Assembly (NCBI GenBank): GCA_023634235.1
Contig: JAMKCF010000002.1
Span: forward strand, 6,252,722 to 6,316,721
Direction: 5' to 3'
Source: Pisaster brevispinus
Taxonomy: Eukaryota; Echinodermata; Asteroidea; Forcipulatida; Asteriidae
Length of the DNA stretch: 64,000 nucleotides
The position numbers were made by a program, and so were the translations under genes. Under the pieces are notes generated by a model. That model saw only the letters and a list, made by a program, of their open reading frames with translations. It was not told the DNA's origin and did not search any database. Positions 1-64,000 of this stretch are shown one piece after another. How positions within the stretch are numbered: the first letter of the stretch is position 1; each line of letters begins with the position of its first letter.

Positions 1-445
1 TTTGAACTTATGAGTTATAGTGTAAACGGACTCTTTTAGGACATTAAGTAATGAGGTATTCTATAACGATTGCAGTAGAATTACAATTCGCCTAATATAG
101 TAACTGCCTTAAGTATATTATTTTTTTTTGACTTTGTTTTATCCTTCATGGGCCAAGGTGCACCTGACTGAGGAAAAACACACGAAACAAAACTCAGCTT
201 GTGAGGTACAGTGCAGTACCGTTATTTGACGATTTGGATTATAAAGTACAGTTGTCACACTGTGCCCCCTAAAATTACACCGTGATTATGGGAAAATACC
301 CTCAAAGGGAAGAGATTCGGAAACCATGTTCAGTAAGAGACACAAACTAGAATAGTTTCTGCTATTTAGATATGCTTTGTGTACACACAGAAGTGTTTTA
401 ATCTACAAAACAGCACAGACGACCAGGGAAGCCTGAAATTGTTAC

Positions 446-544
446 CGAGGAGGTGACTTGTTTTTTCTGTGTCGTTTTGGTAAAACTCGTCAAGGTTGCA
501 TACATATCGGCTTGTAACTTTATCCTTACCGAAAAGCCCTTCAT
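446..544 (-). CDS. Alkaline phosphatase exon (downstream of the 692-794 exon)
   Basis: Read on the minus strand this 99-bp exon follows an acceptor (TTTCCTGCAG) and ends before GTAACA. It starts by completing an Asp codon with the last G of the 692-794 exon, so the splice phases agree. The peptide runs DEGLFGKDKV ... LDEFYQNDTE ... SHLLG, matching the stretch of animal alkaline phosphatases between the D-W-K region and the LLGLF segment. Alkaline phosphatases are GPI-anchored ectoenzymes that hydrolyse phosphate monoesters with two zinc and one magnesium ions; the residues here are structural. The next exon would lie further left; I could not identify one in 1-445. Confidence 0.75.
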
Positions 545-691
545 CTGCAGGAAATTAAAACATTCATACAATTAGTCAAGAAAATACAGCTCGTGTAAAA
601 ATCTATCAGTTTTTTTATATGTAATATTTGCTATGAACATTTGATATAAATCTAGCTACGCTTCATGGTGAAGTGGAGATGAGCAACCCAC

Positions 692-794
692 CTATAAGGT
701 TACGACCATCTTTACGTGATCCTTTGACAATGGGATATTCAGGGTCTGACACGGAGTTAGGAAGCATTTTTGATCTACCTCCTCCTAGAATTAC
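692..794 (-). CDS. Alkaline phosphatase exon with the conserved GGGR segment
   Basis: A 103-bp minus-strand exon between acceptor TGATTTTCACAG and donor GTGGGT. It translates as VILGGGRSKMLPN, then DPEYPIVKGSRKDGRNLI. This corresponds to the vertebrate segment VIMGGGRKYM..K...VEY......R.DG.DL. It begins in phase 0, fitting the phase-0 end of the 1572-1738 exon, and ends in phase 1, fitting the next exon. Motif and phase together make the assignment strong even though each exon is short. Confidence 0.85.
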
Positions 795-1571
795 CTGTGA
801 AAATCAAAAGCAATGAAGACTTACGAAAATAAAGAAAGATACATTATTATACAATAAATTTAAATATAATGCAGCAAGAAGATCTTGCAAAACACATCCT
901 CGTGCATTGCTAAACTTTAGGCCTCTGCATAATTATCAGGAGTACGGACGCGCCAAGTAGCAAATCAAGCACGTAATTGTGCAGCATATTGTATACTAAA
1001 GCTTAACATTGCAATGACGATGTGCATTTTACCCTTTGCCCGAGTGAGCGGTCCAGTCTCAAAATCAATGGATTCATATTTTTATGCTATTCCCCTGATC
1101 GAAAATGAACAACCTTTCGATGACACATGACCGCCATGCATACCTCCTGCCAACACTAGCCACATAACATAGACTGCGACCTTCAATTTAAACTTATCCT
1201 TCTGGCAACAAACTTACCAAGGCAGGTAAATAACTCTACTTGGGAACTCCGATGACCAACTCCAATGTCACCTCTTTAAAGTGCCGTGTGCAAGTTAGCT
1301 TGAGTGCCATGAAGCTAATTGGGAGTAGGACTATCCCAATAATAGTTTAAAAGGGACTTCTGAACGTTTTGTACAGACTTTAAAACGCTCTCCTGTTTGA
1401 TTTTCAGACTGTTGGATACGGTCTGACAGAGAAACTTTCGCAGGGTCAGGTGGAGAATTGGCGATGTGCTTAGCGTCGCCGTCAGTGCGCTTTCAGTGCT
1501 CTGTAAGCGTTACCTGATCAAGACACCCCCAGCAATAAATACTTGACGTAAATGCAAAACATAATCTTTAC

Positions 1572-1738
1572 GTTTGTATTGTTGGCCAGGCTTATGAGCT
1601 GTTGAGCACAACCCAAGGCCGCCTCTTCGTCTGGTATATCTGCATCAATCTCCCATTTACCCTCAGGTGAGTGAGCATACAGAGCTGCTGGAGTAGCGTG
1701 TGTTACTCGAGTAGTCGTGACGAAGCCCGTTGATTTAC
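1572..1738 (-). CDS. Alkaline phosphatase exon with the VTTTRVTHATPAA core motif
   Basis: A 167-bp minus-strand exon; acceptor TTTGCATTTTCAG, donor AAC|GTAAAG. The peptide opens KSTGFVTTTRVTHATPAALY and continues WEIDADIP ... GCAQQLISLANNTN. TTTR.THATPAA.YAH is a hallmark of animal alkaline phosphatases; the His and Thr of THATP lie near the metal site in the family. The exon starts two bases into a Gly codon, and the exon at 3999-4176 supplies exactly the missing first G. That exon, however, is on the plus strand 2.3 kb away. No frameshift is visible inside this exon. Confidence 0.9.
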
Positions 1739-3998
1739 CTGAAAATGCAAAGTTGTATTTCATTGTAAAACTATTAGTGGAACTAAAAACAAAACCCTTA
1801 CTCGACACTTCTTGCTTAGATCTTCCACTTTCGCAGGCATCTTGGATTATTCTTTAAAACATATCTTACTAATGTAAAAACCTTTTCCTGTATTTGCATA
1901 AATAAGAGAATACCAAACTGCGTGAGTTTACTCAGTGCCACTCAGATACATTTGTTTCAGCACAAAAAAGAGCTAAGCACAACAAAATCATGCTTACCAG
2001 AATAAGGATTCCACCCAAACTGCTATGTCACAGGTACAATTTTTGACTTGTATCCTGCTCATTTCTGCATAGCAGACGATTGTAAAACAATATTTTCTGC
2101 TTAAGCAGCTTTATGAAATTGGCCCAGGTGTAACCGAGATCTCACGGGAACTTGCATTATTCTGCCGAAAAGTTTAAATGTTGTAAGCTTTGTTACTAAG
2201 CTGCTATTTCAGGGCTGGAGATGTCTTGATCGTGATGTAAACTAGTCCTATTGAGAACAAACCAACACAACTTTACACCACATTATAGTTTATGGTATAA
2301 CCCTATACACCAATTATTCGTCAACAACTTTCTTTTGGCTTAATCCCGCTTGAGTAGTTTTTTATTTGTTCAAACATGAATGATAATAAAAAATCCCTTG
2401 TGCTTTATAACTTGATATCTGAAGAAAAAAACAGCCGCATCCTCATAAGGTGATCGCCTGGAAGCCGCTTCCCAAGAACTGTTGTAAACTTGAATGTGAT
2501 CTCCAGATACATGGCAGCTATACAATATGTATGGCTACTTATTTGCACACCCGAACAAAGGTTTTGAAAAAATAGAGGACAGCCAATAATGGATTAGATG
2601 GTAAAATCAGTAGAGCGCCGGAACGTTAAACCAGATGCCATTGGTTCAAATCCCGCTATAGTAAATATGTCTTTGTTCAACCCTAAACCACTTGTTTCTT
2701 TTTTGTCTGTTTTCCTGTTTTGATAGCGTACTTAATGCACATAATCAGTCATTAAACTTTTTTTCTAAAAGAACTGTAGGCGCATACAAAAAGGTAAAGT
2801 GACAATTACAAATCTTTTTAATCTATAAACAAAATCAAAGTTCCACAATTCGCCTAGCCAAATATCTTGCCAAATGTCTTATTACAATCGGTTTTTTTTT
2901 TTTTTTTCACTAAAAATCAACCATAACCAGCTCTCCCGGAATTATAGAGCAGTTACTCAGCCTTGTTACTAATATAGCTACTACTGGATGAAACGGACCG
3001 TATGGTTTTCAGGTGCTTTGTTTAATAATTTTAATTGGCTTTGCCCTGTTTGTTTATTTTGATATTTGAGGAGGATGATGTTGCAAGGATAAGCTAACGA
3101 TAATCTTTACGTAATGAGTGGACAATAATGAAGTATATTACCTACTGTGTATGTCATTAAATCGATCTGATATTGTTAACTTATTCTAAATCAAAGTCCG
3201 TTCAATGATAATAACAACACTAAAGAATAAAGTCTAAATTCCCATGTTGCTTAAACTAGTAATACAACAATTTGACTCCAAACACACGTTGTGGTATATG
3301 CGTAGCCAACAGATAATTGAAGCATATGGGATTTTGCTTTCTCTTGTCTATTGTTTTCAACAAAACGGAGTCGTCAGAATGGTGATTAATAAGAAGTGAA
3401 TTATGATGCTTATTGCTTTTGGATTAGTGAGTTCACAGAGTAAGTTTTATTCCGTAATGAAGTAAGTAAATCCTTTATCGCAACAGACAGGAAAATGAAT
3501 CTTCATTTCTGGAAAAGTTAAAAGTGACTGGCAACTACCATATGGCACTGGCTTCAACTTGTTATGTTATCATAACAGAAAAATATCCAAGTCAAATGCC
3601 GTATGATGTTGTCTGATATTCTACCTGTGACCGTTTGGAATTGGCAGCAGTGCTTTAATTCATACAAATTTATTTTATCCACGAGAAGTAAAAATGCCAC
3701 AAAAGTCCCTGTTATAGATATTCCACGATAATCCAAGATATTGTTTAACTACAAATGGACTTTAAAGAATTTTACATATTCGAAGCCATTCACACAAGCT
3801 CACTTGTTGAGACTAAGATTTTAAACGTGTTTTGTTTTGACCAACTAATACATCGTTACATTTTATGCAAAACACTGACTGCATGACAAAATCTCTCACA
3901 GCTAAGGAAGTGGGTAGCAAAGTACTTGCGTTTTAATTCTTACTAATTTGCATACTTTATAATAAAAACCAACGCTAACAGACTACCTGCTCTTGTAG
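1739..3998. other. Non-coding stretch between oppositely oriented phosphatase exons
   Basis: AT-rich sequence in which I see no convincing exon. It holds a tRNA-derived SINE fragment near 2598-2690 and a short dispersed motif near 2101-2130 (GCAGCTTTATGAAATTGG) that recurs near 4970. At 2920-2945 is a fragment (CCAGCTCTCCCGGAATT) that also occurs inverted in the MITE copy at 58300. The inversion or misassembly breakpoint implied by the phosphatase exons should lie here or to the right of 4176. Confidence 0.5.
2598..2690 (+). repeat. tRNA-derived SINE fragment
   Basis: Contains an A-box-like segment (AAATCAGTAGAGCGCC) and a B box (GGTTCAAATCC) about 40 bp apart, followed by TATGTCTTTGTTCAACCC. 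The same B box and TTTGTCTTTGTTCA tail occur at 47034-47130, showing a dispersed family. No intact tRNA cloverleaf can be drawn. Confidence 0.55.
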
Positions 3999-4176
3999 AC
4001 ATACAACACTGACCAGCAGATAGCGGACTCGGCGGGTTCTGCCACGGCATTTTACTGCGATGTGAAGGCCAAGGCAGGGGTAGTAGGATTCGATGACTCT
4101 GTAATGAAGAAGAAGTGTCCGCTTAATATTGAAACTGCTTCAGTGGGGTCCATTACGGTGCATGCTCAGAGAGCAG
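3999..4176 (+). CDS. Alkaline phosphatase exon in opposite orientation to the other three
   Basis: A 178-bp plus-strand exon after acceptor CCTGCTCTTGTAG, ending AGAGCAG|GTGGGT. It encodes TYNTDQQIADSAGSATAFYC, then DVKAKAGVVGFDD and a C-terminal HAQRAG. This is the family exon preceding the TTTRVTHATP exon: TYNT..QV.DSAGTATAYL.GVK.N.G..G. It ends with one base of a Gly codon, exactly complementing the start of 1572-1738. Because the strands differ, no simple transcript joins them. Either a local inversion broke one gene, there are two partial copies, or the assembly is misjoined. I found no upstream exon with the GDGMG motif between 1739 and 5900 on either strand. Confidence 0.85.
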
Positions 4177-4296
4177 GTGGGTAATTTGAATAATGACATA
4201 ATTACAACACAAAACACATTCAGTGGAGATCGGGCGACATCCATTAAGCAAAGGTTTCGGGAATCATGGGGGTTAAACCTTTAAAACGTAGGGAGT

Positions 4297-4924
4297 GGGC
4301 AATACTGCAGTCTATAGTAGGTTTTTGCCCTTTTCCCCATAATTCCGCTCAGGAAAAAACAAGAAAATTCAACTTTTGGGCAGCCCACCATCAAACCATG
4401 CAAAATGATATGGCAGGTGTTATTTGCACAGGGTAGAGTTCATTCACCTTGAAAATCTCATTACAAATCCTGCGGTCGGGTGGGCTGGCATCTGTTTGTA
4501 CACATAAATCTTGGCAAAGTCTCAAGGGATAGGGTACTTGGTACAACCATCAACCATTCTGTATTGTAACTATCAAAGGAAGCCTGTGTGAGACTGGTTG
4601 ACCTTTATCAAGGTAACAGACACCATGCTAACCCAAAAATCCACATGTGTGTCGGGGGGGGGGGTAGTAGATTTCGCAAAAACCTTCTATAAACTATAGT
4701 CAGTTTCCCGCAATACAGTATGCATTGGGAAGTATGCATTAGGCCTGCATTTAGCAAAATATTTTACCAACATAACATTGTAAATGATTTGTTTTACAAT
4801 TATTATGACTTACAACATCCACAAACCCTCTGGAAGGTATTGAGATTAATAATAATGGGTTTATAGATTTATATCTGGGTGTGGTAAGATTTCACTAAAC
4901 CTACTACAAACTGTAGTAATGCTC
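4297..4924. mobile_element. MITE-like element, copy 1 (family with TACTACAG ends)
   Basis: A stretch of about 630 bp bounded by inverted repeats: left ACTGCAGTCTATAGTAGGTTT near 4304, right AAACCTACTACAAACTGTAG at 4897-4916. A second copy lies in reverse orientation at 55804-56474; shared blocks include TTATTTGCACAGGGTA, CTCAAGGGATAGGGTAC and TATCAAGGTAACAGACACC. No transposase reading frame is present. I could not settle the target duplication or superfamily. Confidence 0.65.
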
Positions 4925-5900
4925 TTGTCATACGAGCAATTATTACGTAATTCAAGTCCTCGAGGGTTTTAAGCAGCTCTATGAAATTGGGCCCTGGGCA
5001 CGGGTTGACGTAGTTTTCACAGTGTTCCGTATTTCCCAACACGCGGCGTAACGAATCACGTTCGGAAGTAGTTTTGATCCTGAACGCCGTGTAAAAGTTT
5101 AGCCAGAGGTCCATGGAGGTAAATTATGACGTTTTTTTTTCATAGGTCTTGTCTTCAAGCGGAAAGTTAGCAGACATATACATATATATTTTTTGATAAT
5201 ATTAGGAGATTAATATGCAGTTGAATTCATATAGTCCTGCAAAATCCCGTTAAAATTTTTTTTTTTTATTTTTTTTCGTAATATTCCGCATCGAACTAAG
5301 TGCTTTTTGATTACAGCAATCTTTTACTTTAAGTGGCGACACTTTTTGTACAGTGTGGATGCCGGGTATTTAGTTCCCCTAGACTTAAACAGTTTTTTTT
5401 TTAAAGCAGACATTATTTACTCAATGAAACTCAATTTTTAACACAAAACTTCATGGCTGCGTACTGGGTTGAGCTATTTTTGAAGTCAGTTACCATGTGC
5501 TACTGTCTAATGAACATATTAGGCACACGCACTCGTTTATACGCTCATCATGTCATACGAATAGACTTCACACAAAAAAACTTACGAAGAGGGTGTGACA
5601 CCAGTGCAATCTGTGTAGTAAATAAGAGAAGGGGCACGGGGAATACGTGGTGGACAGCGAACACCGAGGAACGACGCGGATCGATCTCGTGTGCGAAAGC
5701 GCGACTTAGGAAGGCACTCTGTCTGGACACCTGCCGGTGTCCAGTTAAGAGACCCAGCTGTTGTCCAATAGTCTGGCTCCTTTCGGCCTCAGAGGAGTAG
5801 TTTTTGAGAGTGTGACTTCATATTCAAGGGGTCTTTAGAGGCTTTTTCCTCTGTGCTGTAGTTTAATACGAAGGTGAAAGGTCGCCAAGGCTAAGGTTGA
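4925..5900. other. Intergenic DNA
   Basis: No supported gene. Near 4965-4990 is the dispersed motif AGCAGCTCTATGAAATTGGG, also at about 2101. At 5727-5751 a short perfect hairpin (CTGGACACC / GGTGTCCAG) occurs. Open frames here lack splice context, homology or a partner frame. Confidence 0.4.
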
Positions 5901-5989
5901 ACTGTATCTCTATTGAGTAAATGTTTCATGTACACAGTTTTATTGACAAGAAAACTTGCACTTTAAAACTCTTGAAATGACAACCTTTA

Positions 5990-6305
5990 GAAATTGACGT
6001 CATACTAAGAGCGGAAGTGAAAGGAAACTGGTCTGGTACTTCAGGAAGCAATCTGACAGTGCAACGTACTGAGGCTAATATACACGATGTCCGTGAACTA
6101 TACTGGAGAGTTTGGCTTAATTAACCTCCATTCGTAACACACCGCTTTATCCAAACCAGTGGTAGAGTAAGTCACGCCCTACAATCAGTGACTTTAACAC
6201 GTATGTCTGATTGGCTGCTCATCGATTGTCAATCAAACCCCAAAGTAGATTGCTGTTCCCTTCAATGGAATGCAACAGTATTTAATGGCTCTCTACCAGC
6301 AGCAG
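5990..6305 (+). promoter_or_regulatory. Promoter region of collagen/C1q gene 1
   Basis: Collinear and similar to 46049-46380 upstream of the paralogue. Conserved elements are a CRE/ATF-type TGACGTCA (5995-6002), GTACTTCAGGAAGCAAT (about 6038), and a 23-bp identical block containing CTCATCGATTGTCAATC (about 6215-6237). A TATA-like TATTTAA sits at 6279-6285, about 30 bp before the inferred start. An inverted CCAAT box (ATTGG, 6210-6214) is present here but mutated in the paralogue. Activity is inferred from conservation and position only. Confidence 0.6.
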
Positions 6306-6307
6306 TG

Positions 6308-6379
6308 TTCATAACAACATTGCATCATATCAGAAAAGAGGAACCGAGAAGGCTTGGACTACAATAACACAACACCAAG
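6308..6379 (+). other. 5'-UTR exon 1 of collagen/C1q gene 1
   Basis: An inferred non-coding first exon. It ends CAACACCAAG|GTAAAT at 6379 and matches the corresponding exon ending at 46451 (shared CATCATATCAGAAAAGAGGA). The start is placed about 30 bp downstream of TATTTAA. It would splice to the acceptor at 10448-10449 directly before the ATG. Confidence 0.55.
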
Positions 6380-9300
6380 GTAAATGTTTCTCGTTACACT
6401 GCTTGACCAGGCTTTGGTTTCTAGATGCATGCAGTGCATATTACGGTAGCCTATTATATGGTGGTTGGTGATGAATTAAATTCGACAAAAGAGCGGCGTT
6501 TAGCGGAAACTTTTGATTTAAGTTCGACACTTTCGTGTAGCACGGCAAGCTCTGCCGTGCTGCAAGGTAGTTGTATGACGTGGTGACAAACGTCGCGCTC
6601 TTGCCGCGTCGAATCAAATTGAATTATGATGGGTGATGCTTTTCGCGAATAAGCATGCGTAAAGTTTTTGACAACTTGTTATGCGTATTTTCTAACATTG
6701 TAAACGTTCTCCTTGTTGGTACCGTAGCTGGGAGTTTTCCGGGATGGGATGAGAAACAATTTGTGACTGGAACAAACATAATTTTAAAATTTTATAATTA
6801 AGCTGACCGGTTTTGTTTGACAATCTTTAAAACACTCCATTTAGCGTATACAGGTTATCAATGATATTCTTTGCAACGTCTTGTTCAATCAGTCAACAAT
6901 TTGTGTTTACTCTGACAACAATCTGTCAAAATCTACGAAAACTGTCGAGGGTAAAATGAAAAGAAAACTAAAAAACAAACAGATAAATGGTTAGATCGCG
7001 TTGTTTGACTTGGCCCCGGTATTATTATAGTGAGGTTGACCATGTATCTTATATATCCCCCAGATCCCCACGGATCGCACGAGAAAGTGACTGGTCGTTC
7101 GTTTCACCCTTACGGAAGCTCACGTTAGACTAGACTCGCATTGGACACATAAATAGCAAACTGGCTGATAACCAACATTACAGTGAGCGCATTTATGCAA
7201 AGTTCATTCACTTTTTCGGCTGGTCTTATTACAGAAGTGCAATAAGTACATGAGAAGAAAAAAAAATCAAAAGTCCCGGTTTGCCAATTAACCCTGAAAA
7301 AATACTGTTTCGCCCGGGCGGTTTACAATTTTTACAGGGCTTTGTTCTACTTTGCCCAGGCGATTGTTGTTGCAAAGATCCATACTCCTTGCCACTGACT
7401 GGAAAGTCAGGGGAAATAACTATAGGGAGAAGTGAAATCGTGCATGTGGCCGCGTGCAAGCAAGTCAAGAGAAAAAAATAGTTGTACAATAAACCCCAGA
7501 GCAGTTTTTCTGTACAAACGAAACAGTTGTACAACTACAAATATATAATAAATTGGGTTCAACTTTAGGTTAACTACTCAACGGTTGAGTCAGAGTGGAG
7601 GCACCCGATACACGCAACCTTAAAGGAACACGTTGCCTTCGTGTTGGGCAGTTTGGGCTATAAAAAGCGTTTGCTATGAAATGAATATGGTTGGAAAGAT
7701 GTTTTAAAAGTAGAATACAATGATCCACATGAATATGTCCTAGTAATGTGTGGTTTTTGTTAACGTTTGTGACAAAGAACGGTCCGCCATTTTGTAGAGT
7801 CAAAATTTTGACTCCACTAAATGGCGGACATGCTCCGCTAATCTTATTTCCAGTCGCGGCTGTTGAACTACGACTGAGCAAATAATATTAATATCACGGC
7901 GGTCCTCTTGTACGCGTTGTATATCCAGGTTATGGATTGTAGCGGGCCAACTTAACGCTAACGCTTTGTGTGATGCAAGAAGGTCTGGTACTCATTGCTG
8001 TTTGTGTACGTGTATCGTGATCATCACATCGGTATTGTTACATGAGTCTGATCGTGAATTCGTCGTGTTTTTCTCGCCTCTGTGTTGCAAAATTGTATAT
8101 TAGTATAATTGTCAGTATAAAGTGGAGCTGAAGAATGGACCCAATGTTAGTCTCAAGAAATTGTCCTTACCCGGATTGACGAGGTTTCTTCTTTTTGGAT
8201 GTTTCTTTATCCATTTTGACACCTCTATGCATGTACGGTGTGGGTGTTTACATGTTGCGAAGCGAGATACAGAATGGTATATTACCTGGTGTTCATCTGA
8301 TTGGTTTACCAGGCCACACTGGCTACGGCACCAACCTAACGACTGTTCGTCGCGCATTTTGTCCATTACATGGACGGTGGTATTTACGGCTGGAAATACA
8401 TATACGTTTCGCGGGGCAGATGTCGGGGTCAGAGGTCATTGTTTGGTTTTTTTAATCACCAATCACTAATTATAACACATTAAAAGCATTTATTGCATGA
8501 ACAACTCTTAGTAAGGATATTGAACACTTCCAAACAGTAATATTTCATGATATTTTAAGGCAACGTGTTCCTTTAACAAGTTAAAATAAAATTCATCGAC
8601 AATTCTGTAATGTTTCACACAAATTAACATAGCTGAACCAACTTAAATATCTACTTAACCATCACAAACAGGGTTTTCCTGGGGTCAACCCAAAAGTTTT
8701 GAATAACAAATAGTTATTTCAAAACACTTTGTGGAAGACTGAGCCATTTGCGGCTCGGGTATTTAAACTCCGAGTGTAAGTCAGTTGGACCAATTCCTTT
8801 GCAATTTTGACGCAGGTTCCGTGTCATACTGAACCGGATGAAGAATAATGGTGAACAAAACAGAGATTTCGGGCCCCGAGGCACCCGGACCCAGTTACAT
8901 TCTGACTCGGAAGCTTTCAGAGTTCGTCAAAAAGAAAACCAAGCACAAGTCATCTGAATTGATTAGGGACATGTCGATAACACTTCGGAATTACTTGCAA
9001 TAGGCCATAGAGGGCGATATAGTTGGCAGCAGACTTTTAGGTAAATCAATTGTTCTCAACAATGAGTGCTAGCTCAGGATGCATTCACACTGAACATTTA
9101 CAAGGTATGTCTGCCAGCTCATTACCTCAAAGTCACGAGACAATTGAATAATATAATAATAGCAACATAACATTGTGTTATTTCTGAGAAAAAAAACTAC
9201 TCCACGAATCTTAACACAATAATGCTATTATCTAAAGTCAAACAAAATAGACTACAACTATTTGTTATAAGTTTTTAAAATGTTGATGGCTTCGGCTCAA

Positions 9301-10449
9301 ATGAACAATTTCCAAGATATAGTGTGTATTTATCGCAAAACCTAATCCAAAAGGTGAGTTTCTTATTATTCCAATTTAAAAATACTCTGATCATTGACTG
9401 TCACAGAAAAATTATATAAATTATCGGGGAGGTTTAAGTACCATCAAAGAGAAAGACCAGTTTCAAGTAAGTTACTGGATTGATGGTGCCAGCCAGTCTC
9501 ATCTGTCTGGTTACTTAGTGTCATGAGAGTTCTGTCCTTACACAGTCTGTTATCGACGGTGACTTCAAATTTCATAGTTTTTGAGACAAACGTGTCATGA
9601 GTGTGGTGTCCCATTACAAATACAAATTTATATGTAAACTCTAAAAATACTTTGCTATTGTTTACTTACAAAAAGGCAATGCTATAGTTTTAACAATTTG
9701 ACGTCGCTGGTACTGTCTGACATTTTTCAGAACCTGCTACTTGTATTTACTATAATTTTAAATATTATCTAGTTAACCCTACTTGGCCCTTTACCCTAAA
9801 CAACTATCTGTGTTGGACACGGATGCGATCCGTGTAATGTGCACTGACCTATTTACACTTCAACTTTTCAACACGGTGTCGAAACCAACCCTACTTAAGA
9901 GATGGGTTGATTAATCCATGCGTGTCTAAAATTCCAAAGGGGATCGAAGGCCGTAGTGTGAACACCTCCGTGTTCATTTTCGATGCATGTTGGTGCGCGT
10001 GGCGCTATCCGCACACTAAAGTTGTCCAATGCTCGACTTGGTTGGAGGACGTTTTCCGCTACTAGATACATTATTGTAAAAACAAACACAAGTCGATCAC
10101 GTGCCATGAAATTCCACTCCACCCTTCGAAATCGCCGTCGAAGCATTTTTTGTTTTTTTTTGTCCTAAAAACCTTAGGGCTTATTGGGTTATAATTTGAT
10201 TTTGGTGGCTCCAGGGGCTCTTATTTGATTCTTCAAAAAATTCAAAACGATTTTGTTTACGAAATCGAACGTCCTCATTTTAAAACGGACAGTCGCAACA
10301 GTACCATGACGAAATTGTGTAAGTTTTTCCTTGGTGTGTCGCGGCAGGTTTTAACCGAATATCCAAGGCGTTAACAAATACTTGGTTTCATCGACATAGG
10401 TTATGATAAATGTTTTATTGGTTTGTTTCCTCTTTTATTTACATTGCAG
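6380..10449 (+). other. Intron 1 of collagen/C1q gene 1
   Basis: About 4.07 kb from donor GTAAAT to acceptor TTATTTACATTGCAG. The only structured content I can support is the TTAA-flanked element at 7624-8572. Several open frames overlap each other on both strands and have no recognisable domains. Confidence 0.5.
7624..8572. mobile_element. TTAA-flanked non-autonomous DNA transposon (949 bp)
   Basis: Terminal inverted repeats AGGAACACGTTGCCTT at 7624 and its reverse complement ending at 8572. Each is bordered by TTAA (7620-7623 and 8573-8576), the expected target duplication. Near 7786-7828 is a long hairpin, with GCCATTT / AAATGGC arms around CAAAATTTTGACTC. TTAA target use fits Kolobok or piggyBac superfamilies. 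On the minus strand near 8210 a short ATG frame (MDKETSKKKKPRQSG) ends at GTAAGG, perhaps the first exon left from an autonomous parent. The terminal sequence is one I recall as very abundant in sea-star genomes. Confidence 0.75.
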
Positions 10450-11442
10450 ATGAAAATTACCAAAACAGTGGCCGTTGTTTTGCAATTTCAGTTCATGGTG
10501 GCTATAAATGCAGTTTCTTCTGATCCAGAAGTTACCTGTAACTCCTGCTGCCAGGGCCCAGCCGGCATACCTGGAATTCCTGGATCAAGTGGAAACCATG
10601 GCCTGCATGGGTCAGTGGGTCCAAAGGGTGATGCAGGCTCTCCTGGTGAGGTTGGTGAACCCGGGACCATAGGCGACAAGGGGTCAGATGGACTGGTTGG
10701 TGAGCAAGGCGCTAAAGGGGATCATGGACTGAAGGGAGAGCAAGGAGTCGGTCAACCAGGGAAACAAGGACCTCAAGGTATGCCTGGAATAAATGGTTTG
10801 AAGGGGGAGAGAGGTGAACCTGGACCAGCTGGACAGACTGGTGAAGCAGGGACTAAAGGCGACAAGGGGTCAGATGGGCTGGTTGGTGAGCAAGGCGCTA
10901 AAGGGAATCATGGACTGAAGGGGGAGCAGGGTGTCGGCCAACCAGGTAGAAAGGGACCTCGAGGTTTGCCTGGAATGAATGGTCTGAAGGGGGAGAGAGG
11001 TGAACACGGACCAGCTGGACAGACTGGTGAAGCAGGTGAATGTAGTACGCGACGGTCAGCCTTCACTGCAGTCAAGAATGCCAACTTCAGCCCTTTATCC
11101 GCCTGGGATCCTCTGCCCTTTGAAAGGTTTTTGTTTTCAGAGGAAGGGACTGATTTCAACTTGAGTAATGGCACGTTTACATGTACTTTGCCTGGGATTT
11201 ACGTCTTTATGTTTTCAATCTTGAAAGTATCAAGTAGGTCTGGCCTGTGGGTTAAATTGATGAAGAACGGTAAACTTATTGTTACAGGGCATGTGAATGC
11301 TGCAGGTTATCATCCAGTGAGCAGCAGTGTGATTATTCCCCTGCACTTTGGAGATCAAGTTTACTTAGGTGTACTCGGTCAAGTATATAGTAACTTTGAT
11401 CATTTTACATCTTTTACTGGATTCCTGTCGTACGAAATCTAA
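10450..11442 (+). CDS. Secreted collagen-like protein with C-terminal C1q domain (gene 1, 330 aa)
   Basis: The exon starts exactly at the ATG after acceptor CATTGCAG, which fixes the start; an upstream in-frame start at 10423 lies in the intron. Residues 1-24 are a signal peptide. A cysteine cluster CNSCCQ (about 30-35) probably disulfide-links chains. Residues 36-197 are Gly-X-Y collagen repeats with small interruptions (GVGQPG). Residues 198-330 are a C1q/TNF-like domain (SAFTAVKN start, LPGIYVFMFS, SSVIIPL, GDQVYL, SFTGFL end). Such proteins trimerise through the C1q head and act as secreted pattern-recognition, matrix or signalling proteins; the ligand cannot be told. Odd feature: residues 75-136 and 137-197 are a 62-residue tandem duplication absent from the paralogue at 53903. 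No inactivating change is seen. Confidence 0.93.
   Translation: MKITKTVAVVLQFQFMVAINAVSSDPEVTCNSCCQGPAGIPGIPGSSGNHGLHGSVGPKGDAGSPGEVGEPGTIGDKGSDGLVGEQGAKGDHGLKGEQGVGQPGKQGPQGMPGINGLKGERGEPGPAGQTGEAGTKGDKGSDGLVGEQGAKGNHGLKGEQGVGQPGRKGPRGLPGMNGLKGERGEHGPAGQTGEAGECSTRRSAFTAVKNANFSPLSAWDPLPFERFLFSEEGTDFNLSNGTFTCTLPGIYVFMFSILKVSSRSGLWVKLMKNGKLIVTGHVNAAGYHPVSSSVIIPLHFGDQVYLGVLGQVYSNFDHFTSFTGFLSYEI
10672..11040 (+). repeat. 186-bp in-frame tandem duplication inside the collagen region
   Basis: The segment starting GGCGACAAGGGGTCAGATGG at 10672 recurs at 10858, a spacing of 186 bp, or 62 codons. The two units differ at few positions (KGDHG/KGNHG, GKQGPQG/GRKGPRG). It lengthens the collagen stalk without breaking the frame. 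Confidence 0.9.
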
Positions 11443-14200
11443 ACAGAACAGAGATACACACGGAAACGAATTTCGAAAGATAAGTAACAATGCTTCAATT
11501 CAAGAAAACTGTACTAATCCATAATTGTGTGGTGTAACTTACCCCAAAGATGAATTTAATTGAAAGCGATACTTAAAAAAAAAAAAAAAAAAAAATAGTT
11601 GCTTTTGTTGGACTTGAATAATATTTTTTTTTTTATTAAATCGTATAATGTACGTATCACAATAACTTTCTATATAACATCTTTGGCGGCATATTTTGGC
11701 ATCTTTGCTTAAACTTGACAAAATCACGATAAGTTGACAATGTCTGTGACCAAGTTCGGGGTGTCATAACCCGTTAGTTCACCCCGTTTAGGAATACAAT
11801 TTATAATTGCCAAGTACCAATGATGCCGTTTCTAGGACATATCCGTGGCATTTCCGTGGCATTTCAGCTTTAAAGAAACAGAAGAAACTTGGGCTCCTCT
11901 AAATTAAGTAATTAGGGACTGGGTCTCGCATTTCCATTCCCTTTTCCAGTGATTATTGTCTTTTACTGTAAATTATTGGAAATTATATTCACTTAAGGAG
12001 GGCTTTGATTTCAAACTCAGCATTGTGATCAACCATAAAATAGGGAGTTGGAATGTGTTTGATTGTTTTTTGACCCAAAAAAAGACAAAACAATTTCGGT
12101 GATGTCCTTTCAAATGTCAAACAAGCTCAAGATTTAGGTACGTCAGTTTTTGTTTCAGTTCACGCGCGAATTTTGATGATATTCAATCAAAATGCCACTG
12201 ACGTCGATATACTCAATGGCGCCAAATCTCATCTTTAGGTTTTGCTGCCCTATTTGTTTTTGTTTTTGTTTTTAGTTGACGTTATGGGCCATTTCTTTCT
12301 TTGAGCAAGTTTCATATAAAATTGCACCTTAACCCGCATTAATATGAGATGTTTACGAATGAAGTTTTTAAAAAAGCACACTGTGTATTATTCAGTATCG
12401 TTTATAATAGTTTATATCGGTGCTCAGATAGCATCTACACGTTTATTACCGCCTACACTTAATGTTATTTTAACGTTAAATGTGAGGGTAGATTCAACAT
12501 ATTTCTGCCATTGCTGTATTGCTAGATTGTAAACGCAAAACTTTTTTTACCAGGTTGTTTCAAGTAGTTACTTTATTTTTTACGAGAACTTAGATCCAAC
12601 TTAGTCTGCTTTAGTGACGAAACGTTCAGTTAACGTTAGATTGTTAACGTACAAACAAAGTTAAATTTTTACGTTTGATTGTTAAAGTTGGTTGAGTCAT
12701 CGTTTTTTGTTCATTGGTTTAATTGATAACCAGTTTAAGCATGCCATCTTTAAAACATTATAAATTAACGTTTGTTCAGATAGTTTACTTGAACGTTTTT
12801 TGTGACCATTTCGTGTAATGTTAATTTGCTTATTTATACCATATTTTATTTATGTAAGCATGTAAAACTTGTAACAATGGCACAATTAATGTTTGTTCAA
12901 CGTTAATTGGTCCGTTTCATGTAACCGATGAGCAAACACGTTCCGTAATTTTTTTCCTGGATAATTTTAATATCTACATGCATTTTCATTATTATATTTT
13001 AGCTAATATTGTCGTTATTATAACATTAAAATCTGCTTCAGTTAATTTAAACCTGTACATAACGGTGTATGGCTTGTTTTAAATAATGTAGTTTTTGATA
13101 AATCTAGTTTGAATTCAAACTATCGATGGAATGTTTGATGTACCACAAACAATTGTTTTTAGAATGAAATATTTAAACTAGTTGAAAAAAGTGCCATTAA
13201 ATTTCTCAATTACACACATTTGATAAAAATATTCAATGTAAAATTTGAATGCAATATTACCCGGCTATATATTTGCACATTGATGTAAAACTAACAATAA
13301 TTCAACGATAGTTTTTACCCAAGAGCTACTATTTGTTTTCAAGGTAGGGTCATGAAAGAAAAAAAAATCTGGACGTAATGCTAATTTACAGTCCAAATTA
13401 TTTAAAAAGATATATTAAAAGTCAAGTGATAGTTTCAGCTGAATGAATTGCCTTAATAAAACAGCAAACAAACGGTGTGATTATTTTTTAGCAAGAACGT
13501 CATCTCAAACCACGTTTAGCGAGATGACATCAGGTGTTAACCACATATCTAGCGGCAGCTTTTACAAACGAAGACCACTGAAATTTATAAATCAAAAATT
13601 CACCTGAATGCAATCAGTGGGGATGGACAGCTAAAAAAATGATAAATAAATAAATACAAAATATATAAATATGTACATTGATTTTTCTGAACATTTCTGA
13701 AGAAATTATTTACAAATATTACAACTGAATAACACACACATTACCTTTAGAAACCAATTAAATACCGAACAATATTGTGAAAGCCCAACCGTTGAACATC
13801 GTTAAAGACACTCTCTTCGTCTTCTTGCCGATTCTTGATCTAAACATTAAGAGAAATTCCAGCATAGGGCCTGACCTCGTTGTTTTTTTGGAATTAAGAA
13901 ATACAAGGTTTCATGTGAAATATTTGCACACAAAAAGATTCGTCAGTTGTTAGTTAGACATTACCCAAGGCAAACATTTGTGTAAGTTTATTGTTTTGAA
14001 ACAACATAATCTGTGTCATAATACTCTAAAAAACAATACTGTGATAATACTAATAATATTAAATCGGCATTTTGTCTTTGTTTTAAAAAACCACATTATA
14101 CATACATATATATATATCCAATGAAATCGTCTTCTATCACAATTCAAAGTGCTCGATACATCTCTGTAGAGCTATAACATGTAATAAATTTAGAATATGA
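11443..14200. other. 3' flank of C1q gene 1 and AT-rich intergenic DNA
   Basis: No gene seen. A poly-A tract lies at 11575-11596 and a T tract at 11625. From about 12470 to 12910 the palindrome AACGTT recurs at irregular spacing, with no defined repeat unit. At 14322-14400 CG-rich GCGCGCGCAAGCGTGACGCG stands out, but without coding signal. Confidence 0.4.
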
Positions 14201-14214
14201 GCTAAACAAACTCT

Positions 14215-14280
14215 GGCATATCTCTCTTCTGGACAGACTGTTTCGTACCATAAGGCACTCATCAGCAGAATGACGAAAAT
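14215..14280 (-). ncRNA. Type I hammerhead ribozyme with minimal stem III
   Basis: On the minus strand all core elements are in order. Stem I 5' strand TTCTG is followed at once by CTGATGAG. Stem II is GTGCC/GGTAC closed by TTAT. Then come GAAA, a very short stem III CAG-T-CTG, the cleavage triplet GTC (14234-14232) and stem I 3' strand CAGAA, complementary to TTCTG. Minimal stem III type I hammerheads are known from animal Penelope-like elements and retrozymes, where they often work as dimers. This one lies about 1.1 kb upstream of the Penelope-like coding region but on the opposite strand. The match was found by eye and no folding was computed. Confidence 0.75.
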
Positions 14281-14636
14281 AGAATACAAGTAGCATCTTA
14301 CCTTATTTCGAATTATAAAGCGCGCGCAAGCGTGACGCGTGCTGCGCTACGTCATTGAAGTTAGTACGCGTTTACGTCACTGAAGTAAGAACACATCTGT
14401 CTCGATGCCGGCACTTTGAGACGATTTCGCTTTTCTTATTCAGTGTACCTAGATCTGGCCTACAAATGATTATGTACTTCTCTGCTATACACAAATTACA
14501 ACTCTTGTTTACGTTAGAGTATGGCTGTGAACAATGTCCCATTTAATTCCATAGTCTTTCCCCTCGTCCTTTAAGTCCCTTATATGTTTACTTAGCTTTG
14601 TTTGTGCCCTCGTGCTCTCGGATCTGTTCTTGTTTC

Positions 14637-15335
14637 CACAGGTTTTTTTTACTTTTTCTTTTTTCAGGATTTGAAATAACCCGTTTATTCCACAGGTTTC
14701 TTAACTTGTTCTCTCTACAGCTCCTTAAGTAACCCGTTCTTTTTTCCACAGGTTTCATAACTGTTTCTCTTTTCAGGTTTTGAAATTACCTTTTTTCCCA
14801 CAGGTTTTCTTAATTATCCCTCTTTACAAGTTTCTAAATATCCCGTTTTTCCACAGGTTTCTTAACTTGTTCTCTCTACAGGTCTTTAAGTAACCTGTTC
14901 TTGTTTCCACAGGTTTTTTAACTTTTTCTCTTTTCAGGATTTGAAATAACCCGTTTTTTCTACAGGTTTCTTAACTTGTTCTCTCTACAGGTCTTTAAGT
15001 AACCCGTTCTTTTTTCCACAGGTTAAATAACTTTTTCTCTTTTCAGGTTTTGAAATTATCATTTTTCCCACAGGTTTTCTTAACTATCCCTCTTTTCAAG
15101 TTTTGAAATAACCCGTTTTTCCACAGGATTCTTAACTTGTTCTCTCTACAGGTCTTTAAAGTAACCCATTCTTTTTTCCACAGGTTTCTTTCCTTTTTTC
15201 TCTCTAAAGGTCTCTTATTAACCCGTTCTTTTTCCACAGGGTTCATAACTGTTTCTCTTTTCGGGTTTCCAAATAACCCCTTTTTTCCCACAGGTTTATT
15301 TACTTGTCCCTTTTTATTACCCATACTTTCCACAG
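14637..15335 (+). repeat. Pyrimidine-rich minisatellite resembling stacked 3' splice sites (upstream block)
   Basis: A basic unit of about 25-31 bp has the form GTTT...AA...(pyrimidine tract)...CAG. Variants such as TTCTCTCTACAG, TTTTTTCCACAG and TCTCTTTTCAG alternate in a higher-order period of about 160 bp. Each unit carries an A-containing segment (TTAACT, GAAATAACC), a polypyrimidine tract and an AG. The same unit in the same orientation resumes at 17575-17880, on the other side of the Penelope-like element. Confidence 0.85.
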
Positions 15336-15388
15336 GAATGATTTTACAACTTTTCTCTCAATATTCCTAGCTTTCTATTACATAACTC

Positions 15389-17560
15389 ATGACACTCCCT
15401 ACTGACACAAAGTGCATTTTCCGTAAGCTACGTAAGCTTAAAGAAAAGAACATTCGCTACTCGTCACATCTTGACAACTACCGCTTTTATCGTTTGTCTC
15501 GTATTCTGCCTAAAGGAATACAGATCAAGTGTGCCCCTTCCTTTGGGGAACTTGATCCCTCCTTTCTTAAGAAATGGAACAAGACACCCACTAACACGTC
15601 TTTCCAATTGCTTACACTGATAGAAAATCAATGTAAACAATACATTGATAACCAGTCACTTGAGATAACAGACACTGAATCTCAACCCAAAGAGTCATGC
15701 TCTAATCAAGAGTTTGAACATTTAAAATATATCCTTCTGTCTAACGTCAATCACCTACGGTCCACCCTATTGGACAAACAGAACAAGAAACGCATGAATG
15801 TCCAAGCTAACCTTAAGAAATGCATTCATAGGCGTTTCCACAGTAAGAGGCCAACTATTGTTCCTGATACTGACAGGTCACTAGTTGCACCACGTACAGT
15901 AGTTAACCTGTCTGACAAAGTTCTAACTGACCCAAAGGTTAAACTCCTCTCAAGGGGTCTTAAATTTTGCCCCACACCCAGAGAACCGGACCAATTGTCT
16001 TTTCAAAAAGACATGGCCCAATTCAACCGTAGGTTACGCCTACGTGAATACTTTCATGTAGAGCCCTCCACAGATGACTCGTCATCTGTGGACGTCCAAC
16101 CCACCCGCAACCGCTTCAGGGAGAAAAGTCGTTGGGACCCCCTAAGAACCGAGATGTGGCTCTTGATACCTACACCAGTTCAGTCAGCTCCGAGGTTCTT
16201 AAGGTCCCTAACACCTTGGCACCAAACAACCTTCCCCAAGATGAACGTCACGCTCTAACACAGCTCCGCCAATCACCAGACATAGTGATTAAACGTGCTG
16301 ACAAGGGGTCTGCAGTTGTAGTCACGAACACACATGACTACATAGCTGAGGGCTCAGACAACTTAGCAACACTGATCTTTATATTGAATGAGACACTGAC
16401 CCTACTCAATCATTCTCCAAACAAATCAGTGACACCTTGGTTAGAATGCACAATGCCAACAGTATCGACAAAGATACCTTCAACTATCTCCTTCCACAAG
16501 ACCCCCGTACAGCACGCTTCTACCTTCTACCTAAGATACACAAGCCCGACAACCCAGGCCGACCCTTTGTATCTGGTAATGGTAGTCCTACAGAGCGCAT
16601 TTCTGAGTTTGTAGATAGCTTTCTCAACCCCTTAGTCTCCGGCATCCCTTCCTTCATAAAGGACACCACAGACTTCCTCCATAAGCTAGAGGATGTCAAA
16701 CATCAAATACCTGACTCTGCTTTTTTGGTTACTCTAGATGTTTCATCACTGTATACTACCATACCCCATAATGAAGGCATAAGTGCATGTGTCTCTGCCC
16801 TCAGGGGCAGCAAACAATCCCGCCCCTCAGTGATACACGTTAAGAAACTCATCAGCCACATTCTCACTAAGAACAACTTTTCATTCACTGACAGGCATTT
16901 TTTACAGATACGGGGTACCGCCATGGGTACAAAAATGGCGCCCTCATATGCCAACATTTTCATGTCTGACTTATAGAGGAAAAACTTCTGTCCTCTGCTC
17001 CCAGCCGCCCACTAGTTTGGTGGAGATTTATTGATGATATTTTCTCTATCTGGTGTGGTAGTCAAGACAGCTTAGTTGAGTTTATCGACCATTTAAACTC
17101 ATTCCACCCAACCATAAAGTTCACTACTGAATACTCTCTAACAAGTGTTAACTTTCTAGATGTAACTATAAGTAAATCCCCTAGCGGCATTGCTACTGAT
17201 GTAAACAGCAAACCCAAAGATACCCGTCAGTACCTATTTTCCAACAGTTGCCACCCTAGTCACTGTAAGAAGGCAATCGCTTACAGTCAGGCCTTGCGCA
17301 TAAGACGTATCTGCTCCACAGATACCCTATACAAAAGGCGCTCATCGGACCTCAGGAAACACCTTGTTTCTAGAGGTCACAGCGAACGCAGGGTTCAACT
17401 TGCCATCAACAAGGCCCTCAGTATACCACGCCATACTCTTTTGGCCAACACGGGGTCCAGAAAAGTCCCGACCAATAGAGTTGCCCTGGTCACCACCTAC
17501 CACCCTAACCTACCCAAACTCTCTACCCAAACTCTCCTCAATCCTCAATCCTCAATCCTA
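15389..17560 (+). pseudogene. Penelope-like element reverse transcriptase, decayed and lacking the endonuclease end
   Basis: The N-terminal part (15389-16135) carries LLSRGLKFCPTP and RRLRLREYF, typical of Penelope-like proteins. The RT core follows: ADKGSAVVV (about 16300), FYLLPKIHKP (16518), LVTLDVSSLYTTIPH (about 16730), GTAMGTKMAPSYANIF (about 16913), RFIDDIFSIW with the catalytic DD (about 17025) and NFLDVTI (about 17152), ending near RIRRICS and TTYHPNLP. The frame is broken: a shift near 16130, another near 16350, an in-frame TGA near 16395 and a shift with TAG at about 16974. No GIY-YIG endonuclease follows; sequence turns into minisatellite at about 17560. The element is dead as it stands. 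The family transposes by target-primed reverse transcription. Confidence 0.9.
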
Positions 17561-17574
17561 TCCATTTTTATTCC

Positions 17575-17880
17575 CCTACTCATCACCTGCTTTTTTTTCA
17601 GAACACCTTCAAACAATTGCATTTTCCCGTTTTTCACAGGCTTTCTATTTACTTTTTCTACAAGTACAGGTTTTTTAATAATCTGTCCTTTCCACAGGTT
17701 TCTTAACTTTCTCTCTCTTCAGGTTTCTAAATAACCTTTTTTTTCCACTTGTTCTCTCTACAGGTCTTAAAGTAACCCGTTTTGGTTTTTTGTTTTTTTT
17801 CCACAAGTTTCATAACTTTTCCTCTTTTCAGGTTTTGAAATAACCCTTTTCCCACTGGTTTCTTAACTATCTCGTATAAA
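17575..17880 (+). repeat. Pyrimidine-rich minisatellite (downstream block)
   Basis: Same unit and orientation as 14637-15335: TTTCCACAGG, TCTCTTCAGG and TCTCTACAGG separated by TTTCTTAAC or TTTGAAATAACCC. Its position directly after the Penelope-like coding sequence suggests the array is part of the element's flanks, or that the element inserted in a pre-existing array. Confidence 0.8.
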
Positions 17881-18830
17881 CACAATAAACCCGCGATCGT
17901 GTATAGTTTCCATGTCTATTTACACTTAAAAATCACCTTGTGTGTGCTGTTTTCAGGATTCAGTTTCTGTTCAGTTGCGATTAGTAATATTTTTGGTCAT
18001 TGTTCTACATCGTTACATCATGCTGTCCTGTCAGGGAAATTGTGCAAATCCTTGAGCAAGGGGCCTAATTAAGCGTCCCAGCAATGGTAATGGTGGTGCT
18101 TACCACTCCCGCGTGCGGACTAACTTGGATTGGTCTATACACGAATGGCAAATCATGAAATATATCTAAAAATTATATGACACAAAGTTTTCCAACAACC
18201 AAAGCTACAACAAAGGCATGACAAAACGGCTTGAAGTTTGCCTAGAGTACAGGCTTCTCAAGATGTTGTTTGTGTGATATTAGTCATTCAATTGTACTCT
18301 CAAACATTATCAGGGCTCCAAATCATTTTTTGGGGTACCAAAAATTTGCACAGCGTTATGCTCAGCCACGATTTATGTTGATGACGACTGCGATTCACGT
18401 CCCCTTTTGGGACTGCTGACAAAATGGCTGCCGTAGCCGACATTTTATATTTTTCAGGTGGCTCCCATTTTTTAAATTATCTGGGCAATGGTCTACAAAT
18501 GTGCCAGAATTCATGCTTGCACGTCAAAACCCACAATTATTTGCTTTATTCGCTTAACTCTATTTTTCAAATTATGTAGACGACAATTACAATTACTTAA
18601 CGCAAGCTTTGTTCAATAGGCCTATAGCACATTACCGTAACATTATTGAATATATAATCGCATTTATTGTAATTTATAAACTAGAGATCTTATTTAATTT
18701 TTTAAATTTTCATTTACTATTGTATTCTGTTTTGTTCATATGCACATGTAGGCTACCGAACCAAATTGCTAATATTTGCATTGATGTCATATCAATAAAT
18801 TTATATTAGCAGTTATTGCAATTTCAATTG
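17881..18830. other. Intergenic DNA
   Basis: No gene or clear mobile element. The open frame at 18609-18809 is in AT-rich sequence and is biased to Ile, Tyr and Phe as expected by chance. Confidence 0.4.
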
Positions 18831-19605
18831 CTCTCTCAGTCAGGAAAAGTAGTAGGCCTGGTACACTTTGGCTGATAAACAACCACTACCAAATCACTAC
18901 TTCATCACCACAGTACTTGTATTTCAATACCTGTGATCACTGTTACATGTTCATGTACATGTAGGAGCTTTCAAAGTCAGAAAATATCACAAAAAACACT
19001 TTTCGCGACAATCGCACCCGCAAAATGGCCATCTCGACCAAATCTCGAAAATGACGAGCAGTATGATTTTACTTTTTTAATGTGTTCATTTGGGCCACAT
19101 TCCATCATTCTGATAAAATGTCATCAAAATCTGAGTTGGTCACCGGGAACCACTGGTTGATTGAGTGCCTCAGACTCGCTGAAATCACTGTTTACTGAAC
19201 TGCATCAATTGAAGGGATTGGTTGCTTTTGAAAAAACAGGTCGGGGAAAAAAAGGACAACATCAATATGGGAAGTCAGTGAGACAGGTAAGTTTAATATA
19301 AGTGTCACCCGAAGCAGGGGTAGAATTTTAATGGGAGAGTTTCAGACACTGATGGCGGCAGACCTACTGGGTAAATTTCCATTGTTTACGTCATTGTGAG
19401 CATGCGCGTGATCCTCGAAAATAATGGAAAAACCCGGTAGGTCTGCTGCCACCTATCCTTCTGGAGAGTCTCCCATTGCTCTCTATCAGTCACAGAAAAA
19501 CTAGTAGGCCTAGTACACTTTGGCTAATAAAAAACCACTACCAAATCACTACTTTATCACCACAATCCTGGTATTGTATACCTGTGATCACTGTTACAGT
19601 TGCGA
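18830..19605 (+). repeat. Direct repeat pair of about 120 bp flanking a small MITE
   Basis: 18835-18950 and 19487-19602 share AGTAGGCCTGGTACACTTTG (second copy with one change), CCACTACCAAATCACTACTT and ACCTGTGATCACTGTTACA. They lie in the same orientation about 650 bp apart with the inverted-repeat element 19330-19474 between them. Confidence 0.65.
19330..19474. mobile_element. Small inverted-repeat element (foldback MITE)
   Basis: Left arm ATGGGAGAGTTTCAGACACT ... GCGGCAGACCTACTGGG; the right arm, reverse complemented, reads ATGGGAGACTCTCCAGA ... GCAGCAGACCTACCGGG. The arms continue into TTTCCATT/AATGGAAA and meet around GAGCATGCGCGTG. The element is about 145 bp and almost entirely palindromic. 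Confidence 0.7.
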
Positions 19606-19659
19606 AAGAAAGAAACTAGACTCTGCATGTGGGAAGTGCGGGAGAATTATTCTTTGGAC

Positions 19660-19935
19660 AGTCTGGGGAGTGTTCCCACGCACGAAAATTGTGCAGATCA
19701 TAAATGTTCATTGTGTTAAATGCCCAACCAATTGCTGCACATCAGTGTGCAACTAGTCATCGTACTCTCCACGTGCAAAGAGTGTAGAAATCATAAATAT
19801 TCGTTGTGTTATGCCCAACCAATTGCTGCACAGGTCACCAAGTCCCGCACTATCCGTGCGTGGAGAGTGCAGAGATCATAAATATTCCTTGTGTATGCTC
19901 AATCTATGACTGCGCATCAGTGTGATTTGGCAACT
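19660..19935 (+). repeat. Three degenerate tandem units of about 95-105 bp
   Basis: Each unit holds AGATCATAAATATTC (or GTTC) TTGTGTTA, then GCCCAACCAATTGCTGCACA and a CATCAGTGTG or equivalent. The third unit is the most diverged (CTCAATCTATGACTGCGCA). Confidence 0.6.
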
Positions 19936-20073
19936 TGCCATATAGTTGTGTCATTGAATTTCTACCAACCCCAAAACTCAAATGTATAATTTACATGGCT
20001 GTATTAGTGTTACAAGCATGATGAGATGAGGCAGGGGGTTTAATGCTTCGTCCGAATGAAGCGACTTGCCTAA

Positions 20074-20269
20074 GGCTATGGCTGCTGGCTGCAACGACAA
20101 CGTTGAATAATAGGAGTTTTCAGCGATCCGGTTGTAGCCACTGCCGAAGCCATTCATTCGGACAAGGCTTTCGGCTATGGCTGCTGGCTGCAACGACAAC
20201 GTTGAAGAATAAGAGTTTTCAGCGATCCGGTTGTAGCCACTGCCGAAGCCATTCATTTGGACACGGCCT
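20074..20269 (+). repeat. Two 98-bp tandem units
   Basis: GGCTATGGCTGCTGGCTGCA occurs at 20074 and 20172, followed in both by ACGACAACGTTGAA, TTTTCAGCGATCCGG and TTGTAGCCACTGCCGAAGCC. The unit length of 98 bp is not a multiple of three, so the open frames across it are not evidence of coding. Confidence 0.85.
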
Positions 20270-20430
20270 AATATTCTTGCTGAGGATTTTGTTTGGTGAA
20301 GGAAAAGTTTGAATGCTTCATATTTCGACGTTAGGGGTTTACCGTTAACAACTGTCATTTTTGCTCCTCTTTGTTCATATCCCTTTTCTTACGAATGAAA
20401 TTTGTGTGCCCCAAAAATATACTTGCGAAA

Positions 20431-20520
20431 GCCCCCCCCCCCCCCACAAAAAAAAAAAAAAATAAATAAATAAATGAATAAATAACAATAAAAAATAAGG
20501 TAATAATAAAACCAAAAAAA
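20431..20520. repeat. Low-complexity poly-C, poly-A and AAAT tract
   Basis: A run of C then A, then AAATAAATAAATGAATAAAT. Possibly the tail of a retroposed element, but no body is recognisable. Confidence 0.6.
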
Positions 20521-21330
20521 ATCCCCATATTATGCCCTAAATACTGTAGGCTCGGTCGATCAGTTGGTTTGGACTGGGATTCAGAGTGGGAAGTGCATAA
20601 TTATTTTTGGAATATCAGGCTGAAAGCAATTCAAAGGTTTGAAGTTCGGCTTTGCAAAAGCAACAAAACGTTTTATCCTGAATTTTTCTTTAAAAATAAT
20701 AAATAAAAACATAATCTAAAATAAGATGCAAAGCTATGAATTGGTACCTCGAAAGGAACTTTCATCCAAATAACCCAATTCTGGCCTCTAAACAAGTGTA
20801 AGTCAATCTCTTATGTCTCTACAGTCTGCTCAAAACACTAATTTAATCTGCCGATACAATTAATTTCCATTTTTAGACCACCTTTATACTCATAATTGAT
20901 AATAACAAAAGCTTCTTTTTGCACAATGTGTATTGTGTGGGCATTTTATGTGGTTACCTCCAAGCACCATTTGTAAATACAGGTCCAATCTACATCTGGA
21001 CCAAATTTCTTTATGGAGACTCTTCTCCTTCATTGTAAGGCAGTATTTTGAACTTCATGAACTTGGGGCATTTTGCCCATAAACAGTATGATAATACACA
21101 CGTACATACATGCATAGTTTTTTTGACCATTGTGCATGTAAGGGTAATACCATAAGAGTAGGGACAGTAGAAAAAGGAATACAAAAAGGCTCTCCTCACA
21201 TTGGAATCCTTTGTATTTTTGTGTCCTCACATTTTTTCATGCGCTACAACTGTGAGTCTATGGAGAGAGTTAAGTTAGAGGGACAAAGGAAAGTCAGCAC
21301 ATAGATAGCACAATTTGATACATGTAATAT
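20521..21330. other. Intergenic DNA
   Basis: Nothing supported. Open frames on both strands at 21011-21304 overlap each other and lack homology. Confidence 0.35.
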
Positions 21331-21337
21331 GAACTAT

Positions 21338-21407
21338 GTGTGTACATGTACATGTACTACATGTACATGTACATGTACATGTGCATACATAGTACATGTA
21401 CATGTAT
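21338..21407. repeat. (ACATGT)n palindromic microsatellite
   Basis: Repeated TACATG/ACATGT hexamers, including GTACATGTACATGTACATGT. The repeat is self-complementary and could form hairpins. Confidence 0.85.
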
Positions 21408-21778
21408 CAATTTTTTGCATACTTGTACATTACAAAAACCTTATAAAAGAAGAACATTAAATCTCATGGAATCTTTTATATCTCTAACTTCAATTGTTTA
21501 TTTTGTGTTTGCATCAAGGTGTTAAAATGAACCAACATGGCAAGCCATCTTGTAGTAGCCTGAATTTTATGGCGGTACATTGTATGTACATGTAATGTAT
21601 AGGCCTTTTAAGATTGATATTTGGAATTTCTTGGCATTAATTTGAAACAATAACAAACTTAAGTTTTTTTTACACAAGACTAAGTACGCCTTTTTATTGC
21701 TGCTGGAATTTTAATTTGAACATGTATAAAGTACCACCCTCTGAATAAAATAGTGTTTGGGATATTAACACTGCGTGA

Positions 21779-21905
21779 TGCCATGGTACTGCAATCGACA
21801 GTCCGTTTTTTAATTAAATATTCAGTACTCCGCCATTTTTTGTTTTAATCTAAACAAATCCAAGTTCCTCATCTGCACCTAGCCAAATAGCATGGAAAAA
21901 GTATT
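21779..21905 (-). mobile_element. MITE fragment, family shared with 48730 and 58068
   Basis: CCATGGTACTGCAATCGACA, CAGTCCGTTTTTTAATTAA and CACCTAGCCAAATAGCATGG match, in reverse orientation, the right part of the copy at 58068-58500. Similarity stops near 21905, so this copy is truncated. Confidence 0.65.
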
Positions 21906-22323
21906 TACAAATGGTGTAAGTTTAATTAATCTTGGTGGGTAAGTGTTGCCAAGGTCAAAGGCCACCAACGATTTTGGTGTTTTTCAATGAACGACGCCGA
22001 GTTGGAAATTTTGCTTTTGCTAATTATACCCATAGATTAATGTTAAAAACAAATATATAATTTCAGCCATATCCAAGAGGTGACCCGTACCACCATTGGT
22101 TGATTTGACATTTTGTCATTTTACTTCCAGCCACCATGACGAAACTGTGCTCTTCTTTAGCCAAATCCTTTATGAGTAATATGGCTAACACAAACTGAAA
22201 ATGGGGTGTTTGTGAGCTAGTAAGGGCAATCATAGAACAAATGCTCACTGGACATGCAGGTTGCTTATACTGTGAGTACATCACACCCCAGTAACTACAA
22301 CTGTGGTTAAATTAAGAACGAAA

Positions 22324-22832
22324 ATGGAGAGCTCATCTGAGTCTTCAAGTGAAGATAGCACTAGTTCAGAAGAATATCATTCGTCCAAGTTGTTTGCAGC
22401 TGGAGACAACACTCCCGAACCTAGAAAAAACAGGCAAAGTCCAAGTTTTCAAGCAACAGTAACTACTGACTCATCACCTGAGGACATGTCAATAAACTGC
22501 TTAGCCAGGCCATTAACAACAAAACTACTCATATTCGTTAAAAGTGGTTTTCATAAAAATCTAGAAGATTTTGCCATAGAACTCCTTGGGCGACTACCCT
22601 ATCAATCGGGTCCCATGTTTGGACTGCAAGTTATAGCGACGGGGGAATTTTTTGCCTCAGTTGCATACGACCCAGAAAAGGACAAGGTAATAATTTTGCG
22701 ATAACCGTTCCTTCTTCTTCCTTTCTGAAGAAGGACGTCCATTAAATGTTTCAGGTTTGAAGAGTATTGTGGAATGCATCAAGTGTGTACTCACAGACGA
22801 GGCTTTAAACTGGACCATCAGTGACTCCAATT
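22324..22832 (+). CDS. Hypothetical two-exon gene, acidic Ser-rich N-terminus
   Basis: ATG at 22324 (context CGAAAATGG) opens a frame starting MESSSESSSEDSTSSEEYHS, a strongly acidic serine-rich stretch. A more ordered part follows (ARPLTTKLLIFV, then LEDFAIELLGRLPYQSG, FGLQVIATGEFFASVAYDP). The frame reaches a possible donor AAG|GTAATA at 22686. A short downstream segment ending SIVECIKCVLTDEA ... ISDSN stop (22829-22831) can be joined in phase from an AG at about 22760. The domain is not recognised. It lies 570 bp from a DIRS fragment and could be a transposon-derived accessory gene. Moderate evidence that it is coding, none for function. Confidence 0.4.
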
Positions 22833-23574
22833 AAGTTCAAACTTTGAAATCTTATGCAGCCTGATTGATATAATACTTGTGGTTGTCATGTATTTGCAAA
22901 GCCTAGACACTTTATTACCGCTATTATGCTGGATTACTGCGCAATTTTCGCAATGTTACGGTGACTAACAATCACGCCAGGTCGAACATCACCTGAAGAG
23001 ATACTAAAAGACACACAAAGTTTATTTGCACCATGTATCAATGTAATTTTAGAAATAACAAGGAACTTTTATTTTGTAATTATTTATTTATTTTTTGACA
23101 ACAATTGTGTTAACAAGAATACAGAATTTATTATTTGACAAAAAGGCTTCCAAAATTTGCTAAAATTATCTAGATACATATAAAATACTTGCCATTTGCC
23201 AAAAAGGGCTTAAAAACGGGCTTAAAGGGCCTATGAAATATAATTTTCTAAGATTTAAAACAACTCTGTTTTCATTCTGACAAAATATTTCACCTTTTCA
23301 TAGCCGAATTTGGGGTGCCTTGACACTTTTTCTGAATGGTGTGTTTTATGCAAACTGAACTGTGCATATTCATAAGCAAATTGTCATCAAAGGCAGGACT
23401 GCTACATCGTGGTTGGTATGAGCACAAACAAATACAAAAAAAATTTTCTGCAGATAGCAAACCCACTAATAATTGGGTGTTGTCTTATTAATGAGTGTTT
23501 AAACTTTAATTTTATTTTAAGGTGACCGCTGTTTTCTATGGCAAAATTTTGGATCTTGATTTTGTACATATGTA

Positions 23575-24140
23575 ATGCTGCTGTCAGACTCTGTTCCTCT
23601 AATGAGTCATACAACAGCACCCTCGTGTCCAGTTTACGGCGACTGTTAAGCCGCCTTCTGCCCTCTAGCAAACGCTTTACAATGAAATGTTTGGTTATGT
23701 CGGGTGACCCAGCCAAACGCAAAGACGACGCAATACCTAAAACGTAAGATGCAAAGGTGGCAGGAGCATACTCAATAATTGACAAAAATGAAAGAAATTG
23801 TACAAGTGATTGTAAGGATGGGAAAAGTGAATCACCAAAGCCATGAAGTGTGCAAAACCCCTGGTAAAGGCTCCAGGCCCGTTGATAAAGCGCATGCGTA
23901 CCGGGTGCCGAAGAATGTTGCAGCAATTCTTGCATTTCTAGCTGAAGGCGCTCCACAGGTTGTCTGGCAAGGGGGTCATAACGGGGTCTGCCCCGGGTGC
24001 CAACCGGTGAAAACGGTCCATCTGAAAACGGGAAAGAACATCAGCAATATAATTATCAACCCCAGGGACATGACGTGCCTTGAAGTGGATATTCAATTCA
24101 AGACAACGCAAAACCAAGAAACGAACCAACTGCATTATCT
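23575..24140 (-). pseudogene. DIRS-type retroelement fragment: RNase H end and tyrosine recombinase start
   Basis: On the minus strand 24135-23940 encodes HFKARHVPGVDNYIADVLSR, then RFHRLAPGADP and LPDNLW, the end of the RNase H region as seen in DIRS-like elements. An overlapping frame from 23956 encodes the start of a tyrosine recombinase: APGTHALYQRAWSLYQGFC, FPSLQSLVQFLSFLS, ATFASYVLGIASSLRLAG, then RRRLNSRRKLDTR. Similarity ends near 23575, before the catalytic Arg and Tyr, so the element is truncated at both ends. RT-RH followed by a recombinase instead of an integrase is the hallmark of the DIRS order. Confidence 0.8.
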
Positions 24141-25420
24141 TTGCACAATGTGAGGTTTGACAATTAATTGAAGACTTGTATCAAGAGTCAATACGGCATT
24201 ATGACAAAACATAAGGCTTTTGTATCACTATGGACATTTTTTAGCTGGGCTGTTTATTTTAATTTTTTTGCAGAAAATAACATAAAAAATAAAACAATAA
24301 AACAAATGTTTCACTGTTTGACATACCCTGGTTATTGTATTGTACAGTGACATGTTTGGATGAATAATTATAATTATTATTATTATTTTTCAAATCTGTT
24401 CGTCGCAGCCAGCAGGCTAAAACATAATACATATTTGTTGTCTAATGAGGAATTATGTTATTATTATGTATTTGAAATGATGTTTAGGCCTAATTATATG
24501 ATTACAAAGCAGATTTCACGTAATGTGCGTGTTTTTATTCATTTTCATCTGTGTGTGTTTTAACTATTAGATGATACCTGTAGATAAGTTTATAATAAGT
24601 GCTAATTGACTTTTTCGTTTAAAACAAAAACTATGTGTTATAAGGTGACAGATACAATCCTTTTTTCTTTAATCTATCTTGTTAAAAACATATTTGGGTG
24701 AATTTTTCAATGTGAAAATCCACAAGTAAACTCCTCCCCAAAAATAAAACCCACACATGTATCGTTGATACTATCATAGACACTTACTTGCAGCAATTTT
24801 TTTTATTCTCCCAAATTGACGTAATGACATTTTATTTGTTGTAAGCAAAAATGTAGCCCAGATCTGTGTATAATTGTTTCAAACCGATGCTTAGCTTTGT
24901 AAAAACGCCTACAATAACCTATTTTCAAAGTGACTTTACGAGAATCATATCATTCCCTTATTAACTTGCTACATTGTACAAGCTTGACAACTTAGGGAAA
25001 ACTGGAGGTAAAAACGTCAACGGGGGTGGAAACGTTCAACGTGTTTGTTTTTGCTATTTGAACGATCATGAACATAATATTTCATTTTAAAAAATGTACA
25101 TTCGCATTTTTTTTTTTTTTACACCTTGTATGTATAAATAATATGAATGTAATGTGATCAATAAATATTGTAATAAACCACAAAATGAGGGTGTTTCGTT
25201 TCATTGGGTCAACAAATAAGCTTTTTATCCTGTTATAAAACCTGTTATTTAACCAGTTTGTAAAAAGTAACCAACAAAACTGTCAACTTTCATTGATGCG
25301 TTGTAATCTAGAAGCAAAAAGCGTTCTTTTAAAATGTTGAATTGATGAATTGCTTTTGTGTTTATTATTGTTAAATTAAAACAGTTCTAATTATAAAACC
25401 CTGAAATTTTTAGTTTTTTT
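24141..25420. other. AT-rich intergenic DNA
   Basis: No supported feature. Long A/T tracts and simple ATT repeats (24366-24390) occur. Confidence 0.4.
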
Positions 25421-25720
25421 TCGACAGGTGTGTTATAACTGGCTTTAATTCGGTGACTAGTGGTTGTCAATGTCCCCTTAGCCATGTTAGGCCAAATAAC
25501 CCTCTTCTGGTCCCTCACAGTCCCCCAGGGCACTTAGATGTTCACTAGTGACCTCAATGCTAGTCCATTTTCGACAGGTGTGTTATAACTGGCTTTAATT
25601 CGGTGACTAGTGCATGTCAATGTCCCCTTAGCCATGTTAGGCCTAATAACCCTCTTCTGGTCACTCACAGTCCCCCAGGGCACTTAGATGTTCACTAGTG
25701 ACCTCAATGCTAGTCCATTA
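25421..25720 (+). repeat. Two 150-bp tandem units
   Basis: TCGACAGGTGTGTTATAACT starts at 25421 and again at 25571. The rest of the unit (GGCTTTAATTCGGTGACTAG, CCATGTTAGGCC, CAGTCCCCCAGGGCACTTAG) is almost identical, so the duplication is recent. Confidence 0.92.
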
Positions 25721-25779
25721 TGTGAATACTGTGAGTATTGTCTAGTTGTCAGCCTGAAAATACTCCACAATAGTACACA

Positions 25780-26290
25780 AACAGCGTAGATCTTTCCACA
25801 TGCAGACAGGTATACTTTTTGGACTTTTTAAAGTCTACAAATTTATAAAAGTTGACAACATCTCCAAAAAGCCACCCAACACTTATGCGAACACTACTGG
25901 CCATCGACTTGTTGTACGCCTCTTGATCTAGTGTAAGGTTGCCTTTGACTGATGCTTGCAACTGTGCTCTAAGTGGATAAGCTCTATCACCATAGATACA
26001 CATCACTTGCCCTGCTGGATCATCTGACCGTTGTTCAAGTTATGTTAATAGTCCAGACAACCTCAGCATATACATCTAACTGTCATGCCTGAGACCCTCG
26101 ATTGGTCCATAAAAATGGGCAATCATCCCATTAGCCGCTGTAACCGACTGGAATTTTAGAGCATGTACCTAAGCCGCTCGGTCTACAGTACAAAACCCGC
26201 TGGTGTTGTCCATTCTGCCAACCCGAGTACTTTTGGCACACCTTATTCTTTTCAGAACTAAGTAGTCTCCCGAAGTAGTCTCCTCTTCCG
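25780..26290 (-). pseudogene. PIF/Harbinger DDE transposase relic
   Basis: Minus-strand peptides match the C-terminal half of a Harbinger nuclease: NTSGFCTVDRA, HALKFQSVTAANGMIAHFYG, GPIEGLRHDS, then IYGDRAYPLR (the second catalytic Asp region), LTLDQEAYNKSMASSVRISV, GWLFGD and DFKKSKKY. The consensus VEW.FG is changed to VGWLFG, which loses the expected catalytic Glu. Stops occur near 26175 and 26080. No terminal repeats were found beside it. Confidence 0.8.
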
Positions 26291-27380
26291 CGGCAGTAGA
26301 ATCAAAAAGCAAGACCTGTACTCAAAGAACACATAATAGATAGTAGATATACACTTGGTGTTACCGCAAACCAAATATATATACATATATAGGTGCAAAA
26401 TATTAAGGCTTCTTACCGGCACCCCCTTAAAAAAAACGCTGACAAAATGATAGGGAAACTACCAACATTAATGACACATAGCTAAGGTGGAGCGCCGGCA
26501 CTTTAAACTCGGTGTCCCAAGTTCAGATTACTGTGTTTACTTTGTGTGTAAATGAATGTATTCATATCCTTTGAGTTCTCAAGAGCTTCTAGGCCTGGAT
26601 CACCGAGGAACTCCATCAGTTCATCCTTGAAAAGCGAATGCTGTATCAGGCTATCAGTGAGCTTTGAACTTAGACAGCATGGAAACACTACTAAAACTTG
26701 TTAGAATCAGAGTGCATGATCTCTCCAAAAGGGTGAGTTGTGAGTTGTGTAAATAGTTTGTTTAAGACACCACATACCTGGAAATATTTTTGGTCATAAA
26801 GTCACAATAAACTCTTCACAGTTAACCGATTCTCACCTCGTCTATGGGTAAAGCATAAGTAACTTATAGTAATGTACACAAGAGGAAAGAGACCTACTGA
26901 AAAAAAAAAAAAAAAAAAAAAAAAAAACAAGTCGGTAACCAGAAAAAGTTTGTGACTTAGATATCTCTCTTAAAAAATTATAGTTTCTAAAAAAGCCTAC
27001 AACTTTCATTTTCTTTTCCATTTGCTTTCAAGGTATTTCATTCCTTAGAATGAGGAAGGTAGTCCTGCAAATTCACTAACTATTGGACGTCGCCAGCGGT
27101 GAGTGACAGGAGTGTTTTTCTCCCACAAAGCGGAAACGTTTTGTCTGGCTTGGAGGGAGGGGGTGATGGCCTTGCACCACAAGTCCACAAAGCCACGCTG
27201 GTTACAAGAGAACAGACAGCTATGAACATTCTGTTCCACTTCTCAGAGGAGGTAGATCTGGGTGAATCTGTGTTGATGTGCAGTGGTTTAGCAGATTATT
27301 TGTACACTTGTATGCCAAGAACAACTGTCACTGCCCATATGCAAATACATATATAGGCTGTCACTAGCTAACGAGTTTGA
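26291..27380. other. Intergenic DNA with poly-A tract
   Basis: A tract of about 27 A lies at 26902-26928 and AT-rich TATATACATATATAG near 26376. The minus-strand frame at 27045-27239 has no recognised homology. No gene supported. Confidence 0.35.
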
Positions 27381-27384
27381 CTAT

Positions 27385-27890
27385 GGGGGGGGGGGGTTCA
27401 GGTTGTGGAGTTTGAGTTGGCATGCCTTCTCATGAGAGTATAGGCCAATCCTGGCAGATGTTTGACGGCCACAGTATCTGCATTTGAGGGATGCTTCAAC
27501 GGGATGGACTGCTCTCTCGTGGCGCCGCATCCTCCTAATGTCTGCAGCTTCTGCCCTGGCTTCCTCAGCTGACGCAGCGCCACGCTTGGTGAGTGAACGC
27601 CACGTGAGGCCTCTCTTTGGCCATGTCTTCCCAGGTATTGGTTGGAATGCCAGATGCTTGGAGATGACGTTTCAGACAGTCCTTGAAACGCAGTTTAGGG
27701 CGGCTTACGACGAACCCCCTCAACCAGTTCCCCGTAGAATATCTACTTCGGCAGACTGGAGTCGTCAATACGTACGAGGTGACCACTCCAGCGTAGCTGT
27801 CTGGCAAGCAAAATGGACTCGAAACAAATACACAAATACACAACTCTGGGAACTGACCCCCCCCCCCCCCCACCCACCCCTCTACCATCT
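27385..27890 (-). pseudogene. C-terminal tail of a non-LTR retrotransposon RT protein
   Basis: Minus-strand frames give RWSGHLVRIDDSSLPK, FYGELVEG, then PKLRFKDCLKRHLQASGI, NTWEDMAKERPH and, in another frame, a zinc-finger end CRYCGRQTSARIGLYSHEKAC-like (C-x2-C...H). This order (GH..R-D, GRPK.R-KD, W..LA.DR, C..CGR...S.IGL.SH) is typical of the tail after RT in many animal non-LTR elements. At least two frameshifts and a stop are needed to connect it. RT itself is absent. It abuts a C-rich run at 27860-27881. Confidence 0.75.
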
Positions 27891-28134
27891 AAAATATGTG
27901 GATTGTCCTGTCTGGGATATCATTGATGATCAACTCCCTCAGGGCTTTAAACGTGAATACAAACAATGACCCATTCACATTTTTCAATAGTTGTTAGAGT
28001 ATGCCTTCCTGAAAACAAGCCTAACCAAACCAACAAGTGAGTTAGTTTTTCGTCGGAACAGCTGCCTCACCGCGGTTCAACTGAAGACGCAAACCAGCAA
28101 ACGAACCGCGTATTTCGTATTAAATATTGCTCTT

Positions 28135-28516
28135 TGTTGTGTTAATGCTCCTCAGAACATTATCAGTACATACGATTCACTTAGTACACAGACTCCCGAA
28201 AGACGATTTGTAGTTAACTTCTTCTGCAAGCAGTCTATTTATTTCTACATAAGGCCTTTCATACAGTAGTGCACCCTAAGGTGCCAAAGATAGGAATACC
28301 TACAATTACTTTCCCCATCCTACTTTTATTTCCATTCCGATCAGATGTCATCATATCTAGAATGAGGCAAAAACCACATCCTTGAGTCCGAGTGGTCCCT
28401 AACCACAGACCCCCACACCCTCCTCAGTATTCTAGGAATACCCATTACTACCACAATGACCTTCTCACAACCAAGCTGTGGGTGAAAGTTCGGACATGCC
28501 TAATAATGACATCACA
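28135..28516 (-). repeat. 3' LTR of the Gmr1-type element
   Basis: 382 bp starting TG and ending CA in the minus sense. It aligns with 39880-40236 along nearly its whole length (GCTCCTCAGAACATTATCAG, CAATTACTTTCCCCATCC, CATGCCTAATAATGACATCA). It has an extra stretch of about 25 bp near 28365 not present in the 5' LTR. Confidence 0.9.
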
Positions 28517-28530
28517 TGCCCCCTCCCCTG
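28517..28530 (-). promoter_or_regulatory. Polypurine tract next to the 3' LTR
   Basis: Minus sense AGGGGAGGGGGCA lies immediately before the 3' LTR start TGTGATG. This is where retrotransposons prime plus-strand DNA synthesis. Confidence 0.75.
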
Positions 28531-28864
28531 GAGAAGACTGTGCCAGTCTTGCAAATATTGAAACTTGCAACCCAATCATACTACTTTTGCAAAACTTTGT
28601 ACTAACTTAAATTACATGAATTAATAGTGTTCAAAAACTGTAGTGAAGACAATCATCCTGGAAAAATGTTTATCCTGCACATCATCATTCATGTCCACTG
28701 AGCTGACTTGGGTGTAGTAAGTTATATAAGGCATTTAAGAACACGTCCAATTGCATATCATATATCAATAATAAAAATACTAACTAAAAAGTATAAGAAA
28801 TAATTACAAGTAGATAAGGAGTAAAAATGGCAATTAAACGAGTATATAAACTACTAATAAACGT

Positions 28865-30330
28865 TGTTAGTCTAAATACTTCATAATGACTGGTGGAAGA
28901 CAATACACTATAGATTGAACTGTAAGTTTTAGATTGTTGCATACAGCATCAATATCATTAAATGAAAAATATAGAAAGACACGGTTGATTTTTGCACGGC
29001 TAAGACCATCTGCATTGCCATTAGAAATGCCCTTGTTTGTACTGCACCGTGAATGTGAATTCCTGCAGCATCATGGACCATCGCAATAGTCTACTGTTAC
29101 TTGTTCGGAAAGTATCTAGCCATTTTAAGGCTTTATGATCCGTGAGCACCAGAAAGTCTTGACCATAGAGGTAGTATTTCAATTTGTGCACAGCCCACAC
29201 ATTAGCAAAACATTCCTTTTCTGGTACAGACTAGTTTTGTTCACGCGCCAACATTTTCCTACTAAGGTATGCAATAGGATGCTCGACATCTTCGTCATCA
29301 GTCTGGGCGAGTACAGCACCCAACCCACAATTTAATGCATCCGTTTGTAGGAGAAATTTCTTAGAAAAATCTGGTGCACGGAGGAGTGGTGGGTTTATGA
29401 GTTTGCTTTTCAAAACAGTAAATGCTCGTTCACATGTCTTACTCTAACTCATTGTGTTGGAGGCACTTTTCTTGGTGAGTTCTACCAATGGGGATGCTAT
29501 GGTGGCATATTTGGGGTACAAATGTTCTGTAGTGCCCTGACAGGCCTAGAAATGCCCTGACTTGCTTCTTTGTTAATGGCCTAGGAAAGTTTGCTACTGC
29601 ATCAAGCTTTTCCGTCATTGGTTGTATCACACCTTGACCAATGGTATGCCCCAAATTGAGACTTGAGATTTAGCTACTTTGCATTTTAAACCTGCCTGTG
29701 CCAATTTGCTTAACACATCTTTCAAATGAACCATGTGGTCTGCCCATGTTTCACTGTAAATACATATGTCATCAATGTATGCTTGAGCATAACCTTGACA
29801 ACTAGACAGAACCTGATCCATCAATCTCTGGAATGTACTGCTGCTGTTTTGCATGCCAAAGGGCAGTACATTATAACAAAACTGACCAAAGGGCGTAATG
29901 AACGCTGATTTCTCCTTTTGTAGCTTGGTCAAGAGGGACCCGATAGAAACCTTTTGTGATGTCCAGCGTAGATATGTACTTTGCTGCAGTAACATCATCT
30001 AATATTTCATCAATTCTAGGCATCACATATGGATCAAATTCCGTAATTTTGTTCAGTGTTCTAAAATCAGTTACTATTCTGATTTTATCAAGCGACTTTT
30101 ATAGGGCAATGATCGGCGAAGCATATGAACTAGTTACGGGTTCAATGATACCCATGTCTAACATACTCTGTAGTTCATCTTAAACTTTTTGTTCGCAAGG
30201 CATGAGGTGTTACGATAAGCTCTATGCCGTATGGGTTGTGTAATTTTTGTTTTGATTTCATGCTGCACTAAATGTGTTCTCCCAGGCACATCGGAAAACA
30301 CTTTACTGAATGACTGCATCAAGGTACTGA
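28865..30330 (-). pseudogene. Reverse transcriptase and RNase H of the Gmr1-type element
   Basis: RT start near 30330 (VFSDVPGRT), then ITPFGQFCYNVLPFGMQN, and the catalytic YIDDICIYS (about 29760-29785; YIDD form of the YxDD box). The thumb-connection has FLGLSGHYR (about 29520). RNase H has LLQTDALNCGLGAVL (about 29320), then LTDHKALKWL (about 29130) and NGNADGLSR (about 29000). The reading frame is split into at least four pieces by stops and shifts. It lies downstream of integrase in the transcript, contrary to the usual gypsy order. Confidence 0.88.
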
Positions 30331-30449
30331 TCTCACTAGATTGGGCGGGTGTCAGTGAATCTGACCAAAACACGTCTTCCCTAATTTGAGTTTGATGGAA
30401 GGTTAGGCCTATATATATGCTTGCATCTATCTCATCTACCGGAGTTACT

Positions 30450-31700
30450 ACATCATCATCATTATCATTAACATAAATGATTCTACATTTGCAATAATGT
30501 AATGGCATTCAGCCACGCGCTGCTCATGATCTTTAGCATACCACGGCTTCATCATATTCACGTGAATGGTCCAATTGGATTTTCTTTTGTTTGGTAAGGT
30601 CACTTCATAATTTACTGCATTTATTTTACGTGTAATGACGTGAGGACCCTGCCATTTGCTTTCAAGTTTAGACATACCTAGAGGTAGGAAGAGCAGTACT
30701 TTATCTCCCGGGTCAAATGTACGGGGAGAAGAATTGCAATCATAATTCTGCTTCATTTTGTCCTGGACCTTGACCATATTGTCCACGGCTTTACCCATTA
30801 GTGTGTCCATATGACGTCCTATATCTATCATGTTCTGAACCACGTCTGGGGCCAACTCATCGTCAGTAATCCACTTCTCCTTGATCAGAGTCAATGGGCC
30901 TCTTATTTTTCTCCCATACAACAATTCAAAGGGTGAGTAGCCCGTACCTTGGCTTGGCACTTGGCACTCTGTATGCAAACAGAAATGCTGGAATATACTC
31001 ATCCCATTTCTGAATTTGTTTCTCGTTGAGTGTTTTCATCATAATATTTAATGTCCCATGGAAACGTTCGGTCAACCCATTTGTTTGTGGGTGATATGGT
31101 GTGGTGGAGATTTGAGTTATTCCTAGAGAGTTGCACAGAGATGACATTATCTTGGACATAAAGTTCGTTCCCTGGTCATGCACAATCTCTTTAGGCAACC
31201 CCACCCTTGTGAAAACTTCAATCAACGCATTCGCTACTGTATCGGCTCTAATATTGGACAATGGAATAGCCTCTGGATATCGCGTTGCATAATCACAAAG
31301 TGTCAGCAAGTATTTGTTTCTTTTTGCTGACCTTACAAAAGGACCTACAATGTCGATCCCTATTCTCTTAAATGGTGTCTTAATGATTGGCAGAGGGCAT
31401 AAAGGATGTTTACGTGGGGTTCTTCCCTTGTCTATAAACTGACACACTGGGCAAGTCCTACAGTAATCTGCCACCTGTTTAAATATTCCCGGCAATTAAA
31501 ATTGACTGAGCACCCTGTCCTTGGTTTTGGATACACCTAAGTGTCCTGCTATTGGTATGTCATGTGCTATTTTCAGTACCTCTACCCGACACTTGTCAGG
31601 AAGCAATATTTGGTGTACAATGTCATTTTGTAATGCCACCCCATGCTTGGTACGAGTCCTTGCCTTGCGTTCCCACTGACGCATGAGCAAATTATCCTTC
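30450..31700 (-). pseudogene. Integrase of the Gmr1-type element
   Basis: H2C2 zinc finger: AHDIPIAGHLG (about 31570), then CRTCPVCQF (about 31450), with an in-frame TAA between them at 31496-31498. Catalytic core: IGIDIVGPF (first Asp, about 31350), VHDQGTNFM (second Asp, about 31175) and YHPQTNGLTERFHG (Glu, about 31070). The C-terminal GPF/Y-type module reads KWQGPHVITRKI ... NYEVTLP ... HVNMMKPWY (about 30545-30660). The three catalytic residues are kept, but the frame is interrupted. Confidence 0.9.
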
Positions 31701-32159
31701 TCATAAAAACACACTCTGTGTTTGTCTATCTCACCTTCCGAAACTAATCTATCCCTAATTCCATGTAACGTATCATCTGACTTCTGCAACTGTATCAAAG
31801 TCTGTCTATCTACAATCAGCCAGTTTGTATAGCTGTCATGTTCTACTGTATCATTATTTGTAGTCTTGGCCACCCCTACATCTTCAATGTTTTGGCTATG
31901 GTCAGAAACATTGTTATCGGTGTCATCCTGATTGAGTTCATTCTGTGTGAACAACCTGTGCAGACTGTCTGCTGCTACCTCATCATTGCTGATTTGGAAT
32001 GTATGCCCATTCGTGGCCTTGTCCTCATGAGAACTATCTGGGGTGCCTAACTCTTTGATGTTACGGATATGCGTCTGGAATTCTTTTTTCCCCACTACAT
32101 ACTCTTCTAACTCAGTTTTAGCCTGTGCCCGTGTTAAGATGCACATTTCTTTTGCTAGA

Positions 32160-32480
32160 ATTTCACCACAAGTCTTGTCAAGATCGTGTCCCAACAGAAC
32201 ATCTCGTTGGAGTCCATCTATGGCTGCTACTAAAACTTGACCGGACACTACTGCACATTGCAGATTTACTAAAGCTAAAGGTACGGTAACTTGACCACCT
32301 ATGCCTCTTACTGTGATAAGCCTACTTGGCAACTAACATGCTGACGGTACCAGACTGGCTTTCACTGCAGCCTGTGTACATGCCGAGTCTCGCAAGATTC
32401 GGACTTGTTTACCTTCAAGCGTTCCCAGTAACAGACACTTTTCTAACTGCATTTCTGCTGAGTCAAACTGTACTTGGTCT
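32160..32480 (-). pseudogene. Retroviral-type aspartic protease region
   Basis: Minus-strand VRILRDSACTQAAVK (about 32400) holds the active-site triad as DSA instead of D-S/T-G; RDVLLGHDL (about 32190) is the second conserved LLG.D segment. A TAG-type stop separates the two at about 32335. The order gag, then protease, then integrase is clear. Loss of the Gly in the triad is probably decay. Confidence 0.65.
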
Positions 32481-32539
32481 GCCCCAGATTCTACAGTAGT
32501 TTTACACCTGAGAATTGCTTTAGAATTTACACCCTTATT

Positions 32540-33665
32540 TTTTGGTTTATTTTGGTCAGAGTTACTTTTCTCTGTTTTACGCGAAACACCCGAGCCTGTC
32601 TGGCTACTACCACTACTATTACTACTGCCCTCTGTGTCGTCAGCAGCTCACTATCATAAGTGGTACGAAGCTGTCCTAGGTTATAATTCGCTTTACCTGA
32701 CTCATGTGAAATCGAACTGTCTGAACAATCGGACGAATTATGTGAACTTCGACCACTTGAGTAAGGTCTGTTTGGTGGTTGCATTCTTATTTCTATCAGA
32801 ACGCCACTGGGATTTAGAAATTTCATTCTTTCTCCAAAATTCTGAACCCCCTCTGTTTGCTACATACGTGTCTGCCATGTTTGCCAACTCGCGCCAACTT
32901 TGGGGTTTCTTGTCCCGTAAATGGATTTTGAGATCATACGGCAATTTACTCATTGCCTGATCCATGACCATAAGGTCGATGATTTTTGAGGGGTCACGTC
33001 TGTCAATGTCGGCAAATTTTAGCCAGTTGTTGTACTGGTGAGAAAAATCAGTGACCCAGTCACGTACAGTTTCTGTGCCTTTTCTGACACATTTACGGAA
33101 ATTCGTTCGGTATGTCTCTGCATTTATCTCTTTAAACGGTCTAAAATCGCATTTTTAAGCACGTCATAATATTTGGCTTCTCCAACAGTAAGTGCGGCAT
33201 AGGCCTCACGGGCTTTACCAGTGAGCTCAGGCACCAGCCTAGCTGACCATTGTACGGAGGGCCAGCCATTCATTTGAGCTAGATTTTCGAATGCTTTGAG
33301 ATAAATATCAATGTCATCTGATTCTCTCAATTAGGTACCCGAATCTTGTCCAAACCACAGTTTCCGTGGGACATTGTAGCCGTGGTGAATTGTGTGTGTG
33401 CCTGCGCTGGCGCTTGTGCTTGTGCCATTTCCATGTGTTTCATCTGAATTCTCTCATGTGATTGTATTTTGAGATATTCAATCCACATGTCTTTAGGGAG
33501 GCCCTCGGGAATCCCTGGAGGTATATTAGTGTGTGCTGGCCATTGACCAGGTTCAGTACCATCAAAACTGGCTCCCAACTCTTGTTGGTCACCGGGGCTT
33601 TCACTGCTTAAATTGTCATCCATTGTTGGTATTACAGATTTTGTGGCCGATCGAAGCTGTGGCAT
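32540..33665 (-). pseudogene. Gag of the Gmr1-type element with SCAN-like capsid domain
   Basis: The N-terminus starts near 33665 with a Pro/Gln/Ala-rich leader. Next is a capsid segment DDIDIYLKAFENLAQMNGWP, then WSARLVPELTGKAREAYAAL. After a frameshift at about 33125 comes ETYRTNFRKCVRKG, then VRDWVTDF ... NNWLKFADID ... SKIIDLMVMDQAMSKLPYDL. The last part resembles the vertebrate SCAN domain (KEQILELLVLEQFLTILP), which is known to derive from Gmr1-like gag. A Ser/Asn-rich linker follows to about 32540. Confidence 0.8.
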
Positions 33666-34251
33666 ACTGTGATCATGAACTCTGCATTAGTATGGATCTA
33701 CTAAATTACTGAACAAAAAGCTTATCTACTAAATTACTTTAACAAAAAACTGACTTCATACTCAATTAATGTAGGCCCCTAGGCAATGGATACGTGTTCT
33801 CCTTACCCTACACAACGTACTCACCACACCCTTGCTGTAGTCACGATCAAAGCATGCCCGACGTCTTCCTTCATGGAAAATCCACACTGTATCGGCACAA
33901 ACTGCTGCACTGGGTTGGTACTCGAACTCGCATTAGCATCGGGAACTGCTCACCAGGAACCGGCCCAAGATGTCTCTGACGTCCTCTCACAAGGTAGTTC
34001 AGTTGAGCGACCCTCTCACGTCTTTGGTACATTCAGTTGTTGAACTATAGCATGTTCAGTTCTGCTACATCTGTTGGTGCTGCAACTACCCGGCCTCTGT
34101 AACGGAATAACTTCATCAAAGTTCCTTTAGTGGTAGTGCCGTCCGCCACATCTCGTTTGGACTTTGGAAATCCTTTGTAAGGTTTTTACCCGTCACAGTT
34201 CTTAACACGTCTTATGGCCGCCATCAGACTCCATGGCTCCACTTTGTGTTT

Positions 34252-34263
34252 CCGCTGCCACCA
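34252..34263 (-). promoter_or_regulatory. Primer-binding site, complementary to a tRNA-Leu 3' end
   Basis: Directly inside the 5' LTR end (TTAACACAACA) the minus strand reads TGGTGGCAGCGG. Its complement CCGCTGCCACCA equals the acceptor end plus CCA of leucine tRNAs that begin GGTAGCG. The match was made from memory of the tRNA sequence. Confidence 0.6.
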
Positions 34264-34274
34264 TGTTGTGTTAA
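34264..34274 (-). repeat. Inner fragment of the split 5' LTR
   Basis: TGTTGTGTTAA on the plus strand equals the end of the 3' LTR at 28135-28145. The last four bases, TTAA, are one copy of the target duplication made by the transposon that follows. Confidence 0.85.
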
Positions 34275-34659
34275 AGATGGACTACAACGAAAACTCACAC
34301 ATTAAATTTACTATCGAAACTTGTTTATGTTGTGTTCAGGTAACAATTTATTGTTGTGGTCATGTTTTTCTCTAAATAATTTTTTTGCAATTTGACCGAT
34401 AAAATTAGACCTCGATTCTTCGATTTTGAAATTTACCGCCCTGTACTGGTTCCCGGCAAAGATCCATTGAAAACCACATTGAAATCCACGATATAGTACC
34501 AGCGGACTTGTAAACCAGCGAAAAGTGATGACGTACTACCCATGAGCAACCGAGAGTAAACAAAAGACGCAATGTTATTCCGTGTGTATTATGCATGCGT
34601 TTTCCTGCAGAGGCATGAAGTTTTTACGAAGCTTTTTTTCTAGTTTATCAGCTGCAATA

Positions 34660-36895
34660 ATGCCGACTTCATGTGTTGCTGGTGGATGCACTAGAAATAG
34701 TTCTAAGAATCCAGAGATTCGTTTTGTTCAATTTCCGCGGGATCCTGCGATATCAAAGGAATGGGTGAAGTTCGTGAATAATACACGAAAGGATTTCACC
34801 TTCTCGGCAAGAAGTAGGCCTTTGATTTGTTCAGCACATTTTTCAGAAGACTGTATTGAACCTTCAATAAATTCAAGTGCTTTGAAAAAATCACTGGGTT
34901 TGACAACAAAGTTTCGTTTGAAGCCTGGATCGATCCCCACGAAAGCGCCAAACATCGAGAGAATTCGTGTATCTACATGTACCACCACCAGGCTTACTGC
35001 TACTACGTCGGCCGAGTCATCGGCCTCCGCCGCCGGGTCTGCCGTGGCCGCAGAGTCAGGTGCAGAGTCGCAAAAAGGGCTCTTGAAACGTAACGTTGGT
35101 GGCTTCACTGGGACAGCATTCCAGAAGAGAGAGACAGAGAAGCTGGGTAAGTTCTTGTTAATAAAAAACATCCGAAATGATCATTAAAGCTGCTTTTGAG
35201 ATTTCTATCTCCATGATTTATTTAGGCCCAATAAGAAAAAAAAGAGGAAACAATCTCTACTCTTTTCATGTGGTCAATCATCATGTCAAATGACAATGGC
35301 CGCCGCTGAGCATGCTCTGAATCTGACCTGTATGATCTGCATTAGCTACATAGTGGCCTTGAGTGATGCCACAGTAAGTAGCTGATGATGGCCGTGCTTT
35401 GGCATGTTCATGCTCTGGTTTACTTTCTGGCATGTTGATTATTCATGCTCAATCATGTGTGAATCCTATTTAATCCATTTTGAAATTTGACTGTTCCATA
35501 CAGTTCCATTTTCTTTGTCTTGCTGACAAGTATTTAACTTAGTCCATGCTGGACAATTGTTTTTTGCCAAAGCTGTCTGTGAATCCTGAGTGTATGCCTA
35601 AGAATTGTTCACTCTTTTTTTTTGAAGGCACAGCTCCAAAATATGTTCATGCTCCCATCCCTGGTCAAAATTTGTCGTATCATTTTTGTTTATAGGCTCG
35701 GGATGGCCAACCACATTGAGTGTTTACTTTATTTGAATTTGTCAAGTTAGGCCAGTTCTTTTTCAGCACTGATATTTTATTTATTTATTTGTTTTTTATT
35801 TTCATATTCTTTTGTATAGAATCTACTCAGCAGCTCTACACTTCAATGAGAATGCAGTGACTAAGCCAGAACAGGAAAGGGAGACCTAAGATTCTCAGTC
35901 GTTCACCCTCGATCAAAACAAGACAGCGGAGGTTACACAGCCCAGAAGCTACTTGTCAATATACAGCACTTTCAGTAAGTATTATGTATTTTGTACAGTT
36001 TCAAACCTGCTAATAAACCCCCAGACATGCAAGTTTGCAGCGGATCAGATGATTTCCTCATTTTTAGTTTCTCAGCTGTCCATTGAAAACTGAAAAACAG
36101 TGTACAAATTCTTACTGTTCATGGTACTTTCCTCGCTTTTTGAAAAACTGTTCAGGTGCAGATTGGGGGGGGGGGAGTTTGGGGGTTCAACACCCCCCCC
36201 CAGGTCGGACTTAAAAAAATAACAGGTTTTCTATCAGACATATAAGAAAAAGAAAAACCTGCCCCACCCCCCCCCCCCCCCCCCCCGAACCCAGAACAAA
36301 TCCAGGATTCGCCCCTTGCTGTTGTTGCATGCACAACTCCTTTTGTTCTTGTATTGTGTTGAATCATGTACGGTTCTTTTCAAAACCACCCCAACTCACA
36401 GAGAGATTGTCATTACATGGTGTTACCTCAAACCTTACTAGATTGTATTTCTGCCATGCAAATGTTCAAATCCTACTTAATGATTCTATTTATTTTATTT
36501 TATTTTTCATAAAAACAGATTATGCAAAGAAAATCATGCATAAGGCAGTGGTTCTTTGTCAGCAGGGTGACAAGACATCAAAACAACTGCATCCGCAGCT
36601 GATGTGTAAACCTGGGCCATTGACATCAACCTTCACAAGGCCGGAAAAAGATGCAGCAGTTGCAGGTTTTGTGTCAAGGTTTGCAAAAATAACCCAACCT
36701 GTTGGCAGGCAGCAAGCAACACCAGGCCAAGAGGAGCCACCAGGTGGATCACAAACCGTTGTTGGTCCAGGGAAAACAACCACAGGGGTGCAAGTGAAAG
36801 GAAAGAGAAATAAGGAAGTCGAGCAACATGTGCCCCCAAAACGTACTAAGAGAAAAACAGCTAAAACAAATGATTTGGTACATGTGTATGCTTAA
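34660..36895 (+). CDS. THAP-domain protein encoded by the TTAA transposon (two exons, 287 aa)
   Basis: The ATG at 34660 begins MPTSCVAGGC, the exact N-terminus expected for a THAP domain. The C2CH zinc ligands are in CVAGGC and LICSAHF; EWVKF supplies the conserved Trp and FRLKPGSIPT the closing Pro motif (domain about 1-95). An Ala/Ser-rich linker follows. Exon 1 ends ...AAGCTGG|GTAAGT at 35146. Exon 2, 36519-36895 after acceptor CATAAAAACAG, restores a Asp codon in phase and codes a Lys/Arg-rich tail ending VHVYA stop. The exons total 864 bp, a whole number of codons, with no stop. THAP domains bind specific DNA, often transposon ends. No catalytic domain is present. A further weak exon-like segment lies at 35820-35860. 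Confidence 0.8.
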
Positions 36896-37382
36896 GTGGG
36901 TTTTTTTTAGGGGGGGGGGGGCATTGCCAGGGTAGTAGAATCAACTTTGTTTGAAGACAGAATGACATGGCCTGTACACATTATTGTTGTTATATTCTTG
37001 TATTTTACAATTTATTGCTCCCAAAACGTACTAAGAGAAAAACAGCTATAAACAAATGATTTGGTACATGTGTATGCTTAGGTGTTTTTTTTTAAGGGGG
37101 GGGGGGGCATTGCCAGGGTAGTAGAATCAACTTTGTTTGAAGACAGAATGACATGGCCTGTACACATTATTGTTGTTCTATTCTTGTATTTTACAATTTA
37201 TTGCTCCCAAAACGTACTAAGAGAAAAACAGCTAAAACAAATGATTTGGTACATGTGTATGCTTAGGTGGGTTTTTTTAAGGAGGGGGGGGGGGGCCATT
37301 GCCAGGGTAGTAGAATCAACTTTGTTTGAAGACAGAATGACATGGCCTGCACACATTATTGTTGTTCTATTCTTGTATTTTA
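36836..37382 (+). repeat. Three tandem units of about 185 bp duplicating the THAP gene's 3' end
   Basis: CCAAAACGTACTAAGAGAAA starts units at about 36836, 37019 and 37207. Each contains AATGATTTGGTACATGTGTA, a G run of variable length, GCATTGCCAGGGTAGTAGAA and TACACATTATTGTTGTT. The first unit includes the last codons and stop of the THAP gene; the others carry copies of that coding end without the rest. Confidence 0.92.
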
Positions 37383-37828
37383 GTTCGGTTTAACCAAGTA
37401 TCTACATGATTTTGATTCAGTTGTTTTCATCATCAAGAGGCAACTTTTTTAATATTGATATTTTAACCTCAAAAATAAACCCTATTGTTGGTTGCAAATA
37501 CATACATATTTTGTGTTGTCATTTATTACAAAAGTACATGTACTAAGGTTTTTTTAAATTTCAGTTCTTGGCATCTTTCTGCCACACCAAGTTTGTAATG
37601 TTGTTACCACGTTACTATAGTGTATTGTTGGCAACATAGAACAAGTTTATTTCACATTAGTGTTAAATTAATCAACTTTAACCCCCCCTCTAAAAAGACA
37701 CAAAATGAAATAATACACACGTAAATTATTATGGTTTATGAAAGCACAAAATAATTTGTGACTCCCTCCAGATTATTATAATTAGGGAAAATGTTACGAA
37801 TTAAAACAATAAACCAAAGCAAAGTCGC

Positions 37829-39531
37829 CTAATCCAATGGTGAATACGAAAATCCTTTATACTGTCCATCAGGGTTTGGGAACGTCCTTCGTATTGCTGC
37901 CATTACACATGATGGCAGTGGCACCCGGTTGAAGCGACCAAGATAGCCCCAACACCACCTCACCACTTGCCGATATGCAACATGGCGATATTTTCTATAA
38001 AACAAAACGAAAAAACATACAAAATTATTAAAACAAGATTTGTGGTTTGCATGGTGGAGTGTTTATATTGTTTGCTAACACCACGTGAACCTAAATTGAT
38101 TTAAAACTATAACCATGCCAAAAAGGCAATCATGATCCAAAGTAAACAGCTACATATGTAATGCATGAACAATAAGATATACATTTGTGTAGATGCACAT
38201 GGGTTAAACGAAGTTCATATTCAGATGTGCAGTTACTCTGAAGTAAACAGCGATGCTCATTCTGGTCAATCAAAAGTACATGTAATCTGCTTCGTATGTA
38301 GAACATTCAAAACTGACAGCTCTACAATATTAATTTAAATTGATGGTACATTGGCTTTGTACATGATACAGCCAACACTCAAATCACTTACTGGTCAAGC
38401 GTTCCTTCGACTGCATCTCTGCCATAGTATGCTCTGTATTGAAGGTATGCTGTTGCAAGCACTCCTGGGGGGAGGCAGATTGCATCAAACCAATCATGGA
38501 TGGTAAGGCACTGGTTCGTATCATCTATGTTGATGTCCAGCTGCCACATCATGCTCTCTGTTTTCTCAACTTCTTTGCAACATGTATAGTTTGGTAGCAA
38601 GGGCTGAAGGACACAATGGCCACACAAACACCTAGTATTACCACCAAAAAAAACAAGTTTGGAAAATATGGTTTTAGTAACTTTGTCACCGGGGTTGCAC
38701 TTCTTGAAAATTGATCTTGAAATACATCCCCCCATGAACTGATCAAGGACAGGTACCCGGTACATCTTGAAGGAATACATTTTTCCATAGACAGATCAAA
38801 TATGCAGGGAGTACAACCTTTAGTTTGATTTGAAGGGAAAGAAAAAAAATAGTCAAAATGCTCAAAGCTTGATGGTAAAACTAAAAGATCATGATTTTAT
38901 TTGAATTTTGAGCAGTGATTCCCATCCCATCACCATCATGTCTTCATAAATACTGGCTAATTTTGCCAATAAGTCATAAAACGCAAGACAGTAATTAACC
39001 CCCACCCCCACATTTCTACTGACTGTGCATGTGTTGTTCACATGTACATGTACATGTTGTATGTACATTTAAAGGGTATTCATTGTACACGTACATACAC
39101 TAGCACCGGTATTATGTACATGAATGGAGGTACATGTAGATAATAAACCTACGGTCTCCATCATGTTCCTTCATGTTTTTGTCAAGTATGGCCCACAATA
39201 AGCTTAGCCTACATCTATTTTTGACAGCAGAAATGAACTGATCAAACGAGGCATCAATCAGTATTTTATTCATGAATCATTTTGTGGGCTTACCAGTCTG
39301 TGTTTAGCCGTCGATCATCAGGTTTGCCTCGTCGTCTTCGGCCTGACGATCACCGTCACCGGGCTGGAACAGCAGGCACCGCAAGTGGCTCGAACCGGTA
39401 TGGCTTAGCGCCACGTTCTTCGTCTTCGCCTTCTCTCTCGTCTGGTGAGCTCCCCTCATCGCTAGAGCTGCCATCACTGCCTCTTCCTCATATATACTGT
39501 GGTCTTCCCAATAATCGCTGCTATCGGACAT
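37829..39531 (-). pseudogene. P2X7 C-terminal (zinc-binding ballast) domain-like protein
   Basis: Three exons in phase: 39294-39531, 38392-38631 and 37829-37994. Exon 1 starts MSDSSDYWED, ends RLNTDW, and carries the PYRFEPLA motif typical of such proteins. It contains a frameshift and two TGA codons before RLNTDW, so this copy is probably inactive. Exon 2 is intact: CLCGHC, NYTCCKEVE, NQCLTIHDWFDAICLPPGVL, TAYLQYRAYYG. Exon 3 is intact: YRHVAYRQVVRWCWGYLGRF, VPLPSCVMAAIRRTFPNP, ending FSYSPLD. Cys spacing (C.CG.C, CC, C, C, WCW, SC) matches the cytosolic zinc-binding domain at the end of vertebrate P2X7 receptors; no channel part is present. Known stand-alone relatives are numerous in fish, cnidarians and echinoderms. 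Here it sits inside a transposon. Confidence 0.85.
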
Positions 39532-39879
39532 TTTTCGCTGTTTTTCGGTCGAAAATAGTTGTACCAAAATATAACCTAGCTTGTCTGCTGTACTCCGCAT
39601 TGCATTGTACGGTAAAATGCACGCACACGTAACACACGATCGACTCGAGATATAAAGCGTCATGGGTAGTACGTCACACACAAAGTATGAATTATTCATG
39701 AGTTAAGGGCTTTTGCTGAAACTGAGTTTTTCTGGGTCGTAGAACGCCGATCAATTTTGTGTTTTTTTGCATGAAGGAACACATTTTATTGAATAATAAT
39801 AATATATTAGTAATCATTATACACTTCTCGAACGAAAACAGCAAAACAGCCTTTATCATTATTCCGTTTTAGTCCATCT

Positions 39880-40236
39880 TTAATGCTCCTCAGAACATTA
39901 TCAGTACAAAACTATTCACTTAGTACAAAGACTCCTGAAAGACGATTTGTAGTTAACTTCTTCTGCAAGCAGTCTATTTAGTTATACATAACGCTTTTCA
40001 TACAGTAGTGCACCCTTATAGGTGCCCAAGATAGGAATACCTACAATTACTTTCCCCATCCCACTTTTATTTCCATTCCGATCATTAAGATGTCATCATA
40101 CCTAGAATGATGTGGTCCCTAACCATATACCCCCACACCCTCCTCAGTATTCTAGGAAAACCCATTACTACCACAATGACCTTCTCATAACCAGGCTGTG
40201 GGTGAAAGTTCGGACATGCCTAATAATGACATCACA
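39880..40236 (-). repeat. Outer fragment of the split 5' LTR
   Basis: Starts with the second TTAA (39880-39883) and continues TGCTCCTCAGAACATT exactly as the 3' LTR does at 28142. It ends ATCACA, followed by CCCTT. Joining it to 34264-34270 recreates one LTR equivalent to 28135-28516, the strongest proof of nesting. Confidence 0.9.
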
Positions 40237-40249
40237 CCCTTGTACAAAA

Positions 40250-41775
40250 TGGCGCGCGTGTCTCATTGCGATCCCGTAGGCGTATGTTTTTCCCAGGACG
40301 AACGTGGTCAATTAACATAAACTATACACCCTTGTGATGCGTGGTCCCCACAACTATTTTATTCCACATACCACCACTGGCCCAAGGTCCTTTGTGGTCC
40401 TTTGTGTACAAAACCCAGATAAAGTTATGGAAATCATTAATTACACCAAAGCTGAATGGCCATTCCTAAATCTATGTATGTGTTCTAATGAGACTACTCC
40501 CTTCCAATTGATCTTATTGCGAACTGCAAAATTATAATGATTATATTTGTATTTTTTTATTGACTATTTTTTTTATTTGTATTTATTTAATTATGTTTTA
40601 TTTTTGTAGAGGGTGCCTTAATGCACGAGTGCATTTCTGTTGTATATTTTTAATTGTCTCAAGTTTCACATGAATGAAATTGATGAAATGCATTTCAATG
40701 CTGGTTGTTGTGCAATTCTGTCTGAAGATAATAAAACATATGGTCTTGTTATTATTTCTGCAATCATTTTCATGGTATTTCAAGTTGTAAAGGTATACTA
40801 TTTGACTATTGTTCTGAAGTGACACTTAGTTGCCAACAGGGAACAGCAGGTTTAGTTGTAGGCGTGATGTTTTTCCTGAGCTTGCTTTTGCTCCAACTGT
40901 GCCTGTTTTTTTTTACCTAGCTTCTGGCACGATCTAAAATGCAGATAAAAGAGTAGGGGTTTTAATTTATTTTCAAGTAGCAGAATTCATGAGGGCTGAT
41001 GTGTACTCTCCCCAATATTAACAAATCTTACAGTTTACAACTAAAGGTATTGTGTTTTCTTTCAAGATTCTTTGAGGTTTCTAAACTGTTGTCTCCCAAA
41101 GTTTGACTTTATTGGCCTGTTGTTGAAGCTTAGCCTAGAATTATGGTCCTTAATAAAAAAAAGGACTGTAGCAATTGGTTTTGTCTAGCATTGGTTCGCA
41201 AGTATCATTTTATTTCTTTGTTTTACACAGGCTTTTGAATCAATTTGTGTACTCTAATTAATATGCACACCTTATTGGTAGAAGTTCATCCTTTTATCGC
41301 TTGAAGTCCTTATTTTGTGTAGTTGTTGTTGTTGTTGTTTTTTATTCAACTACCAACTTCCAAATTATCTAAGAATTTAGTTATAACTGATTTGCTAAAC
41401 GTTACACTTAACACTAGGTGTGATTTTGAGGTATTACATGCACATTACTTCATATCTCTGTATGTTTATCTATTTTATTGGGCAATCAAGACTCAGCAAG
41501 CCGCTAATCATTTGTGTACACAATGTACAGCACATGTACATGTAATGAACATGTACTTTCCATTGATCTCTACAATACTATATTAGTATAATAGATAAGT
41601 CGTACTTTCACATGACACATAATAATGCACGTAAGTGTATTTCAACCCAAAACTATTACGTCCAAGTACGCATGTGCAAGGGGAAATGTAAAGTTTGCTA
41701 CGCCCATTTATGTTAATTGCCCACGCTCGTCCTGGGAAAAAAAATCGCGTCCCGTGGCGTTTGTGCACGTAGCAT
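40250..41775. mobile_element. Possible DNA element: inverted-repeat pair 1.5 kb apart
   Basis: TTCCCAGGACGAACGTGG then CAATTAACATAAA at about 40290-40322 recurs reverse complemented at about 41709-41741 with two mismatches. Outer similarity (GATCCCGTAGGCG versus GACGCGATTT) is weaker. The interior contains an unremarkable AT-rich sequence with GTTGTTGTT at 41320. Target duplications could not be defined, so the element status is tentative. Confidence 0.4.
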
Positions 41776-41797
41776 TACAAGTGCGCCCTCTAGTTCC

Positions 41798-41874
41798 TAT
41801 ATAAAACCCTATGTTTAAGTCTTCGTTTCGTTACTCTAATCTTCTCACTTGGTCTCTGGATTGACGTCATGATG
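41798..41874 (+). promoter_or_regulatory. TATA box and short candidate first exon
   Basis: A strong TATATAAAA (41798-41806) lies about 65 bp before GACGTCATGATG|GTGAGT, a start codon followed directly by a perfect splice donor at 41875. This looks like a core promoter and a first exon coding only two residues. It could serve the orphan coding-like sequence at 42.6-43.2 kb. Confidence 0.4.
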
Positions 41875-42629
41875 GTGAGTTGGAAATCTAAAATTAAACG
41901 AGTCTATTCATTTGGCGTAGTTTGATTGGGATTATGTAGACCATCATGAAAAACAAATATATTACGTGCCCTCCCTTTGTTGGATCCCACCATTGGGTCA
42001 ACGGAAATTTAGACTTGTCGTAAAATATGACGGTTGTTGGCTGGTAACCTCAATCTCACGTTATATCTTTTGTTTGTCAGGATTGTTAAATCTAAATCAA
42101 ACTTCCTCTTAAAAGTTAGACCTTTTCAACTCTATATAGGATTGTTTTAAATCAAGTTTAATACGTGAATCTGGCCGAGAAGAAGTTATGATTGAAAGTA
42201 GCACTTCCGGGTGTTGATCGAGTAAGGCAACCGTGGGAAGGTTTGGCGCGGTGAAATTGTTAACCACTGGGAACGAATAGGTAGTAGTGAGGTTGACAAA
42301 ATTCAATTTGTTTTACGGCGTCTGGCTTAAATAATCTTGCTGGAAGCAAAACAAATCAAGGCGCACATTTTCCCTAAAATGCGCGTTGTGCAAATTTGAT
42401 GACGCAAAAGAGTTGTAAAAACTCAATATTTTTGAACTTAGAGCGCCAATTTAAAAGATTCACTATTGTAATGCACTATAAAAACACTGCATTAGCTTGT
42501 GTTTACTCTGTGTTCGCAGTCTTTACAGCGGTTGGTACAACATGTCATCCGCAGATTTTGCTTTTTTTCCCCTTAGCCAGCCGATTAAAGCGTGCAATTT
42601 ATATTGGGAAGTTCGTTGTGCCTTAAGCT

Positions 42630-43180
42630 TCCCACTTAAATATGTGGGCAGAACTTTTGCCGGGACTTTCTGGAAGAACTAGTGGAGCCCGGGTTATTTT
42701 ACGCCCCCGTCACAGACGACAACGGTCATTTGATATTCTGCACATTGTGTCGTTATGTGACCCAAATTCCATCAGAATCAGTCGACTACAAATTGTGCCT
42801 TACAAAGCCTTCTAAATACACTAAACCTAAATACCAGTGAACTGGAAAAACCTAAAGACGAGGAGACAGCTGACAATGTGTGAGTTGCACACAAAAGTAC
42901 AATATGCCTCACTGGTCTAATCTTTGAGCTGCTGATATTCCACGAATATACTGTGGTATACTATCCAGACAAGATTCACAAATGTACTAATCTTGCCGAG
43001 GCATACATTTGGGAGTATGCAGGTGAATCAAAATAAGTTGCAGGTCGCCAAGGGACTGATCCAGCTTGAAAAAAACTCAAGAGGCGAAAATCAAGCCTAT
43101 GTGGTGAATCTAATCGAACGATCCGACCAGGTGATCTACAAGATAGAGGTGTTTTGTCACAAAAGGGGGTTGAGATAATC
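42630..43180 (+). pseudogene. Orphan coding-like sequence with frame breaks
   Basis: Plus-strand peptides look protein-like but match nothing I recognise: CRDFLEELVEPGLFYAPV, then DDNGHLIFCTLCRYVTQIP, YKLCLTKPSKYTK (to about 42835); TICLTGLIFELLIFHEYTVV, YYPDKIHKCTNLAEAYIWEY (about 42900-43020); then QVAKGLIQLEKNSRGENQAY, LIERSDQVIYKIEVFCHKRG and a stop at 43175. Frame changes near 42838 and 43025 could be introns or decay: CAATGT|GTGAGT near 42878 is a possible donor. It may belong with the TATA/first exon at 41798. Function unknown. Confidence 0.35.
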
Positions 43181-43487
43181 AAGTGCAAAGATGCAACTAT
43201 CAATGGACCTCGGTGTAGTCTTGAACTATCCCAACATATTAAACAACACTAACAATTGAAATTTTGAATCAATTCACAGTAAAACACAACAAAAACATGA
43301 GTCAACAACAAATGAATCAGAAACTTGCAGTATTAAAATCTGAACTCTCGCAGCGGGAGAAGGTGTGAAGGGGGAACCCCTGAGCCACAAACCCCCTCTA
43401 CCTCGTATGCATTTGCTACAATAAATGGCACCTGACACATGTAACATTCTAGGATTAACCACCAAAGACCCGTTTTGACCCAACCCC

Positions 43488-43645
43488 CTAAAAAAAAAAA
43501 AAAATAAAAAAATAAGAATATAAAAAAGATAAATAAATAAATAAATAAATACAATAAAAATAAAATAAATAAATAAATAAAATAAAATAAGTAAATAAAA
43601 TAAAAAATAAATAAATACATAATTTTTTTTTTTTTTTTTTTAAAT
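43488..43645. repeat. A-rich AAAT/AATA simple repeat
   Basis: Long AAATAAAT arrays and a T run. They create spurious Phe/Tyr/Leu-rich open frames on the minus strand at 43333-43859. Confidence 0.85.
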
Positions 43646-43854
43646 ACATGTACACATTAATGACAACACCAAGGCAAAGTAAGAATCCGGAAGATGACAC
43701 CATCAAATGCCAATAAGAGTTCAGCCAATGAGTTGTGTACCACATCACATATAATTGCAAATAAGGGTCCCTCCTAGGAAGCACGCGTACTGCAACGAGA
43801 TGGGGGGGGGGAAATGAAAAACAAAACGTGTTTGTTTTAACCGAAATATGGCGT

Positions 43855-44195
43855 GTCATGGCCTAGCGGTTAAGAGCACCGGATTCAAGCTCTGGTGTTT
43901 GATCAGCAGAGTGTGTGTCGAGTCCCTGTCGTGACACTTGTGTCCTTAAGCCAGACACTTAACCATGATTGCTTCGAAAAGTTTGGGAGGTAGTGCTTTC
44001 TGCTCTACCAGCCAGGCTTCTTATGGATGATACCCAAACCTACATCCGTATGGACTGTAAAGGGGGTAACCCTGTTTCAGCCCCAGGAGTAAGTGGCAAC
44101 GGCCCCTGGAAAAAAAATAGTTGATTGTTGACCACACCTTGAAGTGGACTTCAGGCCTTGTGTGCCTGGCGACTTGCATAAAAAAAATAATAAAA
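43855..44195 (+). mobile_element. tRNA-derived SINE (about 340 bp)
   Basis: The head resembles a leucine-type tRNA: GTCATGGCCTAGCGGTTAAG (A box), GTGTCGAGTCCCTGTCG (B-box position) and matching ends GTGTCATG / CGTGACAC. It is followed by the unrelated body TGTGTCCTTAAGCCAGACAC, TTAACCATGATTGCTTCG, then ...CAGGCCTTGTGTGCCTGGCG and an A-rich tail (AAAAAAAATAATAAAA). This architecture is a polymerase III SINE. The family is recalled from echinoderm and other marine genomes but not named here. Confidence 0.75.
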
Positions 44196-44439
44196 GTAAA
44201 ATAAATGCCCCTCACACTCCAATGGACACAAATAGTGAATCCTCTTGTACCTCCAGAAATGGTACCCTAGTTCCGTTGTTGTGTTGGTTGTAAACAAAAG
44301 GCCAATAACCAGCGGGATGACAAAAAGAATTGTCAATCATTACTTGTTCATGTTCCTATGAGCTACACTATTGCCAATAATTACGAATGATATATTGTGA
44401 AGAAGGTTCATTTACCCACACGAACATTACATAACCAGT

Positions 44440-44688
44440 TTATTTATTCAAACTCAACAAGTTCGTTGGTCTCCGTTTTTCGTGTAATAAGGGTTTGTCT
44501 ATGTCATTACTGGCAGCTTCGACGAAGCGTGTATCTGAATTGGGCCATGTAGGGATGAGTAAGTTTCCCGTGCTACTTTGGGGATACTTTATGTGTTTTT
44601 CTAGTGAATCATTCTCACCCAGCCCGGCCTTCGAAAAAGAAAATATATCATAACAATAACTGTCAGTGTTAACACATTGCGCAGCCAT
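44440..44688 (-). CDS. Hypothetical small single-exon ORF (82 aa)
   Basis: ATG in good context (AACCAATGG) opens MAAQCVNTDSYCYDIFSFSK. The frame ends NLLSLNK with its stop embedded in AATAAATAAA, which could serve as a polyadenylation signal. A CACGTG E-box lies about 22 bp upstream of the ATG. No recognised domain or partner; length alone does not prove coding. Confidence 0.25.
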   Translation of the reverse strand: MAAQCVNTDSYCYDIFSFSKAGLGENDSLEKHIKYPQSSTGNLLIPTWPNSDTRFVEAASNDIDKPLLHEKRRPTNLLSLNK

Positions 44689-44949
44689 TGGTTACATTTT
44701 ATCACGTGACTTACAGATGGTACTGTATACGTAATTTCAACTGAAGTAGCAAACACGTCCAAACATATCGTCACCGTTTATACGAAGGGACAATATCGTA
44801 AAAAATCGATACCAAACTCAATTGGAGTTTTGGGGTGGTTTCGATTTAGTTTAACGGTATATAAGACTTCACTAATTTATAGACCTAAAAGTCGTCTAGT
44901 TTATTAATTGTGCTTAGATGGTGAAAGACAAAAACCTCAAGAACCTGGA

Positions 44950-45180
44950 ATTGCGTTTTCACGAAGTGCCAAAACCTTTGACCTACAATGTTTTACGCGC
45001 GCGCCCTTATGTTTTTTTTTCACGAAGAGCCCATTTGTGTATTCTAACGCGTGGATTTTTCCCTCGGCACAGCGTAAAAAGTAAGTGCTCCGGCTTTTGC
45101 GTTTTCACGAACAGCCAATTCATTTAAACACGACGCGCTGGACACAGACCACGTTTTGCACAGTTTTCACGAAGAGAAAA
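44950..45180 (+). repeat. Four spaced copies of TTTTCACGAAGAGCC
   Basis: GTTTTCACGAAGTGCC (44957), TTTTTCACGAAGAGCCC (45018), GTTTTCACGAACAGCC (45101) and GTTTTCACGAAGAG (45163). Spacing is 60-85 bp and the intervening sequence differs, so this is not a simple tandem repeat. Confidence 0.5.
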
Positions 45181-45199
45181 TATTGTTAATTGAATAATT

Positions 45200-46040
45200 A
45201 CTCATTAAATAAACCGTTATGGACAAAATTGGAAAACGGATTTGTATGATTTAGGATCTCTAATTTCCTGACATGTAAGCATTTCAAAGATTAAATAGCG
45301 AAAAGTCTAGCAACCACTGATTTCAAAATCAGCATAACTTCAAACGCGGTTTTTCCAAACATACTTTTGGGGCTTCAGGGGACAACGGTGACGATATGTT
45401 GTGATAGAGAGGAAACGCTTACAGTCGGCTTTAGTTTTGGTAGTTAGGCACTGTATTTCCGAAACTAGGAGCAATACATAACTAGCGGTTCGGAAGATAA
45501 CACTAATTAATTGCCTTCTGGCCTTTTTCCGTGCAGACTGATGTATTATTTGACTATTCTGAGCGGTCTCCCTAGGACAGGTACTGTGTCCTAAAAGCAA
45601 AACTTATATTTGATCAGTCTTTGTGTCAATTTGTCTGATAGAAAAAAATGAATTCCATTGCAAAATTATGTCACTCACCCCCCCCCCCCTCTGCATACCA
45701 CCTGTGAGCATAGCATATCCAACATTATTTTGTTTGACTTTTCTGTAACTAGTGGTTTGGTCACTATGATCAGAGTAAACAATAGAACTGCTTTGTGTGT
45801 AGTGATGCGTGTGGTGAATCCAACCATTGGGTTGACGTGATACGCCGCGCACAACTCTAAGCCAATTCATTGATCTCGGTGAAGGCGTTGCTTTCGGCTT
45901 TTGACGTCATAAACAAGGGGTCTATCGGGATGTGCACATGTATATCAAGAGAGCAAACAGGTTGAAATGCATCTTTATCGAGTAGATTTGTACTGTACGA
46001 TTTTTGAATTGGAAACAAAACACTTGCCCTTTAACTTACA
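45200..46040. other. Intergenic DNA upstream of C1q gene 2
   Basis: No gene supported; open frames on both strands around 45340-45870 have no homology. A C run lies at 45680. Confidence 0.35.
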
Positions 46041-46048
46041 GCCTTTAG

Positions 46049-46380
46049 ATAATGACGTCATTTGAACGGAAATGGAAGGAAATTGGCCAGGTACTTCAGG
46101 AAGCAATATGGCAGTGCAACGTAGTAAATCAGTTATACATGTAAACACAGGGTGTATTAAAACTGCACAAGTGAGTTTGGCAAAACTGACCTGCATTCGT
46201 AACACTAAGCTTTATTCAAACACGTGATAGAAAATTAAAAGTCACTTCCTTCAATCACTGACTCTAACACGTGTGTCTGATTGACTGCTCATCGATTGTC
46301 AATCAAAACTCAAAGTAGAATGATGTTCTCTTCAATGAAAATGCAACAGTAATAAAACGCGTTGTACCAGCAGCAATGTT
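46049..46380 (+). promoter_or_regulatory. Promoter region of collagen/C1q gene 2
   Basis: Homologous to 5990-6305. TGACGTCA at 46053-46060, GGTACTTCAGGAAGCAAT at about 46090, the identical block CTCATCGATTGTCAATC (about 46288-46306), and TATA-like TAATAAAA at 46350-46357. The order and spacing of all four are kept, so the duplication included the promoter. The conserved blocks are the best candidates for shared control sites. Confidence 0.6.
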
Positions 46381-46451
46381 CATAAAAACTTTGCATCATA
46401 TCAGAAAAGAGGAATCAAGAGAGCTTGAACTACTAACAACCCAACACCAAG
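46381..46451 (+). other. 5'-UTR exon 1 of collagen/C1q gene 2
   Basis: Matches the exon ending at 6379 and ends CAACACCAAG|GTAAGT at 46451. An ATG at 46376 opens a short frame that runs into the intron and is not expected to be used; the coding ATG is at 53903 after splicing. Confidence 0.55.
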
Positions 46452-47033
46452 GTAAGTGTTTTTTTTTGTTTTACTGCTGGCCAAAGCTTTGGTTACTTAA
46501 TGCTTGTAGTGCATTTTACGGTAGCCTATTACAAGGCGGATGCAGTTTCACTCTATACAACTGACGTTTTCATGCGTTAGTAGAGTCTCATCTTTCCAGA
46601 CAGCTATGTCCTATTCGGTGCATTGTGGCGGATGTACAGATACATGCTTACTTCCCTAGGTTACATTTCCCATCGAAACCACGTATGTATTATTGCCTCT
46701 TATGGTCTTTCTCGAGGTACATAAAGGTGATTTTGAGTTAAAAGTTCTGGACAAGTATAAATGTACGCAAGGAACTGTATCATAAGTAGCCAATTCACTG
46801 TCTTGTTGAGTCACTGACAAAGTTCACGATGCCAATTAAAAATCGGACAATTCTGGACATTCTACTAAAAAAAAAACAAACAAATGTACTCCGCCAATAA
46901 TTTTGTCTGAATCCCAAAGTCCTAAAAGTAAAAAGAGTGCAAGCAAACATATTATAGTAAGCTTGCGTTGTTTGATCTAACCATAGTACCGTATTGTAAC
47001 GGACAGTGCAAGATGTGTGTAGTAAATTAATAG

Positions 47034-47130
47034 GTTGGGAGAGCTCAGTAGGTGGAACGCCAGTACATTATCGGGAAGTCGTTGGTTCAAATCCCACTGC
47101 AGTCAGTTTGTCTTTGTTCACACCCAAAAT
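47034..47130 (+). repeat. tRNA-derived SINE fragment
   Basis: GGGAGAGCTCAGTAGGTGGA (A box), GTTGGTTCAAATCCC (B box), then CAGTTTGTCTTTGTTCA. Same family as 2598-2690. Confidence 0.6.
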
Positions 47131-48148
47131 ATTAAAACAAAAATACCCAGTCAATTTCCTTTGTGGTTTATTACTTGATTACTTGTATACGTTATTTAGT
47201 TGTGAACATGCGCGAGGAGATCGGTATGATATTGCACCAATCTATGCGTGAATGGTGCCGCATGACATACGGTACCAGACTGTAAGGGGAGAGATCGTCA
47301 GTCTGCAGCAAGATCTCGAGGAGTTGACAGGTATATGAAATTGCTCCGTGTATAGGCCCATGTTTGTGGTTTGCATTCCGCGATGCGCGTAGTTGACTAT
47401 CTCTGTTTGTGAGCTGGCGTTTTGGGGTAACCACAAGGTGGACCGTAGCGGAGGCTGGTTGACCGTGAGTTGAATCATTGTATTTGTGGTCGGGATCGGC
47501 AAAAGCTTAGTGCTTCGTTGCTCTTGTCAGATAAGCAGTTTGTTTAATACTAGGATGATTGCACCCAAACAGACCCGTGGTTGATCGGTAAGACGAAGCT
47601 GTTGCTCGGGAAACTGTGGCTGTGTGTTGCCTTTTTTTCAGGGGGCGCGCTTGTGTGTATGGCCAGGGGAGGTTTGTTGTGTTCAGTCTGTCTTTGTTGA
47701 ACACGCGGTTGCTGCGTGAACTTGCCGGCATAACACCAAAGGGTGCATGCTAAGGCTAGGTTACTGGCGGCCTACTAGGTACTTAGTGCATGGCTGACTA
47801 GTCGATGGGTGAGGTTTAATTGCGCGAAGTTCAATGATAATCATAAAGAGTAAATCACATACATTTAGGTTTATCGAGAGATTGTTTAGAGTTAAAGACA
47901 TCGATTATTTGTTGTTAGCAAGGCTTGAATAAACCACATGTTTGATGATCATGTTCATGAATTAATTGTCATTGTCAGTTTATTAAGCTATCTGTGTACA
48001 CAGACAGAGGTTTGCTTAGCAATCGGTTATTATCGGTGGTATACTTCCTCCTAGACAAATCTCGTCTCTTAGCCTTTAGGTCGCTTAGTGACTTTTAGCA
48101 TGGAAAACCAATAGGTTTGTAATCAAGGTAATAATTATAATCAACAAC

Positions 48149-48520
48149 ATGGATTGGGGTCAGGCAGGCGCCCCTCGTTGTTTCCCGCCACAGTACACTA
48201 TTTGCAACTGTTATTTGGGTACCCGGTATTTTGTAAACCCAGGAGGGCGAGCTCAACCCGAAGCAATAGCAAGAGTGTCATTTGCCATCACCGAGCGTGC
48301 AACATTGTTTTGTTTTATTATGGCATTATTTACCTTTTTGGAGGCGGTACATCATACATTAATGTTTAAAGTTGTTACGTCGGTATTGGCACAGTATGAG
48401 AAGCAAACGAACAATTGCGGTACGGTCGTTGCGGGATATATATGGGGCATGTCAAACGTTTTAGACAGTTTAACCTTTGCTTTATGTGCCTTGGAACATT
48501 ATCGTTTCGTTATTTTGTAA
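48149..48520 (+). CDS. Hypothetical ORF with a central hydrophobic segment (123 aa)
   Basis: The ATG lies in good context (AACAACATGG). The peptide opens MDWGQAGAPRCFPPQYTICN, has a hydrophobic stretch (ATLFCFIMALFTFLEAV) that could be a membrane helix, and ends ALEHYRFVIL stop. A G run follows at 48525. It lies within the intron of C1q gene 2. No recognised family; could be chance or a captured fragment. Confidence 0.25.
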   Translation: MDWGQAGAPRCFPPQYTICNCYLGTRYFVNPGGRAQPEAIARVSFAITERATLFCFIMALFTFLEAVHHTLMFKVVTSVLAQYEKQTNNCGTVVAGYIWGMSNVLDSLTFALCALEHYRFVIL

Positions 48521-48729
48521 AGTGTGGGGGGGGGGGGCTTTCTACCGCTAGCCGTTTGCGTAGAAACATAACACTAACCAGGATGTAAATAATTGTATAG
48601 CGTAATGTAATTCTGAAACCATTAAGATGTAGGGTCCGGGGGGGGGGGGGGCTTTTTACCAAATGGAGAACATTACTCTACCTTAAAACACTTCGTGACA
48701 CCATCAAAACAAATCACACCCTACGCTTT

Positions 48730-49102
48730 CAGGCACTTTTCAGGTGTCCGTTTTATATTTTGCGTGTAATACGTGTTTTTTTAGAACACAAACATGTTTA
48801 AATCGCCCAAACTATTGGATATAGACCCTTGTGACCAAAATTGTTTGAATGAACCCTCGTGTTTGATGAGTCAGCAAAAACATCATAATTTCTTACATTT
48901 CTTACATTTCCCAAGGGAATACAGGGAGAACTGGTCATTGGTGGATTTTTTGGGGTGTGAAATCAACCCCGATGGTAACAAGACATTTGGCATGCTATTT
49001 GGCTAGGTGTAGTTGAGGAAGCTTAATTTTTTTAAATATAAATAAAATAAAATGGTGGAGTAATTACTTTTTAATTAAAAACGGACACCTGAAAAGTGCC
49101 TG
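48730..49102. mobile_element. MITE with 25-bp terminal inverted repeats
   Basis: Left end CAGGCACTTTTCAGGTGTCC continuing GTTTT; right end is its exact inverse, finishing ...GGACACCTGAAAAGTGCCTG at 49102. Length 373 bp. Interior blocks (GGGAGAACTGGTCATTGGTG, GCTATTTGGCTAGGTGTAG) match the copies at 58068-58500 and, inverted, 21779-21905. CAGG ends suggest hAT relationship, but an 8-bp target duplication is not evident. Confidence 0.85.
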
Positions 49103-50033
49103 ATGGCTTAATCGAGGGTTAACGTCGTTCTTACACATTTAATGTGTTATTTATGTTTTATTTGTGTTTTGTTTGCTCTTTTTCAGGCAAAAAAACATGA
49201 TGATAATAATAATACCTACAGGCCAATTTATTCACTTCACCTTAGTTATTAAAATATATATATCACAACATAAGTTTACAGTTAGTTAACAACGTTAAAC
49301 TATTTAGGGATCATCAACTTTTCAGGGGTAGAAGGGATGTCAAAAAATAACATTCTAAAGGTAAACATTAAAGTGTAATGATTTGAGTTGTCCATCAGAT
49401 CTGTTTTCAGACTGAACGATTGGTTAACCCGACTCACACGGGAATAGTGGCAGTGACATCATTGTAGTAGTACGCAGTTGATAAAGCAATTAAGCACTTC
49501 CAACAATAAATTACAACAAGTTTTTGTTTTATTACAATCAAACCACATGGCGAGTTAACGTTTACCCGTGCTTCTTGAAATTCCCGTCGGAATGACACAA
49601 AGCCGGACCTTTGCGCCGATCTTTAATTCAAAATATGTTTTAAACGCATTTGCTGCAGCTGCAATAAAAGGGGTTATTTTTGTAAATTATACAAAAACTA
49701 AATTAAGTTGACTCGCAACTTTTTGGTAGCATTTCATAATGTCCCTATGGAGTGTTCTAATAATATTAAGGTCTTATTGGTTTTAATTTAAACAAAAACG
49801 TTTGCGTTTGGCTTATTAAATGTTTGTTTTTATTAGATTGCTTAAGGAAACCACGTGGTTACATTTGGTTATTAGTATAATGTTTATAAAAACAATTTTG
49901 GTGTAAAGGTTTAACATTTAAATTAGTGTAAAATGCATTGAATTTAATTTTCTGTATTGATAATGTAAATAATAACAACAAATGACAGAGTAAATGCCCA
50001 AATTAGTGAGTTGATGAGGCAGCGAGAATACAC

Positions 50034-50288
50034 GTGCTTCCTCTTTCCGTTAGATGTACCAAAAGTGATTTCAGATTAGGCCAAATACGTTATTTTAAAG
50101 TCTACATTATTGTTAATTTAGGTGAAACAAATTACGTACGTGCCTTTTTGGAGAAATTCCATATACGCCTATCCCGTGTAAAGAACAGACCCGTAACGAA
50201 ACTATTAGGTATGCCAAACGTTAATAAAGAACGGAAACATATTTTAATTTTTAACTGTGCAAATCGACATATTAGAACGGGTCTATAA
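50034..50288 (+). CDS. Hypothetical ORF (84 aa)
   Basis: The frame contains a protein-like stretch: LGETNYVRAFLEKFHIRLSR then VKNRPVTKLLGMPNVNKE and a stop at 50286. The first codon listed is not ATG, and no splice context was established. No family recognised. Confidence 0.2.
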   Translation: MLPLSVRCTKSDFRLGQIRYFKVYIIVNLGETNYVRAFLEKFHIRLSRVKNRPVTKLLGMPNVNKERKHILIFNCANRHIRTGL

Positions 50289-51479
50289 CGCAACTTTTTA
50301 GTTTACAATACATGATCTTTAAGAATTGTCCGATTACGTCGTTTTGTTGATTCTATTAATTAATCGTAATTCAACGAGAAAAAAACGTTTTAACGCATAG
50401 CACTAGAAAATACGGTAGTGGGTAACTTGAAACTGAGGTAATTTCCACTTACTTTTAACGTGCTTTTGTTTAATGGGCGACAAACAATCCACCGCTCTCG
50501 TCTATCTTTCTTACGACCATTGTATTTGATGATCGAGTTTAAAACATAACTCTTTCATACATCCAACTCAAAGCCAGCCGCCAAGTAGCTGGCAAAATTA
50601 ATGTATCGATTATCCAATAACTCGAAAAACAGTTTCACCCAATTCAGCGTTGTTGTTTGGGGGAACTCCATTCAGCACTGAAAGAATCAGGCCAAGACCT
50701 TTGCTCAGGCAACGTAACATCTGCATACATAAATAACGAGAATTCCCCCAAGTGGGCAGTTCCGATCACAATATTATCCCTCTAGTATCAACGTATGATC
50801 AGGTTCCGAGATGATCTAAGCCTGTGATTAAGGTGAAACAACCGTGGTTAAGTGACTCTGCTAAAACGCTCGTGTTTTTTGTTTGTTTAAGTACTAACTA
50901 GATGAATGTTTAATATTATACTTCTCAATAGATGAAGCCGTAAATGTTGTATCTGATTTCAACTTAGTTGTAGATTGATTTGCTAATACCAATGTCACAA
51001 AACAGATGTACTTAAAAAAAAAAAGATTCTACATGAATACAATAAGAATACAAAAGAAAAATGACGAAAATTCTGACAAAATAAAGTACAACATGTTAAA
51101 GAATTGCAAAGGTCTAACGAAAGACATATTAACATTTGAAAAGCAAACTTCAATCAATGGCATGAGAATAACTTTCTTCAAAACAACTCTGAAGCTAATA
51201 ACGGCTTATAAATCATGGAAGTGCTTACCTGAATATTCCAAATAATTCAAAATGAATTGAATAATTGTTTTCTGCAGTTTTGACAATCGTGAATTTATTA
51301 CATCTAAAACCAATAAACAACTCTCTAACATTTGCTTCACTTACTGGTTATGTTACTGTTATAGAAAATAATGATAGAATAAATCTCAGATCCGAAAAAA
51401 AGGCTTTAGGACCAGACGGTATTAGTTAAAACAATTTAAAATCATGTAGCCTCCAACATGCCATTATGTTCATATCAAT

Positions 51480-51680
51480 CGTTCAAATTACGTGGATACG
51501 TTTTGTGATCACAACGCGATCCAATTTCAACGTTCCGACGTGTTCTTGTGCAGTCCACTTCACCGACGACTGCCGGGATGAATCGACACAACTCAAGCAA
51601 CAGTTTGAATTCACCCCTAAAACTGCATTAAAAATCGGGCCGGCCCAGCCTCCGAATTTATTTCCCAATTTTTGACGAAA
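51480..51680 (+). pseudogene. THAP-domain remnant
   Basis: Plus-strand WIRFVITTRSNFNVP, then CSCAVHFTDDC and ALKIGPAQPP align with the Trp-to-HF-to-Pro part of the THAP domain at 34660 (WVKFVNNTRKDF, CSAHFSEDC, LKPGSIP). The N-terminal Cys pair is missing. It ends in TTTTTGA at 51671. Confidence 0.65.
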
Positions 51681-51899
51681 AACGATTGCGACATGTGCAA
51701 GTCAATCTGTATTTTTATTATTATGCCATTTTTATGACATAACATTATCGGTAGTCGTGCAGTTACTGAATAGTTACTGCATGTTTGAGAGAACGATCGA
51801 TTACAAGTGAAATTCGAATAACGTGTCCGGATACTGGTCAAACCAACCGGCACTTCTACAGCAGTAATGTGCGTAAAAGATAACAACTTGCTTGATCAA

Positions 51900-52143
51900 A
51901 ATGCGTAAAATGTCCTCTTGTCGTGTTCGGCTTTGTCTTCGCCGTCATCTCAGACGTATTGGCGTAACGGGGCTCGAACCGGCATGGTTCTGCACTACGG
52001 ACTTCCTTATATTTTTTCTTTGACGTCGTCTTTAGGCGAACAGAAACTGCCGGAAATGTCACCAGAATTACTGTCACTGTCACTGGTACTGTCACCAATG
52101 ACTTCCTCTGTTATCTTCCAAGAATTGTCACTCTCAGCCATGG
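51900..52143 (-). pseudogene. P2X7-C-like protein first-exon remnant
   Basis: Minus-strand ATG at 52141 gives MAESDNSWKI, a Ser/Asp/Gly-rich stretch, then in another frame AEPCRFEPRYA, matching the KPYRFEPLA motif of the exon at 39294-39531. As in the intact transposon, it converges on a plus-strand THAP remnant to its left (51480-51680). The zinc-domain exons are gone, presumably by internal deletion. Confidence 0.6.
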
Positions 52144-53790
52144 TGAAATGTTTACAAAACAACTTTGAGCGAAGGGAACTAGTGGGCTTCTTTCACGCTG
52201 TTGTGTACGCCAAAACAATAACTCTTCCTCCGTGTAACGTCATGCAGTTGCTTGCGGAAGTTTCTCAATGTTGGGGTCTTTTTGCGTTTCGCAGTGGCAA
52301 GTGCAAAATAATGTGTCTGTAAAAGTTGTTGTTTAGACATCACAAAATCGGCAAAAACGTTTGCACCTCATCGGAAAGCACCTTTAATTACAGGGCAATT
52401 AATACTGTTTGGGTTGGATGGTTGCTGGGGTGGGCGGGCGGTTGTTGGAGTTGGCGGGGGAGACAAAACTGTTGTAATTCACACCTATAAAAACTTATGT
52501 TTACAATTGCATATGCAATCTATAGTGTTTCAATAGGTGTGCACAAACAAATGTGATTTCGGATTTATAGTCAATGGGGGTGCCGTCGGCAAACTTCCAA
52601 GGGTCATGGTGACCTTTTAGGGAGCTCAACTCCATGATTGACTGCACTCTCAAAGAAGGGGTTCTACTTGACAATTACTTGAAGTATGACCGGATTAGAC
52701 CGATTGGTCCTTTTGTTGTACACAAATGCCTACAGCTACTGCCCGTTTGCTTGACTCAGGGTAACACACTACAGCCCCATATCCTTATACACAATGTGTT
52801 ATTCATTGTTTCGTCAAATCGTATGGGATATTTTTTGTTTTCCACTAGTAATTGTTATGTTCCACAACAAATTGCAATAATGTAAACAATATTCTTATAA
52901 CAAGGAAAATCAGGGTAACTGAAACAAATGGCTGGTGTAATCGCCACTACCAGTCGATAAATTTACCAAAACATTTAAACTGATGAGTTGTTACTTTCGG
53001 CGAGATGCTGAGGCCCATTAACCATTCACTATCAAGTGTGTTGGAACTAATTGGTTGATAAACTTGACTAGAAAAGGAATACACTGACGATATTAAGAAT
53101 ATAGCTAACCTTTGTTTGCACTATTTAGGAAAACTTAAAACTTGTTCGAGTTGACTAAACTATCTTGCTTGCTTTTTTTAATTTATTTTGTAATGATAGT
53201 CAGAAAAATTTGCTTAACTTATAACGGATTGTGTACTTTCAGTTCATTTCGGATCACTTTCAAAGCAGAGTAAGACAACAAAATTATCGGATAAAGAAAA
53301 CTGTACAGCGTAGCAAACGTTTAACTTTGACTTCATTGATATTAGGTTTGAAAGCCAGATGCTGTCTAATTTAGCTTATAAAGTGAAAAACACGACCAAA
53401 GTACTATCTACTTGCTTTGTGTTTAATCCCTAAGGTATTTGACTCCGCCCCCCAAAAAAACATTTTACTTCGTTTCCGTAAATCGAAAACTCAATCCAAC
53501 TGTGTAATCCTGTGATCAAATGGAAAGAAAACACTTCTCGCATCCACTAGGAAAAAAGGTAGTAACAGATTTGATTTAGTTCGGAGTTGTTAAAGCTGTT
53601 AATGTTTTTTGATATTTTTGTTATTACTTTTTTGTTCGCTTTTGTAGGAAATTGCATGCAAATTCTAGGTGTTTTGGTTTTGTCCGGATTTTTGTCATTT
53701 TATTTGAAGTGTTATTACTTTGGATGTTGTTATAGGTATTCATTAATTGTTAATTAATCTTAATATTTCACGTTGCAGTGGAACACATGT
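52144..53790. other. Intronic DNA right of the remnant
   Basis: At about 52360-52387 TTTGCACCTCATCGGAAAGC then CTTTAATTA could be the right end of the remnant transposon next to a TTAA-like site, but no matching left end was seen. GGTTGGATGG / GGGCGGGCGG simple sequence lies at 52410-52460. No exon supported. Confidence 0.35.
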
Positions 53791-53902
53791 ACGTCTTTAT
53801 GCAATGCACAATAACAAATCTATAGTCAAATTCAATTCATAATCCAAGTCTAATTCAATTTTTTTTTTCCTAATATATATATATATTTTTTTTAAATTCC
53901 AG

Positions 53903-54697
53903 ATGAAGATTACCTTAGCACAAACAATTGCTTTGGCTATTATTGAAGTTTGGTTCACGGTGACGACTGTTGCAGTTTCACCTGATCCGGAAGTGATGTG
54001 TAACTCCTGCTGCCAGGGCCAAGCCGGTATACCTGGAATTCCCGGATCAAACGGAAACCATGGGCCAGTGGGTCCTAGAGGTGATGCAGGCTCTCCTGGT
54101 GAGGTTGGTGAACCTGGGACTAAAGGCGACAAGGGGTCAGATGGACTGGTTGGTGAGCAAGGCGCTAAAGGGGATCATGGACTGAATGTCGGTCAACCAG
54201 GGAAACAAGGACCTCAAGGTATGCCTGGAATGGATGGTTTGAAGGGGGAGAGAGGTGACCCAGGACCAGTCGGACAGACTGGTGAAGCAGGTGAATGTAG
54301 CACACGACGTTCCGCCTTCACTGCAGTAAGGAATACCCGCTTCAGCCCTCAATCCGCTTTTGATCCTCTGCCCTTTGAAGAATTACTGTTTTCAGAGGAA
54401 GGAACAAACTTTAAACTGAATAACGGCACCTTTCAGTGTACTGTGCCTGGGACTTACGTATTCATATTTTCAGTACACAAAACATCACACACGAGTCACA
54501 TTGATGTTCATCTAAACAAGAACCGTCACACCATTGTAGCAGGGGCTGTACGCTCTGCAAATAATCATCAAGTAAGCAGCAGTGCGGTTATTCCCCTGCA
54601 CCTTGGAGATCAAGTTTACTTAACTGTAGACGGTTACGTATGGAGTAACTCTGATCATTTCACTTCTTTTACTGGATTCCTGTTGTACGAAATTTAA
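53903..54697 (+). CDS. Secreted collagen-like protein with C-terminal C1q domain (gene 2, 264 aa)
   Basis: The exon begins at the ATG right after acceptor TTAAATTCCAG. Signal peptide residues 1-24; Cys cluster CNSCCQ; Gly-X-Y region from residue 36 to about 130; C1q domain about 131-264 (SAFTAVRN, LPFEELLFSEEG, VPGTYVFIFS, SSAVIPLHLGDQVYL, FTSFTGFLLYEI). It is the paralogue of gene 1 and shares its first exon and promoter. It carries only one of the two 62-residue collagen units, with a small deletion that leaves GLNVGQPG as an interruption. The head has diverged more than the stalk. The likely role is the same class of secreted trimeric C1q-like recognition or matrix protein. The frame is intact. 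Confidence 0.93.
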   Translation: MKITLAQTIALAIIEVWFTVTTVAVSPDPEVMCNSCCQGQAGIPGIPGSNGNHGPVGPRGDAGSPGEVGEPGTKGDKGSDGLVGEQGAKGDHGLNVGQPGKQGPQGMPGMDGLKGERGDPGPVGQTGEAGECSTRRSAFTAVRNTRFSPQSAFDPLPFEELLFSEEGTNFKLNNGTFQCTVPGTYVFIFSVHKTSHTSHIDVHLNKNRHTIVAGAVRSANNHQVSSSAVIPLHLGDQVYLTVDGYVWSNSDHFTSFTGFLLYEI

Positions 54698-54700
54698 ACG

Positions 54701-54706
54701 AATAAA
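54701..54706 (+). terminator. Polyadenylation signal AATAAA after C1q gene 2
   Basis: AATAAA starts four bases after the stop codon. A second candidate, AATAAA, lies at about 55063. The extreme closeness of the first makes the second also plausible. Confidence 0.45.
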
Positions 54707-54839
54707 ACATGTTTCATGAAAGATATTAGACAGTGCTTTTTACAACAAAACTTAACTGAAACTTTATTGTGTGATTTAAACAAAACAGTTTAAACTTTAG
54801 TTTGTAACCTGAAACAGAGATTGGCGTATTTCAAATTGT

Positions 54840-55530
54840 TGTATGTGTTCGGGCATTCCGCCCGGAACACCTCTTGATTTGTGTTCCTTTTTTAACCCTT
54901 TCGTTACCGAATTGTTTGGGCATAAACAACTGCTGGTGACCGCATTGTTTGACCACTCAAGCGTAAAGCAGACATTCTTACACAACAGAAAGCTTTTGTT
55001 CAAAGGCAATTTTTACAAACTCCATTATCTCCTTTAAGATATTGTTTTACAGCAAAATAAGTAATAAAACAGTTCTTCCTTATTGTATTCCCTTTCATAT
55101 AATCTAAAACTCATTGAGATTGGTCCAATAAATGTCAAAGTTCTTGGTCTTTCTTTCCTCAGTGCAATCTGTAATCTCAAACACTTTTGTTAACACAACC
55201 GTACGGCGCTCCGTAGGTGTTTGGTATTTCGGATCTTCCTATTTCAATTTAAAGAGATTGCAAAATAGCAACCTTATTTTATTTTACCCCCATTGGAAAG
55301 ATCCGATCTCTCTCTTTCTAATGATGGTAAGCTTGTGTATGGAGGCTGAACATGGACACAACTACAACTTTATTACAAATGGAAAAACAAAACATTGTAT
55401 TATTTGTTTAAGGTGCTCGGAGCACACTCGGAACACTAGTTTTGTTTTACTTTTTGTTAGGTGTTCGGCCAACAGCCGAACAACTATTGTTATTGCTCTG
55501 TTTTTTAGGTGTTCGGGCAATACTTTTAAA
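54840..55530. repeat. Scattered GTGTTCGG / CCGAACAC inverted motifs
   Basis: Imperfect palindromes GTGTTCGGGCATTCCG...GGAACAC (54846), GTGCTCGGAGCACACTCGG (55413) and GTGTTCGGCCAACAGCCGAA (55461), plus a half site at 55509. They resemble each other but are not tandem. The open frame at 55132-55539 crosses three of them and is not convincing as a gene. Confidence 0.45.
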
Positions 55531-55803
55531 AACATTTAAAAATATTAAATAACGTAAATTTCCGAAGAGGCATCTGTCACAGAGCGAGCAAATAAAACAG
55601 TAACAGAGCGGGATAAAAGCCTAAACAGTTATTTGATATAGCGCCGTCGTGATTGTGGAATGTACTGCTATGTGGGACTATGCACACATACTTTGTGGAA
55701 TTTTAATTATATGAATAATTGAGCAGAACAGTCATCAACAGTGTTTTTCTATGAGCACAGAACATTGGAGGGCAAAATTACGTAATGAGTGAACGTATGG
55801 AAA

Positions 55804-56474
55804 GAGCGCTACTACAGTTTATAGTAAGTTTGGCGAAATCTTATCAAACCCAAGAATAAAGCTAAAAACCCAATATTATCAATCCCAAGACCCTTCAGAG
55901 GGTCTGTAGATGTTTTCAGTCATAATAAGACAGTAGTTTATGTCGCTAATTAGAGGCCGAATGCATATTTTCGCATGCATGCTTTATTGCGTGACACTAA
56001 CTACAGTTTTTGAAAGGTTTTGGGGAAATCTAGTACCCCCCCCACCCACACACACACACACATCCCTGTGGGGTCCAAAACACAACAGAACAATGGACTC
56101 CACAAATGTGGATGTTTGTTTTAGTAAGGTGTCTGTTACTTTGATAAAGGTCGAACAAGTCTCACGCAGTCTTCCTCTGATAGCTACAAGCTGCCCTGGA
56201 CAGAATGATTGATGAAAATCAAGTACCCTGTCCCTTGAGACTTTGCCAAAATTTATGTGTACAAACAAATGTCAGCCTTCCCAATCACAGGATTTGTAAT
56301 GACATTTTCAGGGTCAATGAACTATACCCTGTGCAAATAACATCTGCCTAATATTTTTGCATGGTACGATGGTGGGAAGCCCTAAAGTTTTTTTTGTTTT
56401 TTTTGTTTTTTCTTCTTCCTGAGCGGAATTTTTTGGGAAAAGGCAAAAACCTACTACAATACTGTAGTCGTGCC
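55804..56474. mobile_element. MITE-like element, copy 2 (inverse of 4297-4924)
   Basis: Ends GCTACTACAGTTTATAGTAA and (reverse complemented) CGACTACAGTATTGTAGTAG. Interior blocks match copy 1 in reverse: TTGATAAAGGTCGAACAAGT versus the inverse of its counterpart, TACCCTGTCCCTTGAGACTT, TACCCTGTGCAAATAACA. A CA microsatellite is present at 56047-56062. Confidence 0.65.
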
Positions 56475-57282
56475 CATAACGTTGTAATGCCCGTCTAGGA
56501 CCAGAAGTCAAAGTTATATTTGTATCATCTCACTGCAAAATTTCCGGCAGGATCACAGACCAACAATCTGATGTTAAAATTGTGATGAAATGATACGACC
56601 TATTGAGATATGAATTGTTCAAATGTTCAACTTCCGGTTTGAAGCTAAGGTAAAATAAAGTCGCACTTTGTGTAGCGTTTTTAGAGTCATAACATGCCCA
56701 TCCGATGGTGTTTAGATTGTAACAAATCATTATGTGGTTTTGGTGTTATGATTTTTATTAAATTTTGATCAAATGTAACTCAACACCTTTTAAAGTCTTT
56801 ATGATATCACTACAGCGGTTTCTTCTACTGACTATATGTAAAGTAAATGTTGTTTGAGCTTGGGAAATGTTTCTTTGTTAGCGGACCGTCACATGGATAA
56901 GATTAAGAAAAAGAAGAAGTATAACAAAACTATACATAATTTTTGTTATTTTTAAACAACAAAAACAAGGTGTTCGGCATGACGTTCAAATGTTAGAAGT
57001 AACGTATTGCATTTTGAATACATTTTATGTTACAGTTTTGTTTTAGTTTTTCTTCGGCCACTTTTTGATTACAAAACAATCTGCAAGGCCTAGGGGTAAA
57101 ACTGTATTACATATAGAGACACCATCTCCATTCAAGATCATATCGCAGACCTAAAAACAAGGACCGACATTTTTTGTTTTCATTTAATAATTTCAAATGC
57201 ATTTTTATGATCAAAGGTCGTCACGGTACGGAGCCCCTAAAGGGACAGGTGAAAAAACATTTAAAAGGTGAACAAAAAGGTT

Positions 57283-57550
57283 TCGTTCCCTCGAAATATT
57301 ATTTCGTTCCCTCGAATTAGTATTTCGTTTCCTCGAAATACTATTTCGTTCCCTCGAAATATTATTTCGTTACCTCAAAATCATTTCGTTCCCTCGAAAT
57401 ACTATTTCGTTCCCTCGAAATCATTTCGTTCCCTCGAAATATTTTTTCGTTCCCTTGAATTATTATTTCGAGGGAACGAAATAGACTATTTCGAGGGAAC
57501 GAATTAATTTATTTCGATACCTCGAAATCATTTCGTTACCACGAAATCAT
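57283..57550. repeat. TTTCGTTCCCTCGAAATA minisatellite with orientation switch
   Basis: About nine units of TTTCGTTCCCTCGAAAT (spaced 17-24 bp) run to about 57460. The next units are inverted (ATTTCGAGGGAACGAAATA, twice). Further degenerate units follow, and one isolated inverted unit lies at 57619. Each unit starts TTTCG and ends CGAAA, so single units and the whole array can fold back. Confidence 0.9.
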
Positions 57551-58067
57551 GCAAATTATATTCAGATGAGGCCTTAATAATGAGCCAGTAAGGAGACATG
57601 TAAGAGAAAATAATAGTATTTCGAGGGAACGAAAAACATTTCAATAATGTTGTGCGCCGTAAGCAGGCTAGGGCAGCATAAATTTGAAATGCCGGTCGAC
57701 CGTCATGATAGCGCCAGTAAGAGCAAAGGTGCCGTTTTATACCTTTAATTTGGTAGCCGATCTACTCAATCTACCGTTGGTACCTTTATGTAATATATCG
57801 GATTATAAATACCCGTTTACATAAACAACTGTTGTATATTTTAAGAGAAGTTGATATTAGTTCATTTAACATGTCAAGTTTTTTTTGTCGTTGGGACGAT
57901 TAGATGCGTCTTAATATGTGGAGAGATGGTGTCACGTCCTTTTGTAATTTCGTTGTCCGGACGTACAAGTTATTAAGTTAATTTCTTGAAGTTTTTCTAG
58001 CAACTTGCAAACTTCTCGTTTAATCCTGCTTGACCCCATCAAAAAATTTATACACACTTTAGCCATC

Positions 58068-58500
58068 GGACTGCAGTCCACAGTCCGTTTGTATTTGCGT
58101 GTACATTTTTTTTTTGTGAAGAACCCAATCACTTCCAAATGGCCCAAAAACTTTAGATATTTGACTAAATCAAACATATTCAAGCACTTTTTTTTTTAGA
58201 TGAGCCCACATTTGTCTTTGTGTAGATTGTATACCATCTGGTTCAATTCACTAGGCAGTGTCCATTGGCCACAATGAAAACTAATTTGCTGTACAATTCC
58301 CATGGGAATTCCGGGAGAGCTGGTCATTGATGGATTTTGTGTGTGTGAAAGAGACCCCGGATGGGAATAATACTTTTTTCCATGCTATTTGGCTAGGTGT
58401 AGATGAGGAACTTGAATTTGTTTTAGATAAAAAAAAATAAAAATGGCGGAGTACTGATTATTTAATAAAAAACGGACTGTTGATTGCAGTACCATGGCAT
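58068..58500. mobile_element. MITE, long copy of the 48730 family
   Basis: Left end CGGACTGCAGTCCACAGTCC; right end reverse complemented ATGGTACTGCAATCAACAGT. Interior matches 48730-49102: TTTGCGTGTA, GGGAGAGCTGGTCATTGATG, TATTTGGCTAGGTGTAGATG. Terminal sequences differ from the 48730 copy while the interior is shared, so these are subfamilies. Confidence 0.7.
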
Positions 58501-60460
58501 CGCGACAGGTTAAATTGGTTTGATGAAAGACACATATTGATCCTATTTAGGTTACACATTTGTGTACTTTCAGATGTAATTTTGACAGAAAGCCTGATAG
58601 TCTAGACAATCTGGTCGGGCTCCTATGACACCCTGAAAACTCACCAATCGGAGACGCCGAAAAGCAGACGGGGCCTGAGTGAGATTTGAGTCTTTGGAAA
58701 AGTGAAAAACTACCAGAATCGACAACTTTCCACCTAAGTCGCCACCGGAAACGGGATCGAAGACATTGGGGGAATCAGAAAGATCTAGGAAACCAATATC
58801 ACCGGAATATACTTTCCGCCCGAAGTTGCCACCGGAAACGGATTGACGACATCGGGGGTATAAAGGTTATTTAGGACCAGTAAAACTACTTTAAGGATAT
58901 TTAATTTCAACCATTATAATTCCCCATCCAACGGGAGGAACGAAGAGTTATAATCTAGTAGAACAAACATTTTATCTTAAAGGCATATTTATTTAGTTAC
59001 CACAATAGTTTTATCCAAAAGCGGTTATTTTTGGTTCTCTTTCGTAATATTTATGTATTTGTTTACCTACACGTTTAATTATGGTATCAGTTAATATTGA
59101 TTGATTTGGTTTAATTTAAAAAATAGTAATATTTATATTTCTTTCGTTTCCGAATTAATTATTTTGTGTGTTTTTTATTATTATAATTTTTTTTTTTGGG
59201 GGGTGACAAACGACCCTTTAACAGAAATGCTTATTTCCGAAAGGACCAAACTTCAATTCTACATTTAATAGTATACACTACGAGAACGCCCCATTCAAAA
59301 GATTGTCCAAGATCACAAATCATTTCTGTTTAACAAACTTGTTGAATAAACGTTAGTGAGTGGTCTACAGATGAAATGCTAAGCTAAGGTGGCAAAGGCA
59401 TGTAGGGCAGTTCGAATAATCAAATAGTTAAAACAAACAAAAAGTCAATAGAAGGACATTTTGGGATAATTTTACTATGACTTCGGTGAGTTAGAAATTA
59501 AGTCACTAAAAGAAACAACATGGTTTGAATAACACCTCATAACTTGAGTTCCTCTATAAAAACAGAAGACTTGAAACAATTTTAACTTTGTAACACCAGC
59601 GAAGGAAAATTTTAAGAATATGGGATTTACAAAGCTTGCATTGTATGGATATGTCGTATAGTTTATAAGTATTGGGGAACACTCAATTTGGTGTAAAATT
59701 GCATCTGAAAAAGTAGGTGTCTTCAGTTAAGTAACCCCCCCAAACCTCCCCCCAAAAAAGACCAAACAAACAACAACAACAACAGCAACTACGACAAAAA
59801 GAAAAACAAACACATAAACAAACAAATAAAAAAACAAACACAAACACAAATAAAAAAAAAAACGAAAAAAACACAAAACATATAGGCCCTTAATTTACAT
59901 AAGTAAAACAACTTGTTTAAGAAAATGATTTTCAGAAGTAAAACCAAACAAATCACTTAAAGTCATGTGTTTACGTTTTCGAGGAGACAATTTGTAAAAT
60001 TGCTATGCTGTTCAGGCTTATTTCTTCTGCTATTGTTGGGCGGTATTTTGAACACGTGTCTTTGAAGGTGAGATTATTTCGTGCAATAATTTGACACTAT
60101 ATGTAAGTCAACCTTTTTGAACATTCACGAAAATTCATCATAGTATCTAACTATAACTGCACACTCTTGATTGGATTAAATTAAGTTGAACTGAATTTTT
60201 ATTCATAACATTGTATGCCACATTGAATTATTAAAAAGTAGATATTTTCATGAAATTCAAATGAAACTTTAATTTTGGAAAACATACGTTCGTCAATGAA
60301 CAGAAAACACTAAAAAGAAACTAAGTTATAGGTCGAATCTTCTAGGGTTAGTGAGGATAGTTCGCATTTTTTTGGACAGTATACTCTGCCCAACTATGGG
60401 TAGACCTATACGGAAGTACGGTGTATCATGTGAAAAGCATTTTAATCAAAGAAAATACAT
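58501..60460. other. Intergenic DNA with minor repeats
   Basis: 58735-58860 has two degenerate units of GCCACCGGAAACGG ... GACAT.GGGGG. 59755-59880 is an A-rich simple sequence (AACAAACAAACAC), the source of a spurious Phe/Val frame on the minus strand. No gene supported. Confidence 0.4.
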
Positions 60461-60466
60461 TCTTAC

Positions 60467-61041
60467 CTGGAAGTTGTTTTTCAGCTTTTCCATCCAGGTA
60501 ATTTTCGAAGTAGGTGGTACCAAACTCGTCTGTTCAGGTGTCCAACTTACGTAAGTGCGTCCTGTATGGAAGACAACATGTTTGTTTACAGTCATTATAA
60601 CTTATATAAAAGTAATCCCTGGTCCTTGGGGCCGTATGGATATTCTGACAGCCCTTTGGTTCGACAGCTCAATGTCGGGCTATAAAGCTGTCGGACCAAA
60701 AGGGCTATGGGAATATCTAGTGGACACCCTGATTTTCAGATGCCGTATGTATATGTTACTTTTGACAGTGCTGATATGCGCAAATAAATTAAGTTTGTAT
60801 AAAACTAACCACTTAGTCCTGTCTGATGATGAACAGCGGCGTTCTTGACAGATGTAGTTTAAGTCATGTCTATATTGCAAAGATAACCGAAATAAAAAGT
60901 CAATGTTGGAATCTACATGGCGATAGTTTATTTGAGACGCAAAAATGTAAACCATCTTTGCTACTTACCATCTCCCTTTTGACTGGTCGTTGGTGGGTTC
61001 GTCGTTGGTGAGGTCGTCGCTGGTGTATGGGTTGTTGACAT
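60467..61041 (-). CDS. Unknown Thr/Pro-rich protein, first two coding exons
   Basis: ATG at 61041-61039 starts MSTTHTPATTSPTTNPPTTS and continues QKGD. The exon ends at 60969 before GTAAGTAG. Exon 2 is 60467-60561: acceptor GTTGTCTTCCATACAG, donor CAG|GTAAGA. It completes a Gly codon and reads RTYVSWTPEQTSLVPPTSKI, then TWMEKLKNNFQ, ending in phase 0. Both junctions have strong splice sites and a consistent phase, good evidence for a real gene. More exons must lie to the left but were not identified. No family recognised. A SINE lies only about 25 bp upstream of the ATG, possibly in the promoter or 5'-UTR. Confidence 0.55.
60652..60706. repeat. Long hairpin in the intron of the Thr/Pro-rich gene
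   Basis: GCCCTTTGGTTCGACAGCT and AGCTGTCGGACCAAAAGGGC form two nearly perfect arms of about 19 bp around a loop of roughly 16 bp. Confidence 0.7.
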
Positions 61042-61064
61042 ATTTTCTTAATGTTGGTGTTTAC

Positions 61065-61560
61065 CCTAAACCGATGTGTGTTAGCACTGTATCCTCAGTA
61101 TTTTCCCGAGTTCTGTGAAAAACAAATAACGGGCCTATTACTCGGCTGGGATTCGAACCCACGACCTTTGCAATTCTAGAGCAGTGTCTTACCAAATAGA
61201 CCACCGAGATTGCCCGGTAGCTAGAGGCAGTTCGAATCCTATATTTTAGCAGCGGGTACCGCAACGATTTACTTTATGTTATTTTTGCATCGGGGATAAA
61301 TAATATTAGTTTTGGTTTTTACCCTACACTGATGTGTGTTTGCACTGTAAACTCAGTTCTTTCCCGAGTTCTGTGAAAAAAAATCCCAGACATATTACTC
61401 GGGTGGGATTCGAACCCACGAACCTTGCAACTCTAGAGCAGTGTCTAACCAACTAGACGACCTAGATTGCCCGGTAGCTAGAGGCAGTTCGAATCCTATA
61501 TTTTAGCAGCGGGTACCGCAACGATTTCATAGATGTTATTCTTTATCCCCGATGCAAAAT
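61065..61560 (-). mobile_element. Two tandem tRNA-derived SINE copies
   Basis: Each copy of about 245 bp holds, on the minus strand, a tRNA-like head (CTAGTTGGTTAGACACTGCT A-box region; GTGGGTTCGAATCCCA B box). Both share flanks: TTGCGGTACCCGCTGC, GATTCGAACTGCCTCTAGC, GAACTCGGG and GTGTAGGGTAA-like. Copies at about 61065-61275 and 61310-61560. A/B boxes fit a polymerase III promoter; acceptor stems do not pair well enough for a functional tRNA. Confidence 0.75.
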
Positions 61561-61946
61561 TAACATCTGTTAAATAGACATATTTTCTCTAAAACAATGA
61601 ACAAACGATGTCACAAAAAGGGGGAAACAAAGTCAATGCTACCAATTTAACAAAGTTGATAAACTTGGGTTTTAAAGATTTCCACAAATCATTTCAATTT
61701 CGCCATTTTTGTCACATCCACTTTATGAATAACAGTCAAACATCAGTCTTCCGAACATTATGCTAATAGTAATTTGGTTATTGCTGTCCTGATAATTTTC
61801 CCTATACCAACTTAACTTGAACAATTGCTTTGACCTGAAAGATAAAGAGTAAATAAACTAATTTGATCTCCTTGTTTTACAATTCCACAATCTTAAATTT
61901 CTGACCCCACAAATATTTGGCTAATAATTACATTGTAATATCACCT

Positions 61947-64000
61947 TCATCTATAGTAAGCAATATCTTTGCAACTACGGTGAGCTCTTTGAGTGCCATG
62001 GGTGTCTGTCTGGTATATGTTCCGATTAGTTTCTTCGGAATGTCCTAGGTGTTTGTATATAAACTGCCGGTCGTGCTCGGGTACATCCATCAGGGCAAAC
62101 AAGGTACTGACTCTGTGACAATTTTTGGTCGCTGTTACAACAGATTTGTTAACAAGGTCAACTTTATCACCAACGTTGTTCACTGCGTGCCATCCAGACA
62201 CATGATTGTCAGAACCGTTTGTACTGGGGAATAGGAAGGGGTTCTCCTTCGCGATTGAAACAACAGAACGAGCCTCATTATTGCACAATTTTCGGATGGG
62301 GTCAATCGTATCCCTTGGAAAGAAAACACGGACAAGGTGTTTGTTACCCTACCCGTTTTTGTGTGCTATTTCAAAGGTTTCTATCAAAGCTTGATCAGTC
62401 GGGTCATCAAGAGCTTCAGCATGTTTGCTGTCTAGCCAGACACCATTTCAGCATCTTGCCACTCTTGACTCAGTAGACGAGATGATTAACCCCCTCTTCT
62501 TGCATTGAATAGCGTCAGGCGGCAAACATCCAAGTCTCTTAATTCTACAAATCTGCTGGAATCCCAGAAGTCGTATTCGTCAGATGTATTTTCCTCCATC
62601 CTTTCAATACTGTACTTGTTTAATGTCCTATTCGACTGGCAATTCTTCAGGCCGTCTAAGGCAAATCTGTCTCTGTTGGTTCACTTTGTAAATGGCGTCA
62701 CCAAACAATTAATTTGTGTTTATTTCCAGAATCGACACAAAAGTGTCGATATTGCCTGCTTGTTCATCTGCGTCGTCAATTACATACAGTGCTTTTAAAA
62801 TCTTAGAACTGGATTTAAGAAGCCAGTACAACGACGACTTCAAACCTGATTTATATCGTTTCCTTCGCCAGTGTTATCACAAGATGTATATACATCAATT
62901 GCCTGCTCTAGATGGTGAAAGTTACTTTTGGTCAAGCATGTGCAGATAGAGGTTGGCCTTCCTTCTCATATCTGTTATAACACATTTTCTCACCTCTATT
63001 TTTTTTTAACCTTTCCCTTTGGCTTGTACCTCAACCGCCGTCCAATTTTCAGCAGCAAGGAATCACTGGTGCAAACCTTTCCAACTTTTTCTTGTCTAAA
63101 CTTCATCAAGACTTCGCTTACGAATTGCCCTCCATAATCTTCATCACATTGCAATAATGAAACGGGGATGGGAGCAGATGGTTGGCAGCTTTCAGACTTT
63201 CCCTGGCAGCTGCTGCTGTGTAGCTTAATGTATGACCGGGAATATAATCCAGAACAAAAATTGCACATCACTAAAGTATTATCTTTAGCTGATTTACGTT
63301 TGCGATGGTAGGAAGGATTTGCTGCTTTAGCCTGTAATTTATTTAGTTCAAAAATACCCTCCTTTTTAAAGAGCTCGAGCATTGACGATTGTTAACTTGG
63401 AGGAAGTTTCAATGCAGCCTTGACTCGGTCGTCTTTTGCGTGTTGCATGACGATGTGCTGAGAAAGTTTCGATTTCGCGGTTTTGAAGAATATACAAAAT
63501 CTGAACGGCTTTTTAAATGGCTGTTTTGCTTCTTCGGTTCGGGTCGGGCTGCAATCTTGTGAAAGTGTGGCTTCCTTGGTGATATCTTATGTTTCTTGAT
63601 CAGAATTAGAATCATAATTGAATTCCAGTGGGTCATATGTATCATAACTGCCTGAGTCTTTTTTTTATTTGAGTCACCGATGTCTTCTGAAAACATAGAC
63701 GTTGGACATCATCAATTTTAATTTAATTCGATGAAAGTTGTTGAGACTGGTCCTGTCCATTCGAGCTCGACTGACTCTGTAGAATCTCTAAATCATGTCC
63801 AATTGTGTTATCTTCCTTTCTTAAATTAACATTTCCGTCCAGTATACTGTTAAATAAATCCATTGCGTTCGGTGGAGGAAGTTGGAAGTGGTCATGTTCA
63901 TCAGCGGTGACATGTTCTGCTCTAGATTGAGTGTCTTCTCTCGGGTTCGCTAGAGCATTTTGGAAGTGGTCCTGTTCATTAGCGGTGACATCTTCTGCTC
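61947..64000 (-). pseudogene. Tyrosine-recombinase (Crypton-like) protein with N-terminal zinc fingers, decayed
   Basis: Runs off the right edge. 64000-63723: acidic N-terminal region with a degenerate repeat (DVTANEQDHFQ / HVTADEHDHFQ), stop at 63723. Then FRFCIFFKTAKSKLSQHIVM and AKDDRVKAALKLPP, a degenerate finger, and CNFCSGLYSRSYIKLHSSSC (about 63250), a C2HC finger. The recombinase core follows in several frames: LFNARRGG (catalytic Arg, about 62500), VSGWHAV (about 62190), HRVSTLFALMD and HLGHSEETNRNIYQ (His/Arg box and catalytic Tyr, about 62000-62110). These match a family of multi-copy proteins of marine invertebrates related to Crypton tyrosine recombinases. Stops and shifts are frequent, especially 62580-62950. 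Confidence 0.75.

Follow-up and report, generated by a model that had tools for sequence, protein, structure and literature searches.

What kind of element places a THAP gene and a P2X7-C-domain gene together between two TTAA tetranucleotides in the genome of Pisaster brevispinus? The locus lies in a 64,000-nucleotide stretch of contig JAMKCF010000002.1, referred to here in its entirety as the window, and a first-pass annotation had read it as a THAP-type TTAA transposon carrying a P2RX7_C gene. Here, from its ends, its reading frames and its relatives in the same assembly, we conclude with high confidence that it is a non-autonomous, internally deleted Kolobok cut-and-paste transposon, probably of the Kol0 type, that has spread in shortened form. 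The carriage of the P2RX7_C gene stands; its novelty does not, as Kojima and Bao (2022; PMC9587614) had already linked a Kolobok-type transposon to the P2X7 domain. As described there, Kol0 Kolobok elements comprise a transposase and a second gene, KolX, which corresponds to the P2X7 'ballast' domain and is its likely source.

Element borders and empty site

The window copy sits inside an LTR, and the empty site is visible in a partner LTR of the same window. Its limits and terminal features are as follows (a dot marks features without strand).

34271–34274 (.), left TTAA target-site duplication, present as a single TTAA at the empty site in the partner LTR
34275–39879 (.), non-autonomous Kolobok (Kol0-type) DNA transposon of 5,605 bp, with nine more near full-length copies
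34275–34292 (+), left terminal inverted repeat, first 10 bp perfect
34529–34545 (+), left subterminal inverted repeat, 17 bp
39660–39676 (−), right subterminal inverted repeat, 17 bp
39862–39879 (−), right terminal inverted repeat, last 10 bp perfect
39880–39883 (.), right TTAA target-site duplication

When the flanks are fused at one TTAA, they form an uninterrupted match to the partner LTR at 28135–28516 (339/389, 87%); leftward of the insertion the shared sequence amounts to just 7 nt and the TTAA, since this is where the match, equated with the LTR, begins. The perfect 10-bp terminal repeat, AGATGGACTA, lies within 22-nt arms (TTAA counted in) that are 91% complementary. The subterminal repeat is perfect in the window copy and occupies the same position, on both sides, in 10/10 aligned copies with up to two mismatches allowed. 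Target-site duplications, both sets of inverted repeats and the empty site together confirm borders that had been drawn at TTAA duplications within an LTR. The termini, AG...CT, fit the 5′-RR...YY-3′ rule for Kolobok.

Two convergent genes, both interrupted

Between these ends, a THAP gene on the forward strand converges with a P2RX7_C gene, here termed KolX, on the reverse strand.

34660–35146 (+), transposase exon with THAP domain, 162 aa (PF05485, E 1.9e-13)
35820–35974 (+), exon for the C-terminal tail of the transposase (LAALHYNEN...), its reading frame disrupted in the window copy, limits set by eye
36519–36895 (+), final tail exon of the transposase, uninterrupted in the window copy, with a stop or frameshift in 7/9 readable copies
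36864–37424 (.), 186-bp minisatellite whose copy number differs between insertions
37829–37994 (−), KolX exon 3 (PF20478, E 3.7e-11 for the exon-3 frame alone)
38392–38631 (−), KolX exon 2, with the zinc-cysteine motif CLCGHC...CC
39294–39531 (−), KolX exon 1, its frame disrupted by two deletions, one of 25 nt and one of a single base

The first-pass annotation had proposed two convergent spliced genes, one encoding a 287-residue THAP protein. The convergent layout holds, but both genes are interrupted, and the 287 residues arise from fusing exon 1 directly to the last exon, with the frame-broken middle exon left out. The 'THAP gene' consists of the two ends of a Kolobok transposase whose core is missing. 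Pfam returned no match for the transposase tail, and a database search with THAP, spacer and tail yielded 3,135 candidates, 0 of them at E ≤ 0.01.

A KolX query typed from several copies matches PF20478 (E 1.3e-17) and P2X7 structures (E 8.6e-11), so that, together with the exon 2 motif, the Pfam match bears out the earlier recognition of a P2X7-tail zinc-cysteine signature. KolX is interrupted in 10/10 aligned copies, the window copy among them.

Longer relatives carry the missing core

Two further loci in the same genome, L035 and L023, hold 3–4 kb of extra sequence, encoding the Kolobok DDE core, at a single point of the window copy.

35666–35667 (.), internal deletion junction, DDE core exons gone; the L035 match ends at 35666 and the L023 match resumes at 35668

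The junction is identical in 10/10 aligned copies and in 6/8 further loci tested. L035 measures about 9.2 kb with TTAA at both ends; one end of L023 was seen. At E ≤ 1e-3 none of six core pieces from these longer relatives matches the window copy, in line with the earlier remark that no DDE transposase was visible, and the tail piece does match. At the same threshold, core pieces occur in L023 (6/6) and L035 (5/6) only, among 38 stretches tested, whereas the tail piece is present in 20 of the 38, the window copy included.

Both longer relatives are defective. L035 is without the exon bearing the last acidic motif and has DVWR in place of DVWH. The core of L023 is interrupted by a frame break, and no match to the THAP exon appeared within the stretch of L023 examined. 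No intact autonomous copy was found among the loci examined.

A transposase typed from L023 and L035 pieces gave 83 protein matches at E ≤ 1e-3, the best at 5.7e-82, and many of these proteins have PF05485 and/or PF20700; about 55 residues of this query, taken from L023 past its frame break, were in the wrong frame in queries made with it, including those for Pfam, database matches and the alignment, and the 83 matches rest on its other parts. In the right frame, in the 38-stretch test, that piece matched at 100% in L035 and 96% in L023. Motifs recognized by eye in the alignment are GxDxRxDSPGHSAK, TDRH, DVWH, a zinc-finger region, ExxHxxxNHFAPK and the LAALHYNEN tail. The joined core exons, queried with the same wrong-frame residues, matched no transposase in Pfam. 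The family's history is not a simple ladder, because L023, although core-bearing, has the 25-nt deletion in KolX that compact copies also have; copies have probably exchanged sequence.

Copies in the Pisaster brevispinus genome

The end sequence TTAAAGATGGACTA is found at 52 places in the assembly, against 6 for the reversed control, which is more than chance would give. Twenty-eight of these occurrences form 14 inverted pairs, whose TTAA at both ends follows by selection since the pattern itself includes TTAA. When these exact end pairs were screened for a larger autonomous copy, the C13 pair, 11 kb long, proved to be the same compact element enclosing about 5.2 kb of other DNA. Ten aligned copies, including that in the window, have different flanks and a mean pairwise substitution of 2.0%, which provides, for this genome, the same-ended copies at different loci that had been put forward as a test of the transposon.

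Convergent THAP/P2RX7_C pairs, likewise predicted, are common here: a THAP match lies no more than 15 kb from 43 of the 74 P2RX7_C matches genome-wide, the closest one being convergent every time, and the linked matches divide into 28 compact and 15 long. All 28 compact pairs have one of two TTAA-flanked ends, which define family A (the window copy) and family B (TTAAAGAGGGACTC ends); the two are distant and have the same THAP-tail-KolX layout. In the one compact family B copy read (C9), the first KolX exon looks frame-broken as well.

In this one genome a THAP match, in convergent layout throughout, thus accompanies 43 of the 74 P2RX7_C matches, which independently supports the published view of P2X7-C-like genes as having spread in the form of Kolobok KolX genes. 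In animal genomes, gene models annotated as 'stand-alone THAP' or 'stand-alone P2X7-C' may be pieces of deleted Kolobok copies.

Classification and known systems

A 4-bp TTAA target-site duplication is found in the window copy, with its empty site, and in L035. The THAP domain belongs to the transposase (PF05485 and the alignment), and the second gene, KolX, has the P2X7 ballast domain of Kol0. The DDD/E transposase with its C/DxxH motif is found in L023 and L035, both defective, and is missing from the window copy, which is a non-autonomous derivative rather than an autonomous member since it is without the DDE core. Kol0 membership looks probable from KolX and the motifs rather than from a transposase tree.

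Two other placements were rejected. For KolobokP, the long terminal direct repeats (about 450 or 660 bp) were absent between the ends among the best 20 of 28 repeat families, largest first. piggyBac, which is not known to have a THAP transposase, is ruled out by the AG...CT ends and the THAP-DDE relatives; the available portions of PMC9587614 give Kolobok ends as 5′-RR/YY-3′ and describe piggyBac termini as different.

With the Kol0 lineage (Kolobok-1_XT type) as presented in those portions of PMC9587614, the element shares the TTAA target, the 5′-RR/YY-3′ ends, KolX with its ballast domain and, in the longer relatives, the THAP-DDE transposase; it differs in that the window copy has no DDE core and its frames are disrupted, and the same portions hold no description of its family. 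Xenopus XKol elements and T2-MITEs, in the part of PMC6004289 available, are likewise Kolobok elements with TTAA, AG ends and both autonomous and non-autonomous forms, although their ends differ and 'KolX' is absent from that paper's main text. Nanor-like and stand-alone ballast proteins share the zinc-cysteine domain, but the accessible text of Rump et al. (2020; PMC7016195) treats the ballast as an ancient animal gene module, not transposon cargo, and contains 'transpos' 0 times.

Proposed origin and alternative explanations

We propose that the ancestor was a longer element with two convergent genes, one for a THAP-DDE transposase and one for the accessory protein KolX, which shares the P2X7 ballast fold. 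A single deletion would then have removed the DDE core, so that the region of the THAP exon came to abut the exons of the C-terminal tail, and the shortened form, with both ends and the subterminal repeats retained, would have spread at TTAA sites, mobilized in trans by transposase presumably borrowed from intact copies. The P-element derivative KP and maize Ds are internally deleted in the same manner, with ends retained and the catalytic core gone, and KP retains its N-terminal DNA-binding part; these belong to other superfamilies, and the window copy additionally retains a second gene, KolX.

Core loss with THAP, tail, KolX and ends kept may have occurred independently in at least two families (A and B); this, together with the excess of compact over long copies among the linked THAP/KolX matches (28 against 15), may reflect an advantage to compact copies from the THAP-tail or KolX, an idea we consider improbable. 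If it were true, complex assembly might work better in cis, for instance, or the full-length copies might be repressed, until decay of the genes sets in.

Repression is itself a candidate function, by analogy with KP, whose product represses P element transposition: the truncated THAP-tail protein could be a transposition repressor through which compact copies regulate the family. An in-frame THAP-tail product is possible in the window copy (287 aa) and in L012 (182 aa), and the nonsynonymous/synonymous rate ratio of the THAP domain is 0.66. We nevertheless give this little credence: the ratio is 1.0 over the whole of exon 1, of 8 readable copies (L010 and L013 left out), the window copy is the only one with an uninterrupted frame for the 287-aa product, the last exon is mostly interrupted, and in family B a TAA lies inside 17/19 THAP matches.

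It is very improbable that the element represents a DDE-less kind of transposon in which transposition is carried out or directed by the THAP protein and KolX by themselves. The compact copies read are indeed without a DDE core, and the distant families A and B have a common layout. However, L035 and L023 have the core at the junction, marking the element as an internally deleted derivative instead; the second half of the THAP gene is transposase tail; KolX is broken in every aligned copy and the last exon in 7/9; and rate ratios of 0.39–1.0 across the 10 copies are not clearly those of selected genes.

Capture of host THAP and P2X7-like gene fragments by an unrelated TTAA element can be dismissed: host proteins also contain P2RX7_C and THAP, but the longer relatives refute it, and the convergent pairing in 43/74 matches, the homology of the tail to Kolobok-like transposases and the Kol0 transposase-KolX layout given in PMC9587614 speak against it.

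Element architecture and insertion site

The compact copy is a 5605-bp TTAA-flanked, non-autonomous Kolobok transposon, probably of the Kol0 type, that carries two convergent genes, a THAP gene and KolX, the second gene of Kol0 elements:

34271-34274 and 39880-39883: TTAA flanks on either side of the element (34275-39879)
34529-34545 / 39660-39676: subterminal inverted repeat, 17 bp, perfect
34660-35146, + strand: THAP exon (PF05485, E 1.9e-13)
39294-39531, 38392-38631 and 37829-37994, - strand: three KolX exons (P2RX7_C domain)

The terminal inverted repeat, AGATGGACTA, is a perfect 10 bp, and the 22-nt arms around it (TTAA counted in) are 91% complementary. Fused at a single TTAA, the element flanks match the partner LTR (28135-28516) continuously, making the pre-insertion site visible; the match begins 7 nt ahead of the TTAA, which we take as the LTR start. 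The first-pass annotation had described TTAA duplications within an LTR whose partner lies in the window, together with inverted repeats, and had assigned the convergent gene the zinc-cysteine domain of the P2X7 tail. The empty partner site bears out the former, and the minus-strand KolX exon-3 frame, which on its own matches PF20478 (E 3.7e-11), the latter. A composite KolX protein, assembled from several copies and read across a frame break, matches PF20478 at E 1.3e-17, P2X7 structures at E 8.6e-11 and, at E≤1e-3, 13 database proteins, with a sea star, oysters and sea urchins as the sources of the best-named ones.

The host LTR retroelement (28135-40236, minus strand) shows, between its LTRs and all on the minus strand, SCAN-like (gag), integrase and then reverse transcriptase matches in separate reading frames, an order that we take to resemble Gmr1-like elements.

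The THAP gene and the missing transposase core

The window THAP gene aligns to both ends of Kolobok-type transposases with the middle absent and thus, judged by sequence, is a Kolobok transposase gene minus its DDE core, which has been deleted. Two longer relatives reached through unpaired ends, L035 and L023, carry 3–4 kb extra over the compact copy. L035 (~9.2 kb) has TTAA at each end and one mismatch in its left repeat; the right end of L023 is seen. The L035 match stops at window position 35666 and the L023 match resumes at 35668, defining the left and right edges of the gap. Tested piecewise, the extra stretch yields six of six Kolobok-type core pieces in L023 and five of six in L035, and none at E≤1e-3 in the remaining 36 of 38 stretches tested; the window copy is among these, in agreement with the earlier statement that no DDE transposase is visible. 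The transposase tail piece is present in 20 of the 38, including the window copy, where it adjoins a 186-bp minisatellite (36864-37424) whose copy number differs between insertions.

A composite transposase built from pieces of L023 and L035, with ~55 residues in the wrong frame, had 83 protein hits (E≤1e-3; best, 5.7e-82), many of them carrying THAP and/or Mutator-like transposase (PF20700) domains; their sources are molluscs, fish, ticks, a crinoid and a hemichordate. Their alignment contains, as named by eye, acidic motifs, DVWH, a zinc-finger region and ExxH...NHFAPK, followed by LAALHYNEN and the tail. The deletion junction is identical in all ten aligned copies. Of eight further loci tested, six (L027, L029, L031, L032, L034 and L039) share it, differing by no more than one mismatch, and the remaining two are L035 and L023. 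Both core-bearing copies are themselves defective: in L035 the exon for the last acidic motif is missing and DVWR stands in place of DVWH, and in L023 the core is interrupted by a frame break and the stretch examined gave no match to the THAP exon.

From this anatomy, we infer that the compact copies are most likely mobilised by the transposase of a full-length relative, which would bind their terminal and subterminal repeats and move them into TTAA.

A 287-residue THAP protein, as first annotated, is obtainable from the window copy, but only by fusing exon 1 to the last exon and leaving out the middle exon, which is frame-broken in this copy. Seven of nine readable copies carry an interruption in the last transposase exon (L010, not readable, lies outside this count). 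Because the 287-aa product is open in just one of eight readable copies, the window copy, we regard it as highly improbable that the truncated THAP-tail protein acts as a repressor of transposition. Nonsynonymous/synonymous ratios (THAP exon, 1.0; THAP domain, 0.66; tail, 0.63; KolX exon 2, 0.69; KolX exon 3, 0.39) derive from few changes among copies and so give no proof of selection.

All ten aligned copies also lack 25 nt of KolX exon 1, a stretch retained in L034, L035 and L039, the last with exon 1 open from end to end; a single C further along is absent as well in the window copy, L011, L012, L014 and L017. L023 (G000:C1:2958000-2967500, in the window's own assembly, G000) keeps the core yet has the 25-nt deletion common to compact copies, which suggests exchange between copies; L023 thus resembles a mosaic in which two lineages of the element are combined.

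Relation to published work

In Kojima & Bao 2022 (PMC9587614), the P2X7 ballast fold is reported for KolX of Kol0 Kolobok elements, and the authors conclude that a fusion with KolX gave rise to P2X7; the central idea, a P2X7-C-like gene carried by a transposon, is therefore already in print. The first-pass proposal, carriage by a THAP-type transposon with a possible bearing on P2X7 origin, holds in kind and is not new. Rump et al. 2020 (PMC7016195) describe the P2X7 ballast domain across animals, and 'transpos' is absent from their text. New here are one more Kolobok family, clearly in a non-autonomous state, an explanation of where its transposase went, and a genome-wide tally.

Copies and gene pairing across the genome

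The assembly (549.7 Mb) contains the end word TTAAAGATGGACTA 52 times and its reversed control 6 times. Fourteen inverted-orientation pairs, by our count, account for 28 of the 52; as TTAAAGATGGACTA itself includes TTAA, TTAA on both sides of these pairs is by selection. Besides the window copy, nine near full-length copies (5.2–6.0 kb) have differing flanking sequence, with 0.7–2.9% substitutions (mean 2.0%) among the ten aligned copies. Three further pairs (L018-L020) represent shortened forms, and another, on contig C13, is a compact element with ~5.2 kb of other sequence inside. Sequence was examined around 20 of the 24 unpaired ends, three of which (L033, L036 and L041) have no further element match.

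The assembly holds 74 PF20478 exon matches (91 of 91 candidates scored), which is not a gene count as one gene may yield two, and at least 150 PF05485 matches (150 of 313 candidates scored). With that THAP sampling, a THAP match lies no more than 15 kb away from 43 of the 74 P2RX7_C matches, the nearest convergent in every case, and 31 have none nearby. Mean density predicts ~0.6 pairs, a figure to be read knowing that same-family copies are not independent events and that contig C1 is denser than the mean. In this genome, both patterns proposed as a check in the first-pass annotation are seen: copies with the same ends recur at different loci, and convergent THAP/P2RX7_C pairs recur genome-wide.

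THAP-to-P2RX7_C distances are compact in 28 pairs (2.4–3.4 kb) and longer in 15 (4.3–14.3 kb). A second end, TTAAAGAGGGACTC, read off a copy on contig C9, occurs 72 times versus 4 in the control. In every one of the 28 compact pairs, one or other of these ends lies 1.5–2.1 kb from the KolX exon, 9 belonging to the window family and 19 to the second. Inside one of the two ends lie 34 of the 74 P2RX7_C matches; 40 lie outside. Compared with window-family copies or their longer relatives, the C9 copy (L044, L045) has slight DNA similarity and protein identities of 54% (THAP exon), 73% (KolX exon 3) and 58% and 40% (two tail pieces). No core was found between its THAP and KolX genes, and 17 of 19 THAP matches of the second family contain a TAA. 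Since the window family has close core-keeping relatives, the two core deletions are most simply independent.

C1 (34.4 Mb, 6.25% of the assembly) holds 33 of the 74 P2RX7_C matches (binomial p ~1.6e-20), 36 of the 150 scored THAP matches (p ~2.2e-12; matches treated as independent in both) as well as 12 of the 15 long pairs; the element may build up on this contig, with low recombination as one conceivable cause. None of the 150 THAP matches scored, out of 313 candidates, comes within 15 kb of the genome's top P2RX7_C match (C1:18750637-18750912, 90.3 bits, open frame of 170 aa), which is possibly a host or domesticated gene. A further KolX-like gene, DPDWCICGNCREMP..., lies in L043 (G000:C6:16768500-16777500) at 5218-6326 and 6837-8951, convergent with a frame resembling, by eye, a Kolobok transposase tail and with a 24-aa core fragment (66.7% identity) that falls under the cut (E≤1e-3) of the piecewise core test; the P2RX7_C match of this locus is equalled in score at C1 and C19.
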